64,000 nucleotides of DNA from Rosistilla carotiformis (lineage in GTDB: Bacteria > Planctomycetota > Planctomycetia > Pirellulales > Pirellulaceae), in assembly GCF_007753095.1 (NCBI RefSeq), contig NZ_CP036348.1, positions 5,991,411 through 6,055,410 of the forward strand. The letters are read 5' to 3'. The notes below the pieces were generated by a model, which did no database searches, had not been told where the DNA came from, and worked only from the letters and a program-made list of their open reading frames with translations. Below, piece by piece: positions 1-64,000 of the stretch; position 1 is the stretch's first letter; each line of letters begins with the position of its first letter. A program made the position numbers and the translations under genes.

Positions 1-1092
1 CGCCCCGAGGCGGCCCAACTGGCGATCGTCCGGCGTCTCCGCACCCCCAACGCATTCCACCTTTACGCACTGAACCCCGCCCCTTGGATGGTTCAGGTCA
101 AAATCGAATTGAACAATCCCGATGCGGCTCCGATCCATCCGTTGGGTGCGGAATCGGACAACCTCCCCGCGACGCGAACGCTCACGCAAACGCTGCTGCC
201 GGGACAAATCATCGCCTACCGGATCGATTCTCCCAAGGCGGAGATCGCCGCTTGGAATGTCGAGATCCCCGGATTGCCAGCGCTTCGCGACCATCTCGGA
301 TTGCAATTGCAACGCCTGACACAAACCGTTGGCACCCTAGGTCAGCCCAAACCGTACCAAGGGCTTCCCAACCAGAACTTCGAACAGCCCGTCGTCAACC
401 GCAGCGATATTCCAGGTTGGTTGTCGGCTCAGCATCCCCCCGGCTGCGTCCAACTGGCGTCCGAAGCGGGCGTGCTGGGAAGCCAAGCCGTTCAATTGAC
501 AAACAATGGCGAAACGAATGCCAAAACCTGGCTGTTGAGCAATCCTTTTGATGCCCCCGCGTCGGGCCGATTAGCGGTTCACGCCCGCGTTCGTCGCGAC
601 ATGAAAACCGAAAACGTACGCCTGCGATTGTCGCTCGAAGGCCGCTACCGCGATCGTTCGATCCGTCGCAGCACCGTGATCGGTGAGGAACCGGCCACGG
701 CAACCAGCAGTGATTGGTCGAACATGCCGTTCCGACTCGAAGTCACCGACCTGCCGGTCGAAGGACTCGAAGAGCTTCGGATCGCGTTTGATCTCGCCAG
801 CCCGGGCAAAGTTTGGATCGACGACGTCATGCTGTACGATCAATTCCTGACGAGCGAAGAACGCAAGGAACTGCAAAGCCGGGTGTTTGTCGCCGTCGAA
901 CGGATGCGAGGCGGCGACCTTTCGGCCTGCGGACGCTTGCTCGATTCCTATTGGGGGCGTCACGTCTTGGGCCTGCCAGACGAACCGATCGCGACCAAGG
1001 ACGTTCCAGGACCCGTCGAAGCATCGATCGAATCGGCCCCCGGCATCGCCGAACGTTTTCGGCAATGGTTGCCATCGCCGATCTGGCGTTAG
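1..1092 (+). CDS. C-terminal part of a large secreted/structural protein (5' end outside window)
   Basis: The frame is open from the first base and ends at TAA 1090-1092, so this is the last ~363 codons of a longer gene. The ATG at 88 lies inside continuous coding sequence and is unlikely to be the start. Residues from roughly nt 540 to 840 read as a beta-sandwich, carbohydrate-binding-like module ending in VWIDDVMLYD, a pattern common at the end of such modules in planctomycete exported proteins. A charged helical tail follows. No catalytic motif is visible. It converges on the AIM24 gene with a 52-bp gap. The overall function cannot be judged from this fragment. Confidence 0.75.
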   Translation, partial: RPEAAQLAIVRRLRTPNAFHLYALNPAPWMVQVKIELNNPDAAPIHPLGAESDNLPATRTLTQTLLPGQIIAYRIDSPKAEIAAWNVEIPGLPALRDHLGLQLQRLTQTVGTLGQPKPYQGLPNQNFEQPVVNRSDIPGWLSAQHPPGCVQLASEAGVLGSQAVQLTNNGETNAKTWLLSNPFDAPASGRLAVHARVRRDMKTENVRLRLSLEGRYRDRSIRRSTVIGEEPATATSSDWSNMPFRLEVTDLPVEGLEELRIAFDLASPGKVWIDDVMLYDQFLTSEERKELQSRVFVAVERMRGGDLSACGRLLDSYWGRHVLGLPDEPIATKDVPGPVEASIESAPGIAERFRQWLPSPIWR

Positions 1093-1144
1093 GGTTCGCG
1101 GAGGCCGCCCGATTGGTGGGCACCGCCGCTGCCGGACGACGTGA

Positions 1145-1846
1145 TCAGCTGCCGCCGTGCTGGAAGTAAACCTCTTCGTAGGGCTGCACGACAACAAAGC
1201 CGTTGCCACGAAACATCAACTGGACCGATTCGCCCGAACCGCGTCCGAAGAACGTCTTCAATTGCAGGTCGGTCTTCAATTCCGGTTCGAGATTTCCCGA
1301 CCACAGGACCGTCGCGTTGGGATCGGTCGTAACCGGTTGAGACGGCGTTACGGGAAGCGTCATCGGGTCGTAATGACTAGTGATCGCCACCATCCCGGTC
1401 CCCTCCAAGCGGATGTTGAACAGCCCGCCAGCCAATACCGACGTCATTCGCTTCATCATCTTGATGTCGTATTTCAGCGACATTTCAAACGCCAACAGAT
1501 CGTTTCCGTTGACGCAGATCGCATTGTTATGCAACTGAAGGATCGTAATTTTCTTCCCCGCATCGGCGCAGAACACCGAACCATTCCCAGAGGCCTTCGT
1601 CAGCGAAGTCCCTTCGCCCGAGACCGCCTTCTTCAGCAGGTTGCCGATCCCACGGGAAAGGATCCCCTCCCGCTCAAACGTCACCTGGCCGGTGTACGCC
1701 ACCATCGCCCCCATCTTGATCCAAACCTCGCCATCGAGATTGATGTCGAGCATCCGATCCGATTCCAGTTCGAACAGCCCTTGCTTCCGATCGCGATCCC
1801 GAGTCTTCTCTAAAAAGGCTTCTAGGGTGTAACGGCTTTCTGTCAT
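1145..1846 (-). CDS. AIM24 family protein
   Basis: 233 residues. The start is the ATG at 1846 because GGAGG lies about 7 nt upstream; a longer frame to 1921 has no support. The sequence is the all-beta, glycine-rich fold of the AIM24/DUF124 family: MLDINLDGEVWIKMGAMVAY early, then GTSLTKASGNGSVFCADAG and a late FVVVQPYEEVYF strand. Bacterial members are cytosolic or membrane-associated proteins of unclear biochemical role; the family is named after a yeast mitochondrial inner-membrane protein. It stands alone between a convergent gene and the sugar isomerase-like gene. The family call is fairly secure; the function is unknown. Confidence 0.8.
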   Translation of the reverse strand: MTESRYTLEAFLEKTRDRDRKQGLFELESDRMLDINLDGEVWIKMGAMVAYTGQVTFEREGILSRGIGNLLKKAVSGEGTSLTKASGNGSVFCADAGKKITILQLHNNAICVNGNDLLAFEMSLKYDIKMMKRMTSVLAGGLFNIRLEGTGMVAITSHYDPMTLPVTPSQPVTTDPNATVLWSGNLEPELKTDLQLKTFFGRGSGESVQLMFRGNGFVVVQPYEEVYFQHGGS

Positions 1847-1930
1847 GACAGACCTCCATGATCCGGTAAAACAATCAGTGATGGCGAAGCGAGGGAACGA
1901 CCTCAAACGGCACGTCGCCAAACGGCAACG

Positions 1931-2872
1931 TTAAAGCGCCAAATCGGTCCGCATCTGCTCGACATAGCGGCGGCATTCGGCAGGCACGTCGCCCGGTTCT
2001 TCGTATTCGAGCACGACAAAGCCACGATAGTTGGCATCGGTGAGGATCTTTTTCAACCGCGGAAAGTTCATCGGTTGCGGGTTGCCATCGACATCTTTCA
2101 CAACCACCTTGACCTGCACATTGACCGCATACTTTGCGACGTCTTCCATCTGCTCGTAGGGTTCGCCACCGAAACGGAAGTTGCCGGTATCGAGGTTCAC
2201 GCCCAACCAAGGGCTATCGACGTCGCGAACCAATTTCAACAACCCTTCCGATGATGCGGTGACGCCTCCATGGTTCTCCAATGCCAAATAGATCCCATAC
2301 TTGGCGGCGTAATCACACGACTGCTGGATCCCTTCGACCATTAAATCGTGGGTCTTCTCCGGCGAATCTCCTTTCTGACCGTGCCCCGCAAAAATCCGGA
2401 TCATCGGCGCGTGCAACACGGCGGCGTGATCGATCCAGCGTCGCACGTGGGCCAATTCACGCTGGCGGGCTTCGCCTTCGCTGCGGCCAAAATCATTGCG
2501 GATCGCCGTCCCCGATACCGCCAGCCCTTGGCGGAAACAATGGGCTCGCAAGCCGATCAAATACGCATCGGTCGGTTCTTCGGGCATGTAGTAGCTGGTC
2601 AGCTCCACCCCATCCAATTGCATCTTGGCACATTCGTCGATGAAACCCAGCAAGTCCATCGCGGGGGGAACATCCCCTTTGCCCTGCAGCAGCGAACGGT
2701 AGCTGTAAGCGGCCAATGAAAACTTGAACTTTGGCCCCTCCCGCCCTGGGATCACTTCGGCCGCCGACGCGATCCGCGGCGCAAGACCGGCGACCGCCGA
2801 TGCGGCAATCGCAGAGGTGAGGACTTGGCGGCGCGACAAAAGAGGCAAAACAGGCGTGGGTGAGGAGTGCAT
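1931..2872 (-). CDS. Tat-exported sugar phosphate isomerase/epimerase-like TIM-barrel protein
   Basis: 313 residues. The N-terminus has a twin-arginine motif (SRRQVL at about residue 13) followed by an Ala-rich hydrophobic stretch, so export by Tat is predicted. The rest matches the xylose-isomerase-like TIM barrel (AP_endonuc_2 family), with LALENHGGVTAS, WLGVNLDTGNF and GFVVLEYEEPG carrying the acidic and His metal ligands of the family. Members isomerise or epimerise sugars or inositols; the substrate here is unknown. It lies 34 bp downstream of the Gfo/Idh oxidoreductase on the same strand, a frequent pairing in sugar or cyclitol catabolism. The start ATG has AGGA about 12 nt upstream. 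Confidence 0.85.
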   Translation of the reverse strand: MHSSPTPVLPLLSRRQVLTSAIAASAVAGLAPRIASAAEVIPGREGPKFKFSLAAYSYRSLLQGKGDVPPAMDLLGFIDECAKMQLDGVELTSYYMPEEPTDAYLIGLRAHCFRQGLAVSGTAIRNDFGRSEGEARQRELAHVRRWIDHAAVLHAPMIRIFAGHGQKGDSPEKTHDLMVEGIQQSCDYAAKYGIYLALENHGGVTASSEGLLKLVRDVDSPWLGVNLDTGNFRFGGEPYEQMEDVAKYAVNVQVKVVVKDVDGNPQPMNFPRLKKILTDANYRGFVVLEYEEPGDVPAECRRYVEQMRTDLAL

Positions 2873-2906
2873 GCGGTCGGCTTCCTATGGCTGGCGTCGG
2901 GAGAGT

Positions 2907-3938
2907 TTAAATCGGAGGTGTGGGATTGAAGAGTTCGGTCAGGCAGATGCGTTGCCCCGTTTCGGCGCTCTGGCTGGCTAAACGAATCACCTGTAGAGCG
3001 TAATAAGCGTCCTGCAGGTTTGCCATCTTCCGCACCAAACTGGTGACACTGCGATGGAATTGAATCAACAACTGTTCCCCCACGGGGAGCTCGGTCTCGA
3101 GCGATTCCACATGTCGGCCGGCATCGTCGAACCAGACCAGCGTGCTGGGCAGATCGATGAACGCGAGCCCATGCTCGCAACAGATCTGCATGTCCGCGCT
3201 GGGGCGGAATCCAATCGCTTCGTGCCAGCTGGACGGAACGTATTGGCCGACGGAAATCTGAGCGCAGACAGCCTCCGGCCCCGTTCCAAACCGCATACTC
3301 AATTGACGATACGTCTCCTGCCCCGGCCCGCCATAAATCGTCGAATTCAAATGCGTTGGATTGTCGGCGACGACATAGCGACACCAGTCGACGATCTCCA
3401 CCAGCTCGCGCGTCGTCCGCTCTTGATGCTGGGGAACGTCCGAAACCAGGTTGTTTGATGTCGGATCGGAATGCCGCAGGCGACGATGGCAAAACAGCAA
3501 CTGAGGCTTGCCCAACTTGGTCGCCAAAAGCTCTTTCAATCGCAGCGTCGCCGGCGCGTAGCGGCGGGGGAATTCCGCCATGAACGCGATCCCCGATTTG
3601 TCGACCTGTTCTTTCAGTTCGGCCGCCCGCTGGGCATCGATATTCAAATCGCTGGCCCAGTAGACCGCCTTGCCCGCTTCGCAAGCAGCGACCAGCGGCA
3701 ACCAGCCCTGCCAACTGCTATCGAGCACGATCACCGCATCGATGTCCGAGCGATGGATCAGGGCCCGGTAGCCATCCATCGTTTCGGCTTCAAAATCGCG
3801 TGCCGCTTGAGCAGCAAGATGCGCCACCGGCGCGTAGATCGCTCGGACCTGAAAGCGATCGCGCATCATCATCAACGCAGGTCGATGCCGATGTTGCCAA
3901 GCGGGGCCAAGTCCAATAACGCCAACTCGAAGTCGCAT
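2907..3938 (-). CDS. Gfo/Idh/MocA family oxidoreductase
   Basis: 343 residues from ATG 3938; an upstream extension to 4172 is Arg-rich noise. The N-terminus MRLRVGVIGLGPAWQHRHRP is a Rossmann dinucleotide-binding strand-turn-helix (GxGxxxxxH variant). The segment with CEAGKAVYWASDLNIDAQRA sits where this family has its EKP region, but EKP is not conserved (YWASD instead). The C-terminal half is the alpha/beta substrate domain. Family members use NAD(P) to oxidise sugars or cyclitols; without the EKP lysine the catalysis may differ, or the protein may not be a dehydrogenase. It is probably cotranscribed with the downstream isomerase-like gene. Confidence 0.8.
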   Translation of the reverse strand: MRLRVGVIGLGPAWQHRHRPALMMMRDRFQVRAIYAPVAHLAAQAARDFEAETMDGYRALIHRSDIDAVIVLDSSWQGWLPLVAACEAGKAVYWASDLNIDAQRAAELKEQVDKSGIAFMAEFPRRYAPATLRLKELLATKLGKPQLLFCHRRLRHSDPTSNNLVSDVPQHQERTTRELVEIVDWCRYVVADNPTHLNSTIYGGPGQETYRQLSMRFGTGPEAVCAQISVGQYVPSSWHEAIGFRPSADMQICCEHGLAFIDLPSTLVWFDDAGRHVESLETELPVGEQLLIQFHRSVTSLVRKMANLQDAYYALQVIRLASQSAETGQRICLTELFNPTPPI

Positions 3939-4795
3939 AGACCAATCGCGGAATGCGGGAGGAGAAATGAGAAGCGGATCAAAGCGGTTTAATGTACAGG
4001 AATCTGCGTTCCCACGTTGCCTGCAAATCTCAGATCCAACGAATTGCCAGTTATACCCTTTGCGCGGCAGGGTGTCACCGCTGCCTGAATTCGCCTCCGA
4101 ACCGACATCTCGCTCCCGATCATCGGAGCGCATCGGCTTCCGATGGCAGCGCCACGACCAGCCAAGCCCCATCTGCCGCCCGACGAACAGCCCCGCCCCA
4201 CCGTAAACACCGATCCGCTGCCAGCCCTGCCGCCTGGAGCGGACGCTGTGAAAAGGTTGTGTTCCGGACGCTCAAGCTCCGTTGGACTGCCGCCTCACGC
4301 CACCGAACAAGCCCAAAGCTCGCAGCGGCCCCCCATCAGGACGGGCGATTCCGGTTCGTCGTCCGACATCCATCCCGCCATTTGGGCGAGGTCTGACGTC
4401 GCATCCCCGGTGCAAAATTTGAAGTGCTAGCCAGGAACGCAGCTTCGAAAAAGCTAAAGAATTGTGAAGATCCGATGGGCTAAACCACCCAATTTAACGC
4501 ATTTTGCAAGCTTTTCGGCGTTTCGTTTTTCCGAAAGCGAATCGGTTTCGTGGTTGTCAAGGTCAACCCGAAGCCTACAATCGCCCGCTCAGCGTGAGTT
4601 CGCCAGATGGCCTCTCTTGTCCAAAGCCCCCCCGACCGACTGAAGTCATGGGGCCCACGGAGGTTGCCTTGAATTGGGTGCGGCGCTTGCGATTTCCTTT
4701 TTTTAGGGAGATACCGGACGTGACATTGATTGGGTGGATGCGTATCGACCTACTCGTTCGGCCTTGTTCAAACCCAGGATTATGGGGGAATTCGA
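3939..4795. other. Intergenic region, 857 bp, no convincing gene
   Basis: The short frames here (for example one at 4143-4430) have low-complexity, Pro/Arg-rich translations and no ribosome-binding site, so none is called. Two inverted repeats are visible: TCCGCT-g-CCAG with CTGG-AGCGGA at 4214-4243, and TTTCGG/CCGAAA at 4513-4536. A sigma70-type promoter for the downstream thioredoxin-like gene is listed separately. The stretch 4430-4570 is noticeably more AT-rich than its surroundings. Confidence 0.6.
4554..4581 (+). promoter_or_regulatory. Candidate sigma70-type promoter for the thioredoxin-like gene
   Basis: TTGTCA (4554-4559), a 16-bp spacer and TACAAT (4576-4581): five of six matches to each consensus hexamer. 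Initiation near 4588 would give an untranslated leader of about 208 nt before the ATG at 4796. This is the best promoter match found in the window. Confidence 0.55.
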
Positions 4796-5197
4796 ATGTT
4801 TTCAGTGCTACTGACTGCTCTACTCTCGGTGGTTGCTTCTGAGGAAACAACCAATCCCAGCTACGCCAGCGCTTACCGGTGTGCACAAGAAGAGGGAAAG
4901 CCGTTGATGGTAGTCGTAGGTGCCGATTGGTGTCCCGCGTGTGTGAATCTCAAGCAAAGTACGATCGAATCGTTGAAGCAGGCGGGAGATTTGGAAGGTG
5001 TCGAAATGGCGATCGTCAATCGTGACGTGGAGCCTGGTTTAGCCGGAAAATTGATGCGCGGCCCGATGATGCCCCAGATCATTGTCTTTTCCAAAGGCAA
5101 TGCAGGATCATGGACTCGCGTTCAGTTGACTGGATTCCAAACCCGGGATTCGCTGAAGTCACTGATCAAAAGAGCGGTTCGCAACTCGGGAACCTAA
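4796..5197 (+). CDS. Secreted thioredoxin-like protein (WCPAC motif)
   Basis: 133 residues. The start ATG 4796 is preceded by GGGGGAA at a suitable distance. MFSVLLTALLSVVASE is a short signal peptide or membrane anchor. VVVGADWCPACVNLKQ carries a CxxC redox site (Cys-Pro-Ala-Cys) in the thioredoxin position, and RGPMMPQIIVFSK supplies the cis-proline strand (MP). The size and truncated N-terminal part match thioredoxin_7-type periplasmic proteins. The likely role is thiol-disulfide exchange or protection of exported proteins; the partner is unknown. A hairpin overlaps the stop codon, so the gene is probably monocistronic. Confidence 0.85.
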   Translation: MFSVLLTALLSVVASEETTNPSYASAYRCAQEEGKPLMVVVGADWCPACVNLKQSTIESLKQAGDLEGVEMAIVNRDVEPGLAGKLMRGPMMPQIIVFSKGNAGSWTRVQLTGFQTRDSLKSLIKRAVRNSGT

Positions 5198-5206
5198 TAG
5201 GTTCCC
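5188..5206 (+). terminator. Perfect hairpin spanning the stop codon of the thioredoxin-like gene
   Basis: GGGAACC-TAATA-GGTTCCC: a 7-bp perfect stem whose loop contains the TAA stop (5195-5197). There is no long U-tract downstream, so it is only terminator-like; it could also stabilise the mRNA 3' end. Confidence 0.5.
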
Positions 5207-5280
5207 CAAGCGGTGTTTCTCTTCGAGAGACAACGTTGCCAAACCGTTTCATTTGTTGATCGATATGACATCGTCAGCAT

Positions 5281-5292
5281 TGTTTGCAAACA
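5281..5292. promoter_or_regulatory. 12-bp perfect palindrome, possible operator
   Basis: TGTTTGCAAACA is fully self-complementary and lies 181 bp upstream of the ABC-2 permease start, in the 275-bp gap after the thioredoxin-like gene. A regulator dimer site is inference. Confidence 0.3.
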
Positions 5293-5472
5293 TTTTCTGT
5301 CCCATGGTCCGCCTGCAAGTACTGGACGACTTGCGGCGGCTTTCTCTTTGGGAATCGGCGGTGCCAAGCGAGCTGGAATCGGCATTGAACTAAACCGACG
5401 GTCATTGCGTAAGAAGCCGACCGATCCCGGTGTTTTTTAAGTTTTCATTGCCCGTAACGGACCACTCCTCCA

Positions 5473-7260
5473 ATGGCTTCGGTTTTCGCTTTGATCCCGC
5501 TACAACAAATTTCCTGGCTGAGCTCGTGGTTGACTCCGATCTGGATCCTGGCCGTCGGCATGTTGCTTGGCCTGGTGGCGACCGCCGCGGTCTATCTGGT
5601 TTTGGCCGGATTGTCGCGCATTCCGGCCCTGGGGAACCTGGCCGAAGATAGCCGCAAAGCGACCTTTGTCGCGGCGGGAATCGCGATCGTCGTCGCCGCG
5701 TTGGGAATCTTAAAAACCGTGGTCTTCGCCGACGCCCCTGAAATCACCGTCGCGGGAGATGAAAGCGCAACCGCCGCCCACCGCGCGTACTTGATCCTGC
5801 CGATGATCGGATTGGGAGTGATCGTTGGCTGGGGTTTGGTGTATGGCGTCTGGCAACGCACGATTCGCGAGATCTTCCAGATCGCCCGCGAAGGCATCAC
5901 CGGATACCTGTTGCTTGCCCTGACCGGCTTTATCGTGCTTGGCCTCGCCACGACAACGCTGATCTCCGATCGCGACAAGATCCTCAGCTCGATGCCCGCG
6001 GTGCTCGAGAGCGATCGCTGGGAGACCACGATCACTTTGGATCCCGCGCCGGCCGATGCACCAGCGGATCAATCGCCGTTTCAACGCCACGATCTGATCC
6101 AATACGATCCGGAATCGGTTTCCGAAGTTGTGATCGTTTCGGATCGCACGATCATGATCGCCGACGCCGAATCTCCCGACAACTTTACGATGAGCCCCCA
6201 GCGTTTCGAATCGGACGACCCGGTCGTATGGCGCCGTGGCAAAGCCAATCCGTTGATCCGATCGGTGTTGCCGTTGCCGCTGGATCCGACCAATGGCGTC
6301 TACTTCCAAAACCGCGAAGTCGATCCGGCGACGGTTAAGATCGCGATCGTCACCAAACCCGCCGCCCCTGAAGCACTGACGATTTGGGTCACCGCGTTTA
6401 TCGTGCTGCTGTTGATGACGGCGATGATCACGATCCGACAAGCGGCCCCGCAAATCAGCGCGATCGCCTTGGCGACGGCCAAAAGCGAACTCGCACAGCC
6501 GTTGTACATCACGCTCCTGCTGATCGGCTTTGCCGCCATCGTGCTCTTCATCTGGGTGCCGTTCCACACCTTGGGCGAAGACATCAAAGTTCTCAAGGAT
6601 TCAGGGATGACGCTGATCATGATCTTCAGCATCATCCAAGCGGTCTGGTCGTCGGGCACCAGTGTTTCCGAAGAGATCGAAGGCCGCACCGCGTTGACCG
6701 TGCTCAGCAAACCGGTCAGCCGACAATCGTTCATGATCGGCAAGTACCTGGGCATCATGTGGACGATCCTGTTGATGTTCGTCATCCTGGGGCTGCTGTT
6801 GATGGTCGTCACCGCATACAAACCGATTTACGATTCGCGTGAGAACACAACCGAGATGCCCCCATGGCAAACCTGCCATTTGGAAATGGTGACCACCGCG
6901 CCGGGGCTGTGCTTGTTGTTCATGGAAACCACGTTGATCGCTGGAATCAGCGTCGCGATTGCCACGCGTTTGCCCGTGATCGCCAACTTTGTGATCTGTT
7001 TTACGATCTACGTGATCGGAAACATCACGTCGCCCATTGTCAGGGCCTCGGCCGAGGACAACGAACTGGTCAGGTTTGTCGGCCGCTTGATCGCCGTCAT
7101 TTTCCCGAACCTGAACACGTTTAACGTTCAGGCAGCCGTCGACGCGGGGAACCCGATTCCACCGATCTATCTCGCCGGTGCGTTCACCTACCTGGCATGC
7201 TTCATGGTGGTCGTGCTGGTCGTCTCGCTGCTTCTGTTCGAAGACCGCGACTTGGCCTAA
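5473..7260 (+). CDS. ABC-2 type transporter permease (orphan)
   Basis: 595 residues with about 11-12 predicted membrane helices. Four lie before residue 160, then a polar extracytoplasmic segment of about 140 residues (roughly 165-305) precedes the remaining helices. EEIEGRTALTVLSKPVSRQS followed by FMIGKYLG is the cytoplasmic coupling segment typical of ABC-2 permeases. In this family the permease exports a lipid, polysaccharide, drug or protein with a separate ATPase; no ATPase gene is adjacent, so the partner must be elsewhere. Planctomycete homologues of this type are often annotated with gliding or Cu-processing ABC-2 systems, but nothing here fixes the substrate. A perfect hairpin follows the gene. 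Confidence 0.85.
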   Translation: MASVFALIPLQQISWLSSWLTPIWILAVGMLLGLVATAAVYLVLAGLSRIPALGNLAEDSRKATFVAAGIAIVVAALGILKTVVFADAPEITVAGDESATAAHRAYLILPMIGLGVIVGWGLVYGVWQRTIREIFQIAREGITGYLLLALTGFIVLGLATTTLISDRDKILSSMPAVLESDRWETTITLDPAPADAPADQSPFQRHDLIQYDPESVSEVVIVSDRTIMIADAESPDNFTMSPQRFESDDPVVWRRGKANPLIRSVLPLPLDPTNGVYFQNREVDPATVKIAIVTKPAAPEALTIWVTAFIVLLLMTAMITIRQAAPQISAIALATAKSELAQPLYITLLLIGFAAIVLFIWVPFHTLGEDIKVLKDSGMTLIMIFSIIQAVWSSGTSVSEEIEGRTALTVLSKPVSRQSFMIGKYLGIMWTILLMFVILGLLLMVVTAYKPIYDSRENTTEMPPWQTCHLEMVTTAPGLCLLFMETTLIAGISVAIATRLPVIANFVICFTIYVIGNITSPIVRASAEDNELVRFVGRLIAVIFPNLNTFNVQAAVDAGNPIPPIYLAGAFTYLACFMVVVLVVSLLLFEDRDLA

Positions 7261-7281
7261 TCGTTCGCGCAACGCCCCACT

Positions 7282-7303
7282 CCGCGAGAGCACCCTCTCG
7301 CGG
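7282..7303 (+). terminator. Terminator-like hairpin after the permease
   Basis: CCGCGAGAG-CACC-CTCTCGCGG: a 9-bp perfect GC-rich stem with a 4-nt loop, 21 bp after the stop. A second imperfect repeat (ACCCCT/AGGGG) follows at about 7323-7339. There is no U-tract, so the termination role is inferred. Confidence 0.55.
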
Positions 7304-7414
7304 TGGCAGGCCTTCGCCCACCCCACCCCTTTGAAGGGGCGGGCGACTGGATGATAATCGCGTCAAGTATGTCGCAGACGCGTTTCGTCGGCGCGGGCAG
7401 GCTTTACGAGAAAC

Positions 7415-8137
7415 ATGTTCGATCCGTTGCACCATTGGATTGGGATTCCTCCCCAGGAACAACCACCAACTCACTACCGATTGCTAGGCGTCGCACCGTT
7501 TGAAACGGACGTCCAGGCTATCGATGCAGCCTACGAACAACGGATGACCTACCTGCACGGTTGTTCCAATGGCGAGCATGCCGAACTCGCCGAAAAGTGG
7601 ATGAATTGTGTCTCCGCCGCCCGGCTGACATTGATCCACCCCGAGAAACGGGCCAGCTACGACGCCACGCTGCGGCGATCAATCGCCCAGCCCGCCACCG
7701 CGTCGATCCCGACTCCGCCCGCCAGCCCGGCACCTGCAACCGCTGCAGTTCGCCCCATTCTGGCTCCGCCACCGCGTCCGATTCGCCCTAACCTGCCCCC
7801 TCCAATCCGCAGCCCCCAGCCGGCCAACCCGTTCAATGCTTTGAGCCCCCGTGCGGCGACCGACGGCAGGAATTTTGTCGTCCATACGTCGGCCAACGAC
7901 GGCCGCAGCGGAGGCCTCTTGTCCCGTAAGCCCTCGCTGCGGAACTGGATCCTTGCCGGCTTCTCGCTGCTTGTCAGCGGACTGTTGTTGGGGATCGGCG
8001 CGTTGGTGCTGGCCCTGATGAACCCTGGGGTCCCTCCCCCAACACCCCCGTCGGGCCGACCGACCGCAGATTCCGCGCTATCGCCAACGCCCCCCTCCGC
8101 AGACGGTGCCGTATCGAACCACGGCGCGTCAAACTAG
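7415..8137 (+). CDS. J-domain-like single-span membrane protein lacking HPD
   Basis: 240 residues. Residues ~18-85 have the outline of a J domain: THYRLLGVAPFETD, a helix with IDAAYEQRM, and the closing HPEKRASYDATL with the typical R-x-x-YD. The HPD tripeptide that stimulates Hsp70 ATPase is absent; the loop reads YLHGCSNGEHAE. A Pro/Ala-rich linker (~90-150) follows, then one membrane helix at about 176-203 and a Pro/Ser tail. It lies 141 bp upstream of an Hsp70 gene, and an FHA-like membrane protein gene comes after that. The cluster suggests it places or recruits the Hsp70 at the membrane rather than acting as a normal J cochaperone. Confidence 0.7.
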   Translation: MFDPLHHWIGIPPQEQPPTHYRLLGVAPFETDVQAIDAAYEQRMTYLHGCSNGEHAELAEKWMNCVSAARLTLIHPEKRASYDATLRRSIAQPATASIPTPPASPAPATAAVRPILAPPPRPIRPNLPPPIRSPQPANPFNALSPRAATDGRNFVVHTSANDGRSGGLLSRKPSLRNWILAGFSLLVSGLLLGIGALVLALMNPGVPPPTPPSGRPTADSALSPTPPSADGAVSNHGASN

Positions 8138-8278
8138 AAAAAGTGCCTTCGGTCGCCAAGCCCGCCTTGCTACAATGGGCCCAACGCGGGATACCAATTC
8201 GAGGGTTTGCCGCCAGGCTCCGCTGATCCCCTTCCCCCCCTCCCTGAACTCGGCTCACGCCTTCCACAAAGTGCCAAC

Positions 8279-9829
8279 GTGAACGACAAACCATCCACGA
8301 TCGTCGGCATCGACCTAGGGACGACCTTCAGCGTGGTCGCTTACCTGGACGCCTCGGGGATTCCTCGCACGGTAACCAATGCCGAAGGGGACCTCACCAC
8401 GCCTAGCGTCGTGCTGTTCGACGAGAACGAATTTGTCGTTGGCAAAGAAGCGGCCAAAGCAGCGGCCCTGTTCCCCGACAAGGTTGCAGAGTTTGCCAAG
8501 CGTGAGATGGGCAAGCCGCTGTTCTCCAAGACATTTCAAGGGCAATCGTTCCCTCCCGAAGTGATTCAGTCGTTGATCTTGGAAAAATTGAAGCGGGACG
8601 CGTCGGAGAAGTTGGGCCCGATCAAGCAGGCCGTGATCACGGTCCCCGCATACTTCAACGAACCCAAACGCCGAGCCACCCAAGACGCCGGGCGGTTGGC
8701 CGGACTGGACGTGCTGGCGGTGATCAACGAACCGACCGCCGCAGCGATCGCATTTGGCGTTTCCGAAGGCTTCCTGAACTCTCAAGGCGAATCGCAACGG
8801 ACCGAAACGATCCTGGTCTATGATCTCGGCGGCGGCACGTTTGATGTGTCGGTGATGCGGATCGACGGGAAACATTACGAGGTGCTTGCCACCGATGGCA
8901 ACGTGATGCTGGGCGGCATCGACTGGGACATGTGTTTGGCGAAACACTTGGTCGATCGATTTGCCGACGAACATCTGATCGATCCCTGCCAAGATCCCAA
9001 AGCGATGTCGCGGTTCATGCGTGAAGCGGAAGAGGCCAAACGGACGTTGAGCGCTCGATCGCAAGCCAACGTGTTGATTGAATTCGCCGGCTCGGTGATG
9101 CTGACCACCGTCACCCGCGGAGAGTTCGACGACCTGACGGCCCATCTGCTTGAACGCACCCGGTTCACCATCAACAAGGTGCTCAAGGATGCCGGGATCG
9201 GCTGGAGCGATATCACGCGCGTCCTGCTGGTCGGCGGATCGACGCGGATGCCACAGGTCGGGCAGATGCTGCAACAGCAGAGCGGACGCGTCGCCGATCG
9301 GTCGCTTTCGGCCGACGAAGCGGTTGCACACGGTGCGGCGCTGTATGGCAAGATCCTGCATGCACAGCAGACCGATGAACCGCAGACAGTTCGGGTCACC
9401 AACGTGAATTCGCATTCGCTGGGTGTGCTGGGGATCGAAAAAACGACCGGCCGACACCGCAACCGCGTGATGATTCCACGCAACTCTCCCCTTCCCTCCA
9501 CCCACACCGCTCAATTTGAAACCCATACCGCCGGCCAGCCCAACGTGGCGGTCCAGGTGATCGAAGGGGGAGACAGCAGCGGACAAAACTCGACGCCGAT
9601 TGGCAAATGTGTCGTCCATGACTTGCCGCCGGGACTGCCTGCCGGCACGCCCGTCTTGGTGAAATTCCAGTACAACGCCGACGGAATGCTTGGCGTCGCT
9701 GCGAACCTTCCAACGGTGGGCCTCACCGCTCAACTGAGGATTCAACGCAAAAGCGGCCTCTCGGATTCTGCGCTGATCGATTGGAACGACAAGATGAAAG
9801 AGATCTACAGCGCCCTCGATTTGGACTGA
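8279..9829 (+). CDS. Short Hsp70/DnaK-family chaperone without the alpha lid
   Basis: 516 residues from GTG 8279; a TTG at 8207 in the same frame would add 24 Pro-rich residues but has poor spacing to GAGGG. The nucleotide-binding domain is intact: GIDLGTTFSVVAYL (phosphate 1), INEPTAAAIAFG, YDLGGGTFDVSVM (phosphate 2) and LLVGGSTRMPQV (adenosine site). The substrate-binding beta domain follows from ~360 to ~490, but the helical lid normally found up to ~610-640 residues is missing. It is therefore a specialised Hsp70 paralogue, not the housekeeping DnaK. No GrpE or CIRCE element is nearby. The FHA-like gene starts 6 bp after the stop. Confidence 0.9.
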   Translation: MNDKPSTIVGIDLGTTFSVVAYLDASGIPRTVTNAEGDLTTPSVVLFDENEFVVGKEAAKAAALFPDKVAEFAKREMGKPLFSKTFQGQSFPPEVIQSLILEKLKRDASEKLGPIKQAVITVPAYFNEPKRRATQDAGRLAGLDVLAVINEPTAAAIAFGVSEGFLNSQGESQRTETILVYDLGGGTFDVSVMRIDGKHYEVLATDGNVMLGGIDWDMCLAKHLVDRFADEHLIDPCQDPKAMSRFMREAEEAKRTLSARSQANVLIEFAGSVMLTTVTRGEFDDLTAHLLERTRFTINKVLKDAGIGWSDITRVLLVGGSTRMPQVGQMLQQQSGRVADRSLSADEAVAHGAALYGKILHAQQTDEPQTVRVTNVNSHSLGVLGIEKTTGRHRNRVMIPRNSPLPSTHTAQFETHTAGQPNVAVQVIEGGDSSGQNSTPIGKCVVHDLPPGLPAGTPVLVKFQYNADGMLGVAANLPTVGLTAQLRIQRKSGLSDSALIDWNDKMKEIYSALDLD

Positions 9830-9835
9830 TCCGAA

Positions 9836-10642
9836 GTGTCGGTTGAACTCTCGTTAGACAATGGCACGCGGCACGTTTTCGCACAAGGCGAGATCATCAT
9901 CGGCTGCGCCGCCAACTGCAACTTCATCGTCCCGCCGATCGACGGCATCCACGATCAACATGCGGTGATCCGACGCATCGCAAACCGTTGGTTGATCGAA
10001 AGCTGCGGCCCGTGGACGCTGACGCTTGGACAGACCGCGACCGACACGAGGCACTGGATTCATCCTGGCGACCAGATCGATCTGGCACTACGTGGGCCGA
10101 CACTCCATTTTCGCGCCGCCCCGCCCCAATTGCTTGCCGCCGACCGCGATGCCTATTTGCAAAGGCAACCACAACCCACCGTGCCGCATTCGCCCCCGCC
10201 GCGCGAACGACAGAACCGGCCGCAGCGCCCCAGCGAATCCCCCGCTCCACAACCACCCCTTTTGAACTGGGCGTTCCAGCCAGACGGGTCCGCAACGCAA
10301 ACGCTTCCTGAAAATTCCCAGTCAGAATCCACATCGATCCCCGTCGACACGGCGGATGCGACGTCGGATTTTAATCTCCCGGGACCCACCACACCGGGGC
10401 CCCGCACCACGACGCGTCGCCGACGTCGATCACCGGGGATCGGCGGCGTGATGGCCGAAATGCTCAAGACCGTTTTGGGAGCACTTGTGGGAATCGTATG
10501 CGCTTATGTCGTCATGTGCCACTTCTTACCCAATTCGGCGTTGCTCAAAGCGATCGCCCCCCAACTGCCACCAAACCTACAACCCGAAATGATTCGCGGC
10601 GATGAAATCCCGGCATCACCGAAGGGCGATCCGACCGATTGA
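9836..10642 (+). CDS. FHA-like domain protein with C-terminal membrane helix
   Basis: 268 residues from GTG 9836, 6 bp after the Hsp70 stop. Residues 1-90 have the strand order of an FHA domain: VELSLDNGTRHVFAQGEIII, then GCAANCNFIV, DQHAVIRRIANRWLIES and HPGDQIDLA. The usual G-R and S-x-x-H are degenerate (IGCAANCN, HDQHAVI), so phosphothreonine binding is uncertain. A Pro/Ser/Thr-rich linker leads to a membrane helix at about 208-230 (MLKTVLGALVGIVCAYVVM). The topology mirrors the J-like protein of the same cluster: soluble domain, disordered linker, single span. Confidence 0.65.
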   Translation: MSVELSLDNGTRHVFAQGEIIIGCAANCNFIVPPIDGIHDQHAVIRRIANRWLIESCGPWTLTLGQTATDTRHWIHPGDQIDLALRGPTLHFRAAPPQLLAADRDAYLQRQPQPTVPHSPPPRERQNRPQRPSESPAPQPPLLNWAFQPDGSATQTLPENSQSESTSIPVDTADATSDFNLPGPTTPGPRTTTRRRRRSPGIGGVMAEMLKTVLGALVGIVCAYVVMCHFLPNSALLKAIAPQLPPNLQPEMIRGDEIPASPKGDPTD

Positions 10643-10728
10643 TCTTGTGTTATCATGGGGGGCTGGCACCTGCACCCGGCAGGCCATCCCCCCTTGCTAA
10701 TAATCCGTTTGCTGGAGTAATTCACAAG

Positions 10729-11493
10729 ATGATTCGCACTCTCGTTTCCTTTCTCATCATGGGTGTCATGATGCCCCAAGCATTCGCCGTCGAAGGCAAG
10801 CAGTATTTCGAACTCCGCGAATACAAACTGAAGAGCGACGCCGATCCGACGTTGTTGGACGCGTATTTGTCCGACGCATTGCTGCCCGCTTTGAACCGGA
10901 TGGGAATCGAAACCGTGGGGCTTTTCAAAACCGATACCAGCACCGAACAGGAGTCGCGTTTCGTTCTGATCCCGCTCGCGAGCGCCGGCCAAGTTGCCGA
11001 AATCCCAGCCACGCTGGCTAACGACGATGCGTATGCCAAAGCGGCTGCCGATTACAACAAAACCGAACCGTCGACACCGATCATCGATCGAGTTCGCAGC
11101 GAACTGTTGATCGCCTTCGACGTGATGCCGAAACTGAACGTGCCCGAAATTTGCAAAACGAAACAGCAACGAATCTTCGAACTTCGTACCTACGAAAGCG
11201 CCACCGAACATCGCGGCGATCTGAAAGTGGAGATGTTCAATTCGGGTGAGGTTCCGATTTTCTTGGACTGTGGAATCCAACCGATCTTCTTTGGCCAAGC
11301 TCTCGTCGGCGACCGGATTCCCAACCTGACGTACATGACCGTTTATCCGAACCAAGAGGCCAAGGATGAAGGCTGGAAAAAATTCCGTGTTCATCCCGAC
11401 TGGAAAGTCTTGAGCAAGAAGGAACGTTATGCCAACACCGTTAGCACGATCCACAAATGGAACCTGTTACCGCTGCCCGCAAGCCAGTTGTAA
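10729..11493 (+). CDS. Secreted NIPSNAP family protein
   Basis: 254 residues from ATG 10729 with GGAG about 11 nt upstream. MIRTLVSFLIMGVMMPQAFA is a signal peptide. Two NIPSNAP-type ferredoxin-like halves are visible: KQYFELREYKLKSDADP at the start of the first and QRIFELRTYESATEHRGDLK at the start of the second, near residue 145. NIPSNAP proteins are dimeric alpha/beta barrel proteins of unclear function; exported forms are common in planctomycetes. The next gene starts 6 bp after its stop. Confidence 0.85.
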   Translation: MIRTLVSFLIMGVMMPQAFAVEGKQYFELREYKLKSDADPTLLDAYLSDALLPALNRMGIETVGLFKTDTSTEQESRFVLIPLASAGQVAEIPATLANDDAYAKAAADYNKTEPSTPIIDRVRSELLIAFDVMPKLNVPEICKTKQQRIFELRTYESATEHRGDLKVEMFNSGEVPIFLDCGIQPIFFGQALVGDRIPNLTYMTVYPNQEAKDEGWKKFRVHPDWKVLSKKERYANTVSTIHKWNLLPLPASQL

Positions 11494-11499
11494 CATCCG

Positions 11500-12852
11500 A
11501 TGAACGCAGCGGAAGCGTCGCCGCTGCAACGTCTGGCCCAGGCCGATGCCCTGCATCTGCCGGGCGGACGATTTACGCTGGGCTGGCCCGACGCAAGTCG
11601 CGCCGCGGTGGCGGACCGGATCGGCGATTCGATCCACTGGATTCCCACCGACGTCGACTGGCGGCGTCCGCTTTTTACGGTCGTCAGTTCGCGACTGGGC
11701 CGACATCTTCATCGGCGCCGCGATTGGTTCGCTTTGCTGCGTCAAGCGATCGCATCGACGAAGCGTGAATCGGCAACGCTCCTGATCAGTCACCGAACCG
11801 CGGCGGCCCCGTGGACCCAACGGGGTGCGAGACGCTTCGATTGCCCATCGGTTTCCATTTGCGTGAGCCCGTGGGACGAGGGCTTCGATGCTTGGTTATC
11901 GCGGATTCGCAAACATCCCCCCACCGACCAGATCGCGATCTCGCCACCGATCGATTCGCCCGTCGCCAACCGCAACGCACCGCGTCAGGATGCGGCGGCG
12001 ATCTTCCTGGCCGACCGGATCTTCGCGCCCCATGTCGCCCGCGGCGGGAACATCGATCGCTTGCTGATCCAGCGGCTCTCCGATCGTCGTTGGAATCCGG
12101 AGAGTGTTTGGATCGCTATCGATCACGAAAATCGACCGCCCACGCCGCTGATCGATTACGGCGCTATCGGCTGGATGCCCCCCCACGCAGCGCACGTGAG
12201 CGCAGTCGACGAAATCAAGGTGCCAAAGCAAAACCACAGCACGCTGGAGCAGTTGTTGTCGCAACGGGATGAATCCGCCACAGCCGACCGTTGGCCCTAC
12301 CTGATCCATTGCACGCGCGAGCGCGTCGGGGCGTGGCCCGATCAAAGCGACGAAGACTATTTCGATGAATTGCTGACGGGACGTAGCGCTCCCGATCCAG
12401 GTCCGCTGGGGACGCTGCGGCGGATTCTGCAAACGCAGCGACTGTTGGCGACCGATCGGCTGACACGTGGTGGCCAGCGGGTCACTTGTTTCTCGGCGCG
12501 GCCGCTTCCCGCTTTGTTACGCAGCCGCGTTTTCCGAGCGCATTTAGGCCGCTGGGACTACGAACCGTTTGGGATCGCGATTCGCCGCCGCGTCCTCCAA
12601 TCGCGTGGCGGTCGCCCGGTGATTTACGGTGACGACAGCGACTTCGATAGCCTGGAGTCGACCGAGCGGGCTTTTTTCCAGAACCGCGGCACGACGCACG
12701 ACTGGACTGCGGAGCAGGAATGGCGGATCGCGGGGGACGTTTCCCTTGCCGAGATCTCTGCCAACGATGCGTTTGTGTTTGTCGCGTCCTCTTCGGATGC
12801 AGACCGGATCGCGGCGTACAGCCGATGGCCGATCGCGGTCGTTGGCGTATAA
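11500..12852 (+). CDS. Conserved-looking protein of unknown function
   Basis: 450 residues; no family recognised with confidence. No signal peptide or membrane helix is evident. The first ~250 residues are Arg- and Trp-rich, with LFTVVSSRLGRHLHRRRDW early. The last ~130 residues (VTCFSARPLPALL, WDYEPFGIAIRRRVLQSRGG, RPVIYG, WTAEQEWRIAGDV) resemble by eye proteins in which a CFS motif, a YxPxGI strand, a G-RPV-Y strand and a late E-WR occur in that order, as in DUF2971-like or DarT-like folds. That similarity is weak and untested. It lies 6 bp downstream of the NIPSNAP gene and is probably cotranscribed with it. Confidence 0.65.
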   Translation: MNAAEASPLQRLAQADALHLPGGRFTLGWPDASRAAVADRIGDSIHWIPTDVDWRRPLFTVVSSRLGRHLHRRRDWFALLRQAIASTKRESATLLISHRTAAAPWTQRGARRFDCPSVSICVSPWDEGFDAWLSRIRKHPPTDQIAISPPIDSPVANRNAPRQDAAAIFLADRIFAPHVARGGNIDRLLIQRLSDRRWNPESVWIAIDHENRPPTPLIDYGAIGWMPPHAAHVSAVDEIKVPKQNHSTLEQLLSQRDESATADRWPYLIHCTRERVGAWPDQSDEDYFDELLTGRSAPDPGPLGTLRRILQTQRLLATDRLTRGGQRVTCFSARPLPALLRSRVFRAHLGRWDYEPFGIAIRRRVLQSRGGRPVIYGDDSDFDSLESTERAFFQNRGTTHDWTAEQEWRIAGDVSLAEISANDAFVFVASSSDADRIAAYSRWPIAVVGV

Positions 12853-12916
12853 TGCCGATGGAATAGATCGCCAACCTAGCAACGGTGTTGGCTCAACATA
12901 ATTAGAGGTGTATCTC

Positions 12917-14056
12917 GTGTCTGTATCGATCCAGCCTTCGGAGGCGTTGCCGCTGAAGCCTTACAAATCGCTTTCCAACACCGAACTGTCCCAACGTATC
13001 GACGCGGTGCGTCAACAATTGGGCGATTCGCTGCTGATCCTGGGGCATCATTACCAACAGGACGAAGTGATCGAGCACAGCGATCTGCGCGGCGACAGTT
13101 ATCAGTTGAGCCAGATGGCGGCCGAGAGCCCCGCATGCAAGACGATCGTTTTTTGCGGCGTCCACTTCATGGCCGAAACCGCCGACATCTTGGCCAACCG
13201 CCCGGAGAAGCTGGCGCAGCGCGACGGGCAACGGGTGCAAGTGATCCTGCCCGACCTGGCCGCCGGTTGCTCGATGGCCGACATGGCGGCGATCGACCAA
13301 GTCGAAACGGCTTGGGCCGACATGGGCGAGGTCATCGATACCGATTCGGTAATCCCGGTCACCTACATCAATAGCGCCGCCAGCTTGAAAGCGTTTTGCG
13401 GAAAACATGGCGGCATCGTCTGCACCAGCAGCAACGCCCGAGCCGTGTTGGAGTGGGCGTTCGAACGCGGCCAACGCGTCTTCTTCTTCCCCGATCAACA
13501 TCTCGGTCGCAACACCGCCCTGACGATGGACATCACCAACGATCAGATGCCTGTCTGGGATCCGTACGAACAGGAGCTTGGCGGCAATGACGAACAAGCG
13601 ATCCGCGACAGCCGTGTGATCCTGTGGAAGGGGCACTGCAGCGTCCACCAGATGTTCCGCCCCGAACATGTCGATGCGTTCCGCAAGAACCACCCCGGGA
13701 TCAAGATTTTGGTCCACCCCGAATGCCCGCAAAACGTCAACGACCTGGCCGATGTTTCGGGCAGCACGGGCAAGATCATCAACACGGTCAAGGCCAGCCC
13801 ACCGGGAACCAAGTGGGCGATCGGAACCGAACTGCATTTGGTGAATCGATTGAAGCAGGAACATCCGGAACAGGAGATCCATTTCCTGTCGCCGGTGATC
13901 TGCATGTGCGCGACGATGTACCGCATCGATCTGGCCCACCTTTGCTGGTGCCTGGAGAATTTGGTCGCGCAAGAGAATGTGAATGTGATCGAAGTCGATG
14001 AGGAGACCTCACGATGGTCCTTGGTAGCACTGGAACGCATGTTGGCGATCAAGTAA
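12917..14056 (+). CDS. nadA: Quinolinate synthase
   Basis: 379 residues from GTG 12917, preceded by AGAGG 8 nt upstream. NadA condenses iminoaspartate with dihydroxyacetone phosphate to quinolinate in NAD synthesis, using a [4Fe-4S] cluster. The family signatures are intact: LLILGHHYQQDEV, VFCGVHFMAETADI (Cys80), HPECPQNVNDLADVSGSTG (Cys270) and SPVICMCATMYRI (Cys329/331). Length and motifs match the longer NadA type. The stop overlaps the next gene by 43 nt, so it is probably translated together with the NAD(P)HX epimerase. NadB and NadC are not in the window. Confidence 0.96.
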   Translation: MSVSIQPSEALPLKPYKSLSNTELSQRIDAVRQQLGDSLLILGHHYQQDEVIEHSDLRGDSYQLSQMAAESPACKTIVFCGVHFMAETADILANRPEKLAQRDGQRVQVILPDLAAGCSMADMAAIDQVETAWADMGEVIDTDSVIPVTYINSAASLKAFCGKHGGIVCTSSNARAVLEWAFERGQRVFFFPDQHLGRNTALTMDITNDQMPVWDPYEQELGGNDEQAIRDSRVILWKGHCSVHQMFRPEHVDAFRKNHPGIKILVHPECPQNVNDLADVSGSTGKIINTVKASPPGTKWAIGTELHLVNRLKQEHPEQEIHFLSPVICMCATMYRIDLAHLCWCLENLVAQENVNVIEVDEETSRWSLVALERMLAIK

Positions 14057-14751
14057 CGGCAGCCGCATTGCGGCCGTTGACGCGGGCGGAGGTTCGATCG
14101 ATCGATGAGATCGCGATCGGAGAATACGGAATGCCCGGGATCTGCCTAATGGAGAATGCCGGACGTGGCGCGGCGGAACAGATCGTTGCGCACACTCCCG
14201 CCAACGAGATCGCGATCCTATGCGGCGGCGGCAATAACGGCGGCGATGGTTTTGTGATCGCCCGGCACCTGGAACTGATGGGACGTCGACCGCATGTGTT
14301 CCTGCTGGCCGATCCTGGAAAGTTGGCGGGAGATGCGTTGACCAATTGGCAAATCGCGATGGCCGGTAAGATTGCCTGCGAGGTTGTCGATGAACGTTCG
14401 CTGCCGAGCCTGCAGCGCAAGCTGGCCGATGCGGCGTGCATCGTCGACGCGATGTTAGGGACCGGCGCCAGCGGAGACCCTCGCGGCGCGATCGCCCTGG
14501 CGATTCAAGCGGCCAACGCCGCCAAAGCGTTTCGCGTGGCGATCGATCTTCCCAGCGGACTCGATTGCGACACCGGCAGCCCTGGGAATCCCTGTTTTCG
14601 CGCCGACCTGACCTGCACCTTTGTCGCCGAGAAGATAGGCTTCGACGCCGCCGGCGCACGGGAGTTCACCGGCACGATCCGCGTCGTTCCGATCGGCGCT
14701 CCGGCCGACTTAATGAACCGCTACGCGGCCTCCGAATCAAACGGAGGCTAA
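14014..14751 (+). CDS. nnrE: NAD(P)H-hydrate epimerase (YjeF N-terminal domain)
   Basis: 245 residues from ATG 14014, with a strong GAGGAG about 10 nt upstream inside nadA. The protein is a stand-alone YjeF_N domain: MPGICLMENAGRGAAEQI, ILCGGGNNGGDGFVIARHL (nucleotide loop), IVDAMLGTGASGDPRG and VAIDLPSGLDCDTG. It interconverts the R and S forms of damaged, hydrated NAD(P)H so that a dehydratase can repair them. The C-terminal dehydratase domain of the bifunctional Nnr protein is absent, so NnrD must be encoded elsewhere. The 43-nt overlap joins NAD synthesis to NAD(P)H repair. It converges with the next gene with a 15-bp overlap. Confidence 0.93.
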   Translation: MVLGSTGTHVGDQVTAAALRPLTRAEVRSIDEIAIGEYGMPGICLMENAGRGAAEQIVAHTPANEIAILCGGGNNGGDGFVIARHLELMGRRPHVFLLADPGKLAGDALTNWQIAMAGKIACEVVDERSLPSLQRKLADAACIVDAMLGTGASGDPRGAIALAIQAANAAKAFRVAIDLPSGLDCDTGSPGNPCFRADLTCTFVAEKIGFDAAGAREFTGTIRVVPIGAPADLMNRYAASESNGG

Positions 14752-15672
14752 GCCCCACGTCGCCAGCTGGGCCAGCACGCTTTCGGTCGCCTTCCACTGC
14801 TCATTGGTCGGCGGTGCAAAGAGTTCGGTCGTGTGGTGCTCGCAGATTCCCAGCAAACCGAGGGCCATCTTCAGGCCAAGGATTACCGAACCGATCGTTT
14901 CGGGTTGACCGTACAACCGCCCCAACACATCGGCTTGTTTTTGCAAACGGTTCAACGCCACCACGTCCTCTTCCACCGCGGCAAGATAGAGGCTGTGCAG
15001 CAGCGATGGGCAGACGTTCGCGCCACCGGCGACGCCCCCGGTCCCTCCGGCGGCAATCGCCTGCGCCAACAGATGTTCGGGGCCGATCAAACGGCACCAT
15101 TCCGGACGCCGTTCGATCGCGAGATCGCAGTACTGACGGAAGGCATCCATATCGCCGGCACTATCTTTGAATCCTGCGATGTTCGGTTCGTCGGCCAACC
15201 GCTGCAGCGTGCGGATCGAGATCGATTGATGCACGCAGGCGGGCATGTTGTAAACGACCAACGGCAACGGGCTACGTCGCGCCAACCGGACCAGATGCCC
15301 CGATTGCTGGTCCTCGGGGACCGGGAAATAGTAGGGCAAGGTGGAAACGATTGCGGCGGCACCACAGTCGGCAGCGTGTTCGGCGAGCCCGATGGAATCT
15401 TCCAGCGATGGGCTGCTGACACCGACCAGCACCGGAACGCGATCGTGGACTTGCGAACAGGCCCGTTCGATCCATTCGCACTGCAATTTGAATGGCAGCG
15501 CGGGGCCTTCGCCACAGGTTCCCAACAGGAACACACCCGCCACCCCGCCGGCAATCACATGCTCGACCAAATTGCTGACACCCTGGTAGTGCAAGCTGTC
15601 GGGAGCGGTCAGTGGGGTCACCAACGGTGGCACGATGCCGCTCAAAGGACCGGGGAAACGCGACGAATTCAT
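14737..15672 (-). CDS. Dihydrodipicolinate synthase/N-acetylneuraminate lyase family protein
   Basis: 311 residues from ATG 15672 with GGAG at normal spacing; the frame to 15744 is not needed. This is a DapA-type TIM barrel: GVFLLGTCGEGPALPFKL (GT-GE substrate loop), PLVVYNMPACV (catalytic Tyr) and NIAGFKDSAGD (Schiff-base Lys). Family members catalyse aldol additions or cleavages with pyruvate or related ketoacids. Planctomycetes carry several paralogues, and without lysine-pathway neighbours this one could act in sugar-acid or hydroxyproline metabolism instead. Its 3' end overlaps nnrE by 15 bp on the opposite strand. Confidence 0.88.
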   Translation of the reverse strand: MNSSRFPGPLSGIVPPLVTPLTAPDSLHYQGVSNLVEHVIAGGVAGVFLLGTCGEGPALPFKLQCEWIERACSQVHDRVPVLVGVSSPSLEDSIGLAEHAADCGAAAIVSTLPYYFPVPEDQQSGHLVRLARRSPLPLVVYNMPACVHQSISIRTLQRLADEPNIAGFKDSAGDMDAFRQYCDLAIERRPEWCRLIGPEHLLAQAIAAGGTGGVAGGANVCPSLLHSLYLAAVEEDVVALNRLQKQADVLGRLYGQPETIGSVILGLKMALGLLGICEHHTTELFAPPTNEQWKATESVLAQLATWGLASV

Positions 15673-16053
15673 GCAAGGCACTCCGCTGTGGCAAACGACT
15701 GCGCGTGGCTGGGGCAATGGCGTTCGATAGCAAGAACGCCCCAAACGTCCCCCTCAGGGGTGAACAAACGCAACCTGCGCGTTTGTCGATGTCCTGAGTA
15801 TATGCCTCGGGGTCGGCGAACTGTATGCAAAGCCTTTGAAATTCGATCTCTTTCAGGCCCGCCCGCTCGGATCGTTCGCGATGGGCAAGATGACGGGGAC
15901 GGTTCCACGCCGCCAATGTGAGGTGGCGATCTCGCAGCTTCCCTTGGGGGATTTGGCAGGGGATGATCTGGTTCTAATCGCCATTTTGCGGCACAATGGT
16001 CCATTCGGCCTTGGGACGCAGTGACATCCAGGGCGTCCCGATCAGGAACCGCA
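15673..16053. other. Divergent intergenic region with inverted repeats
   Basis: 381 bp between divergent genes. ACAAACGC-aacctgc-GCGTTTGT (15764-15771 with 15779-15786) is an 8-bp perfect dyad 92-114 bp upstream of the DapA-family start and is the best operator candidate. A shorter CCCC-tca-GGGG lies at about 15750-15760. The 62-residue frame at 15836-16024 has no ribosome-binding site and is not called. Confidence 0.5.
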
Positions 16054-16707
16054 ATGTCCAGTCCTCGCAGCGAAAACAATCCCTCCGCGTTCCACCCAGG
16101 CCCCGGCGATCGCGTCGTGCAAGTCGATGGACAGACCGTCTATTTGCGCAAACCCGCACTGGCCGCCGTCTTGGCTTGGTTGGTCCCCGGTGCAGGACAT
16201 CTGTATCAAGGCCGCACCCGCAAGGGCTGGATGTTCATGATCTGCATCCTATTGACCTACTTTTTCGGGTTTGCCATCGGCGGCGGGCATGTGGTTTACG
16301 CATCGTGGATCGATGGCGACAAGCGGTGGCACTATCTGTGCCAGTTGCCGGTCGGGCTGGTCGCCTTTCCGGCATTGATCGAAGGGAACAACATGCGGAA
16401 GCATACCGTGCGTGGGATCACCACCGCGGATTGGAAGCCGCTATTTGGCGAACTGATGGCGCCACCGCGTCGCCCGTTGCAAGAGAACGATGCCGACGAC
16501 TTGGCAAGCTGGTATGCCGAACGGGGCGCCGGATACGAGATGGGAACGTGGTACACCATGATCGCCGGACTATTGAACGTGTTGGTGATCTTCGACGCCT
16601 ACGCCGGTCCGCTAGCGATCGCGATCAGCGGCAAATCGGAACGTTCCACCAAAGAGGATTCGGCCGATGAAGCCAGCGATTCCGAAAACGAAAAGGGAGC
16701 TGTCTGA
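16054..16707 (+). CDS. DUF6677-type membrane protein
   Basis: 217 residues from ATG 16054 with AGGAA upstream. PALAAVLAWLVPGAGHLYQG is the hallmark of small membrane proteins of the TM2/DUF6677 kind (Pro-Gly-x-Gly-H-x-Y-x-G), followed by GWMFMICILLTYFFGFAIGG. Two further helices lie near 110-125 and 170-190, and the tail is acidic. The role is unknown. It overlaps the next gene by one base (TGATG), so the two products are probably made together. Confidence 0.75.
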   Translation: MSSPRSENNPSAFHPGPGDRVVQVDGQTVYLRKPALAAVLAWLVPGAGHLYQGRTRKGWMFMICILLTYFFGFAIGGGHVVYASWIDGDKRWHYLCQLPVGLVAFPALIEGNNMRKHTVRGITTADWKPLFGELMAPPRRPLQENDADDLASWYAERGAGYEMGTWYTMIAGLLNVLVIFDAYAGPLAIAISGKSERSTKEDSADEASDSENEKGAV

Positions 16708-16898
16708 TGTTGCCGATGACCCCCGTTTACATGCTGTATTTCATTCCGTTGCTGATCGCGATCAGCTTTGTCTACGCAGGGACGCGGCACGAAGATCCTA
16801 AAGAGATCATGGTGCAAGCGTGGCACACCGCGTACTGGATCATGGGCTTCATGGGGCTGATCTTTGTGCTGCTGTGGTTGATCGGCTGGTTCCTCTAA
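16707..16898 (+). CDS. Small two-helix membrane protein
   Basis: 63 residues. Its ATG shares one base with the stop of the DUF6677-type gene, and AAAAGGGAGC lies just upstream, which points to translational coupling. Two membrane helices (YMLYFIPLLIAISFVYAG and GFMGLIFVLLWLIGWFL) flank a charged loop with RHEDPKEIM. Nothing identifies a function; a partner subunit for the upstream protein is the simplest guess. Confidence 0.8.
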   Translation: MLPMTPVYMLYFIPLLIAISFVYAGTRHEDPKEIMVQAWHTAYWIMGFMGLIFVLLWLIGWFL

Positions 16899-17279
16899 AC
16901 GTCGCAGACCACGCCGCATCGATGTGGGGGAAACCACCACGAACGTTGCTCAATGGAGCGAATAGGCGAGCGACGTCGCCCAAAGATGAAGATTGCGTGA
17001 AGGTCTGATGAGATCTCCGTGTGGAACGCTTGCCCCACCATCTCTCAGTCCATACCTTTCCAAAGGTGGTGCGTTGGCATTGCCGTCGGATATTTGGTTG
17101 CGGACCGATCGAACCTGGGGAAAGCTTCACAAAGGCTAAGCTTTGGGGCGCATCGGATCTTCACACGCGGTGGATCCAATAGGCACTTGGGGATTCGAAC
17201 TCGCAACGGCATCGTCGCGTTGCCGGCCCCGACCGCCACGGATCGACGTGGAAATCTTCTAAACCCAGGCAAAGCTGCT
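16899..17279. other. Intergenic region, 381 bp, with two dyads
   Basis: ACCTTT-CC-AAAGGT (17054-17067) and AAAGCTT-(10 nt)-AAGCTTT (17121-17144) lie in the leader of the pseudopilin gene. No ORF with a ribosome-binding site and no recognised riboswitch was found. Confidence 0.45.
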
Positions 17280-18380
17280 ATGAAACGTCGCGGTTTCACG
17301 ATCATCGAAATGTTGGTGACGATCACCATTATTGGCATCTTGGTCAGCCTGTTGCTGCCAGCGATCAACATGGCCCGCGAAGCGGCTCGGCAAACCCAAT
17401 GCGCAAACAACCTGCGACAGATGGGAACCGCTTTGATCGCCCGTGCCGAACAAGACAAAGGCCGGCTGTGCAGTGGTTCCTTCGACTGGGCAAACGATGG
17501 TGCCGTGACCGACATTGGCTGGGTTGCCGATCTGGTTCGCGATGGCTTAGCCCCTAGCGAATTCCGCTGTGCCTCGAACCCGTCGCAGATCAGCGTCGCC
17601 TACCGCGATCTCATCCAAATGTCGGTCGCCGACGCCAGCAACGAAGCCTGTGCGCCACGTTTGGGAAAAGACGCGGTGACACAAGTCGATGGAACGATCG
17701 CCAAAAATTATGCGTTGACCATTACAGACAATGCGTATGGCCCGGCCAGTACCGAACGGATGCAGGTGCTGACGAGCGATGTCTACGATCGCGGATTCAA
17801 CACGAACTATGCCGCCTCGTGGTTCCTGGTTCGCAGCGGTGTGCGGTTGGACGACGACGGCAACCTCGACCCGATCAAAGCGGCATGCAGTTCGGAGATG
17901 AATAGCCCGAACGTGACGTTGGGTGCGTTGACCACCAAACAGATCGATTCTGCCCGCGTCCCTGGCTACACGATCCCGCTGTTGTGCGACGCCAAGGCCA
18001 ACGACACACTCTCGGAGAATATTGGCGACCGTTTGGCGGGCGAATTGATGACCCGCACGGTGGTGGGTGGTGCCATCACCACTTCCGGACTCGTCACGCC
18101 ATCGTTTGCCGGGGGGACCGCACGCGAAGGTGCGTCGGGTTGGTGGAAGGTCTGGAACAAAGAAACACTGCAAGATTACCGCGGCATGTTTCCGCTGCAT
18201 CGGGGCATCTGCAACGTCGTGATGGCCGATGGTTCGGTCAAACAATTGTTCGATGAAAACGAAGACGGCTTCATCAATAACGGCTTCCCGCGAGACAGCA
18301 ACTTTCAATCCGACACGATCGAAGCCGGTCCGCTGCAACTGGCCAGCACCTACACGCTGACAGCCAGCGGCAGCGATTGA
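17280..18380 (+). CDS. DUF1559 pseudopilin-like protein
   Basis: 366 residues from ATG 17280, the codon directly before the prepilin signal; the longer frame back to 17019 is not credible. The N-terminus [20 protein letters not shown] is a type IV prepilin/type II pseudopilin leader, cleaved before Phe with Glu at +5. [20 protein letters not shown] is the DUF1559 continuation. [15 protein letters not shown] matches H-X9-DG exactly. Just after it DENEDGFI resembles an EF-hand calcium loop, unusual for the family. Family members are abundant exported or surface proteins in planctomycetes; individual roles are unknown. A terminator-like hairpin follows. Confidence 0.9.
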
Positions 18381-18414
18381 TCACGAGCAAAAACGGCGTC
18401 ATGGGGGGGCCGCC

Positions 18415-18437
18415 GGGCGTTGGTCCTTCCGACGCCC
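18415..18437 (+). terminator. Terminator-like hairpin after the pseudopilin gene
   Basis: GGGCGTTGG-TCCTT-CCGACGCCC: a 9-bp stem with one G-U pair and a 5-nt loop, 35 bp after the stop. It lacks a U-tract. Confidence 0.45.
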
Positions 18438-18507
18438 CCTGGAGATCTGGTGTAGAATCGTCAACCGACGTTCGCTCCCACCTCCAGGCTCTCCAAAGGA
18501 CATCGCT

Positions 18508-19953
18508 GTGCTTCGCCTTCCTCTTCGGCTAGCAGCCTCGCTTCTGCTGCTCGCCAGCACGCTGCACGCCGCCCCTCAACCCAACATCCTGCTGATCGTC
18601 TCGGACGACCAAGGCTACAACGACCTCGGCATCCTCGGTAACGGGATCATCACTCCCACCCTCGACCGCTTGGCAAAGGAAGGGACGCGGCTGACGAACT
18701 TCTACGTCGCTTGGCCCGCTTGTACGCCGTCGCGGGCGAGTCTTTTGACCGGACGCTATCCGCAGCGCAACGGGATCTATGACATGATCCGCAATGAGGC
18801 TCCCGATTACGGCCACAAGTATTCACCGGAAGCGTACGACGTGTCGTTCGAGCGCGTCGGAGGGATGGACGAACGCGAAGTGATCCTACCCGCGGTTCTC
18901 CAACCGGCGGGCTACAAGTGCGGCATCTACGGCAAGTGGGACCTGGGAACACTGAAGCGTTTCCTGCCAACCTCGCGTGGCTTCGATGACTTCTACGGCT
19001 TCGTCAACACCGGCATCGACTATTTCACCCACCGGCGATATGGCGTCCCCAGCATGTTTCGCAACAAATCGCCAACGACCGAAGATGAGGGAACGTATTG
19101 CACGTACCTGTTTGAACGCGAGGCGATGCGGTTCATCGACCAACACGCCGGCAAGGCCCCGTTTTTTCTGTACCTGCCCTTTAACGCCCCTCACAATTCG
19201 TCGGCACTTGAACCGGAGATCCGGTCGTCGGTCCAAGCGCCGCAGGAATTCAAGGACATGTATCCGGCGGTCGATCCCGAAACACAGATCAATAAAAAGT
19301 ATCGCTACGGTGCCCCGGCAACGGTTGCCACGCAAGCGGCACGACGGCGCGACTACCGCGCGGCCGTCACCTGCATGGATGCGTCAATCGGCAAACTGCT
19401 GGATCGTTTGCAACAATTGCAACAACTCGACAACACGATCGTGATCTTTTTCTCCGACAACGGTGGCAGCGGCGGTGCCGATAATGCACCGCTGCGCGGC
19501 CACAAGGGACAGACGTGGGAGGGAGGTATTCGCGTCCCCTGTATCGTCCGCTGGCCCGACGGCGGCGTGAAACCGATGCAGGTGAACGACGAACTTTTGT
19601 CGAGCCTCGAATTGTTGCCCAGCCTCGCCGCAGCCGCGGGGGCCGAAGCTCCCGACGATGTTGTACTGGACGGCTTCGATTGGTGGCCCACCCTCTGCAA
19701 CCAACAACCATCGCCGCGCAAGGAGATGTTTTGGAAGCGACGCGATATGATCGGAGCGCGGGTCGGCCAATGGAAGTGGGTCGACATGGCGGGACGCACC
19801 GGAGGACTTTTTGATCTGGAAGCCGATCCGGGTGAACGCAATAACCTCGCCGAATCGCATCCTGAGGTTTTGCAACGCGTTCAAGCACGCTACGCCAACT
19901 GGATCGCCGAGATGGAAGCTGCCGAACCGCGAGGTCCGTTTCGCGATTTCTAA
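18508..19953 (+). CDS. Exported sulfatase (Cys-type)
   Basis: 481 residues from GTG 18508, with AAAGGA 7 nt upstream. A signal peptide (LAASLLLLASTLHA) precedes QPNILLIVSDDQGYNDLG, which supplies metal ligands. CTPSRASLLTGRYPQR contains the C-x-P-S-R site (Cys72) converted to formylglycine by the maturase. PFFLYLPFNAPHNS and IVIFFSDNGGSGGADNAPLR carry the further His/Asp/Asn ligands. It hydrolyses sulfate esters, most likely on algal polysaccharides; the substrate cannot be told from sequence. No glycoside hydrolase or SusCD-like genes flank it, so it is not within an obvious polysaccharide locus. Confidence 0.95.
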   Translation: MLRLPLRLAASLLLLASTLHAAPQPNILLIVSDDQGYNDLGILGNGIITPTLDRLAKEGTRLTNFYVAWPACTPSRASLLTGRYPQRNGIYDMIRNEAPDYGHKYSPEAYDVSFERVGGMDEREVILPAVLQPAGYKCGIYGKWDLGTLKRFLPTSRGFDDFYGFVNTGIDYFTHRRYGVPSMFRNKSPTTEDEGTYCTYLFEREAMRFIDQHAGKAPFFLYLPFNAPHNSSALEPEIRSSVQAPQEFKDMYPAVDPETQINKKYRYGAPATVATQAARRRDYRAAVTCMDASIGKLLDRLQQLQQLDNTIVIFFSDNGGSGGADNAPLRGHKGQTWEGGIRVPCIVRWPDGGVKPMQVNDELLSSLELLPSLAAAAGAEAPDDVVLDGFDWWPTLCNQQPSPRKEMFWKRRDMIGARVGQWKWVDMAGRTGGLFDLEADPGERNNLAESHPEVLQRVQARYANWIAEMEAAEPRGPFRDF

Positions 19954-19977
19954 GCGCCGCACCCCGCCGCGGTGCGA

Positions 19978-21279
19978 CTACACGCCCGCATTGAAGGGAA
20001 CGGGAATTAACAGGGCGTGTTGCTGAAACCAAGTGGCCAGTCCATCCCAGCTTGTGAAGGCCGAAAGGAAGACGATCCCGAGGTAACCGAAGATGATCGG
20101 GAGGCACAGCAGACGCACGCCAATCCGCAGCGTCTTGTGCCAACGCGTCGCACCGGGTGTCCGCCGCTGACCTCGCCCGACGGCCAACCCAGTGAACAAT
20201 CGCGCCGGCAGCATAAAGGCGACCATGACGATGCAAGGCAGCCAGACCACTTCCTGAGGTGTCGCTTCGATCTTCAGTAAATACAGCGGCACAGCAAAAA
20301 GCAGAGTGAGTGTCAGGCCGAGCCAGAAGAAAACCGGGGATGCCCGAAAGGCTTCGCGGATCGGACGCACTTCGAACATCGCTCGCCAGCGGTTCTCCGC
20401 CGCGAAACGGGCCTGCAGGAACGGCAGATACAGCAGCACGATCGCCATCGAGATGAAGCCGATGATTCCGACGAGCGCTGCGACGCCGGTCTGCCCATCG
20501 CGGGTCGTGCCGATCAAAATCGAAGCGGGAATCAACAGCCAGACGAGCGTGGCGAGTATGCCACGCGTGCCCAGCCAAAACAGTTGGCCCAGTTGCATCG
20601 AAGCGACAAAGTCCCACAAGCGATCGCGTGCTTCGATCCAAGTGGCTGGTCGCCAGACTTGTTTGAGAAACCGAATCGGCCGCGGCCAAAAGTAGCTCCG
20701 CAACCGGCCGCCGCGAAACCAAACCCATCCCAGGTGCGCCGCAATCAAGATCACCAAGGCGGTGCCGAAGACGGGCAACACCGCGGCAGCACGGCCTCCC
20801 GGATCAACCCATTGCGCCGCCTGAGCCCATGTGGCGACCAGCCGGATTGGCAAGGTCAAAATCAGTATCGCAACCACTGCGATGCCGATCCGGCCGGCTT
20901 GATCCAACAAGAACAATCCGTCCCGCAAACGCCCGCTGCGCGCGACTCGGCCGCTGACTTCCAACAGATACCCCAAGGCAATCAATTGCAGCACGGGGAG
21001 GGCGCTGAGCAACGCCAATAAAATGATCAGACTGGCGGTTTGAAATGGCCGGACCACGCCCCACTTCAACGCACCCGACGCAATCGATTTCCAGCGGCTA
21101 CCGGATGGGTTCGCGTCCAAATTCCAACCGATATCTTGGAGGGGGACGTCCAGGATCGCAGGCGGTGTCGCACCGGGAACCCGTTCCGCGTCGATCAACA
21201 TGTCAAAAGGCCCTTCCAGAGGTGGTTGCAGCGTTCCCCCAACGCAACGTTCGGTTTTCAACCGCCATGCCGGAGACAT
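19978..21279 (-). CDS. Polytopic membrane protein of unknown function (DUF4013-like)
   Basis: 433 residues, with AGGAAG just upstream of ATG 21279. About eight hydrophobic helices are spread from residue ~80 to the C-terminus. PVLQLIALGYLLEVSGRVAR followed by a short RSGRLRDGL resembles the conserved segment of DUF4013-type membrane proteins. The ~75-residue N-terminus is soluble and Pro-rich. No transporter motif was seen. It converges with the sulfatase gene, 24 bp apart. Confidence 0.75.
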   Translation of the reverse strand: MSPAWRLKTERCVGGTLQPPLEGPFDMLIDAERVPGATPPAILDVPLQDIGWNLDANPSGSRWKSIASGALKWGVVRPFQTASLIILLALLSALPVLQLIALGYLLEVSGRVARSGRLRDGLFLLDQAGRIGIAVVAILILTLPIRLVATWAQAAQWVDPGGRAAAVLPVFGTALVILIAAHLGWVWFRGGRLRSYFWPRPIRFLKQVWRPATWIEARDRLWDFVASMQLGQLFWLGTRGILATLVWLLIPASILIGTTRDGQTGVAALVGIIGFISMAIVLLYLPFLQARFAAENRWRAMFEVRPIREAFRASPVFFWLGLTLTLLFAVPLYLLKIEATPQEVVWLPCIVMVAFMLPARLFTGLAVGRGQRRTPGATRWHKTLRIGVRLLCLPIIFGYLGIVFLSAFTSWDGLATWFQQHALLIPVPFNAGV

Positions 21280-21615
21280 GACTTCCTACCGTCGCAAGCT
21301 TTCATTTTTAGCAGCCACGGCAAAGTCGTGCCTCCACATCAACGCATGCCGATGCAGTTGTCCCTACCGGTCTGATTCGCGGAACAAACGGGTATCTTGG
21401 CCATCGAACCCAATCCGCTTCAAAAAAACTGAAAACGCAGCCCCGTGCCCCCTCAATCCCCTTCGCATTCGCTGCAAAAATCGGACTTTTCAACATAATT
21501 GAAAAACTTCGCTCAGTTTACCTAATCGGAACACGTCGCGCATGACGATCCCTAGGGCAGGGGGATTTCGGTGCACGATTGCGCTCTGTCTCTCTCGAAA
21601 TGCTAGCTGGCTGAG
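21280..21615. promoter_or_regulatory. Divergent intergenic region with an AT-rich dyad
   Basis: 336 bp between divergently read genes. TTTTCAA-cataa-TTGAAAA (21487-21505) is a perfect 7-bp inverted repeat with a 5-bp spacer, 111 bp before the lipoprotein start, and stands out in GC-rich DNA. It is a plausible operator for either gene. No ORF is supported. Confidence 0.4.
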
Positions 21616-22005
21616 ATGTTTCAAAAACCACAATTCGCGGTTTTCTTAACCCTTGCGATCTTATCGATCGCCAGCGGATGCCACTGTTTTCCTAGCGTTC
21701 GCTATCGCAATCCGCACGCTGCGGACTACGAATCTGCCTGTACCTGCGGCCTCAGCGACTGCATGGAATGCCAGCATCGGCGTGAGAAGAAAAACAAGGT
21801 TCCTTGGCCACTGTTCCATTCCCTCCCCACACGGCCCGTCTTCGAAGGTGGGGGAGCGATGCCAATGGCCGCCCCTTGCGATCCCGAAGCAATGGAAATG
21901 CTTCCTCCGCTGCGACCGCTGCCGTCATCGGGGGCCGCCGAACCAATCGACACTCCCCCAACGCAGCAGGAGGCTTCCCCGCCAGGCATAAACTACTCAG
22001 TCTAA
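21616..22005 (+). CDS. Small Cys- and Pro-rich lipoprotein
   Basis: 129 residues. FLTLAILSIASGC is a lipoprotein signal with Cys22 as the lipidated residue. The mature part has a Cys cluster (CTCGLSDCMECQ) that could bind metal or form disulfides, then a Pro-rich acidic tail. No family is recognised. A ribosome-binding site is weak. It precedes the HtrA protease by 200 bp on the same strand. Confidence 0.7.
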   Translation: MFQKPQFAVFLTLAILSIASGCHCFPSVRYRNPHAADYESACTCGLSDCMECQHRREKKNKVPWPLFHSLPTRPVFEGGGAMPMAAPCDPEAMEMLPPLRPLPSSGAAEPIDTPPTQQEASPPGINYSV

Positions 22006-22119
22006 CCAGAGGGCCGAATCCACTCAGTCGACTGCGCAAGCCAGTTAAACCTTGCGGCTCAATGGTTGCAGGCGTCAAGCTGCTAACAACGATGTTCCGA
22101 TGCTAAGGCTCGTAAGAGT

Positions 22120-22125
22120 TATAAT
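22120..22125 (+). promoter_or_regulatory. Consensus -10 hexamer upstream of the HtrA gene
   Basis: A perfect TATAAT lies 80 bp before the ATG at 22206, but the expected -35 position has no good match. It is a candidate promoter only. Confidence 0.35.
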
Positions 22126-22205
22126 AGGGAACATGTTGAGCCTCATCCCGCAGGTTTCGGTGCGTTCTCGCTAGCATGCCCTAACAAGGTATCGCGTAGG
22201 GACCT

Positions 22206-23603
22206 ATGAAACTGCGACCCGCATCCATGACAAGACTTCTTCGAAGCAGCGTGTTGTGCCTGGCAACGATTTGCACGATGTTGGCCCACACCGCTCAGAC
22301 GGCATCGGGTTCGAATCGTGAAACTCCGATCGTCCGGGTCGTTCGCGAAGCGTCACCGTCGGTGGTGAACATTCACGGACACAAGACGGTGCGTGCCGGT
22401 GGCCTTCCTGGCCAAGGCCAGTCGTTCCAACAGGTCAATGGCATGGGAACGGGAGTCGTGATCGATCCTCGCGGCTACGTCATTACCAACTTTCATGTCG
22501 TCCAAGATGTCAACGACATCCGCGTGACGCTGGCCGATGGCCGTCCGGCCGTTGCCCGCGTAATCGCTCACGACCTTCGCACCGATCTGGCCGTCTTAAA
22601 GATCGACGCTCGCGAGCCGCTTCCCGTGATTCGGATCGGAACCTCCGAAGATCTCTGGGTCGGCGAGACAGTGATCGCGATCGGCAACGCGTTTGGATAC
22701 GAACATACAGTCACCCAGGGTATCGTCAGTGCGTTGCATCGCGATGTGCCGGTGAACGAAGAACAAAGTTACACCGATTTGATTCAGACCAGTGCCGAGA
22801 TCAACCCTGGCAATTCGGGCGGCCCGTTGCTGAACCTTGATGGCCAGATGATCGGAATCAACGTCGCCGTCCGCGTGGGAGCTCAAGGGATCGCGTTTAC
22901 GATTCCTGTCGACCAGGTGCTGGATATCGTGTCGGGTCTGATTCAACAGAAGACCGTCAATCAAATCACTCATGGAATCCGTGGCGTTACCCAGTGGAAC
23001 GACAAGGATGAATCCGAATTTGTGGTCACCAGTGTCGCCAGCGGCAGCTCCGCCGAAAAAGAAGGAGTCGACACGGGAGATCGGATCTTGCAGATCAATG
23101 GTCACAGCGTCCGCAACCACATGGATTTCGAATTCGCGATGTTGGAACTGACATCGCGGGACGCAATCGAATTTGAAGTTGCCAACACCAAGGGGGACGT
23201 CACGCTGGTCTCACTGCGATCTCAGCCTCACCCGCGATCAAGCGAAACACCTGCCACTCCGGTAGCTCAGCGGATCTGGACCTCCTTCGGAATCCAAGGG
23301 GAACCTGTCGCAGAAACAACGATGCAGGACCTGAATCGTCGCATGGAAACCGCCTACGGAGCGGGGCTGAAGATCACTTCGGTCCGCCCCGGCAGCCAAG
23401 CCGATCGCCAGGGCATGCAATCGGGAGACGTCCTCTTGGGAATCCGCAACTGGCAGACGTCCAGCCTCAACGACCTCGACTACATCTTGCGAAGCGACGA
23501 ATTTCGCAGCGGCAGCCAGTCGCAATTCTTCATCATCCGATCGAACAAGACGATGATTGGATACCTGCAAGTGGCCCAATCGGCCCGCCGCGCCACACGA
23601 TGA
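22206..23603 (+). CDS. HtrA/DegP-family periplasmic serine protease with two PDZ domains
   Basis: 465 residues. A signal peptide (residues ~10-33) is followed by a trypsin-like domain with the full catalytic triad: His97 in TNFHVV, Asp127 in RTDLAVL and Ser204 in NPGNSGGPL. Two PDZ domains follow, at about 255-340 (SSAEKEGVDTGDRILQINGH) and 375-455 (SQADRQGMQSGDVLLG). The family degrades or refolds misfolded envelope proteins. It is a stand-alone gene between a lipoprotein and the tRNA, with a consensus -10 upstream. Confidence 0.93.
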   Translation: MKLRPASMTRLLRSSVLCLATICTMLAHTAQTASGSNRETPIVRVVREASPSVVNIHGHKTVRAGGLPGQGQSFQQVNGMGTGVVIDPRGYVITNFHVVQDVNDIRVTLADGRPAVARVIAHDLRTDLAVLKIDAREPLPVIRIGTSEDLWVGETVIAIGNAFGYEHTVTQGIVSALHRDVPVNEEQSYTDLIQTSAEINPGNSGGPLLNLDGQMIGINVAVRVGAQGIAFTIPVDQVLDIVSGLIQQKTVNQITHGIRGVTQWNDKDESEFVVTSVASGSSAEKEGVDTGDRILQINGHSVRNHMDFEFAMLELTSRDAIEFEVANTKGDVTLVSLRSQPHPRSSETPATPVAQRIWTSFGIQGEPVAETTMQDLNRRMETAYGAGLKITSVRPGSQADRQGMQSGDVLLGIRNWQTSSLNDLDYILRSDEFRSGSQSQFFIIRSNKTMIGYLQVAQSARRATR

Positions 23604-23631
23604 TCCTTCCGCAGGGGCGATCATTCCCCGC

Positions 23632-23660
23632 TTGAACCGAGCCGCCTGGGCGAAGATACT
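23632..23660 (+). promoter_or_regulatory. Candidate promoter for the tRNA gene
   Basis: TTGAAC, a 17-bp spacer and GATACT: four of six matches to each hexamer. It would start transcription about 83 bp before the tRNA. Confidence 0.35.
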
Positions 23661-23749
23661 ATGCTTTCGCATCGGCGGCGGTCTGATGAACGATCGTTTT
23701 GGTGAACGTTCGTCAAGCACGATCCCCGCGAAGCATGATGGTGAAATAA

Positions 23750-23823
23750 GGGGCGGTAGCTCAGTCGGTTAGAGCAGGGCACTCATAATGCCTTGGTCGC
23801 GGGTTCAAGTCCTGCCCGCCCTA
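23750..23823 (+). tRNA. tRNA-Met (CAT anticodon)
   Basis: A full cloverleaf can be drawn. The acceptor GGGGCGG pairs with CCGCCCT (first pair G-U), the D arm is GCTC/GAGC, and the anticodon stem GGGCA/TGCCT encloses loop CTCATAA with anticodon CAT. The T arm is GCGGG-TTCAAGT-CCTGC and the discriminator base is A. CCA is not encoded. The acceptor is paired at position 1 and the anticodon stem lacks three consecutive G-C pairs, so it looks like elongator Met rather than initiator; an Ile2 (lysidine) identity is less likely but not excluded. Confidence 0.95.
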
Positions 23824-24196
23824 CTTCGCCATCGCGTCGACCTTCTCTGCAAAAGAGCCTATTCCTAAAGCACCCGATCGCTGGTTAGCGAACACTTACC
23901 GGGCTTTTGCATTCTGCCACCGTGTAGACGCCAAAATTTTCTGTTCCCGATCGCCGAAGCCTTACGGTGGCGAATCGAACAACGATTGCCAGGGCGGCCC
24001 CGATCCACCCCGATGCGTCGTCTCGATGGCGACTCGGCTTGTCGCACGGCAGTCAATCTTCTTGATTCAACGAACGATTGGCACTCAGGTTGCAGTAGCG
24101 AGCCTTACGAGGTTCGATTGAGCCCGTCCTTCCTACCCGCCTCGGATTTCCTTCCAGGCACCACCCTTCCTACCAACTATTCCTGGACCCTTCCCC
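23824..24196. other. Intergenic region, 373 bp, between tRNA and pseudopilin gene
   Basis: Two inverted repeats are visible: TCGCT-GGTT-AGCGA (23878-23891) and GCCACCGT (23916-23923) with ACGGTGGC (23964-23971), an 8-bp perfect pair 40 nt apart. The first could terminate the tRNA transcript. No coding frame is supported. Confidence 0.45.
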
Positions 24197-25201
24197 ATGA
24201 AGTCTAAGTCTCTGCGATCGGGATTCACCCTGGTCGAATTGTTAGTTGTCATCGCCATCATCGGTATCTTGGTCGGCCTGCTGCTTCCCGCAGTCCAAGC
24301 AGCTCGCGAGGCCGCACGCCGGATGTCCTGCTCAAACAACATGAAACAGATCGGTTTGGCACTGCATAACTACCACGACGTCCACAAGACGTTTCCCGTC
24401 GGCGCGTTCTACAACAGCAAAGGCACCAATTGGCGCGCTCTGATCCTGCCGTTCATCGAGGAGACCGCAGCACACGATCAGATTGATTTCGAAACCGGCA
24501 CCTTCTGGGCACACAGCGGTCCGTTCACCAACAACACGGTATTGAGGACGCTGCGAATCGCCGGGTACGTCTGTCCGTCGAGTCCTCATGGGGCAACGAA
24601 CATCGCCGACATTCCGCTGTCTCGCTATTCGACGACCGATATCACAAGCATGGTCATGGATTACGTCGGCGTCTCGGGGGCGACCCCCGACCTTAGTGGC
24701 CGGACGACTGCCTGCACGGCCGACAATATCGTCAGCGGCGGTACCTACTGCAACAACGGCATGATGATGGTCTACTTCAACAAGCGATTCCGCGATTGCA
24801 CCGACGGCACGTCGAGCACGTTGATCATCGCCGAACAATCGGGAAACGTGAACGGCAAAGAAGCCAGCGCAAATCCGTTGGGCGGTTGGCACGGTTGGGT
24901 GAACAATTCGGGCGAACAGATGTTGGAAAACATGAGCCTTTCATCGTTCTCCAGCTTGGCCGCTTATGCGGGTGGAATCACCACAGTTCGTTATTCCCCC
25001 AACGCGTTCTGGAAATCGGGGGCTCCGTCGAGTGCTAGCAGCCAATACGAAGTGAACACCATCCTCAACTCGTTCCACCCGGGCGGAATCCACGGCCTGT
25101 TGACCGATGGCGCCGTCCGCTTTGTGACCGAGACGATCGAACTCGACACGATGATCAAGCTGAGCATTCGCGACGACGGCCAGGTGATGGGCGAGTTCTA
25201 A
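24197..25201 (+). CDS. DUF1559 pseudopilin-like protein
   Basis: 334 residues. MKSKSLRSGFTLVELLVVIA followed by IIGILVGLLLPAVQAAREAA is the classic prepilin leader plus DUF1559 start, cleaved before FTLVE. HPGGIHGLLTDGAVRF is an exact H-X9-DG motif near the C-terminus. Compared with the pseudopilin at 17280, this copy has the commoner DUF1559 middle section (ALHNYHDVHKTFPVGAF). A perfect hairpin separates it from a small lipoprotein gene 117 bp downstream, a pairing often seen in planctomycetes. No clear ribosome-binding site precedes the ATG. Confidence 0.93.
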   Translation: MKSKSLRSGFTLVELLVVIAIIGILVGLLLPAVQAAREAARRMSCSNNMKQIGLALHNYHDVHKTFPVGAFYNSKGTNWRALILPFIEETAAHDQIDFETGTFWAHSGPFTNNTVLRTLRIAGYVCPSSPHGATNIADIPLSRYSTTDITSMVMDYVGVSGATPDLSGRTTACTADNIVSGGTYCNNGMMMVYFNKRFRDCTDGTSSTLIIAEQSGNVNGKEASANPLGGWHGWVNNSGEQMLENMSLSSFSSLAAYAGGITTVRYSPNAFWKSGAPSSASSQYEVNTILNSFHPGGIHGLLTDGAVRFVTETIELDTMIKLSIRDDGQVMGEF

Positions 25202-25223
25202 CATTCACCTCGCTAAATGTTTC

Positions 25224-25246
25224 TGGCGGAACCAAGCGTTCCGCCA
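25224..25246 (+). terminator. Perfect hairpin between the pseudopilin and lipoprotein genes
   Basis: TGGCGGAAC-CAAGC-GTTCCGCCA: a 9-bp perfect stem with a 5-nt loop, 22 bp after the pseudopilin stop. It could terminate, partly terminate, or protect the abundant upstream mRNA. Confidence 0.55.
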
Positions 25247-25318
25247 TTGCGATCGTCTGCCGACAGGGCAATCGTTAATTGTCACACACATCTTCATCCA
25301 CCACTCACAGACCAAACG

Positions 25319-25759
25319 ATGCACTTCACTTTTAAACATTGCCCCAAGACGCACAGGCATGTTTTGCGTTCCCTGTTGGCGATGACGGGCCTCTTCGTTT
25401 CGATTGGGTGTGATCACGAACCCGACTACCTACACCCGGGCGAAGCGGTTTCGATCACGATCCTCTCAGGAGGCCAACCCGTGCCGGCGGGCCAATTAAA
25501 CTTGTCCGGGCAGGGAGGCGGCGCGACTTTGGACCCGCAAGGTGTCGCCAGTCTCGAGCACGTCCCCTACGGAACCTATCAGGTGACCTTACTTCCTCCC
25601 GAAGTGGATCCCGTTCCACCGGAACCGGGCAGCGCCCCGTCGGCTGTCGCCACGCCGACTCCGTTTCCGAAAAAGTTCGCCTCTGCCAAGACGACTCCGC
25701 TGAGCATCACCGTCGCCGAAGGGACGGAAAATTCGTTCACGTTGGATATCAAGGAATGA
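25319..25759 (+). CDS. Small lipoprotein, carboxypeptidase-regulatory-like beta-sandwich
   Basis: 146 residues from ATG 25319 (an internal ATG at 25382 is possible). SLLAMTGLFVSIGC is a lipoprotein signal with a lipidation Cys. The mature domain has strands such as AVSITILSGGQPVPAGQLNL, GGATLDPQGVASLEHVPYG and TYQVTLLPP, typical of the transthyretin-like or carboxypeptidase regulatory-like lipoproteins found next to DUF1559 genes. Its role is unknown, possibly tethering or accompanying the pseudopilin. The stop is followed at once by a run of inverted repeats. Confidence 0.75.
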   Translation: MHFTFKHCPKTHRHVLRSLLAMTGLFVSIGCDHEPDYLHPGEAVSITILSGGQPVPAGQLNLSGQGGGATLDPQGVASLEHVPYGTYQVTLLPPEVDPVPPEPGSAPSAVATPTPFPKKFASAKTTPLSITVAEGTENSFTLDIKE

Positions 25760-25974
25760 GAGTCGTCCGGTAGGGAAAACAACGACTCCCGGCAGGCTCG
25801 CGAAACCTTCCGCGGTTGACGCAGCTAGCGATTACGTACTGCCGGCCTCGCCTCATCATCAAGACGCTTGCGTCTGCCGTCGGATTCCACGGCAGGTTGC
25901 CAATGCCATCGACGCGGAAGATAATGGATTCCGCAAGCGGAACCAACGGCGTCTTGGCAATCAGGGCCTGCCGT
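25760..25974. repeat. Highly structured intergenic element with nested inverted repeats
   Basis: GAGTCGT/ACGACTC (25760-25788) begins directly after the lipoprotein stop. CCGGCAG/CTGCCGG spans 25789-25845, and AGACGC-TT-GCGTCT lies at 25862-25875. A long branched hairpin follows at 25889-25974: ACGGCAGG/CCTGCCGT, then TTGCCAA/TTGGCAA, GACGC/GCGTC and an apex TTCCGC/GCGGAA, giving 26 perfect pairs in 86 nt. The hexamer CGGCAG or its complement occurs five times. It could be a dispersed repeat, a structured RNA or a compound terminator. The remainder of the gap, to 26117, shows nothing. Confidence 0.6.
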
Positions 25975-26117
25975 TTTCCAATCGAAGCGGGCTCAGTCTC
26001 CGCCCCGCGTTCGATTTGTCGACGTGAGGAAATGCGAGCCTTCCGCCAATTGGAATCGACGCGCCGTGAACGCCGCTTACGGATACATTTCGCGAACGCT
26101 TCGGGAACCCCCAATCG

Positions 26118-26474
26118 ATGGATCGCATCGCTTACTTGAAAAATCTGGTCGTGATGGCCATCGCCGACGGCGCGCTGGCCGAACACGAACTGTCGCTGCT
26201 GAGCCAACGCTGCGCGGAACTTGGCTTCGAGGAACAGGAACTCTGCGACGCGGTCTCGTATGCCCTGGGGGATGATGCCCGGTTGGAACTGCCAACCGAC
26301 GCGGAGGAACAGGAAGCGGTTTTGAGCGATCTGATTCGGATGATGGCCGCCGACGGGCAGATGTCTGAATCCGAAAAGCGTTTGTTTGCGTTGGCTGCTG
26401 CCAGGATGGAATTTTCGGGTGATAAGCTCGACCGTTTGATCGACCAAGTCGTCCGCACCAATCACCTCCAATAG
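26118..26474 (+). CDS. TerB-like helical protein
   Basis: 118 residues, all helical. Two repeats of the TerB acidic pattern are present: VMAIADGALAEHELSLLSQR near the start and MMAADGQMSESEKRLFALAA near residue 75, each an A-D-G-x-x-x-x-x-E metal-binding-like motif. Isolated TerB domains are common, and their role is unclear beyond association with tellurite-resistance or stress systems; no other ter genes are here. The YggS gene starts 18 bp downstream, so the two are likely cotranscribed. There is no clear ribosome-binding site. Confidence 0.8.
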   Translation: MDRIAYLKNLVVMAIADGALAEHELSLLSQRCAELGFEEQELCDAVSYALGDDARLELPTDAEEQEAVLSDLIRMMAADGQMSESEKRLFALAAARMEFSGDKLDRLIDQVVRTNHLQ

Positions 26475-26492
26475 AGTTGGAAACCAACGAAC

Positions 26493-27206
26493 GTGACCGA
26501 CCAGGTTTCCGCAACCATCCAGAAACGGATCGACGACAATTGGCAAGCAGTGTGCGATCAAGTCGACGCCGCGTGCTGTTCGGCGGGTCGAAGCCGCGAG
26601 GATGTGACCATCGTGGGGGTCACGAAATATGTCGACGCCGCGATGACGCAGGCATTGGTTCGGGCCGGCTGCCATGATCTTGGCGAGAATCGTCCGCAGG
26701 TGCTGTGGCAAAAAGCGGAAGCGCTGGCCGATCCATCGATCCGCTGGCATCTCATCGGACACTTGCAGCGGAACAAATCGCGGCGGACGGTGCCGTTGTT
26801 GCACCGCCTGCATTCGGTCGATTCGCTCCGCTTGGCCCAAACGGTCTCCGAAAACAGTGCCGAACTGGGGCAAAGCACCTCCTGCCTGCTGGAGATCAAC
26901 GTCTCTGGCGATCAGCAAAAGCACGGTTTTGATCCAACACAGATCGACCAGATTCTCCCCGCATTGATCGCGTTGCCCGCGCTAAAAATTGTCGGCCTGA
27001 TGGGGATGGCCTCGTTTGATCGCCCCGATCACGATCCGGCGGTCGATTTCGCCGCGCTGGCCGCTCTCCGAGATCGCTTGACCGCTACAACCGGACTGCC
27101 GTTGCCAGAACTTTCGATGGGCATGAGTGGCGATTTTGAAGCGGCGATCGCTCACGGATCGACCTGCGTACGGATCGGATCGCGGCTATTCGAAGGGGTC
27201 CGCTGA
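26493..27206 (+). CDS. YggS family pyridoxal phosphate homeostasis protein
   Basis: 237 residues from GTG 26493. Lys45 in TIVGVTKYVD is the PLP Schiff-base lysine. DLGENRPQVLWQKAE, RWHLIGHLQRNKSR, LEINVSGDQQKHGF, GLMGMAS and LSMGMSGDFEAAIAHGSTC complete the family signatures, ending with VRIGSRLFEG. Family members bind PLP without catalysing a known reaction and keep vitamin B6 and amino acid pools balanced. It lies downstream of the TerB-like gene with an 18-bp gap. Confidence 0.94.
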   Translation: MTDQVSATIQKRIDDNWQAVCDQVDAACCSAGRSREDVTIVGVTKYVDAAMTQALVRAGCHDLGENRPQVLWQKAEALADPSIRWHLIGHLQRNKSRRTVPLLHRLHSVDSLRLAQTVSENSAELGQSTSCLLEINVSGDQQKHGFDPTQIDQILPALIALPALKIVGLMGMASFDRPDHDPAVDFAALAALRDRLTATTGLPLPELSMGMSGDFEAAIAHGSTCVRIGSRLFEGVR

Positions 27207-27470
27207 CCCTCCGCCCCGCAATTCGATTGTTTTTGCGGTCTTAATCGTGTCGGCCGGGGTTTGACTGGTAATCGTCGCGTTTTTCGCACACCGTCGATGA
27301 AGCAGTGCATCGTGGGCGCTGCAAGTTTTGAGTTCGTTGCTTTCGCCGGCTCCCTAGCCGTCTATACTGAACTTTGATGTCGTGCGACGTCGTGATGACG
27401 CGCAGTCCCTCTGGATACATCCCCACCTTTCCGTTTGGCTGGCGCCCTTTGTCAGCGGAGATTCCCCCTC

Positions 27471-29282
27471 ATGAAGCCTCGATTACAACCTGCCCCCATC
27501 CGCCGCGGCGGAATGCTGTCGATCCTATCGATTTTGATCGTTTTGGCCGCAGTGGGAGGAAGCGCCTACTGGTACGTCAAGATTCGTCCCGCCAAAGCGA
27601 AAAACACCGGTGAATTGATTACCGATGTCGTTCGTCGTGGCGCGTTCGACCACATCGTGCTCGAACAGGGGGAGATCGAAAGCAGTAAAAACATCGAACT
27701 CGAATGCGAAGTCGAGGCCCGCGGCGGCGGTGGCACGGCGATCCTGTGGGTCATCGATGAAGGAGCCCGGGTGAAAGCGGGTGACAAACTGGTCGAACTC
27801 GATTCGTCCCAACTGGAGCAGGACCTAAAGACGCAGCGGATCGTGCTACTGGGGGCCGAAGCCAATGTGACCAACGCAGCGGCATTGTTGAAACAGGCTG
27901 AGATCTCGCGGCAAGAGTACCTCGAGGGAACCTTTAAGACCGAAGAGAAAGCGATCCTCAGCGAACTGGCGGTCGCCGAACAGGAACTCCGTAAAGCGCA
28001 ATTGGCCCTCGCCAGCACCCAACGACTTGTCGCCAAAGGGCTGGTCAAATCGCTGCAAATGGAAGCCGATCAGTTTGCCGTCGCCAATACGCAAAACCAA
28101 CTGGAAGCTGCTCAGGGGCGGCTGAAGGTTTTGCAGGAACTGACCAAACAAAAGTTCCTGGTTCAATATGACAGCGACATCGAATCGGCTCGCGCGGTCC
28201 TCGAAGCGAACAAAAGCACGCTCAGTGAAGAACAGGACAAATATGCTGAGATGGAAGAACAGATCGAGGCCTGTGTGATCTACGCCCCTAGCGATGGGGT
28301 GGTTGTTCACGCCAACCGCTTCAGCAGCCGCGGCGGCAACGCCGAATTTGTCGTCGAAGCGGGCGCAACCGTTCGCGAACGGCAAGCGATCATCCGCCTG
28401 CCCGATCCGACGCAGATGCAGGTTAAAGCGAAGATCAATGAATCGCGGATCGCCTTGGTTTCCGAAGGCATGCCATGCAAGATCAGCGTCTCGTCGCTCA
28501 ACGGCGTCGAACTGTTGGGCCAGGTGACCAAGGTCAACCGCTACTCCGAACCAAGCAGCTTCTTTACGTCGTCGATCAAGGAATACGCCTGCTCGATCGC
28601 GATCATCGATCCACCTGAAAGCATCCGCACCGGGATGACCGCCGAGGTGCAGATCTTTGTCCAACAGAAACCCGACGCGTTGCAGATCCCGATCCAGGGG
28701 GTCTACGAACACAGCCAACAAACGTTTGCTTTGGTGCGCACCCCGCAGGGCAAATTCGAAACTCGCAAGATCGAAATCGATGCGACCAACGACAAATTGG
28801 CTGCGATCGCATCGGGCTTGGACGAAGGGGATGAGATCGTTTTGAACCTGCGTCAGCATTTGAATCTCTTAACCGATCTACCGACCGCATCGACCGATAC
28901 CAACACCGGCTTGGCTGGTTTGATCGAAGGCAAAACAGGCGTCTCGGTCACCAATGGCGCTCCCCCCAATGCGCCCCAACCAGCCGATGGGCCCAGCCCC
29001 GCGCAAGCCTCCGCCCCTGGCGGCGAAGGACCTCGCGGTCCTGGAGGTCGGGACGGTGGCGGACCGCCGTCGCCAGCGGCGATCGTCAAACGCATCTTCG
29101 ACGAATCGGACACCGACAAAGACGGTTCGCTTTCGGAAGAGGAGATCGGGCAGATGGAAGACCGTCGTCAATCGATGGCCAAAGCGGCCGATGCCGACAG
29201 CGATGGCAAAGTCACGCGCGCCGAACTTACAAGCGCGATGGCTGCTCGCTTCGCCGCCTCCAACAACGGCGCGGGGCGATAA
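27471..29282 (+). CDS. Efflux periplasmic adaptor (HlyD/MacA-like) with C-terminal EF-hands
   Basis: 603 residues from ATG 27471 with GGAG about 10 nt upstream. One N-terminal membrane helix (SILSILIVLAAVGGSAYW) is followed by a split lipoyl domain, a long coiled-coil hairpin (~110-250, rich in Gln/Glu/Ala) and beta-barrel/MP domains (VIYAPSDGVVVHAN; TGMTAEVQIFV). This is the membrane fusion protein of a tripartite exporter. Unusually, after a Pro/Gly-rich linker (~490-530) the protein ends in two EF-hand loops: DTDKDGSLSEEE from residue 547 and DADSDGKVTRAE from 574. The ATPase gene begins 4 bp downstream. Confidence 0.9.
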   Translation: MKPRLQPAPIRRGGMLSILSILIVLAAVGGSAYWYVKIRPAKAKNTGELITDVVRRGAFDHIVLEQGEIESSKNIELECEVEARGGGGTAILWVIDEGARVKAGDKLVELDSSQLEQDLKTQRIVLLGAEANVTNAAALLKQAEISRQEYLEGTFKTEEKAILSELAVAEQELRKAQLALASTQRLVAKGLVKSLQMEADQFAVANTQNQLEAAQGRLKVLQELTKQKFLVQYDSDIESARAVLEANKSTLSEEQDKYAEMEEQIEACVIYAPSDGVVVHANRFSSRGGNAEFVVEAGATVRERQAIIRLPDPTQMQVKAKINESRIALVSEGMPCKISVSSLNGVELLGQVTKVNRYSEPSSFFTSSIKEYACSIAIIDPPESIRTGMTAEVQIFVQQKPDALQIPIQGVYEHSQQTFALVRTPQGKFETRKIEIDATNDKLAAIASGLDEGDEIVLNLRQHLNLLTDLPTASTDTNTGLAGLIEGKTGVSVTNGAPPNAPQPADGPSPAQASAPGGEGPRGPGGRDGGGPPSPAAIVKRIFDESDTDKDGSLSEEEIGQMEDRRQSMAKAADADSDGKVTRAELTSAMAARFAASNNGAGR

Positions 29283-29286
29283 TCCG

Positions 29287-30039
29287 ATGGTCCGACTGGC
29301 GACTTCGATCCGCGATCTGAAGAAGGAATACGTGCTCAAAAGCGAAACCGTCCGCGCGCTGCGCGGCGTTTCGTTCGACGTGCCCGAGGGTGACTACGTT
29401 GCCATCATGGGCCCTTCGGGCAGCGGCAAAAGCACGCTCCTGAACATGCTCGGCTGCCTCGACAAACCCTCCAGCGGACAACTGCTGTTGGGGGACGACG
29501 ACATATCGCGCATGACCGACGACAAACTGGCCGAGGTCCGCAGCCGCCGGATCGGATTTGTCTTCCAATCGTACAACCTGATCCAACAATTAACCGTTGT
29601 TGAAAACATCCAAGTGCCGCTGTATTACCAGGGGCGACTGGGGCCCAAGGAGCGTCAACGCTGCGTCGAACTGGCCGCACTTGTCGGCTTGCGCGATCGC
29701 TTGGACCACCGCCCGACACAACTGTCCGGCGGTCAACAGCAACGCGTGGCGATCGCGCGCTCGCTGGTCAACGATCCCTATTTTATCCTCGCCGATGAAC
29801 CGACCGGAAACCTCGATTCGCGGACAACCGCTGAGATCTTGGCAATGTTCGATCAATTGAACAACGAGGGGCGGACGATCATTCTGGTCACGCACGAAGA
29901 CGACGTCGCTGAACGGGCCCGCCGCATCGTTCGTCTGAAGGATGGCCTGCTGTGCAGCGACAAACAAAACAGCGAGGAAGAGCGAACCAGAGCGCGCCAG
30001 GCTTCGCTGGCTGCCGCCGAAGCGGTCCGCGACGAATAA
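29287..30039 (+). CDS. MacB-type ABC transporter ATPase
   Basis: 250 residues from ATG 29287; a frame open further upstream overlaps the adaptor gene and is not used. It has Walker A GPSGSGKSTLLNMLG, Q-loop FVFQSYNLIQQLT, signature LSGGQQQRVAIARSL, Walker B FILADEPTGNLDS and H-loop ILVTHEDDVAERA. The LolD/MacB/FtsE group is indicated by the YNLI and TGNLDS motifs. It energises the FtsX-like permease encoded 74 bp downstream. The three genes form one exporter operon for an unknown peptide, lipid, siderophore or drug substrate. Confidence 0.94.
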   Translation: MVRLATSIRDLKKEYVLKSETVRALRGVSFDVPEGDYVAIMGPSGSGKSTLLNMLGCLDKPSSGQLLLGDDDISRMTDDKLAEVRSRRIGFVFQSYNLIQQLTVVENIQVPLYYQGRLGPKERQRCVELAALVGLRDRLDHRPTQLSGGQQQRVAIARSLVNDPYFILADEPTGNLDSRTTAEILAMFDQLNNEGRTIILVTHEDDVAERARRIVRLKDGLLCSDKQNSEEERTRARQASLAAAEAVRDE

Positions 30040-30113
30040 GCCCCTGCCGCCGACGTTTCCCTTGCCGATTCACCCTACGAAGCATTGCCAACACCGACGA
30101 AACCTGAACATCT

Positions 30114-31457
30114 ATGTTGCTTCTGAGAACCTTCCGACTGGGCGTCAAGAGTTTGATGCTGCATCCGCTCCGCAGCGGTCTGACGATGCTTGGCATCTTG
30201 ATCGGCGTCGCGGTCGTGATCGCGCTGACGGCGATCAGCAACGGTGCCAGTCGTGTAGTCCAGGAACAGATCGAGAGCCTTGGTGCGGACACGATCATCG
30301 TCCGCACCGTCAAGCCGCCAAGCGACGTCTTCGCCGGCCGCAGCGCGGTTCCTTACGGTCTGCAACGCGACGAACTGGAACTATTGATCGCCACCGTGCC
30401 GACGATTCGCAGCGCCCTGCCGATTCGTGAAATCAAACGCCAGTTCATGTACCAGGACCGGTCGATCGATGGCCGCTTGGTCGGCTGCACTCCCGAATAT
30501 GCCGAAGTCACGAAATTGGAACTGCAACCGGGCCCCGAGGGAGATTCAGGCCAATTCATCACCGACCTGAACAACGTCAAACGGGACAGCGTCTGCGTAT
30601 TGGCGGCCAAGGTGGCTGAAAAGCTGTTCCCATTTGAAAACCCGATCGGCAAGCGGATCTATCTTCCCGAGCACACCGATTTTTATCGTGTCGTCGGGGT
30701 GCTGAAGCACCGCACTGCATCGGCCGCGATCGGCGGCTCGCTCGATTCGCAGGACTTTTCCAGCGATGTCTACATCCCGCTGAAGACACTCGAACAGCGG
30801 ATCGGCGATACGATCGTGACCCGCGGCAGCGGCAGCTTTTCGATGGACATCGTCGAACTCAACCAGATCACCCTGAAGATCGATAAGGTTAGCAATGTGC
30901 GAACAACGGCCGCGTTTATCGAAGATCTGTTGGGGCCGCGGCATGCGGCTTTAAACGACATCTCGGTCGTCTTCCCACTCGAATTACTAGAACAAGCCGA
31001 GAACATGCGGCTGATGTTTATCGGCATCGGCGTCCTGATCGCCTTCATCTCGCTGTTCGTCGGCGGTATCGGGATCATGAACATCATGTTGGCCAGCGTC
31101 ACCGAACGGACGCGCGAGATCGGGATCCGCCGCGCCCTGGGGGCGAAGCGCGCCGATATCGTTTGGCAATTTCTCGTCGAAACAATCGTTCTCAGCTTCG
31201 TCGGATCGCTGCTTGGAATCGTCCTGGGGCTGCTGAGTCCTTGGATGTACGACGGCATGCGATTACTGGCCACCGAGTTCATCCCCGAGAAGCTCGCTGC
31301 GCTACCGGAGGCGATCCGTGAGGCGCGGCCACAAATCGTCCAGCTATCGATTCCGATTGCTGTGGTGATCGCGATGGGCGTCGGAATCCTCAGCGGCCTC
31401 TATCCCGCGATTCGCGCTGCTCGCATGAATCCGATCGAAGCATTGCGTCACGAATAA
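30114..31457 (+). CDS. MacB/FtsX-type ABC transporter permease
   Basis: 447 residues. One N-terminal membrane helix (LRSGLTMLGILIGVAVVIAL) is followed by a large periplasmic MacB_PCD domain (~55-290), then three C-terminal helices starting at IGIGVLIAFISLFVGGIGIM. The FtsX motif NIMLASVTERTREIGIRRAL and the closing GLYPAIRAARMNPIEALRHE are clear. This mechanotransmission-type permease works with the adaptor and ATPase upstream. An outer membrane channel gene is not in the window. It is the last gene of the exporter operon; the regulatory region of the sigma-factor gene begins directly after it. Confidence 0.94.
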   Translation: MLLLRTFRLGVKSLMLHPLRSGLTMLGILIGVAVVIALTAISNGASRVVQEQIESLGADTIIVRTVKPPSDVFAGRSAVPYGLQRDELELLIATVPTIRSALPIREIKRQFMYQDRSIDGRLVGCTPEYAEVTKLELQPGPEGDSGQFITDLNNVKRDSVCVLAAKVAEKLFPFENPIGKRIYLPEHTDFYRVVGVLKHRTASAAIGGSLDSQDFSSDVYIPLKTLEQRIGDTIVTRGSGSFSMDIVELNQITLKIDKVSNVRTTAAFIEDLLGPRHAALNDISVVFPLELLEQAENMRLMFIGIGVLIAFISLFVGGIGIMNIMLASVTERTREIGIRRALGAKRADIVWQFLVETIVLSFVGSLLGIVLGLLSPWMYDGMRLLATEFIPEKLAALPEAIREARPQIVQLSIPIAVVIAMGVGILSGLYPAIRAARMNPIEALRHE

Positions 31458-31563
31458 ACGCCGCGGCGAGGGCTGCCACTGGAATTCACCAGGTGAATCG
31501 GCGCAGGAACTGCGTCGGTTGCCCTCTCGATACAATAGAGACAGGCTAAAGGCATCCTAGGTG

Positions 31564-31615
31564 GCCAAATTGGCAGCGTGGTGGTGCAAATTGCGACAAC
31601 CTGGCGTCAAATTGA
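31564..31615. promoter_or_regulatory. Three CAAATTG dyads at exact 21-bp spacing (operator array)
   Basis: GCCAA-A-TTGGC (centre 31569), GCAA-A-TTGC (centre 31590) and TCAA-A-TTGA (centre 31611). The 7-mer CAAATTG begins at 31566, 31587 and 31608, two helical turns apart, so the three sites lie on one face of the DNA. The spacer sequences are not conserved, which argues for binding sites rather than a simple tandem duplication. Confidence 0.6.
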
Positions 31616-32032
31616 TACCACAGGACAGTTTTTACACGGCTTGGGGACAGGATACGAACAACTTACAAAGCTCCAAAGGTGGGTGACCGAAGCGGGCTAA
31701 AAAATTTAAGTCCTTTGTTTTCAGACACTTAGTCGAAATTGGACGGAAATTCATGAACGCTTTTATTCTGTTTGGCCTCTAATTTCCTAGTAAGGACCTG
31801 TGACTCGAAGCTTTCTGGAATGTGTGGTGTGGTTCACAACGGATCCCGCGTACTCATGATAGGATTCAAATTGTAGGGCAGACGCCCAAGATTGATTGAG
31901 TTGGAACGATGTACATGGACAACGGTATCCATTTATGAAATCAAGGTGTTGAAAAGAACTCAACACGTTTGGTTTTCGTAACATGGGTTGGTTGAGGGAC
32001 AAGGAGTCCGGAAGCCGCCGTCCGTGTTAACC

Positions 32033-32100
32033 CGCCTCGGGAAGAGGCGAATCCCGGGCCTAATTTTAGGCAGCAATGACGGAGCGACCCGCCGGGGTCG
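32033..32100 (+). promoter_or_regulatory. Three consecutive hairpins in the 5' leader of the sigma-factor gene
   Basis: CGCCTC-GGGAA-GAGGCG (32033-32049), GCCTAA-TT-TTAGGC (32058-32071) and CGACCC-GCCG-GGGTCG (32085-32100), ending 40 nt before the ATG. All stems are perfect. A folded leader, RNA switch or processing site is possible; it matches no riboswitch class I recognise. Confidence 0.5.
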
Positions 32101-32140
32101 TAGGGATGCCGTCGCTGTCGGTATACGGGGAATATGTGTG

Positions 32141-33802
32141 ATGCACGAAGACTATCGCGACCAAGCTGTCAAGGAACTGCGCGACCACCTACGTTTTGCT
32201 CCTCGCAGCAAAAAGTTGGAACAAGCCGCGCGTGCGGAGAAGTTGCTCTCGGAAATCGAGATCAACAAGGATTATCCTTATGATCTCGTCTGCTACCGCA
32301 TCACGGAATACCGCCCCGAGCAACCCTCGCGTCGATTGGTGCACGGCAAAGATATCCGTCACGACCTGCGTCTGTTCGTTGAAGACGTTTCGGACGCCGC
32401 CGATGTCAATGCCGACGAAGCGACCGAACCGGTCCACACCGTCGACGATCTCAGCAAGATGTTTAACGTCTCGACCAAGACGATCAGCCGTTGGCGTGAT
32501 CAGGGCTTGGTGAGCCGCCGCTTCGTGTTTGAAGGACGCAAGCGCGTCGGCTTTCTGCACAGCAGCGTCGAGCACTTTGTTGCCCGTAATAAGGATCGCG
32601 TCAAGCGAGGCGAACGCTTCAGCCAATTGAGCGAAGATGAGAAGGGGGAGATGATCGAACGCGCTCGCCAAATGGCGACTCGCGGTACCAGCCTGTCGGA
32701 AGTCACCCGCCGCTTGTCGGCGCGGATGAGCCGCAGTGCTGAAACGATCCGCTACACCCTGAAGAACTACGATGCCGAGAATCCCCAACTGGCGATCTTC
32801 CCAAATCATCGCGGTGCATTGACCGAAGATGACAAGCGAGCGATCTTCCAATTGGCCCGTCGCGGCACGACCGTCCCTCAATTGTGCAAGCGTTACGGCC
32901 GTACGCGTAGCAGCATCCAACGGATCCTCGTCGACATGCGAGCCGCTCGGATCATGGAACTGCCGTTGGACTACATGTACAACGAAGACTTCGAAAACGC
33001 GAAACTCGAACCAGAAATCCTCGGTGCAATGCCCGAACCAGAGAAAGCGCCGCGCAAGCTGCGTGTTCCCGCGGGACTGCCACCTTATCTGGCCAGCTTG
33101 TACGACGTGCCGCTGTTGGATCGCGAACAGGAATATTACCTGTTCCGTAAGATGAACTACCTCAAGCACAAAGCGAACAAGCTGCGCGAGCAACTGGTTC
33201 CCGGCAACGCCAAGGGTTCGCTGATGGACGAAATCGAAGCCCTTTACGAACAAGCGGTGCAGACCAAAAACAAGATCGTTCAATCGAACCTGCGTCTTGT
33301 CGTATCGATCGCGAAACGACACGTGGGATCGACCGACGACTTCTTCGGTCTGGTCAGCGACGGCAACATGTCGTTGATCCGCGCGGTCGAAAAGTTCGAT
33401 TACGCTCGTGGCAACAAGTTCAGCACGTACGCTAGCTGGTCGATCATGAAGAACTTCGCCCGCACGATTCCGGACGAATTCAAGCACCGCGATCGCTTCC
33501 GCACCACGGGTGAGGAACCGTTCCTGGCCGCTCAAGATGAACGTAAAGATCCCATCGCCGAAGAATCGGCGCATCAACGTCGCCAACGTCAGGTCAATCG
33601 AATCCTGAATCGCTTGGACGATCGCGAACAACGGATCATCAGCGCTCGCTTTGGATTGGGACGCCGTAATGAACCACAGACCTTGAAAGAGGTCGGCGAA
33701 GAGTTGGGCGTCACCAAAGAGCGGATTCGCCAGATCGAAGCCCGTGCGTTGTCGAAGCTGCGTGAAGCTGCCAACGCGGAAAAGATCGAAATCGATCTGT
33801 AG
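32141..33802 (+). CDS. Sigma-70 family RNA polymerase sigma factor with N-terminal HTH domains
   Basis: 553 residues from ATG 32141 (GGGGAA upstream); the in-frame extension to 31988 covers the hairpins and is rejected. Residues ~105-150 hold a MerR/excisionase-like helix-turn-helix (DDLSKMFNVSTKTISRWRDQ) and ~215-280 a second HTH (TVPQLCKRYGRTRSSIQRIL). Region 1.2-like sequence follows (LYDVPLLDREQEYYLFRKM), then region 2 (NLRLVVSIAKRHVG; GNMSLIRAVEKFDYARGNKF; STYASWSIMKNFAR) and region 4 (LKEVGEELGVTKERIRQIEA). Region 3 is largely missing. The domain order suggests a lineage-specific primary-like or group 2 sigma factor carrying its own DNA- or signal-reading domains. Confidence 0.9.
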   Translation: MHEDYRDQAVKELRDHLRFAPRSKKLEQAARAEKLLSEIEINKDYPYDLVCYRITEYRPEQPSRRLVHGKDIRHDLRLFVEDVSDAADVNADEATEPVHTVDDLSKMFNVSTKTISRWRDQGLVSRRFVFEGRKRVGFLHSSVEHFVARNKDRVKRGERFSQLSEDEKGEMIERARQMATRGTSLSEVTRRLSARMSRSAETIRYTLKNYDAENPQLAIFPNHRGALTEDDKRAIFQLARRGTTVPQLCKRYGRTRSSIQRILVDMRAARIMELPLDYMYNEDFENAKLEPEILGAMPEPEKAPRKLRVPAGLPPYLASLYDVPLLDREQEYYLFRKMNYLKHKANKLREQLVPGNAKGSLMDEIEALYEQAVQTKNKIVQSNLRLVVSIAKRHVGSTDDFFGLVSDGNMSLIRAVEKFDYARGNKFSTYASWSIMKNFARTIPDEFKHRDRFRTTGEEPFLAAQDERKDPIAEESAHQRRQRQVNRILNRLDDREQRIISARFGLGRRNEPQTLKEVGEELGVTKERIRQIEARALSKLREAANAEKIEIDL

Positions 33803-33946
33803 TCCAAAGCCTTCGGGCCAATAACTATATCAGTGTGTCGCAGTGAGCGGTCGGCCTGTTTCCCCAATCCGACGACCGCAAACTGCGACCGCTGTTCGGA
33901 TTCTCCAGCCCTCGACGGCGGATTGCTTTAAGTCGTTCTGTCGACG

Positions 33947-34630
33947 CTACAAAAGCAGAAAGACAAAACCGGCGGTTGCCAAACCCTGTAACGTTGCCGC
34001 GTGCAGCTTGCATTCAAACGGTCGCATGCGGGGCATTTGTTCGCAGCAGCGACAATCGCCTAAGGCACAATGCGTCTTGCAGGGGGGATCGGCGGCGACT
34101 TGATACGGCAGGGTCACCGTGTTGGCAAGAAAATGGAGAGCGGAAACGGCGGTCGTTGCGATCCCACACCCATTGCCACAACGTTCCAGATCGGGCTCTT
34201 CAAAATACAACGGATTGTGACACGAACAGATCGGATAACGATCGAAGGGTGCAAACGGCAGAAATTCCGCGGTGATGACGGTCACTTCTCCCGAAAGTTG
34301 GGCGGCCGCTTTGTCTTCGGGCGACTTCGAACCATCCGAAACCGGTTCCAACCGAATCTGCCCCAATGGCTTCGTCAGTCTCGCCATACGCTCCGCAATC
34401 GGATCGCGTTTGGCCGAATCGGCCTCCCCGGAAGCCGTCGTTGTCTCACTTTCGTCCGATGGCTGCTCCACAGGTAGCGCAGCCGGTGCAACTTCGATCA
34501 TCGCGACCTGAAACCGTCCGGCAGGCCCGTATTGCCGTTCCAGATCGACCGCTGCGGTCTCCCCGGAATTGAAAATCGGGGTCGTGGAGAGGGCTAGCAA
34601 AGCCGCGATTGTAGAGATTGGATGGCGCAT
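33947..34630 (-). CDS. Exported Cys-rich protein with CHNPLYFEE motif
   Basis: 227 residues from ATG 34630; the longer frame to 34849 has no signal or support. A signal peptide (ISTIAALLALSTTPIF) is followed by ~100 polar residues. A Cys-rich segment comes next: CSCHNPLYFEEPDLERCGNG, then CKTHCALGDCRCCEQMP. The CHNPLYFEE element recurs in planctomycete exported proteins of unknown function. A hydrophobic C-terminal stretch (GLATAGFVFLLL) may anchor it. Cys spacing suggests metal binding or disulfide cross-linking in the envelope. It converges with the sigma-factor gene. Confidence 0.7.
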   Translation of the reverse strand: MRHPISTIAALLALSTTPIFNSGETAAVDLERQYGPAGRFQVAMIEVAPAALPVEQPSDESETTTASGEADSAKRDPIAERMARLTKPLGQIRLEPVSDGSKSPEDKAAAQLSGEVTVITAEFLPFAPFDRYPICSCHNPLYFEEPDLERCGNGCGIATTAVSALHFLANTVTLPYQVAADPPCKTHCALGDCRCCEQMPRMRPFECKLHAATLQGLATAGFVFLLL

Positions 34631-34944
34631 CGATCGTTGCTCAGGAAGAAAGGATGCCACCGACCCTCCAAATCGAGGGTATCGATGAACCGGCTTTTTT
34701 AGAACATCGGCACTCGCCCCCCCTGCCACCAGCGTTACTGGTACTCTCGATAGCTTCGATATAATCGCTAAACCCAAGCAAATCCCGATCTCTCGGGAGG
34801 TCATCGGGGGGGAAACTTGCGGGTTTGTCTGGGGAAAACGATCGGCCACAAACGTGCGGTGACTAGGATAAGCGGTTATTCTGAACGATCTCCCTACCCC
34901 TGCGTTCGTTAATTCAATGGCCGCTGAAAAGGTAAATCTCGTCG
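34631..34944. promoter_or_regulatory. Divergent intergenic region before the giant surface-protein gene
   Basis: 314 bp. It holds ACCCTC-caaatc-GAGGGT (34663-34680), a 6-bp dyad 33 bp upstream of the Cys-rich gene, and a consensus TATAAT on the + strand at 34760-34765 without a good -35, about 180 bp before the giant gene. No ORF is supported. Confidence 0.4.
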
Positions 34945-37900
34945 ATGCGATTGTTACACGCCCTCCAACGGTTTAACCAGGCGAAAGCTTGGGCACGCCA
35001 GCTGCTGCGAGTTCGGGGTGCCCAGCCGGTCCGCCCCCCTCTGCCGGTCCGGTTGCGTCGCGCGGCCCCCTTGAGCGTTGGAAGGCTTGAGAAACGGATC
35101 GTGTTGGACGCAGGGGGCGTCTTGTCGGCCATGGGGGAATTGGTGATCACCAGTGACGCCGCAGTCGCCAACGAAACGGTCACGATCGATTCGAATACCG
35201 ACGGCGAGCTTCAGATCACCCAGCTGGGGTCCCCTTTGGAAATCGTCGATCATCTCGGCGCACCGGTCACGTCGTTAGACACAGTGACTTCGATCGATGT
35301 TTCGCTCGGCGGTGGCCAGGATCATTTGGTCGTCGATTTCCACAATGCCCCCAACGACGCATCGCTTCCTTCGATCACCTACCATGGCGGTCCCAACAGT
35401 GATCCCGGCGAAGCGGCGTCGGATCGCTTGAGTCTGATCGGCGACGGCACGCAAACGGCCGTCTATTCATTGAACACGCTGCTGCCTGCCGAGGGATCGA
35501 TCACCGTAGGCGACCCGGCGCTGGGCAGCTCGACAATCACTTTCACGGGACTAAAGCCGATCGAAATCACGGGGATGTCGTCGACTTTGCTACAAGCTGG
35601 CGATTCGGGCGCCGGCGATTCTCCCACGGTCCGAATCACGGGCGAATTCGACCTCACCGCAAACGGGAGCGAAGCGGATTTGCAGATTCACAACGGGGCA
35701 AGCCTCTCGGGAACCGGAACCGTTCTCGCAGGCGACCGGACGGCCAGCGTGAATCTTCAATCCGGAAGCACACTCGCTCCCGGCGACAGTCCCGGATCGC
35801 TGACGGTTGCCAATCTAAACCTCTCCAGTGGTTCCACCTTTGCCGTCGAGATCGACGATCACGATGCCAACGATCCTTTGGCCGCATTGCCCGGCGGCAT
35901 TGCGGGCGTCGATTACGATCAAATGCGTGTGGAAGGGACGGTCACGATTGGCACCGACGTTCTGCTGAACCTCGAGGATTTGGGATCGACCGAAGCCAAC
36001 CCGCGCGACGTTTATACGATCATCGACAACGATGGCACCGATGCGGTCGTCGGTCGGTTTGTCGACACATCGAACGTCGTGTTGGAAAACGGCGGTACGG
36101 TGACCGCGGTGGGAGGTCTTCAGTACCGCATTGATTACAACGGCGGCGACGGTAACGACGTCACCTTGATCGGCATTCCGGCGACGCGGGCGGAGGTCTT
36201 CGTTTCCCACGACTTCACGCAATCACCCGGCAGCGTGATCGCCGACGTCGACTTTAACACCGCCGGCAACCAACCCGGGATTCTGGGAATCGATGCCTTC
36301 CCGACGTTGGAAGAAGCGATTCAAAGCGTCGACCTCGGTGGCACCGTTTACGTCGACGCGGGGACGTATGTCCACACCGGCACCTTGCGGATCGATCGCT
36401 CGGTCACGATCGAAGGCCAAGGGATGGGGCAGACCGAGCTTCGTAAAGCGGGTGCGCCGGCCGGCAATTACGACGAAGCGATTCGGATCACAGCCGACAA
36501 CGTCACGCTACGTGGGATGCAGTTGGGTTGGGTGGACTTCCTGGCCAACGATTACCAAGGCTACGTCGTGTTGACGCAAGCGGATCACACGACGATCCAC
36601 CAGGTTCAATTTGGCGAGTCGTTCGGTGGCAACCCGTTGGACGACGAAGGGTATCGCAGCGCGATCGTCTTCGAAACGGCAGACCACTTGGAAGTTTCGG
36701 ATTCCATTTTTGAAGGGCGTTGGGGCCGCGCTACGATCCGCGACGGCGCCGATGGCAGCGGCGAAAACTTCCTGATCACGCGCAACGAATTCCGCGAGGA
36801 CCATTTCCGTTGGGGACCGATCGCGATCGGGCCGCAGGGAACGTTTGGCGAACCGAACAACTTTGCCTTCAGCGGTGAGATCTCGTTCAACTACTTCGGC
36901 AACGGACTCGATCCTGTCGACTTCCAATCCAGCGGCGACCAAAACCATACGGTCACGATCACGAACCAGGGACTCACGCCCGACGGCCTCCTGATCGACC
37001 ACAACACGTTCGATTGGCGCGACACCGACACGCAAAACCAAAACGGCGTCCATGCGCAACCTGCGGGCGTTTACATCAATCCGGCGTTTACCAACCACAC
37101 CGATCAGATTCGGATCCAAGACAACATTTTTTATGGCTTTGCGTACGGCGGCCAACAGCCCGGCGAAGAGCAACCGACGTGGCAACCGGCAGCCGGTCGG
37201 TTCGATGGCGCAATCTACCTCGATGGCGACGGCGACTTTGGGCTCGTGCAAGACGATCGAATCGACATCGGCGATTCGGGCAGCTTTACGGTCTGGATCA
37301 ATCCCGATGTGCTTGGCAAGCGTCAGGAAATTGCCGGCGGAGCGGTCGAATTTCAGCTTCGTCACAGCAACGACCTCTACTTTTATCCCGGCAACTTAGG
37401 CGATGGCGATACGCTGGTCTGGAGCACCGACACGATTGCGGCCGACACCTGGACCCACCTCGCGTTCACCTGGGATCACGCATCACAGCAGGGCCATATT
37501 TACATCGACGGTGTCGAAGTTGCCTATCGTTCCGGTTACGATCCCGATGTGAGTCCTGATTGGACCGAAATCGTCGACACGATGCAGGCGATCTTTATCG
37601 GCCGTGATCCTGGGAACCCCGACGCACGCGATTTCCACGGCTCGATGGACGACCTAGCCTTCTTCGACGCAGTGCTCAGCCAAACGGAGGTCCAGAGTGT
37701 CATGACCGGCGGAGCGGCGACGTACGCTGCCGATGCCCGTATGATCGCCCATTGGGACTTCGATCAGACCAGTGGGAAGACGGCGATCGACAATCAACAA
37801 GGGATAGAGATGCGGCTGGTGACCGATGGGATCGTTCCCTTGGGTCCCGAATTTGTCGCCGGAGCAGGCCGGTTCGATGGTGCGTTGGCGTTCGATGGTG

Positions 37901-40900
37901 CCGACGATTTCGCCACGTTCCAAGATGCCACGTTCGATGTGGGATCCAGCGGCACGTTGAACTTCTGGGTCCAGATGGATGCCACCGATCGGCGAAACCA
38001 ATTTTTCGAAGGCCCCGAAAACGGTGGTTTCGAAATGCAGTATCGGACCAACGGCAGTGGTCAGGTCTACGGTCGCACGTCGACCAACGGCGACTACGTC
38101 ATTCGCAGTGGCGGCGATGCGGCGGTCTTGGATTCGGGTTGGCACAACATCCAGTACACCTGGGATTTCGCCACCAGCGAAATGCAAATTTATGTCGACG
38201 GTGTTGAATCGACGTATCTATCGAGTTACACGCCGGAAAATCTCAACTGGACCTCGGTCGCTGATACCGTCAATGGCTTGATGTTCATGGGCCGCGACGC
38301 CAGCAGCAGCGATCGGTTCTTCGATGGCATGATGGATGATGTCGCTTGGTACGACACCGCGTTGTCGACAGCCGAACGGGATGCCATCCGCGCCGCGGGA
38401 GTCAGCACGCACGCCAACCTCGTTGCCCACTGGGCTTTTGACCAAGCCCCCACGGCCGAGAACACCTACACCGGCGACAATGGCACGTCGATCGTGTTGT
38501 ATCTTCAGCAACTGCCTCCGGCACCGCCGATCCAGGGCAGCGGCGTGATCACACCAGCGGACGCGGTGGTTGTCAACAATGCCTTTTTCGCCAATGACGT
38601 CGATTCGAACCAGACGCTCGACGCCTCCAACATCACCGGCGACGATGCCAATCCGTTTGCCAACGGCGATCAAACCAACGCCACGGCGATCCCCCTCGCC
38701 GAATTCTATACACTTCGCTTTGGCTCTTCGGCCGCTTACCAATCGACTCAATTCCAGTCCGACATCGCCACAACACTGCCGCACATCGGTGCCTACCAAG
38801 GGGATCCGATCGCGGTGGGTGTGGAAGACATGTTGATCGTCGGCACCGATCAAGACGACATGTTGGTCGTCACCTTCGACGGTGAAGCCTCCGGAACCTT
38901 CGTACTGACGACGGGTATCGGCACGGCAGACGAAATCACGCTCGGACCGGTTTCCTTCAGCGACATCACCTCGATCACCTTCGACAGCTACGGCGGCGAC
39001 GACGTCTTGAAGATCGTCCAACCCGACAACGGCAGCATCGATGTCAGCGGGGGCATCTATTTCAATGCCGGTTCGCAAGCGAACGATGGAATCGGCAACG
39101 ACGCGATCCCAGGAATCGACGGCGACACGTTGATTCTCGAAGCTTCGCCCGCAATGACAACCATCGATAGCGTGCATTACTTCTTTGAAGATGAGGGCAC
39201 CGTCGGGCATGTCGGCTCGATCGTGATCACCGACGCGACCAACAACGGCGGTCTAGGGGGTTCAACCACGATTTATTACGACGGATTGGAACCGATCTTC
39301 GACAACCTGAACGTCGACGATCGTAGCTTCACATTCAATTCCTCTGCGGCAACAGAAACGATCACGTTGTCCAGTCCCGGCGACGCGGTCGGGCCGTTGC
39401 CCACACCGTTGGACAACAAGATCGTTTCCGACAATGGTGGTATCCCGCTCAGCGAAGTCGTCCACTTCAACAACCCCAACGTCTCGATGACGATCCACGG
39501 TGGCGATGGCAACCAAACGATCAATGTCGATTCGCTGGATTCCGACTACCGCGCTGCGCTCACAATCAACGGCGATGATGGCGGCACCGACGTCGTCAAC
39601 TTCAACAGCTCACTTGGAACGTTGTTGCTGGGCTCGGGAAGCGTCACCGGAACGCTGGCGGTGACCGCCGAAACGATCAACATCCACGCCGATGTCAGCA
39701 TCGACACCAGCGGTGGTGTCACTGATGGCGATGTTACGTTCGACGCCGTCGCGGGGATCGCGATGCACGACTCGTCGACGATCGCCGCGGGAGATGCCGA
39801 CATTCGCATGACCTCGCAAGGCGACATCGCGATCAGCCGAATCACTTCCGCCGAGACCGTCGCGCTGACGACCACGGCCGGTCGGATCATCGACAATCGC
39901 AGCTCCGACGAAGCTGCCAATATCACCGCCACCTCAGCCGCGCTGCGCGCCGAAACAGGAATCGGTTCGGGAACCGCTGCCGACGATGCGGATCTCGATC
40001 TCGATGTTTCCAACCTCGCGGCAGTTACCAACGCGGGCGATATCCATCTTCAAAATGCCAAAGAGCTATCCGTCGAGACAGTCGACGGGTTGTCGGGAAT
40101 CGCGGTTACCGATTCCCTGAACAACAACGCGTTGGGAAACATTACAATCCGCACCGCCGGAGCGTTTCAGATCGCCGCGGGTACTGGAGTGCTCAACGAC
40201 GACGGCGGCGATATCACGCTCGCAGCCGAAGGGACTTCCATCGGCGACAGTTTGACGATCGAAGCCGACGTGACTGCCGCAGGCGGATCGGGAAACATTT
40301 ACCTACTGGCTGGCGATTCGATCACAGTGGCTGTCGTTGCGATCACAGCGACGCAGGCCGGCGCGATCCTGCTCAAGTCGGGAACCGATTTCAACAATGG
40401 CAGCCCGCAGATCGGCAACGCGGCGGGGCTAATCGCTTTGACAGGTTCCGCTCACGTGCAGACCGATGCCGGGCACATCTCTTTGCTCTCCGCCGATTCG
40501 ATCGATTTAGGAAGCGACGTTCGGGTGCAAACCGCCGACTCGGGAACGATCGATCTCGATTCGTCCGTCGGCGAGATCTCCATGGATGCGACCGCGATCC
40601 TGGAATCGACCGATGGTGACATTCGAGTTTCCGCCCACGGCGACTTCACGATCGGCGATATCGTTGCCACCTCTGCCAACGTTTCACTGATCAGCGCCAC
40701 GGGATCGATCCTCGATGCCGACGCCAACGATTCGGATCTCGATGTCGTCGCGCAACGCCTGCGATTCAATGCCGCTGTCGGTTTTGGTGAACTGGGCACT
40801 GGAGCCAATGCCATCGAAACAAGTGTCGTCGTCGTCAGCGGCCGATCCACCAGCGGCGGGATCCATCTGATCGAGAGCGATGCAGTGACCGTGGGAGATG

Positions 40901-43900
40901 TCGACGCGATGGTCTACCGCGTTTCGGCAACCACAGTCCCCACCGCTATCGTCGATGGCTCGCAAGGCGATTTGGTGACGACAGCCGATAATGGCAGCAT
41001 CGTCCTGCGATCGATCGCTGGCGATATCACGCTGACCGATGGGACCGCCGCGGCAGACGGCAATGCAGTCGTCGCCCACGGCAATGGCAACGTCTTGATT
41101 TCAGCGGAAGGTTTGGACACCGATATCGTCGTCGACGCCGACGTTCGGTCCACTTCGGGCAATCTCAGTTTGATCGCCGCCCGCGACCTTCAGTTGGGTG
41201 GAAATGTCGACATTCAAACCGCTGGCGATGGCACCATCGATGTCGAAGCATCGACAGGATCGCTGGCGATGGACGCAACCGCAACGTTGCAATCGGTAGC
41301 GGGCGATATCCGAGGACTCGCAAACAACGACTTGACGATCGGCGACATCTTCGCCACCGATGCCAACGTTTCGTTGACCGCTCGCACCGGATCGATCCTC
41401 GACGCCGATGGTGATGACGCCGACAGCGACGTCACGGCACAAGGGCTTCGCCTTAACGCGGGGAACGCAGTCGGAACTTTGGGCGCCAGCAGCAACGCAA
41501 TCGAAACAAGCGTTGGCGTCGTCACGGCGCGCGCCGCCGCTGGCGGAATCAACCTATTGGAATCCGACGCAGTCACCGTCGGCGATGTCGCGATCACCGT
41601 CAACCGCGTTGCCTCCGACGGGTCGGTCGTCGTAGTCGAAGACGCGGCACAAAGCGACTTGGTGACGACAGCCGATAACGGAAGCATCGTCCTGCGATCG
41701 CTCGCTGGCGACATCACGCTAACCGACGGTAACGCCGCGACAGACGGCAATGCGGTCGTCGCCCATGGAAGCGGCAACGTCTTCATTGCAGCGGAAGGCA
41801 TCGACACCGACATCGTTGCCGACGCGGACGTTCGTTCCACCTCCGGCAACCTCAGTTTGATCGCCGCTGGCGACCTCCAACTCAACACGAATGTCGACGT
41901 TCAAACGGGAACCGATGGGACGATCGATGTCGAAGCGACGACCGGATCGCTGGCGATGAATTCTACCGCAACGCTGCAATCGGATGCGGGCGACATTCGA
42001 GGATTTGCGAACAACGATTTGACGATCGGCGACATCGTCGCCACCGATGCCAACGTTTCGCTGACCGCGATCGACGGATCGATCCTCGACGCCGATCCTG
42101 ATGACGCCGACATCGACGTCACGGCAGAAGGGCTTCGCCTAAACGCGGCCAACGGAATCGGAACTTTGGGCGCCAGCAGCAACGCGATCGAAACAAGCGT
42201 TGGCGTCGTCACAGCGCGCGCCGCCGCGGGCGGAATCAACCTATTGGAATCCGACGCAGTCACCGTCGTCGATGTCGCGATCACCGTCAAACGTGTCACC
42301 TCCGACACGTCGGTCGTCGAAGTTATCGACGCGGCACAAAGCGACTTGGTGACGACAGCCGATAACGGAAGCATCGTCCTGCGGTCGCTCGCCGGCGACA
42401 TCACGCTGACCAATGGGACCGCTGCGGCAGACGGCAATGCGGTCGTCGCCCATGGAAGCGGCAACGTCTTGATATCAGCCGAAGGCATCGACACCGACAT
42501 CGTCGCCGACGCGGACATTCGTTCGACCTCTGGCAACCTCAGTTTAATTGCCGCCGGCGACCTAAAGCTGAACGCAGATGTCGATGTTCAAACAGGAACC
42601 GATGGCACCATCGACGTCGAAGCATCGACCGGATCGTTGGCGATGGACGCAACCGCAACGTTGCAATCGGTTACGGGCGATATCCGAGGACTCGCAAACA
42701 ACGACTTGACGATCGGCGACATCTTCGCCACCGATGCCAACGTTTCGCTGACCGCTCGCACCGGATCGATCCTCGACGCCGATCCCGTTGACGCCGACAT
42801 CGACGTCACCGCAGAAGGCCTTCGCCTAAACGCAGGGAACGCAGTCGGAACTTTGGGCGCCAGCAGCAACGCGATCGAAACAAGCGTTGGCGTCGTCACG
42901 GCGCGCGCCGCCGCTGGCGGAATCAATTTATTGGAAACCGACGCAGTCACCGTCGGCGACGTCGCGATCACCGTCAACCGCGTCACCTCCGACGCGTCGG
43001 TCGTCGAAGTCATCGACGCGGCACAAAACGACTTGGTGACGACAGCCGATAATGGCAGCATCGTCCTGCGGTCGCTCGCCGGCGATATCACTCTGACCGA
43101 TGGGACCGCTGCGGCAGACGGCAATGCGGTCGTCGCCGATGGCAGCGGCAACGTCTTGCTGCAGACGATTTCAACGACGGCAGACATCGTCATCGACGCC
43201 AGCGTCCGCAGCGAAAGCGGCCACGTGAGCATCAACGCAGCGGACGACATCCATCAGAATGCCGATCTGATGACCGGCGGCGAAGGGACCATCTCGCTAA
43301 CGGCCTCCAATTCAAACGATGATGGTGTCGGCAACGATGGAATCGTGATGCGTTCGGACGCGCAAACAGTTTCCGGAGGTGGAAACATCCGCTTGCAAGC
43401 CGCTGGTGAAAGCGACCTGTTCCTGGGCCTAATCGATGCCGGAACCGGAGACGTTTCGTTGCTCGCCGAACGCGACGTGCTGGATAACAATGGGTCAACG
43501 TTGGGCAATGTTCGGGGCGATGCATTGCGAATCGTTGCCGATGCCAACGGGAACCAAACGGGGACGATCGGAACCTCCGATACCGGCAACTCCATTGAAA
43601 GCAACGACCACGCGATTCAAACCGCCGTGACAACGCTAGCCGCTGTCGCTGCCGACGGCATCTACATTCTTGAATCCGACGCGATCGCGATCGACCACAC
43701 GACCGACATTTCGGTCCAACAGGTGGGCGCCGACGCGACGGTGACCACGATCACCGATGCCAGCCTTTCAGATCTTGAAACGACCGATGCCGGCCCCATC
43801 AAATTGAAGACGCTGGCCGGAACGATCACGATCAACGAAGGGGATGCCGACGACAACGGTCTCCATGCCGCGGGCCTCGGCGACGTGTTGCTCGCCGCCG

Positions 43901-46900
43901 GTGGCGACGCTTCGGATGTCGTGATCAACGCGGACGTTGCGAGCGATTCGGGCAACGTGAGCCTTTCCGCCGCGGACGACATCGCGTTGGCCGCCGATCT
44001 TTCCACCGGGGGCGAGGGGACGGTGTGGAGCCAAGCGGGCAATGCGTTCGCCGAAACGCCAGCCGTCGATGGCTTCCACATGCTAGTGGGCTCAACGATC
44101 ACCAGCGGTGCCGATATCGCCATCGAAACGCTGGGCGAAAGCGATCTTGTCGTCCAAGCGATCGACGCGGGAACCGACGCGGTCCGTTTGTCGGCTGCCG
44201 GGAACATCATCGATGGCAACGGAGCGACACTCAACATCACCGCCGGCTCGGTCATGTTGATCGCCGACGCGAACTCCGACGGCGAGGGAAGCATCGGATC
44301 GCCCGATCCATCGAGCCTGCCAAGCGACAACTTGAAAGCGATCGACATCGCGGCCCAACGCGTTGCCGCACGCAGCGCCGATGGAATCTACCTGCATCAG
44401 ACCGCGGGCGATCTGACTGTCGACACGGTCTCCGTCGATGTAAATCGCGTGCATTTCAATTCGACCACGTCCGAAGATTCGCAAACGCTAGCCGATTTGG
44501 AGACAACCGATTCCGGTTCGATCAAAGTTGTCGCGTCCGATGGCGATCTAACACTCGACGATGGTGACGACGACGGGATCGCAGTGAGTGCAGCGGGGGG
44601 CGGCGACGTCCTGTTGGACGCACGCGGGTCGGGGAACCTGAACATCAATGGATCGGTCTTCAGCGGAAGCGGCCAGATCGGCTTGCAAGCTCAAGAGTCC
44701 ATCGAACTGGCAAACGATGTCACAGTGCAGACCGGCGGCGACGGGACGATTGCGATCGACGCGAGCCTTTCGGCGGGAACCAGCGGCGCGATCGCGATGG
44801 CTGCCGAAGCCCGCGTGCAAACGGTAAACGGCGATATCCATATCGCTGCCGACCAAACGATTTCAGTCGGCCGCATCGAGACGCTTGCCAACGTGAGTAT
44901 CACCAGCATCGCCGGATCGATCGTCGACACCGACATGGATGACGCGGCAATCGACGTCACGGCAGCGGGCTTGCGAATGAACGCGTTGAACGGCGTAGGC
45001 ATGCTGGGAGCGACGGCCAACGGACTGGAGACCCAAGTTGCGACGCTGAGTGCGCGTGCGGGAAACGGTGGCGTCCACGTGATCGAAGCCGATGGCCTGC
45101 GTATCGATGATGTCGCGGTCCAGGTGCAGCGTCCCGAGTTCCGGTCGACGCAAACGACGGTCAACGACCTCGCGCAAAGCGACCTCCGCACGACCGATGA
45201 CGGCAGTATCGTGCTGCGGTCGCTCGCCGGAGAGATCACGCTCAACGAAGGAACGGCATCTGCGGGAGACGGCGCGATCCAAGCCGATGGGATCGGGAAC
45301 GTTCTGATCGCGGCCGAAGGCCTCGGTTCGCAGATCAACGCCAACGCAAATATTGTCAGCGGCGTTGGCAATATCAGTCTGATCGCCGCCGATTCGATTG
45401 CAGTCGCCGCTGGCGTGAACGTTACCACAGCGGCCAACGGCACGATCGATCTCGAAGCGACTGCGGGGGCGTTGACGATGGCGGCAACTGCCACACTGCA
45501 AACCGAGGCAGGCGATATCCGCGCGGCGGCGGGAGCCGATCTGACGATTGGCGATATCGTCGCGACCGACGCCGACGTCTCGCTGATCAGCACCGGCGGA
45601 TCGATTCTGGACGCGGATCCCGACGATGCGGATGTCGATGTGACAGCCAACCGCTTGCGTTTGGCTGCGGCCATTGGCGTTGGAACGGCAACCAATGCAA
45701 TCGAGACCGATGTCGATACGCTCAGCGGCCGCGCGACCTCCGGCGGGATCCAGTTGCTCGAGACCGATAGCATCGCGATCGACGATGTCGAGGTGACGGT
45801 GCAGCGGGTCGGGAACGATGCATCCTCGACGGATCGAACCGATGCGTTGCAGAGCGATCTGCGCACAACCGATGGCGACGGTTCGATCGCATTGCAAACG
45901 ATCGATGGCAGCATCACGCTCAACGAAGGGACCGCAGCCTCCGGCGACGGGGCGATCTCCGCCGACGGATCGGGGAATGTTCAGATCGACGCAAATGGCG
46001 CCGACAGCGATCTGATCGCTGGCGCCGACATCGCCAGTGGCAGCGGAGCCATCGTGATCGATGCGTCCCGCAACATTCTGCTGAACGCTTTCGTCGACGT
46101 GACGACAGCCGGTGCCGGAACGATCGATCTGACGGCGACCACGGGCAACCTGACGATGGCTCCAACAGCGACGCTGCAATCGGTGGCCGGAAACATCACC
46201 GGGACAGCAGAGCAAGACGTCACGATCGGCGACATCACATCGACGATGGCCAATGTGATCCTGACTTCACAATCATCGCAAATCATCGACGCCGATCCGG
46301 CGGGCGATTCCGACCAAGACATCGCGGCGGTCGAAGCGATCCTAACGGCTCCGCTAGGCATCGGCGTTGGAAATGCGATCGAAACCTCGGTCGACGTCTT
46401 GGAGGCCGAAGCGACGACATCCGGGACGATCGAAATCGTGGAATCCGATGCAATTGAATTGCGTCGGGTGATCACAGGAGACGGTCGCATCGCGGTCACC
46501 GCGGGTGGAACGATCACAGCGACCGAGGTGCAGTCGACCAACACAAGCTCCTCCGATGCAGCGATTGGACAGGCCGACAGTCGCGACATCGCGTTGGTCG
46601 CCAATGGTGCGGCGAGTAGCATTTTGGTCACGAAGATTACCGCAGCGGCGGGGGCCGATGTGCACCTGACCGCCGACAATGACATCCTAGATACCGACAT
46701 CGATGATGACAATTTGATCTTCGCCGACGACCTGCATTTGATCGCGGGGAATCAGAGCGATGATGGCGACAACGCGGTTCAACTGACAACAACGATCAAC
46801 GACCTGCAAGCCGAAGTCAGTGGCAGCGGCCGCGGCGATCTAGAGATCCTCGAGACCGATGCATTGAACTTGGTGACCAGCGATGAAGCGACCGACGCCG

Positions 46901-48402
46901 ATATGTTGCGAACCAGCAACGGTGAAATTCGCGTGTCCGCTGGCGGATCGATCGTGCTGGCAGATCCCGACCTCAGCAACGACGGCGGCGACCGGACTGC
47001 CGATCCCGAGATCGTCGCTGGGGGCGACAATGGACGGATCCTGTTGCAGACCGACGCCGACCTCACCATCGACGAAGGAGTTCAAATCCACGCGTCGCAA
47101 TCGACGGCCGGCGCGGTGAGGATCGCCGCTGTCGGAGAGATCCTGCTAGGCGAACAGATCGAAATCAACACCGGCGCCAGCACCGGTGTGGCTCGCGTCT
47201 TTGCACCGCGTCCCGAGGAAGGCGTGACCGACACGGCGTTCTACGATTACGATACCGTCACGACGACGATACTCGCATCGGAACCGGGAGGTTTCGGCGG
47301 CGATCTGACGATCGACGTGGGAACGGCCGGCGAACGCGGGCTGGCGATCGAAATCGATTGGGGTGCGGAAAGCAATCGGTTCCAGGTCGTCGACGGGATC
47401 GATGGCGAATCGATGACGACCGTCCATCACACGTACACCGAAGCGGAAATTTTGACGACCACGCTCAACGGTCGATCTTCCTCGACCAATCCCGTGGAAG
47501 TTCGTTTTACCGTTCGTCAACACGAATCGATCGTATTGGAAGGCGCGTCGATCGAACAGGGAATATCGGGAGCCCAGATCGTCGATGGCGGCCTCGTTTC
47601 TTCGACGGACAATCCGCAGACCAGCCCGTTGTTAGAAAATGGCGAAGCGCAGTTCACGGTTCCCAACTTGTCGATTCCAACCCGGCTGTTCTTTCCACCG
47701 CCGGAGTATCCTGAGTTGGTGCGTCGCCTCAGTGAAGCGTACGCCGAAACATCGACTCTGTTGACGACGACTTTGACATCCACCGAGACCTCGTCGGTCA
47801 CCACCACCACCTCACGCGATGAATACTTTCAAATCCGTGTGATCTCTCCCGATCCCAATATTGAATCGGAAGTCCCGCCCGAGCGCCTGCCCGACGACAT
47901 CCTTTCGGGCGACAAACTGCAAACGTTGTTTGCCAACTTGCCCGATGGGACCTACGAGATCGAATACGTGTTGGGAGAAGGGAACGCACGGTCGATCTTG
48001 CGCGTGGAGATCCGCCAAGGCAAGCCGATCATTCCGGGAGAGGATTTGGAGGGAGGCCTCCTGAAGCTGAAAGAACTGGATTTGGATTTGTTGCAGGAGC
48101 CTGCTCTGCCGATTCAACAGCAGCCCGACGATTTTGAATCGACCGACGCGACGTCCTCGGTCGATGCGGCGGAGTTCACCTTGGTCGATCCCAGCAAGCC
48201 AGAGCACGTTATCCCACAAGTTCATGCCGAGACACCCGAAAGGCTGGATGGATGGCAAGATGCCGTGACGACCGAAAACGATGAAGGCGTGACCTTGGCA
48301 ACGGGAAGCGTATTGCTGGGGTTGTTGGCCAAGAAACAACAACGTCCCCGCGGCGGCGAATACAGCCTGACGAGGCGCATTGTGCGTCGCTTTGCCAAAT
48401 AA
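34945..48402 (+). CDS. Giant LEPR-XLL-type, LamG- and repeat-containing surface protein (4485 aa)
   Basis: The N-terminus has an Arg-rich lead and LEKRIVLDA at 48-56, a variant of the planctomycete LEPR-XLL export motif. Domains by position: a PATR-like autotransporter stretch (~245-310, TLAPGDSPGSLTV), a right-handed beta-helix region (~450-745), two LamG/concanavalin-like domains (~751-930 and ~975-1165), Asp/Gly-rich strands, then seven or more related ~228-residue units from ~1840 to ~3900 (clear unit starts at residues 1908, 2137, 2366, 2595, 3312, 3540, 3766). A Thr/Glu-rich C-terminal region ends in a short hydrophobic stretch plus basic tail (TGSVLLGLLAKKQQ...RRFAK). The composition is acidic, which suggests calcium binding. 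The likely role is adhesion or a cell-surface fibre. The kinase gene starts 48 bp downstream. Confidence 0.9.
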   Translation: MRLLHALQRFNQAKAWARQLLRVRGAQPVRPPLPVRLRRAAPLSVGRLEKRIVLDAGGVLSAMGELVITSDAAVANETVTIDSNTDGELQITQLGSPLEIVDHLGAPVTSLDTVTSIDVSLGGGQDHLVVDFHNAPNDASLPSITYHGGPNSDPGEAASDRLSLIGDGTQTAVYSLNTLLPAEGSITVGDPALGSSTITFTGLKPIEITGMSSTLLQAGDSGAGDSPTVRITGEFDLTANGSEADLQIHNGASLSGTGTVLAGDRTASVNLQSGSTLAPGDSPGSLTVANLNLSSGSTFAVEIDDHDANDPLAALPGGIAGVDYDQMRVEGTVTIGTDVLLNLEDLGSTEANPRDVYTIIDNDGTDAVVGRFVDTSNVVLENGGTVTAVGGLQYRIDYNGGDGNDVTLIGIPATRAEVFVSHDFTQSPGSVIADVDFNTAGNQPGILGIDAFPTLEEAIQSVDLGGTVYVDAGTYVHTGTLRIDRSVTIEGQGMGQTELRKAGAPAGNYDEAIRITADNVTLRGMQLGWVDFLANDYQGYVVLTQADHTTIHQVQFGESFGGNPLDDEGYRSAIVFETADHLEVSDSIFEGRWGRATIRDGADGSGENFLITRNEFREDHFRWGPIAIGPQGTFGEPNNFAFSGEISFNYFGNGLDPVDFQSSGDQNHTVTITNQGLTPDGLLIDHNTFDWRDTDTQNQNGVHAQPAGVYINPAFTNHTDQIRIQDNIFYGFAYGGQQPGEEQPTWQPAAGRFDGAIYLDGDGDFGLVQDDRIDIGDSGSFTVWINPDVLGKRQEIAGGAVEFQLRHSNDLYFYPGNLGDGDTLVWSTDTIAADTWTHLAFTWDHASQQGHIYIDGVEVAYRSGYDPDVSPDWTEIVDTMQAIFIGRDPGNPDARDFHGSMDDLAFFDAVLSQTEVQSVMTGGAATYAADARMIAHWDFDQTSGKTAIDNQQGIEMRLVTDGIVPLGPEFVAGAGRFDGALAFDGADDFATFQDATFDVGSSGTLNFWVQMDATDRRNQFFEGPENGGFEMQYRTNGSGQVYGRTSTNGDYVIRSGGDAAVLDSGWHNIQYTWDFATSEMQIYVDGVESTYLSSYTPENLNWTSVADTVNGLMFMGRDASSSDRFFDGMMDDVAWYDTALSTAERDAIRAAGVSTHANLVAHWAFDQAPTAENTYTGDNGTSIVLYLQQLPPAPPIQGSGVITPADAVVVNNAFFANDVDSNQTLDASNITGDDANPFANGDQTNATAIPLAEFYTLRFGSSAAYQSTQFQSDIATTLPHIGAYQGDPIAVGVEDMLIVGTDQDDMLVVTFDGEASGTFVLTTGIGTADEITLGPVSFSDITSITFDSYGGDDVLKIVQPDNGSIDVSGGIYFNAGSQANDGIGNDAIPGIDGDTLILEASPAMTTIDSVHYFFEDEGTVGHVGSIVITDATNNGGLGGSTTIYYDGLEPIFDNLNVDDRSFTFNSSAATETITLSSPGDAVGPLPTPLDNKIVSDNGGIPLSEVVHFNNPNVSMTIHGGDGNQTINVDSLDSDYRAALTINGDDGGTDVVNFNSSLGTLLLGSGSVTGTLAVTAETINIHADVSIDTSGGVTDGDVTFDAVAGIAMHDSSTIAAGDADIRMTSQGDIAISRITSAETVALTTTAGRIIDNRSSDEAANITATSAALRAETGIGSGTAADDADLDLDVSNLAAVTNAGDIHLQNAKELSVETVDGLSGIAVTDSLNNNALGNITIRTAGAFQIAAGTGVLNDDGGDITLAAEGTSIGDSLTIEADVTAAGGSGNIYLLAGDSITVAVVAITATQAGAILLKSGTDFNNGSPQIGNAAGLIALTGSAHVQTDAGHISLLSADSIDLGSDVRVQTADSGTIDLDSSVGEISMDATAILESTDGDIRVSAHGDFTIGDIVATSANVSLISATGSILDADANDSDLDVVAQRLRFNAAVGFGELGTGANAIETSVVVVSGRSTSGGIHLIESDAVTVGDVDAMVYRVSATTVPTAIVDGSQGDLVTTADNGSIVLRSIAGDITLTDGTAAADGNAVVAHGNGNVLISAEGLDTDIVVDADVRSTSGNLSLIAARDLQLGGNVDIQTAGDGTIDVEASTGSLAMDATATLQSVAGDIRGLANNDLTIGDIFATDANVSLTARTGSILDADGDDADSDVTAQGLRLNAGNAVGTLGASSNAIETSVGVVTARAAAGGINLLESDAVTVGDVAITVNRVASDGSVVVVEDAAQSDLVTTADNGSIVLRSLAGDITLTDGNAATDGNAVVAHGSGNVFIAAEGIDTDIVADADVRSTSGNLSLIAAGDLQLNTNVDVQTGTDGTIDVEATTGSLAMNSTATLQSDAGDIRGFANNDLTIGDIVATDANVSLTAIDGSILDADPDDADIDVTAEGLRLNAANGIGTLGASSNAIETSVGVVTARAAAGGINLLESDAVTVVDVAITVKRVTSDTSVVEVIDAAQSDLVTTADNGSIVLRSLAGDITLTNGTAAADGNAVVAHGSGNVLISAEGIDTDIVADADIRSTSGNLSLIAAGDLKLNADVDVQTGTDGTIDVEASTGSLAMDATATLQSVTGDIRGLANNDLTIGDIFATDANVSLTARTGSILDADPVDADIDVTAEGLRLNAGNAVGTLGASSNAIETSVGVVTARAAAGGINLLETDAVTVGDVAITVNRVTSDASVVEVIDAAQNDLVTTADNGSIVLRSLAGDITLTDGTAAADGNAVVADGSGNVLLQTISTTADIVIDASVRSESGHVSINAADDIHQNADLMTGGEGTISLTASNSNDDGVGNDGIVMRSDAQTVSGGGNIRLQAAGESDLFLGLIDAGTGDVSLLAERDVLDNNGSTLGNVRGDALRIVADANGNQTGTIGTSDTGNSIESNDHAIQTAVTTLAAVAADGIYILESDAIAIDHTTDISVQQVGADATVTTITDASLSDLETTDAGPIKLKTLAGTITINEGDADDNGLHAAGLGDVLLAAGGDASDVVINADVASDSGNVSLSAADDIALAADLSTGGEGTVWSQAGNAFAETPAVDGFHMLVGSTITSGADIAIETLGESDLVVQAIDAGTDAVRLSAAGNIIDGNGATLNITAGSVMLIADANSDGEGSIGSPDPSSLPSDNLKAIDIAAQRVAARSADGIYLHQTAGDLTVDTVSVDVNRVHFNSTTSEDSQTLADLETTDSGSIKVVASDGDLTLDDGDDDGIAVSAAGGGDVLLDARGSGNLNINGSVFSGSGQIGLQAQESIELANDVTVQTGGDGTIAIDASLSAGTSGAIAMAAEARVQTVNGDIHIAADQTISVGRIETLANVSITSIAGSIVDTDMDDAAIDVTAAGLRMNALNGVGMLGATANGLETQVATLSARAGNGGVHVIEADGLRIDDVAVQVQRPEFRSTQTTVNDLAQSDLRTTDDGSIVLRSLAGEITLNEGTASAGDGAIQADGIGNVLIAAEGLGSQINANANIVSGVGNISLIAADSIAVAAGVNVTTAANGTIDLEATAGALTMAATATLQTEAGDIRAAAGADLTIGDIVATDADVSLISTGGSILDADPDDADVDVTANRLRLAAAIGVGTATNAIETDVDTLSGRATSGGIQLLETDSIAIDDVEVTVQRVGNDASSTDRTDALQSDLRTTDGDGSIALQTIDGSITLNEGTAASGDGAISADGSGNVQIDANGADSDLIAGADIASGSGAIVIDASRNILLNAFVDVTTAGAGTIDLTATTGNLTMAPTATLQSVAGNITGTAEQDVTIGDITSTMANVILTSQSSQIIDADPAGDSDQDIAAVEAILTAPLGIGVGNAIETSVDVLEAEATTSGTIEIVESDAIELRRVITGDGRIAVTAGGTITATEVQSTNTSSSDAAIGQADSRDIALVANGAASSILVTKITAAAGADVHLTADNDILDTDIDDDNLIFADDLHLIAGNQSDDGDNAVQLTTTINDLQAEVSGSGRGDLEILETDALNLVTSDEATDADMLRTSNGEIRVSAGGSIVLADPDLSNDGGDRTADPEIVAGGDNGRILLQTDADLTIDEGVQIHASQSTAGAVRIAAVGEILLGEQIEINTGASTGVARVFAPRPEEGVTDTAFYDYDTVTTTILASEPGGFGGDLTIDVGTAGERGLAIEIDWGAESNRFQVVDGIDGESMTTVHHTYTEAEILTTTLNGRSSSTNPVEVRFTVRQHESIVLEGASIEQGISGAQIVDGGLVSSTDNPQTSPLLENGEAQFTVPNLSIPTRLFFPPPEYPELVRRLSEAYAETSTLLTTTLTSTETSSVTTTTSRDEYFQIRVISPDPNIESEVPPERLPDDILSGDKLQTLFANLPDGTYEIEYVLGEGNARSILRVEIRQGKPIIPGEDLEGGLLKLKELDLDLLQEPALPIQQQPDDFESTDATSSVDAAEFTLVDPSKPEHVIPQVHAETPERLDGWQDAVTTENDEGVTLATGSVLLGLLAKKQQRPRGGEYSLTRRIVRRFAK
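40453..43160 (+). repeat. In-frame tandem coding repeat, exact 687-bp period (about 4 units)
   Basis: The landmark encoding A-T-D/S-A-N-V-S-L begins at 40666, 41353, 42040 and 42727, so the period is exactly 687 bp (229 codons) each time. The units starting at 41353 and 42727 share F-A-T-D, T-A-R-T-G and N-A-G-N-A-V, while the unit at 42040 differs (V-A-T-D, T-A-I-D-G, N-A-A-N-G-I). More diverged copies at 44878, 45562 and 46240 are 684 and 678 bp apart. Confidence 0.9.
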
Positions 48403-48450
48403 TTCGCTCGCACCCTACAGAAGCCACATTTTTGTTCGGACAGTTTGACG

Positions 48451-51400
48451 ATGACCAACAACGATCCTCACGACAATGACGACCGGAAAGGCGCGGATAA
48501 ATCGGAACCGATGTTCCCTCTCCGCGCCCCGGAGGACCACGTAGTGCCACCGAGCGACGCGGATGAGTCCAATGCTCCGGCAAGCGAGCAGGTGGGGGAC
48601 CAAACCGTTGAGTTCGACGAGGAGACCAGCTTTGACGTCGACGATTCACCGTTGAGCAAAGCGTTTGGCCCAACGGGGACGATCGTAGAAGGCGAACATT
48701 TCCTCGATCCCCAACAAACATTTTTCCCCGGCGATCAAACGGTTGAGTTCACTCAACAGGCTTCCGACGATTCCCCTACGCTCGATGCGGACGACTTGCA
48801 GGCGCTGCAGTCCGACGGACCAATCCAGCCCGATCTGGCTCGAACGGTCGACGAAGCCTTTGGTAAGACGTTCGAGACTCCAACCGTCGACCTCGGTAAT
48901 CCTCAAGGGGTCGCCGATTTCCCCACGCAAGAATTTGAAAGCGGGATGATTCCCGATTCGTCGGATCTGAAGGAGACGATCGATCCCGATTCGGTACTCA
49001 ATGGTAACAACATCACCCAAACGATCGACTCACGCGCGCTCAGCGATGAAGACAAACGGATTTGGGGACTGACGACCGATTTCAGCGTTGCCAGCGAAGA
49101 AGCTCCGCGACCGGCAGCGCCCCGTGGCGCGGTCGATCGCGATAACATCACCGAGAGCAAGGTCTTAGTTCCTGGCCGGCAATTGTCGGGCATCGGCACC
49201 GACCTCACCCTGGGATCCGATTACGAATTGATCGAGGTCCTGGGCGAAGGTGGAATGGGCACGGTCTACCTGGCCCGCCAGACCTCGCTGGACCGGCTCG
49301 TAGCGCTCAAGATGGTCCGTCCACTGCCCGATGCCAAGGCCCAACAACTGCGTGAAACCGGGCGACTGGACGCTGCCGAAAACAATCGCCGAAACCAATT
49401 CCTCTCCGAAGCGATCGTCACGGGCGACCTCGACCATCCCAACATCGTCCCGATCCATGACCTGGCATTGGCCGACGACAAGGCCTTGTTCTACGCGATG
49501 AAAAAGGTCGACGGAACGCCCTGGTCTCAAGCGATCATGGACAAATCGCAAGACGAGAACCTCGAAATCTTGCTGAAAGTCTGCGATGCGATCGGATTTG
49601 CCCATGCCCGCGGCGTCGTTCATCGCGACATCAAGCCCGAAAACGTGATGCTTGGTGAGTTTGGGGTGGTGATGCTGATGGACTGGGGATTGGCGATTCC
49701 TAAACCCGGCTGCAAAAAGAAGTCGACGATACAAAAGGCGGCAAGTTTGGGTGGTTCGCCTGCTTACATGGCCCCCGAGATGGCCACGGGCCCGGTCGAA
49801 AGCATTGGACCGGCCAGCGACATCTACCTGTTAGGCGCAGTCCTGTTCGAAATCATCACCGGCCGCCCACCGCACATCGGCAACAACTTAACCCAATGTT
49901 TAAAAGCGGCTGTCACAAACCAGATCGTCGAAGTCTCCAGCCGCCACGATGGCGAACTGATGCAGATCGCCCGAACCGCGATGGCGACCAAGCCTTCGCG
50001 ACGCTATGCCACGGTTGCCGATTTGCAAAAAGCAATTCGCCAGTACCGATCGCATGCCGAGAGCATCATGATGACGGTGCGTGCCGATACGGATCTGCTG
50101 CAGGCCGAAGAATCGAACGAATACACCGATTTCGCACGGGCCACGTTTGGATTCGAAGAAGCGTTGACGCTTTGGCCAGGCAACGAGATCGCGGCCCATG
50201 GATTGGACAAAGCACGGATCGCCTATGCAACCAACGCTTTGCAAAAGGAAGACTTTGAACTCGGGCTCTCACTGCTGGATTCCGGTCAAGAAGCGCATCG
50301 TCCGCTGATCGATAAACTGCAGCACGGTCAACAAGACCGCGATTCCCGTCGCGGACGTCTGCGCCTCGCCAAACAAGTCGCCGTCGGCCTGGTCGCTTTT
50401 ATCTTGCTCGGGGGCACCGGCGCGCTCTATAAGATCAGCACCGAAAAGAACCGCGCCGTCGATGCGGAACGCCAAGCCCGCACCAACGCTCGACTGGCCG
50501 AAGCGAAGCGAGCCGAAGCGTTAGCGAACATGGAGCTTGCCAGGCGAAGCCAGGTCGAGGCAGAATACCAGAAAGGGATCGCTCAAGAGGAGGCCGATGA
50601 AGCCGATCGGCAGCGAGCGATCGCCACGCAAAAAGCGATCGAGGCGGAGAGCAATTTCCAATTGGCCGCCGCCAACGAACGCAAGGCGATCAAAAATGCC
50701 GAAGAAGCGGCGCGACAAGAACAGATCGCTTTGCAGCAACGTTCGATCGCCATTAAGAATGCCGAAGAAGCGATTCGCCAACGCGAGAACGCGGTCTACG
50801 AAGCGTATGTTGCGCAGATCGGTTTGGCCAAAGCACGGATCGACCAAAACGAATTCGATGACGCACGTCGCATTCTGTTGGAATTGAAAGCTCAGACTGC
50901 CGAGGGTGAATCGCCTGGCTGGGAATGGCAATGGCTGTGGCATCAAGCCAACCAGGCTCAAGATGACAAACCGTTGTCGGCCGCCGGACGCAATCTCGCG
51001 ATCAACCGCACCGCCAACCAAGCGATCGTGACACTTGAAGATGGCACGACGCAACGCATCGAAATCGACGACGCCGGGAAGATCACAACAGCCGAGGTCG
51101 GCCAATTGCCCAGCCTGGGATCAGTCGAGGTGACGGCGATCTCTCCCGACCAACAGGCGATCGCCACGGCGGGTGCCGATGGAATCGTGCGGTTGTACGA
51201 TGCCAAGACGCTCGAATTGCGGAGCGTGTTGCGCGGTCACACCGACGAAATCACCTCGCTTGGTTTTGTCGACGAACAACGTTTGATCAGCGGCAGCCGC
51301 GATCGAACGCTGCGATTGTGGGATCTGAACCAACAGCGAGAACTGGCGCAGTGTTGGCACATCGCCGCGGTCAACGACCTGTCGCTGTCGCTCGCCGACG

Positions 51401-54042
51401 GCCGAGTCCGCATCCTGGCGGCGGTCGCCGATGAACGCTCCGGCCGCGCCGTGGTCTGGGACCTCGAGGCGGGACAATTTCAACGCGTCGGCGATTTCCT
51501 GGAACACGATGCGCCTCTGATGGCCGTCGCACTCTCCGCCGATGGACTCCGCGCCGCCTCGGGCGACCGCAGCGGCCGCGTGCTCGTCTGGGAAACCAAC
51601 GCGGTTCACCCGGTCGATTATGCGTCGCGGATCACGATGGCGGTCAAAGCGATCTCGGGATCCGATGCTCTCGCAAATCCCGCTGCCCCATCCGACGCGC
51701 GCTCGCCGCAAGCGACGTCGTTTCGTGAACTTATCGATGCGCAATCCAACGAGACGCTGAAACTGACGCCCACCGATTCGCAGGCGTCGCTCGCGGCGGC
51801 GCACACCGATGCGATCGAATCGATCGAGTTCAACGCCGATGGGACACAATTGCTGACGACGTCCGACGATTACACGATCAAGCTCTGGGATGTCGCATCG
51901 ACTCGATTGACCAAGACACTTCGCGGGCACGGCGGCTGGGTTCGCGACGCGGTCTTCTTTCCTGGAAACGATGGCCGGATCTTGTCGACAGGAAACGATG
52001 CGGCGGTCCGCGTTTGGCAACCGGCGACGCTACAGGACACCGTCGCGTTCCAATCGACCGAATCGGACATGCCATCGCTGCAAACGCGCCCTCACGACGA
52101 CGAGATCTGGTCGGCGTCGTTCAACACCGACGGAACAAAGATCGTCACGGCCAGCCGAGACCACACGGCACGCATTTTGGAGATCGATCCGCAGACGTTG
52201 GGTTTCAAAAACACGGTCGACTTGGTCGACGAGAACGGACGCCTGCAGGAGGGTTCGCCATTTGTTGCCCTTTCGCTGGCGGTCGATCCAAGCCACAACC
52301 GGTTGTTTGTCGGCAGTGCCGATTCCACCGTCCGCGTCTGGGATATGGGAAGCGGCAGCCAATTATCGAGCGCTATCGGAACCGGACTCAACACAACCCT
52401 TGCGGTCTCGTCCGACGGCAGGTTGTTGGTCACTGGCAGCAGCGACGAAGAGGCGAGGTTCCTGGTTTGGGAAATCGACGCGCAGGGCATGATCGCCGAA
52501 AAGCCGAAGTTCCGACTGAAACAACATCAAACCACCGTCACCGCAATCGCGATCTCACCCGACAACCGCCGGATCTTCACCGGCGATCGCAACGGGCTAG
52601 GCGTGCTGTGGGATAGTGCGACCGGCAAAGCCGTCGGGGCAGCGTTGAACCAACACCTTGGATTCCGGATCAATGCGGCACAGTTCACCCCCGACAGCCA
52701 GCAGTTGTTGATTGCCGCCGACGATCAAAAGGTCTCGCGGGTCGATTTAAAGACGCTGCAAATGTTGGACGTCCTTCCGCACCCAGGTTTTGTCACGCGG
52801 CTGAGCATCGCCCCCGATGGACGAACCGCCGCGACGTTGGCGGAATCGTCGCTCGAAGGAACGCTCACCAGCACCGTCACGCTGTGGGACCTCAGCAATG
52901 GAAAGGACCGCGTGATCGATCGCGCGGTCCGCCGCAGTGAAGCGTCCGAAGCGGAAGCGGCGAAAAACCAACGCATCGTGAGCGTTCGATTTGGCGATTC
53001 GGAAACGCTTGTCACCTCGCACGATCAAACCTCCGGCGACGTGGTCAAAGTCTGGCGACTCACCGGCGGAAAGGCCACCGTGGGGCAGGTCTTGCAGATG
53101 CCGAAGAAGCTGGCGACGTTGGCCGATGCGGTCCCGATGGGAACCGACCGCCTGCTCTCGCTGGCCGGCGACGCGGCGTTCCTGTGGGACCTAAAAAGTC
53201 TGAATCACATCCGCAGCTATCGATCGCACGGGGGCGTGACCGAAGCCGATTTCTCGTTCGATGGAAAATACGTCGTCACGGGAAGTCGTTCGATCCGGAT
53301 TTGGGACGTCGCTTCGGGGCGATCGCTGCAGAAGATGGAGGTCCCGCACGATGGAGCGGTCCGCACGGTCCAATTCTCGCCAATCGAATCGGATTACACT
53401 TTTGCCAGCGGCGGCGAGGATGGTGTCTGTCGTCTGTGGCGTTGGGATCCACAACAGCAAGCGATCACACTGATCAAAGAATTGCAGGACGCGGGAACCG
53501 AGAAAGCCACGATTCATCAAGTCCGCTTCTCCCCCGACGGGAAGTATCTGTTGAGTGTTGGCGACGATGCGATTGCTCGCGTTTGGAGTGTCGACCAAGA
53601 TCAACCGCCACACCGGTTCAAAGACAAGGAATCCGATGCACCATTCTTGTGCGGAGCGTTCTCCGCCGATGGCCAATGGATCGCCGTAGGGTCTGAAGAC
53701 CGGCAAGCCCGCGTTTGGCAATTAACCGATGACCGCGAGGGTGCCGACACGCCGCGAAGCGTCTTGCAGGGACATGCCGATCAGATCGAAGCGATCGGAT
53801 TTCTGGGAAGCGATCCGCGACAGCGTCGCATCATGACCGCCAGTCGCGATAAATCGGCGCGACTGTGGGACCCGCGACTGTCCGATCGGTCGGGCAAGGG
53901 ACGCGAGATCCTCGCGCTCCGCAAGCACTCCTTGGGGCTGACGGCTGTCGACGCCACGCGCGATGGCAGCCTGATGATGACCGCCAGCCGCGATGGCACG
54001 ATCATCTTGTGGCCCGCCGGCTATGCGACGCCAACGATGTAG
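48451..54042 (+). CDS. Membrane Ser/Thr protein kinase with C-terminal WD40 propellers (1863 aa)
   Basis: Start ATG 48451; a TTG two codons earlier is ignored. Residues 1-255 are acidic and disordered, with GDQTVEF occurring twice. The Hanks-type kinase domain spans ~258-530: LGEGGMGTVYLA loop, VALKM lysine, HRDIKPENVM (His391) and DWG at 411 where DFG is usual. One membrane helix lies at ~644-662, a long Ala/Glu/Arg coiled coil at ~670-800, and from ~889 to the end about 20 WD-like repeats closing in L/V-W-D (for example LRLWDLNQ, IKLWDVAS, IRIWDVAS), enough for two or three propellers. The kinase is cytoplasmic and the WD part extracytoplasmic by simple topology. It is likely cotranscribed with the giant protein. 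Confidence 0.93.
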   Translation: MTNNDPHDNDDRKGADKSEPMFPLRAPEDHVVPPSDADESNAPASEQVGDQTVEFDEETSFDVDDSPLSKAFGPTGTIVEGEHFLDPQQTFFPGDQTVEFTQQASDDSPTLDADDLQALQSDGPIQPDLARTVDEAFGKTFETPTVDLGNPQGVADFPTQEFESGMIPDSSDLKETIDPDSVLNGNNITQTIDSRALSDEDKRIWGLTTDFSVASEEAPRPAAPRGAVDRDNITESKVLVPGRQLSGIGTDLTLGSDYELIEVLGEGGMGTVYLARQTSLDRLVALKMVRPLPDAKAQQLRETGRLDAAENNRRNQFLSEAIVTGDLDHPNIVPIHDLALADDKALFYAMKKVDGTPWSQAIMDKSQDENLEILLKVCDAIGFAHARGVVHRDIKPENVMLGEFGVVMLMDWGLAIPKPGCKKKSTIQKAASLGGSPAYMAPEMATGPVESIGPASDIYLLGAVLFEIITGRPPHIGNNLTQCLKAAVTNQIVEVSSRHDGELMQIARTAMATKPSRRYATVADLQKAIRQYRSHAESIMMTVRADTDLLQAEESNEYTDFARATFGFEEALTLWPGNEIAAHGLDKARIAYATNALQKEDFELGLSLLDSGQEAHRPLIDKLQHGQQDRDSRRGRLRLAKQVAVGLVAFILLGGTGALYKISTEKNRAVDAERQARTNARLAEAKRAEALANMELARRSQVEAEYQKGIAQEEADEADRQRAIATQKAIEAESNFQLAAANERKAIKNAEEAARQEQIALQQRSIAIKNAEEAIRQRENAVYEAYVAQIGLAKARIDQNEFDDARRILLELKAQTAEGESPGWEWQWLWHQANQAQDDKPLSAAGRNLAINRTANQAIVTLEDGTTQRIEIDDAGKITTAEVGQLPSLGSVEVTAISPDQQAIATAGADGIVRLYDAKTLELRSVLRGHTDEITSLGFVDEQRLISGSRDRTLRLWDLNQQRELAQCWHIAAVNDLSLSLADGRVRILAAVADERSGRAVVWDLEAGQFQRVGDFLEHDAPLMAVALSADGLRAASGDRSGRVLVWETNAVHPVDYASRITMAVKAISGSDALANPAAPSDARSPQATSFRELIDAQSNETLKLTPTDSQASLAAAHTDAIESIEFNADGTQLLTTSDDYTIKLWDVASTRLTKTLRGHGGWVRDAVFFPGNDGRILSTGNDAAVRVWQPATLQDTVAFQSTESDMPSLQTRPHDDEIWSASFNTDGTKIVTASRDHTARILEIDPQTLGFKNTVDLVDENGRLQEGSPFVALSLAVDPSHNRLFVGSADSTVRVWDMGSGSQLSSAIGTGLNTTLAVSSDGRLLVTGSSDEEARFLVWEIDAQGMIAEKPKFRLKQHQTTVTAIAISPDNRRIFTGDRNGLGVLWDSATGKAVGAALNQHLGFRINAAQFTPDSQQLLIAADDQKVSRVDLKTLQMLDVLPHPGFVTRLSIAPDGRTAATLAESSLEGTLTSTVTLWDLSNGKDRVIDRAVRRSEASEAEAAKNQRIVSVRFGDSETLVTSHDQTSGDVVKVWRLTGGKATVGQVLQMPKKLATLADAVPMGTDRLLSLAGDAAFLWDLKSLNHIRSYRSHGGVTEADFSFDGKYVVTGSRSIRIWDVASGRSLQKMEVPHDGAVRTVQFSPIESDYTFASGGEDGVCRLWRWDPQQQAITLIKELQDAGTEKATIHQVRFSPDGKYLLSVGDDAIARVWSVDQDQPPHRFKDKESDAPFLCGAFSADGQWIAVGSEDRQARVWQLTDDREGADTPRSVLQGHADQIEAIGFLGSDPRQRRIMTASRDKSARLWDPRLSDRSGKGREILALRKHSLGLTAVDATRDGSLMMTASRDGTIILWPAGYATPTM

Positions 54043-54881
54043 CTGATCCAACTGGGATGACTCGGCGCGTCGGTGCCGCGTCGCCATTCCCCGGCGTCTT
54101 TGCCGGCGTCCTCTTCCTGTTCCCAATAGACGTGACTCTCGCGGAAGCCCGCCTCGGCCAACAGTTCGCGGACCTCGGGGATCGTCCAGAAACGCCAGTG
54201 ATACTCAAAGGCGTTTTTCATCTTGCTGCCATCGGCGAATTTGAAATCGATGCGGAAATGAGCGTCCGCGTTGACCGGGTTGAAGCTGACTTGTTGCCAA
54301 TGGTATTCGAAGCCGTGCTTCCCTTTTTTGATCGTCCGCTTGTCGACGTTCTGCTCCTCGTAACACGCGCCGCCTCCCATCATGTCGATCACCATGATCC
54401 CTTCGCGGTTCAAGTTCGCTCGCGCGGCCTTGAAGTATTCGAGCACTTCGGGACGCGTCTTAAAGATCCAAAACGAAAAGTTCTGCGCCGCCAAGACATC
54501 GACGGTGGGAGTGCTGGGAATCCGAACGTCTTCCTGCAGCAGCGTCACGCGCGACTGTTGCTTTTCGGTCAGTTTGGACAGGTTGTGGTCGCGGCCCCAC
54601 TGCAATGTCTGATCGCACAGGTCGACTCCGATCGCCGTCCGGCGTTTGTTCGAATCGACCCAATCGCAACAGACGGCAAAAGTGCCGCAGAAGTCCTCGC
54701 GAAGTGTATAGGGTTTGCGGCGAAAGGCGTCGCGAAACGCTTGCTCAAAGAACTCGACTTCATGGCTGGGCGATTGCACCGACTTCTGATAGCAGAGGAA
54801 CTTGTCGGCGGTTTCGGCCATCGTTGGTGGCTTCGATTTGCGAGCTGTTTTTGGAGCGGCCTTGGTTTTCGTCTTGGTCAT
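54021..54881 (-). CDS. Class I SAM-dependent methyltransferase
   Basis: 286 residues. A Lys/Ala-rich N-terminal tail (MTKTKTKAAPKTARKSK) precedes a Rossmann methyltransferase. Motif I is atypical (LREDFCGTFAVCCDW), with the acidic ribose-binding residue in GVDLCDQTLQWG; motif II/III-like VTLLQEDVRIP and QNFSFWIFKTRPEV follow, then GIMVIDMMGGGACYEE. It resembles small-molecule methyltransferases, but the substrate is unknown. The 3' end overlaps the kinase gene by 22 bp on the opposite strand. No ribosome-binding site is visible. Confidence 0.82.
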   Translation of the reverse strand: MTKTKTKAAPKTARKSKPPTMAETADKFLCYQKSVQSPSHEVEFFEQAFRDAFRRKPYTLREDFCGTFAVCCDWVDSNKRRTAIGVDLCDQTLQWGRDHNLSKLTEKQQSRVTLLQEDVRIPSTPTVDVLAAQNFSFWIFKTRPEVLEYFKAARANLNREGIMVIDMMGGGACYEEQNVDKRTIKKGKHGFEYHWQQVSFNPVNADAHFRIDFKFADGSKMKNAFEYHWRFWTIPEVRELLAEAGFRESHVYWEQEEDAGKDAGEWRRGTDAPSHPSWISYIVGVA

Positions 54882-55180
54882 CGTTTTGCTGGGGTGATCG
54901 GTAACACAGGGGCTCGGAAACCGGCGACGGCATCGCGGCTGTCCTATTGAACCGCTTGCGCCGTGGGCTGACTAGGTGTTGTCTACAATCCGCCGCGGCA
55001 GCGCGTTGGCTGATTGTCGATGCAAAAACGGGGCGAAGGCGCCACTGTGCGATCGCGCCGGCAACGGTTCCGGTTTACCGAATCGACGTTCGACTTGATT
55101 CCCGTGTTGGCGGGGGATTATCCTATGGGGATCGTGGCCTTCCTAGAGTTTGCTTCCTACCAAAACGAAAGACGATCCCC

Positions 55181-56503
55181 ATGCGTTCCGCTTCTATCGC
55201 TCGATTCCTTGGATGCGCAGGACTGATCCTGTGCGGAAGCTTTGCCACAGCGGAAAACTGGCCTCAGTTCCGTGGTCCGCATTTTAATGGCTCGTCGACC
55301 GAGACGAATCTGCCGACCGAGTTTTCGCGCACCGAAAACGTTCGCTGGTCAGCCGATCTGCCCGGACCAAGCGCTGCGACGCCCGCGATCTGGGGCGATC
55401 ATATCTTCGTCTCCAGCACCTCCCCCGGAAACGATGAACTGCTGGCCCTCTGCTTCGACCGCAAGACGGGGAAGCAGTTGTGGCAACATGAGATCGCCAA
55501 GGGGACCCGGCAGGACACGCGAAGCACCTTTGCCGCACCATCCCCCGTGACCGACGGAAAGGTCGCGATCTTCTTCTTCGGCAACGGTGAATTGGTCGCT
55601 TACGACTTCGACGGCAAACAGCAATGGAAGCGCAACCTGCAAGACGAATACGGATCCTTTGCGTTCCAGTGGACTTTCTCGACGAGCCCGCTGATCTACC
55701 AGAACCGCTTGATCATGCAGGTCCTGCAACGCGACACCCCCGTCAACGGACGCGGCTTGGCGGACAAGGTGAATGAATCGTATCTGATGGCGATCGATCC
55801 ACAGACCGGCGAAAACATCTGGCGGATCATTCGCCCGAGCAAGGCACAAGCGGAATCGCGTGAAGCCTTTACGACTCCGATCCCCTACCAGCACGACGGG
55901 CGAGAAGAACTGTTGGTGATCGGCGGCGACGCGATCACCGGCCACGATCCGGCGACCGGGAAAGAACTGTGGCGTTGGGGGACTTGGAATCCGCAACGCA
56001 TCGGGCACTGGCGTCACGTTCCCTCTCCCGTGGTGGGCGATGAAACGATCCTGATCTGTGCTCCAAAGAAGGACCCGATCTACGCGGTTGCCGCCGGCGG
56101 CAAAGGCTTGTTGGACGATTCGTCGATCCGCTGGATCAGCACCGACGATCGCAACTTGACGTCCGACGTTCCCACTCCTGCGTTTTACGATGGCGACTTC
56201 TTTGTCCTCAGCGACCTGCGGAAGATGCTGATGCGAGTCGAACCGAAGACCGGGAAGGTCAAATGGGAAGTCAAAACGCCTGGACTGAAGAAGTATGAAG
56301 CTTCGCCAACCGTTGCCGATGGCAAGATCTACGTGGTCAACTTTGCTGGCGACGTGGTCATCTTCGATGCCGAGACGGGCGAGATCATCAACAACGTTTC
56401 GATGGATGATCCGAGCGAAAACAACGTCCGATCGAGCGTTGTCGTCTCCGGCGGCAACCTGTTCATTCGCGTGAACCACAAGCTGTATTGCATCGGCAAA
56501 TAG
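55181..56503 (+). CDS. Exported PQQ-like beta-propeller protein
   Basis: 440 residues from ATG 55181, chosen because a signal peptide follows directly (FLGCAGLILCGSFATA); upstream in-frame codons back to 54947 read as noise. ENWPQFRGPHFNGSS is the opening typical of planctomycete PQQ-like propellers. Repeats of the G-K-x-x-W type mark the blades (DRKTGKQLWQHEI, DPATGKELWRWG, EPKTGKVKWEVKT, DAETGEIINN). Such proteins resemble BamB or quinoprotein propellers but usually lack catalytic residues, so a binding or scaffold role is likely. The substrate is unknown. Confidence 0.88.
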   Translation: MRSASIARFLGCAGLILCGSFATAENWPQFRGPHFNGSSTETNLPTEFSRTENVRWSADLPGPSAATPAIWGDHIFVSSTSPGNDELLALCFDRKTGKQLWQHEIAKGTRQDTRSTFAAPSPVTDGKVAIFFFGNGELVAYDFDGKQQWKRNLQDEYGSFAFQWTFSTSPLIYQNRLIMQVLQRDTPVNGRGLADKVNESYLMAIDPQTGENIWRIIRPSKAQAESREAFTTPIPYQHDGREELLVIGGDAITGHDPATGKELWRWGTWNPQRIGHWRHVPSPVVGDETILICAPKKDPIYAVAAGGKGLLDDSSIRWISTDDRNLTSDVPTPAFYDGDFFVLSDLRKMLMRVEPKTGKVKWEVKTPGLKKYEASPTVADGKIYVVNFAGDVVIFDAETGEIINNVSMDDPSENNVRSSVVVSGGNLFIRVNHKLYCIGK

Positions 56504-56813
56504 TCCGAGCACTGGCAAACGCAAAGCACGGCTTGAGCGATGCTCTATTCCGCACAAGCCGTCGCGGGCCACGCAAGGCCCACCTATTTCTAGCCGCATT
56601 TGCTGCGTCATCGATCCTCGCCACAGCGAACGGGAGTCTCGGGACCGGTTCGCATTTCTTGCGAGGTGTTGTCACCTCCCGCACTGATCTTGCCTTGGCA
56701 AGCGGTCAGCCACTATAGAGAGTGGTGAATTCGATTGCGCAACGCGAAGTGGGTCCGATGACCGGTTTCGGCTCTCGAAAGATCTCAGCACAACGCAGGC
56801 AGGGAGGCCTGAC
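56504..56813. other. Intergenic region with a series of small hairpins
   Basis: 310 bp between same-strand genes. Perfect stems: ACGGCTTG/CAAGCCGT (56528-56562), GGGCC/GGCCC (56566-56581), GAGGTG-TTGT-CACCTC (56663-56678), CTTGCC-TT-GGCAAG (56689-56702) and CCACT/AGTGG (56710-56725). The first or third could terminate the propeller transcript. No gene is supported. Confidence 0.45.
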
Positions 56814-58049
56814 GTGGCACGCAGAAAGTCGCGCAAAAGCCCTCGATTGACAACGATCATCTGGACGTTGGTCGCCACCGTTTCCAGCGGCGGGATCGGC
56901 GGCTATTTGAAGTCAGATCTCCCCGTTATCGGACCGCTGGTGCAGCAGGTGCAGGCGCTGGCTGCTAGCCATCTCGGCGGTGACGACGAACAGGTTGCTG
57001 GCGCGTTCCCGGCTCCCGGCGCAACCGGCTACCCCGCGGCGACTCCCACGAACCATCCCGGCTATGTCCAGGGATACACTCCGCCAGGGATCGATCCTCG
57101 AGCGCTACCAGCCCCCGCCAATCCAGCACGCCGATACCCTCCCGCCACGCCACAGGCAGGAACGAATTACGTGCAGCCGACCTCGGCGACGATACGTCCT
57201 GCCCCGGTGCAGCAGGCCGCCTCGCGGAAGCCGAGCGATCGACTGCTGATCGCGACCTTTAACATTCAAGTTTTCGGAGAGAGCAAGCTTGGCAAGCCGG
57301 AAGTCGTCGAGGTCTTGGCAGCAGTCGTTCGCCAGTTTGATATCGTTGCGATTCAAGAGGTCCGCGCCAAAGCGGACAACATCCTGCCCGACTTTCTCAG
57401 CGCGATCAACGCCGATGGCAGCCGATATAGTTTTTTGATCGGTCCTCGCTTGGGACGCTCCAATAGTAAAGAACAATACGCCTACATTTTTGACACCAAC
57501 CGCATCGAGCACGACCCTCAAGCCGTCGGCACGATGCAAGATCCCAACGACTTGCTGCACCGAGAACCTTTTATTGCGAGGTTCCGCGCCCGCACGGCGT
57601 CGCCGCAGCATGCGTTTACGTTCTGGTTAGTCGACACGCACACCGATCCCGACGAAGTTCCGGAAGAAGTCGCAGCCTTGGCTGATGTGTTCCGCGTGAT
57701 GCAAACGGCGCGAGCGGATGAAGACGACGTGATCCTGCTGGGAGATCTCAATGCCAGCGAAACGCAGTTGGGGCCACTGGGGCAGATTCCAGGTATCACT
57801 TGGGTCGTTCGCAATGCGATGACCAACACGCGACAGAACAAAGCCTACGACAACATCCTCTTCCATGCTCAAGCGACGCAGGAGTATACCGGACGTTGGG
57901 GTGTGTTCGATCTTGAGAGCGCCTTTGGATTGACGCGCGAACAAGCATTGGATGTCTCCGACCACCTGCCCGTCTGGGCGGAGTTCCAAATCTGGGAAGC
58001 GCCCCACCAAGCTCGCGTCGCCGAAGCGAATCCGGCGATGCAACGCTAG
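56814..58049 (+). CDS. Membrane-anchored endonuclease/exonuclease/phosphatase (DNase I-like) protein
   Basis: 411 residues from GTG 56814, with GGGAGG 7 nt upstream. A basic N-terminus and one membrane helix (LTTIIWTLVATVSSGGIGGY) are followed by a Pro/Ala-rich linker to ~135, then the EEP domain: ATFNIQVFG, IVAIQEVRAK (catalytic Glu), WLVDTHTDPDEVPEE, DVILLGDLNASETQ (Asp/Asn) and VSDHLPVWAEF (Asp-His). All catalytic motifs appear intact, so phosphodiester hydrolysis outside the cytoplasm is predicted; DNA, RNA or a lipid headgroup are all possible substrates. It is a stand-alone gene. Confidence 0.88.
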   Translation: MARRKSRKSPRLTTIIWTLVATVSSGGIGGYLKSDLPVIGPLVQQVQALAASHLGGDDEQVAGAFPAPGATGYPAATPTNHPGYVQGYTPPGIDPRALPAPANPARRYPPATPQAGTNYVQPTSATIRPAPVQQAASRKPSDRLLIATFNIQVFGESKLGKPEVVEVLAAVVRQFDIVAIQEVRAKADNILPDFLSAINADGSRYSFLIGPRLGRSNSKEQYAYIFDTNRIEHDPQAVGTMQDPNDLLHREPFIARFRARTASPQHAFTFWLVDTHTDPDEVPEEVAALADVFRVMQTARADEDDVILLGDLNASETQLGPLGQIPGITWVVRNAMTNTRQNKAYDNILFHAQATQEYTGRWGVFDLESAFGLTREQALDVSDHLPVWAEFQIWEAPHQARVAEANPAMQR

Positions 58050-58084
58050 ACATTGCTATTCAGCATGCCGCGTCAGACGCCCCC

Positions 58085-58107
58085 GCCTATGCTATGCTAA
58101 CATAGGC
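58085..58107. promoter_or_regulatory. Inverted repeat upstream of the Rpn-type gene
   Basis: GCCTATG-(9 nt)-CATAGGC is a perfect 7-bp dyad 35 bp before the ATG at 58142 and 36 bp after the preceding stop. It may be an operator or a terminator of the upstream gene. The loop contains TATGCTA, which could serve as a -10 element. Confidence 0.4.
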
Positions 58108-58141
58108 TTCATTGCAGTCTGTCGATTCGGTGGAGAGTGTT

Positions 58142-59035
58142 ATGCCACTCGGTATCCGTCCGCTTGTCGATTTCGCCTTCAAGAAAATTTTCGGGAGTCC
58201 CGAAAACACTTCGGCGTTGATCGGTCTGTTGAATGCGGTATTACAGCTGCAGTCGCCGATTCGAGAAGTCACGATCCTGAATCCGTTCAGCTACCAAGAA
58301 TTCGAAGACGCCAAGCAGATCGTGCTAGATGTTCGCGCTCGCGACCAAAGCGACCGCTGGCTAAACATCGAGATGCAGGTTTCCATCGCAAGCGGTCTGC
58401 TGAAACGCTTGACTTATTACGCCTGCACGATGTACGTCGATCAATTGCAATCCGGCGACAATTATTCAAATCTGAATCCAGCGATCTCGATCTGTTTGCT
58501 GAACAAGAACCTGTTTACCGATTCGCCTCAGCCACACCATCGGTTTCAGATGCTCGATCGCTCCAGCGGTCGCCAGCTGAACGATGCGATCGAAGTACAC
58601 ACCGTCGAACTTCTGAAGTACAATTTAGAGGAAGACTCGATTGCTACGGCGAGCCGGATCGAGCAATGGGTTTTCTTTTTGCTGAGGGCTCACGAGTTCG
58701 ACGAAAAACGTTTGCGCGAACTGTTACCAGCGATCGAGTTCCAGCAGGCGATCGCGACCGTGGCAACTATCTCTGAAAAGACCGAGGACCGATCGATGTA
58801 CGATCAACGTGAAAAAGCACTCCGCGATCACGAATGGCGACTCGCCGCCGCGCGTGAGGAAGGCGAGAAAATCGGTGAAGCACGCGGAGTGGTTTTGGGG
58901 CGGATTCAGATTTTGCAAGGCATCCTGTCGATGACGGTTTCTAGCGAAGCAGCGTTGCGCGATACGACAACCGAACAACTGATCGAGATCGAAGCCGACC
59001 TGCAGCGAATCGCCCGCGCACGCGGCCAAGCATAA
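58142..59035 (+). CDS. Rpn family recombination-promoting nuclease / PD-(D/E)XK transposase-like protein
   Basis: 297 residues from ATG 58142 with GGAGAG 6 nt upstream. MPLGIRPLVDFAFKKIFGSP is the signature opening of the Rpn/PDDEXK_2 family. The nuclease core is visible in IVLDVRARDQSDRWLNIEMQ (the D...E-x-Q active-site pattern), followed by LKRLTYYACTMYVDQL. The C-terminal third is charged and helical (EEGEKIGEARGVVLGRIQIL). Members are DNA endonucleases related to transposases that promote RecA-independent recombination; many behave as mobile or multicopy genes. Its 3' third is duplicated directly downstream. Confidence 0.88.
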   Translation: MPLGIRPLVDFAFKKIFGSPENTSALIGLLNAVLQLQSPIREVTILNPFSYQEFEDAKQIVLDVRARDQSDRWLNIEMQVSIASGLLKRLTYYACTMYVDQLQSGDNYSNLNPAISICLLNKNLFTDSPQPHHRFQMLDRSSGRQLNDAIEVHTVELLKYNLEEDSIATASRIEQWVFFLLRAHEFDEKRLRELLPAIEFQQAIATVATISEKTEDRSMYDQREKALRDHEWRLAAAREEGEKIGEARGVVLGRIQILQGILSMTVSSEAALRDTTTEQLIEIEADLQRIARARGQA

Positions 59036-59484
59036 GCCTGCCCGCGACGCGACCTGCCATGACAAGTCTGCATCGAGCAATGGGTTTTCTTTTTGATGAG
59101 GGCTCACGAGTTCGACGAAAAACGTTTGCGCGAACTGTTACCAGCGATCGAGTTCCAGCAGGCGATCGCGACCGTGGCAACTATCTCTGAAAAGACCGAG
59201 GACCGATCGATGTACGATCAACGTGAAAAAGCGCTCCGCGATCACGAATGGCGACTGGCCGCCGCGCGTGAGGAAGGCGAGAAAATCGGCGAAGCGAGAG
59301 GAGAGGCCCGCGGCGTGGTTTTGGGCAGGATTCAGATTTTGCAAGGCATCCTGTCGATGACGGTTTCCAGCGAAGACGCGTTACGCGACGCGACAACCGA
59401 ACAACTGATCGAGATCGAAGCCGACCTGCAGCGAATCGCCCGCGCACGCGGCCAAGCATAAGCCTGCCCGCGACGCAACCTGCC
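58658..59484. repeat. Tandem duplication of the 3' third of the Rpn-type gene
   Basis: Copy 1 runs 58658-59058 and copy 2 59072-59484, separated by 13 bp. Copy 2 is 12 bp longer through an in-frame addition (GEARGEARG instead of GEARG). Homology continues 23 bp past both stop codons. A few substitutions are scattered between the copies. Confidence 0.9.
59072..59461 (+). pseudogene. Truncated duplicate of the Rpn-type C-terminus
   Basis: The frame corresponds to the last ~130 residues of the upstream nuclease-like protein, without the nuclease core. It is open to its own TAA at 59461. A CTG-to-ATG change relative to copy 1 creates a possible start at 59096, but there is no ribosome-binding site, so it is best treated as a gene remnant. 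The extra GEAR unit suggests it derives from a slightly different paralogue rather than from a very recent copy of the neighbour. Confidence 0.75.
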
Positions 59485-59490
59485 GCCACG

Positions 59491-61074
59491 CTACGGCATG
59501 ATTCGCGAAAGGACCAGCGTCGCCGCCATGCCGACGATTCCCAGCACCGCTAACAACGGAGTCCAGGTTTTCAGGGCTTCCCCTTCGGTCAAGCCGCCCA
59601 TCTTGGCAAAGATCCAAAACCCGCTGTCGTTCATCCACGATCCAACCAACGAACCGGCTCCAATCGCCGTTGCGATGTAAACGGTACCGTAGGGCAGCTC
59701 GGTGCCGTCGATGATCCCTGCCATCATCCCCGAGACGATAATCATCGCGGCGGTGCTGGACCCCTGAGCGATCTTCAGCAGCGACGCCAAACCGAAGCCC
59801 AGGAACAACATCACCGTGCCGGGGCTCGTGTCGCCGAAGGTGCTTTCGGCAATCTGTCGAATCGAATCGCCAACGCCCCCCTGCTTCAACATCGCCCCAA
59901 ACGAAGAGCCTGCGGCCGTGATCAAGATGATCACCCCGCCGCTCATCAGCGACAGTTCCACCATCTTGGCAACATCCTGTCGGCTGGGAGTTCGCTGCCG
60001 GATGTAAACTCCCATCGCGATGATCGTGGAAATCAGCAGCGCGAAAGCTGGATTGCCAACCACGTTGGTCACGCGACTTGCGTTGGTGAAGAACCCAGGC
60101 GATCCGTACTGAGCCAATGTTTCCGCTTTGACCTGCTTCAGAATCTCATCCTTCGATTTCTTCTTGCCCGCCTGCTCCGATTCCAATTGGATCGCCGCAA
60201 TCTGAGCATCCAAAGTGGTCCCTTGAGCCACAGCTTCGACCTCGGCTTTGCCGAGCAATTCTTGCGACGAAAACGTACTGGCAACGGTATGCAGCGCGAT
60301 CATCACCACCGGCAACAGCACGGGCAACAGCGACGCGAACAAGCTAGGCAATTGATCGTCGGCCAGCGGCTCGGGCTCTTCATGCCCCGCGACCTCTCGC
60401 ATCGGGATATCGAACATCCGGTCCAATAGTCCGGCGACGAAGATGCCTGCAATCGCTGCGGGCAAGGCAACCATCGCCCCGATCAAGATCATCGTCCCGA
60501 TATCGATGCCCAGATTCGCAGCCATCGTCAACGGACCGGGAGTCGGCGGGACCAACGTATGCGTGATCGCTCCGCCAGCACTGATCGCCAGAATGCACTT
60601 CAGATACGCACCGCCGGTTCGTCGATAAAACGAACGCGCCAGTGGCACCAGCAGATAGAAAACCGTATCGAAAAAGACCGGTATCGCTAACACATACCCG
60701 CTGCCCATTAAGGCCCACGGAGCTCGCTTTTCCCCCAGCATCGACATGAACGCGCGCACAATCCTGTCCGCCGCTCCGCTGTCCATCATGCAGGTACCGA
60801 TCACCGCGGCCAACGCGATCACGATCGCGATGTTGCCACAGGTTTCACCAAAGGCAGCAGTCACCCGCGACATCGCATCGCCCGCCAAACGATATCCGAC
60901 GCTCTGCGATGTCGAATCCCCCGCCCCGGTGGGCTGTGGAACCGGTTCCAACGTCAGCAAGCTGACGCTGATCGCAGCGATCAACAACGCGATAAACGCA
61001 TTGACGCGCAGCCACATGATCAAACCAATGACCAGCGCAATGCCGATCGCCATCACAATTAACGGATGAATCAT
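59491..61074 (-). CDS. GntP-family gluconate/sugar-acid permease
   Basis: 527 residues with about 12 membrane helices. Family signatures include GYVLAIPVFFDTVFYLLVPL, GGAITHTLVPPTPGPLTMAA, KIAQGSSTAAMIIVSGMMAG and GAGSLVGSWMNDSGFWIFAK. GntP transporters import gluconate or related hydroxy acids with protons. A hydrophilic insertion (~265-315, with KAEVEAVAQGTTLDAQIAAI and EQAGKKKSKDEIL) makes it longer than the usual ~440-450 residues. No kinase or dehydratase for the sugar acid is adjacent. It ends 6 bp from the Rpn duplication, tail to tail. Confidence 0.92.
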   Translation of the reverse strand: MIHPLIVMAIGIALVIGLIMWLRVNAFIALLIAAISVSLLTLEPVPQPTGAGDSTSQSVGYRLAGDAMSRVTAAFGETCGNIAIVIALAAVIGTCMMDSGAADRIVRAFMSMLGEKRAPWALMGSGYVLAIPVFFDTVFYLLVPLARSFYRRTGGAYLKCILAISAGGAITHTLVPPTPGPLTMAANLGIDIGTMILIGAMVALPAAIAGIFVAGLLDRMFDIPMREVAGHEEPEPLADDQLPSLFASLLPVLLPVVMIALHTVASTFSSQELLGKAEVEAVAQGTTLDAQIAAIQLESEQAGKKKSKDEILKQVKAETLAQYGSPGFFTNASRVTNVVGNPAFALLISTIIAMGVYIRQRTPSRQDVAKMVELSLMSGGVIILITAAGSSFGAMLKQGGVGDSIRQIAESTFGDTSPGTVMLFLGFGLASLLKIAQGSSTAAMIIVSGMMAGIIDGTELPYGTVYIATAIGAGSLVGSWMNDSGFWIFAKMGGLTEGEALKTWTPLLAVLGIVGMAATLVLSRIMP

Positions 61075-61180
61075 ATCTCAAAGTCTTGCGGACATAGTGC
61101 TTTTGGAAAAGCAAGAGAATGGCACAAGAGGGCCGCAGATTCAAGCGTTAACGACACCTTTCAGCACACAAAGACCAACT

Positions 61181-62482
61181 TTACGGAGATGCCGTGACCG
61201 TCGTGGGGTCTGCCGTTTTCACCGGTCGTCGATACAGATAAATCAACAGCCCGATCGCACCGACGAAAACGATGATGCTGACCCACTGCGAGATCGTCAG
61301 CCCGGTTCCAAACTGGCCCGGTTCATCCGACCGGATCGATTCGAGCCCAAAGCGGACGACGGCATACCCGGCAAATCCGATCCCCATCAACACCCCTTCG
61401 CGACGAATCCAAGGTGAGATCGTCATCAACAGAACCGCCATCACCAGTCCAAGCACGCTGCTGTACAGTTGAGCCGGAGCGACGCTGTTCGCCTGCTGGG
61501 GCAATTGGTCGGCTTTCCACCGATAGGTCTTTCCATCGACAAACATCGCGATCCCGAGACCGCTTGTATCGTCGATCGGCAACGTCAAATCGGCATCCTC
61601 GGGAGCTGGGCGTTCCAACTGAATCCGCACCTCTCCGCCCGGTTCCACTCCCGCCTCCGCAGCCAGCGACGCCGGCACGACTTCGACGATCTTCCCCAAC
61701 CGCGCCGAATCCGATTTGTCGCTATCTCCCCAATCGACGACCAGTCCCAACAGATCGCCCGAGCGTGCCTGATCCTCGTAGACAGGACTCCCCTTGGGGA
61801 ACTGCATCGAATAAGCACTTGGTTCGCAGCGACCGCCATAACAACACCCATTCATGACACATCCCATGCGGCCGAAGAACAGACCGATGAAGACGCACGG
61901 AATGATGATGTCGGCCATCCGAAAGAACGGCAGACTATGGCGACGACAAAAGAGGACCAGCCCAACAAACCCGCCGATCAATGAACCGTACACCACGATC
62001 CCGCCACGCGTGAAATCGACGATCGATCGCAACATCTGCAGCATGCTCTCGTGCTCGAACCGGTCGCGATACTCGATGACATAAAATGCACGTGCTCCTA
62101 AGATCCCCAGCACAAACAACCACGGCGCGGCCGACATGATCGTTTCGGATCCCATCCCATATTTGCGGGCACGGACGATCGCCAAACCCACCGCCGCACT
62201 AACCCCCAACAGCATCATGAAGCCATAGCCGCGGATTGCCATCCCGATCGGTTCGCCCGCTTGGTTGCGGATCTCGACATTGGGAAAGACCACCGCAACG
62301 ACAACCGCCGCGATCGCGCACATCCCCAACGTGCTGTAAAGTTCCGAACGACGGGCCGGATCGCGGCTGGAAAAGATCGTGATCGCGATCGCATACAACA
62401 CGATCGCTCCCAGCAACCAGCCAAAGCCAAACAGTGGAATGCCAGCAAATTCGTGAGGGATAAAAAAGAGCGTGCGGTACAT
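61181..62482 (-). CDS. lgt: Phosphatidylglycerol--prolipoprotein diacylglyceryl transferase with inserted domain
   Basis: 433 residues, against ~290 for the E. coli enzyme. Lgt transfers diacylglyceryl from phosphatidylglycerol to the lipobox Cys of prolipoproteins. Core motifs are present: GIVVYGSLIGGFVGLVLFCR, GRMGCVMNGCCYGGRCEP and AQLYSSVLGLVMAV. Between the second and third, about 110 residues (~225-335) are inserted, with RLGKIVEVVPASLAAEAGVE resembling a PDZ-like fold. Seven or more membrane helices are predicted. The HPxQLY motif reads APAQLY. The window encodes two likely lipoprotein substrates, at 21616 and 25319. Confidence 0.92.
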   Translation of the reverse strand: MYRTLFFIPHEFAGIPLFGFGWLLGAIVLYAIAITIFSSRDPARRSELYSTLGMCAIAAVVVAVVFPNVEIRNQAGEPIGMAIRGYGFMMLLGVSAAVGLAIVRARKYGMGSETIMSAAPWLFVLGILGARAFYVIEYRDRFEHESMLQMLRSIVDFTRGGIVVYGSLIGGFVGLVLFCRRHSLPFFRMADIIIPCVFIGLFFGRMGCVMNGCCYGGRCEPSAYSMQFPKGSPVYEDQARSGDLLGLVVDWGDSDKSDSARLGKIVEVVPASLAAEAGVEPGGEVRIQLERPAPEDADLTLPIDDTSGLGIAMFVDGKTYRWKADQLPQQANSVAPAQLYSSVLGLVMAVLLMTISPWIRREGVLMGIGFAGYAVVRFGLESIRSDEPGQFGTGLTISQWVSIIVFVGAIGLLIYLYRRPVKTADPTTVTASP

Positions 62483-62765
62483 AAATGAAAGTAAAAGCTA
62501 AGGGGATCGTCTCGCCACACAGGATGGTTGCCCGAGAGGCGGCATGGGGGAGTGACACGCCCCTCCAGTGGAGCGGCAGCAGACCTTTGATCCTGCTGAC
62601 AATAACATCAAGAGACGCCGTTGTGCGAGATGCGTTTCCCGGACTTCCTCATTATAGATAGCAGAACCGCAACGGAACGTCTGCCGAGGTCCCACCGCAC
62701 ACGTCTGGACCGCACTTCAAAAAAGCTCGACGCCTTGCGGACGATAACCACCGACACGACCGGTA

Positions 62766-64000
62766 TTATTTCTGATCGGCCCCACCGGCCGCCAGATCGA
62801 CAGCAAGCAACTTGCTCTGCTCGCCATCGCTCATCCGGCAGATCAACTTGCCGCCCGACAATGCTGGCAGCGCGCGGTAGGTTCCCGGCGGCAGTTCCAA
62901 CTTCCCGAGCGATTGGAACTTCGTCCGATCCGCAGCAAACAACTCCAGCGTCCCATCGGTCCGCTGCGCGATCAACCGATCGCTGGCGCCGATCAAATGC
63001 GCCACGCCATAATCCTCCTCGGACCATTGGACCTTGCCGGTCGCCAGTTCGATACATCGCAGCGTCGCCGCCCCCATATCCTCGCGTCCATGGATTCCGT
63101 AGACGTAGCCGTCGCGGACGATTCCCGAATTGTATTGGCTACTCAAAATATCATCGCCGCTCCACACGACCTCCGGCGGACGCTTCGACAGATCGACCAA
63201 TTCCGCTCCGATCCGATAACTGGCACTCAACAGCAACAACTCCCCCACCCGCGTTGGCGTCGCACCGATCACGTTCAGACCGCGCTGTCCAAACGGAATC
63301 TCAAAAACGATCTCGCCATCGGCCGCGTTCAGCACCACGGTTTGGAAACGCATCGGCACGATCACTGTCGTTGCGTCGAAAGCGATCGGCGAAGCGTAGT
63401 CGGCTGTCAGATCGGTTGCCGCCCAAACGGTTTTGCCCGATTTGCGATCCAAGCCGACAATCCCATGCCCCTCATCGCCACCCACCGCCACGACAACCGT
63501 ATCGCCGCTGACGATCGGCGTGCTGCCGGCGCCAAAGTAGCCGTCTTCGGCGGCATAGTCCTGGCGCAGTGTTCGCGACCAGATCGGTTTGCCATCGGAC
63601 GCGGCGACGGCGTGCAGATCTCCCGCAGCCCCGTAGACATACACCGTCCCGCGATCGACCACCGGCACGCATCGCGGGCCGCGGTCGTTGTTAAATCCAC
63701 CGCCGTAGGTCGCCGGAAACTCCGCCTGCCACAGCTGTTGGCCGTCGCTCAAACGACAGCAATCGAGTCGCTCTTGGTCATCGACTCGGTGCCACAAAAA
63801 AACCTTCCCGTCGACAACGGCCACTCCGGAATATCCCGACCCACAAGGGATCTGCCAGGCGATTCGAGGCGTCTGTTGCCACAAACCATCCCCCGCATCG
63901 CTCGCGATCCCATTCCGCTCGGGACCAAGAATCTGCGGCCAATCGCCTGCGTGAAGCGAGGGAGTAAAGGCGAGGGCCAAGACGAAAGCCATCCATCTCG
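62766..64000 (-). CDS. Exported PQQ-like beta-propeller protein (5' end at or beyond the window edge)
   Basis: At least 408 residues. An ATG at 63992 gives only a 15-residue signal (MAFVLALAFTPSLHA), and the frame stays open to the edge, so the true start may lie outside. DWPQILGPERNGIAS is the same opening as in the propeller protein at 55181. Blade motifs include DGQQLWQAEFP, DGKPIWSRTL, KSGKTVWAATD and TGKVQWSEED. No catalytic residues were identified, so a binding role is likely. It is divergent in sequence from the 55181 paralogue, so the two are not a recent duplication. Confidence 0.85.
   Translation of the reverse strand, partial: RWMAFVLALAFTPSLHAGDWPQILGPERNGIASDAGDGLWQQTPRIAWQIPCGSGYSGVAVVDGKVFLWHRVDDQERLDCCRLSDGQQLWQAEFPATYGGGFNNDRGPRCVPVVDRGTVYVYGAAGDLHAVAASDGKPIWSRTLRQDYAAEDGYFGAGSTPIVSGDTVVVAVGGDEGHGIVGLDRKSGKTVWAATDLTADYASPIAFDATTVIVPMRFQTVVLNAADGEIVFEIPFGQRGLNVIGATPTRVGELLLLSASYRIGAELVDLSKRPPEVVWSGDDILSSQYNSGIVRDGYVYGIHGREDMGAATLRCIELATGKVQWSEEDYGVAHLIGASDRLIAQRTDGTLELFAADRTKFQSLGKLELPPGTYRALPALSGGKLICRMSDGEQSKLLAVDLAAGGADQK

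Follow-up and report, generated by a model that had tools for sequence, protein, structure and literature searches.

Three copies of CAAATTG, each within a short dyad and 21 bp apart, lie upstream of a sigma-70-family sigma-factor gene of Rosistilla carotiformis, and sequence comparison indicates that they form a genus-level operator array. With slightly less than even confidence, we favour the reading that this array is a distal operator of the sigma gene, most likely bound by an activator and acting on a promoter further downstream. The window analysed here is a 64-kb stretch of the R. carotiformis genome, and all coordinates refer to it.

The CAAATTG array

The exact strings start at 31566, 31587 and 31608, precisely where an earlier note on this DNA had placed them, and the 21-bp spacing occurs twice as it had claimed. 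Its statement that each 7-mer sits in a short dyad is borne out as well, with arms of 5, 4 and 4 bp for sites 1, 2 and 3; counted as matching pairs out of 9 across a 19-bp dyad, the scores are 6, 6 and 7. Site 1 (CAAATTG, 31566..31572, plus strand) lies in the dyad GCCAA-A-TTGGC, site 2 (31581..31599, plus strand) is a 19-bp dyad around the CAAATTG at 31587, and site 3 (31602..31620, plus strand) is the 19-bp dyad TGGCGTCAA-A-TTGATACCA. Scores of at least 7 are reached at 0.21% of window positions and scores of at least 8 at 0.02%. Between sites 2 and 3 stands a half-turn intermediate, CAACCTG (31597..31603, plus strand), and the three together are phased at 10-11 bp. A fourth CAAATTG, at 31867, does not share the register; the two congeners that were compared have CAATCTG in its place.

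The earlier note had judged three phased copies very unlikely to arise by chance, and this holds for the arrangement, which is rare, but not for the 7-mer itself, which is common (11 occurrences in the window against 10.8 expected). The array is the sole equally spaced 7-mer triple in the window (spacing 8-30), with none in 60 simulated windows, and nowhere else in the window do three odd dyads, each with arms of 4 bp or more, share one spacing of 15-35 bp. When 20000 sequences of 700 bp were simulated with a Markov model of the local composition, 2 contained a triple of this kind, which puts the chance at about 1 in 10000 per 700 bp, dyads uncounted; for a reader scanning 64 kb it rises to roughly 1 in 100, small but not vanishingly so.

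In 277 kb of other DNA there were 24 triple positions, and the 20 of them listed all fell within three tandem repeats. A scan of the whole R. carotiformis genome (7.44 Mb) for CAAATTG-N14-CAAATTG gave three occurrences, two of them in the array, hence one other pair and no other triple. With the looser CAAAYTG-N14-CAAAYTG, five such pairs were found within a tandem repeat elsewhere in one congener, G001. This 21-bp repeat (G001:C1:5452971-5453124, L043-L047) carries CAAACTG in its units at an unrelated place, and it shows that 21-bp phased copies have other possible origins.

Conservation within and beyond the genus

The genus comparison comprises three genomes, namely that of R. carotiformis and those of the congeners G001 and G002. 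The 21-bp register is kept in all three, and site 2 alone is invariant. The cores read CAAACTG, CAAATTG and CAATTTG in G001 and CAAACTG, CAAATTG and CAAATTG in G002; threefold exact identity is thus confined to R. carotiformis among the three. The site 3 core of G001 is the reverse complement of CAAATTG, and the dyad is preserved. Indeed, the congener dyads are stronger than those of the window at site 2 (7/9 versus 6/9) and site 3 (8/9 versus 7/9), while that of site 1 is weaker (5 pairs versus 6).

Sites 2 and 3, followed by GGACAGTTTTTACA, form a conserved block (31580..31636, plus strand) in which 52 of 57 columns are identical in the three genomes, compared with 381 of 499 for 31502-32000. 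Core columns were kept in 19 of 21 cases and spacer columns in 22 of 28 (n = 3 genomes), so that the cores are not clearly slower. Moreover, the intergenic region 31502-32140 is conserved throughout (512 of 639 columns), and for this reason the kept spacing is by itself weak evidence.

No array was detected in other genera: a BLAST search of 31495-31720 against 60 genomes gave strong matches in the three genus genomes only, which is why we regard the array as genus-level. Weak, short matches occurred in 36 other genomes, the best of them (G022, E = 0.001) covering 24 bases just outside the array. A weak excess of CAAATTG was seen at orthologues of the sigma gene, where 12 of 58 regions together carry 17 sites, the window's four included, and shuffles give 8.6. 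Comparison of the upstream regions of relatives, as the earlier note had proposed, gives a divided answer, the register being kept in 3/3 genomes of the genus and the array not being found outside it. Within the genus, the combination that the note had named as fatal, lack of conservation in close relatives together with equally frequent triplets elsewhere, was not what we observed.

That the arrangement arose by chance, in intergenic DNA that is conserved overall, and binds no protein would fit the conservation of the whole of 31502-32140, the altered cores at two of the three sites in a congener, and the absence of the array past the genus. We consider it rather improbable, given the frequency of about 1 in 10000 obtained even before the dyads are considered and the location of sites 2 and 3 within the better conserved part. 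The array is probably functional within its genus.

Both congeners carry CAAACTG midway between sites 2 and 3, where the window has CAACCTG, which gives a 10-11 bp phase. Their series CAAACTG, CAAATTG, CAAACTG and CAA(A/T)TTG is thus spaced by 21, 10 and 11 bp. OmpR/PhoB-type regulators read direct repeats, and a response regulator of this type could be bound to 10-11 bp direct repeats here, the palindromes being a by-product of YTGnnnC-AAA units. The phased repeats of the congeners do resemble PhoB/OmpR boxes; the strong dyad symmetry of sites 2 and 3, 7/9 and 8/9 in the congeners, sets the array apart from them and is needless for direct repeats, and the window has only a degenerate form of the intermediate copy. 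We hold this alternative to be unlikely.

DNA curvature was also considered as a feature of the region and was raised moderately only. By predictions from wedge values, the bend of the 80-bp segment from 31550 ranks at the 96th percentile for the window and at the 97th and 99th in the congeners. An intrinsic bend from helically phased A-tracts, without a dedicated protein, could account for such values, but segments starting at 31560-31580 range from the 28th to the 73rd percentile, several other places in the window bend more, and the A-tracts are just 3 bp long; this is the most improbable of the explanations considered.

Genome-wide searches for the dyads were not usefully above control, and the idea of a dyad regulon was dropped. 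In the three whole genomes, a search for the 19-bp site 3 dyad that allowed up to 3 mismatches found a single additional place, as did its reversed control, and the 18-bp site 2 pattern gave 27 further places (26 with 3 mismatches) against 23 for the reversed control. With no second genomic site above control, there is no regulon that could hint at the regulator.

The sigma factor and its DNA-binding domains

The gene downstream of the array (32141..33802, plus strand) encodes a sigma-70-family sigma factor of 553 aa with a conserved start, MHEDYR, and at least two N-terminal HTH domains. The product has sigma regions 2 and 4 as well as MerR/HTH_17-like and HTH_23-like domains. Homologues with E below 1e-100 are present in 59 of the 60 genomes searched, R. 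carotiformis included, and the best match in the sixtieth (G035, 72% complete) is 8e-15. The closest named relatives are those of Roseimaritima sediminicola (72% identity) and Rhodopirellula maiorica (70%). The upstream neighbour, a MacB/FtsX-type permease gene (30114..31457, plus strand), is retained in G001; it is not kept in G002, whose similarity to the window reaches no further upstream than about 31502.

In the part of PMC2754498 available to us, RB12251 of Rhodopirellula baltica is described as a specialized sigma factor of 567 aa, and it is apparently tabulated among the genes that heat, cold and salt repress. Judged by length alone, it may be the orthologue of the 32141 gene. Our literature search, with most subscription journals outside its coverage, returned no title on this sigma gene or its leader. 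A cluster of tRNA genes lies downstream of the sigma ORF in seven of the eight scanned relatives in which the locus was long enough (L010, L011, L012, L013, L017, L029 and L033). The window has no tRNA behind the sigma gene, its two tRNAs being at 5161 and 23750. The stretch 34945-48402 is one ORF of 4485 aa, in whose translation long internal repeats are visible by eye.

The position of the array upstream of a gene whose product has MerR/HTH_17-like and HTH_23-like domains had led to the proposal that these domains bind it, so that the sigma factor would control its own gene. In 11 aligned relatives, HTH1 is 67-84% identical and HTH3 51-76%, and the HTH1 motif VSTKTI-RWR is kept in 11/11. Eight of these 11 relatives were included in the 60-genome BLAST search, and all eight are without the array; the sites are thus not kept wherever the DNA-binding domains are. 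If those domains read the operator, it should have persisted alongside them; since the array did not, autoregulation is unsupported. The searches for further genomic sites, which remained at control level, also speak against it, and we regard an autoregulatory operator as very unlikely. Of the view in the earlier note that this is a cooperative operator array, the operator part is the best reading, with dyads two helical turns apart, a register kept in the genus and rarity in the genome; the part that invoked the sigma factor's own HTH domains is not retained.

Promoters upstream of the sigma gene

The sigma-54 (-24/-12) consensus used is GG-N10-GC with TTGGCACG-N4-TTGCW. A match was counted when at least 10 of 13 consensus positions agreed, with GG-N10-GC, between -480 and -60. 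Counts of promoters, motifs and GGA hairpins at orthologues refer to 57 to 60 of 63 regions, with the near-duplicates L034/L035, the distant L038 and, depending on the analysis, one or both of the two congeners left out beforehand.

Sigma-54-type sites were found in 19 of 60 orthologue regions, compared with a mean of 2.0 and a largest value of 6 in 100 dinucleotide-shuffled sets, and in 0 of 60 on the reverse strand. The correct spacer gave 19 regions and twelve wrong spacers gave 0-5; window slices of the same length gave about 2 per 60, and coding slices 1 of 96. Examples lie at -265 (L017), -366 (L021), -291 (L022) and -334 (L077) from the start codon. None of the three genomes of the window's genus is among the 19. 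The rpoN gene is present in 57 of 60 genomes, and that of R. carotiformis matches PF04552 with an E value of 4.7e-62.

In the genus, a -24/-12-like block, TTTGGCCTCTAATTTCCTA, lies at 31771..31789 (plus strand), with an inferred start at about 31799, and is common to L007, L034, L008, L035 and L014. The three genus genomes have TTTGGCCTCTAATTTCCTA itself or one base off; matches to the L008 form number 16-19 of 19 among the sequences that share the block, the next best being 14. The block reads GG-N10-CC in the genus and in L007, L034, L008 and L035 and GG-N10-TC in L014, i.e. C or T at -13, and it fails the strict sigma-54 consensus.

A second candidate, a distal sigma-54 promoter at 31498..31514 (plus strand; inferred start at about 31525), has GG-N10-GC in all three genus genomes, with 8, 9 and 10 of 13 consensus matches; the 8/13 of the window is weak. 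The three-way conservation of the genus begins at about this candidate. Between -700 and -480, sigma-54-like sites with at least 10 matches and the right spacer occur in 9 of 57 orthologues, one of these regions being that of congener G001, against 0-5 with wrong spacers. A TACAAT box at 31531 lies within TACAATA, which is identical in the three genomes.

If transcription began from one of these distal elements, the array would lie 40-90 bp downstream of the start of the 31498 site or of the TACAAT box, and it could be a repressor operator, or an operator for a regulator of the distal promoter, at which the bound array blocks elongation or opening. The over-representation of distal sites at orthologues, the conserved GG-N10-GC and the invariant TACAATA favour such an arrangement. 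On the other hand, the match in the window is weak, and more orthologues (15/57) have a site nearer to the gene, at -480 to -200. We consider this version unlikely.

An ECF-type promoter, GAAC-N17-CGTA (31956..31980, plus strand), is kept in all three genus genomes. At orthologues, GAAC-N17-CGT[AC] occurs on the plus strand in 24 of 58 regions and on the minus strand in 0 of 58, other spacers giving 0-4. A scan of 31440-32160 gave one sigma-70-type promoter against 0.8 expected and three terminator-like sites against 0.7 expected. In orthologues, a further promoter-like motif, GCGAACTTT, is seen about 28 bp before CGTA (L032 -295, L074 -307, L078 -311). A GTCTC-N5-GAGAC dyad stands some 170-220 bp upstream of the -24 block (L008 -585, L014 -490, L026 -515); it was found in 3 of 58 regions against 0.02 expected, and may be another activator site. 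A small coding gene was also looked for in the conserved intergenic region and rejected, as inspection of the three genomes by eye revealed no shared ORF with conserved ends.

The leader RNA and its possible link to CsrA

In orthologues, an RNA element with an outer stem, an inner hairpin of about 5 bp and a 3' bulge, ANGGAACA, lies right before the start codon of the sigma gene. A covariance model, R1, built on 8 seed sequences that were picked for showing the element clearly, matched 25 of 63 loci, every one directly before the start codon; 17 of the 25 were not seeds, and L010, L011, L022, L029 and L064 are among the loci that bear the element. Across the 25 loci, 13 of 15 pairs changed on both sides and 89.6% of cells pair. 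The covariation score was 0.519, with neither control near it (0.200 for shuffles, 0.04-0.11 for slid partners), although it is biased in favour of the structure, to which the 25-locus alignment was fitted. When 60 whole genomes were searched with a second model, R2, built on these 25 loci, 23 strong matches (E up to 9.1e-5) were obtained, each of which was a training locus; 7 further matches, at other places, were weak. Since its strong matches are its own training sequences, the R2 search adds only that no strong second copy of the element was found in the 60 genomes, its filters losing weak matches.

An anchor within the element was recognised in 44 of the 63 loci, and the CGCANGGA columns of the resulting alignment follow from this anchor by construction. 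When folded alone, 31 of these 44 elements leave the GGA of the bulge unpaired and 13 do not; their mean z-score is -1.52, compared with -0.03 for 43 control segments.

The corresponding leader element of the window (32069..32119, plus strand) has an outer stem, an inner hairpin and a 3' bulge, AGGGA (32102-32106). It folds to the same architecture as the covarying element with other stem bases, an assignment made by folding only, and it was unmatched by R1 and R2; R1 had no match in the R. carotiformis genome or G002, and one at a weak, unrelated place in G001. The whole window leader by itself has a z-score of -1.49, which is not significant. Folding also places two hairpins upstream, GGAC-AAGGA-GTCC (31997..32009, plus strand), whose AAGGA loop is seen by eye with other stems in L007, L034, L008, L035 and L014, and CGCCUC-GGGAA-GAGGCG (32033..32049, plus strand). 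An Rfam scan of 31400-32300 gave no match at E up to 1, and the 35 matches in ten relatives were tRNAs and seven below the gathering score, none of them on the leader element. It is possible that this leader RNA represents a class of regulatory RNA not described before.

Hairpins with GGA in the loop are more frequent near the start codon than expected by chance, with 44 in 58 leaders (34 leaders having at least one) against 12.0 ± 3.8 in shuffles, while further upstream they number 9 against 8.5 (57 regions) and on the reverse strand 5 against 5.2. The window leader presents GGA motifs in the loops of both hairpins and in the bulge. Matches to csrA are present in 60 of 60 genomes, 3 to 14 in each and 7 in R. 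carotiformis. From these features we infer that the leader could be read by CsrA. It resembles the CsrA/RsmA-controlled leaders described in the portion of PMC7652899 consulted in having GGA in hairpin loops, with csrA in all genomes, and differs from them in being a covarying two-stem element before one gene. According to the accessible part of PMC12316311, csrA is enriched among predicted sigma-54 targets in Planctomycetia, and so, in general terms, are sigma-factor COGs; the sigma gene studied here is not mentioned in that part.

Discussion

In the mechanism that we favour, a candidate dimeric DNA-binding protein would bind the 19-bp dyads, sites 2 and 3 acting as a strong conserved pair and site 1 as a weaker site. 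With dyad centres 21 bp apart, the dimers would lie on one face of the helix, and their binding can thus be cooperative. Once occupied, the array would most likely stimulate transcription of the sigma gene at one of the promoters that follow it; of these, the sigma-54-like block at 31771 is the best candidate, although the choice is uncertain. Protein binding, the activator role and the promoter served are all points that we infer.

Enhancers of sigma-54 activators can lie at about -190 to -230, and the array centres fall at about -230, -209 and -188 from the inferred start of the 31771 block. NtrC-type activators use such enhancer (UAS) arrays at sigma-54 promoters. The likeness extends to the helically phased tandem dyads some 190-230 bp upstream of a -24/-12-like inferred start, to the presence of rpoN and to the enrichment of sigma-54-type promoters at orthologues; the array is upstream only if the 31771 or the 31956 promoter is the one served. 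Unlike NtrC-type arrays, the dyad sequence is not tied to a known activator site, and the -12 part of the block is TTTCC. Against this reading stand the limitation of the array to the genus while sigma-54-type promoters occur across the order, the C at -13 of the 31771 block, contrary to the sigma-54 consensus, together with the absence of the three genus genomes from the 19 sigma-54 matches, and the 31498 candidate, which with the correct GG-N10-GC would leave the array downstream of its start. The cores that are not clearly slower than their spacers, the lack of a second genomic site above control and the phased repeat of G001 count against it as well.

An RpoN-to-RpoS sigma cascade is known in Borrelia. 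Here too, a sigma-70-family sigma gene is apparently transcribed by sigma-54 in many orthologues; it is a different sigma factor, with N-terminal HTH domains, and an ECF-type promoter and an RNA leader come in addition.

Taken by itself, the array would be an ordinary operator array at a regulatory gene, and its value lies in hinting at a new regulator of a widely conserved sigma factor. The surrounding region matters more, the leader RNA and the promoters being the more surprising part. It is possible, though we would put this clearly below an even chance, that a multi-layer switch acts on this one sigma factor, conserved in this order of planctomycetes. Outermost would be the array, as a distal operator or enhancer, and a sigma-54-type start, then a start of the ECF type, and just ahead of the start codon a cis-regulatory RNA of a new family, with the ANGGAACA bulge, which one of several CsrA proteins would read. 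If this is true, sigma-54 and CsrA would both feed one sigma factor. Comparison of sequences is enough to show, upstream of one sigma gene, two recognisable types of promoter at many orthologues together with a leader RNA that covaries, and this makes a planctomycete regulatory hierarchy directly testable.
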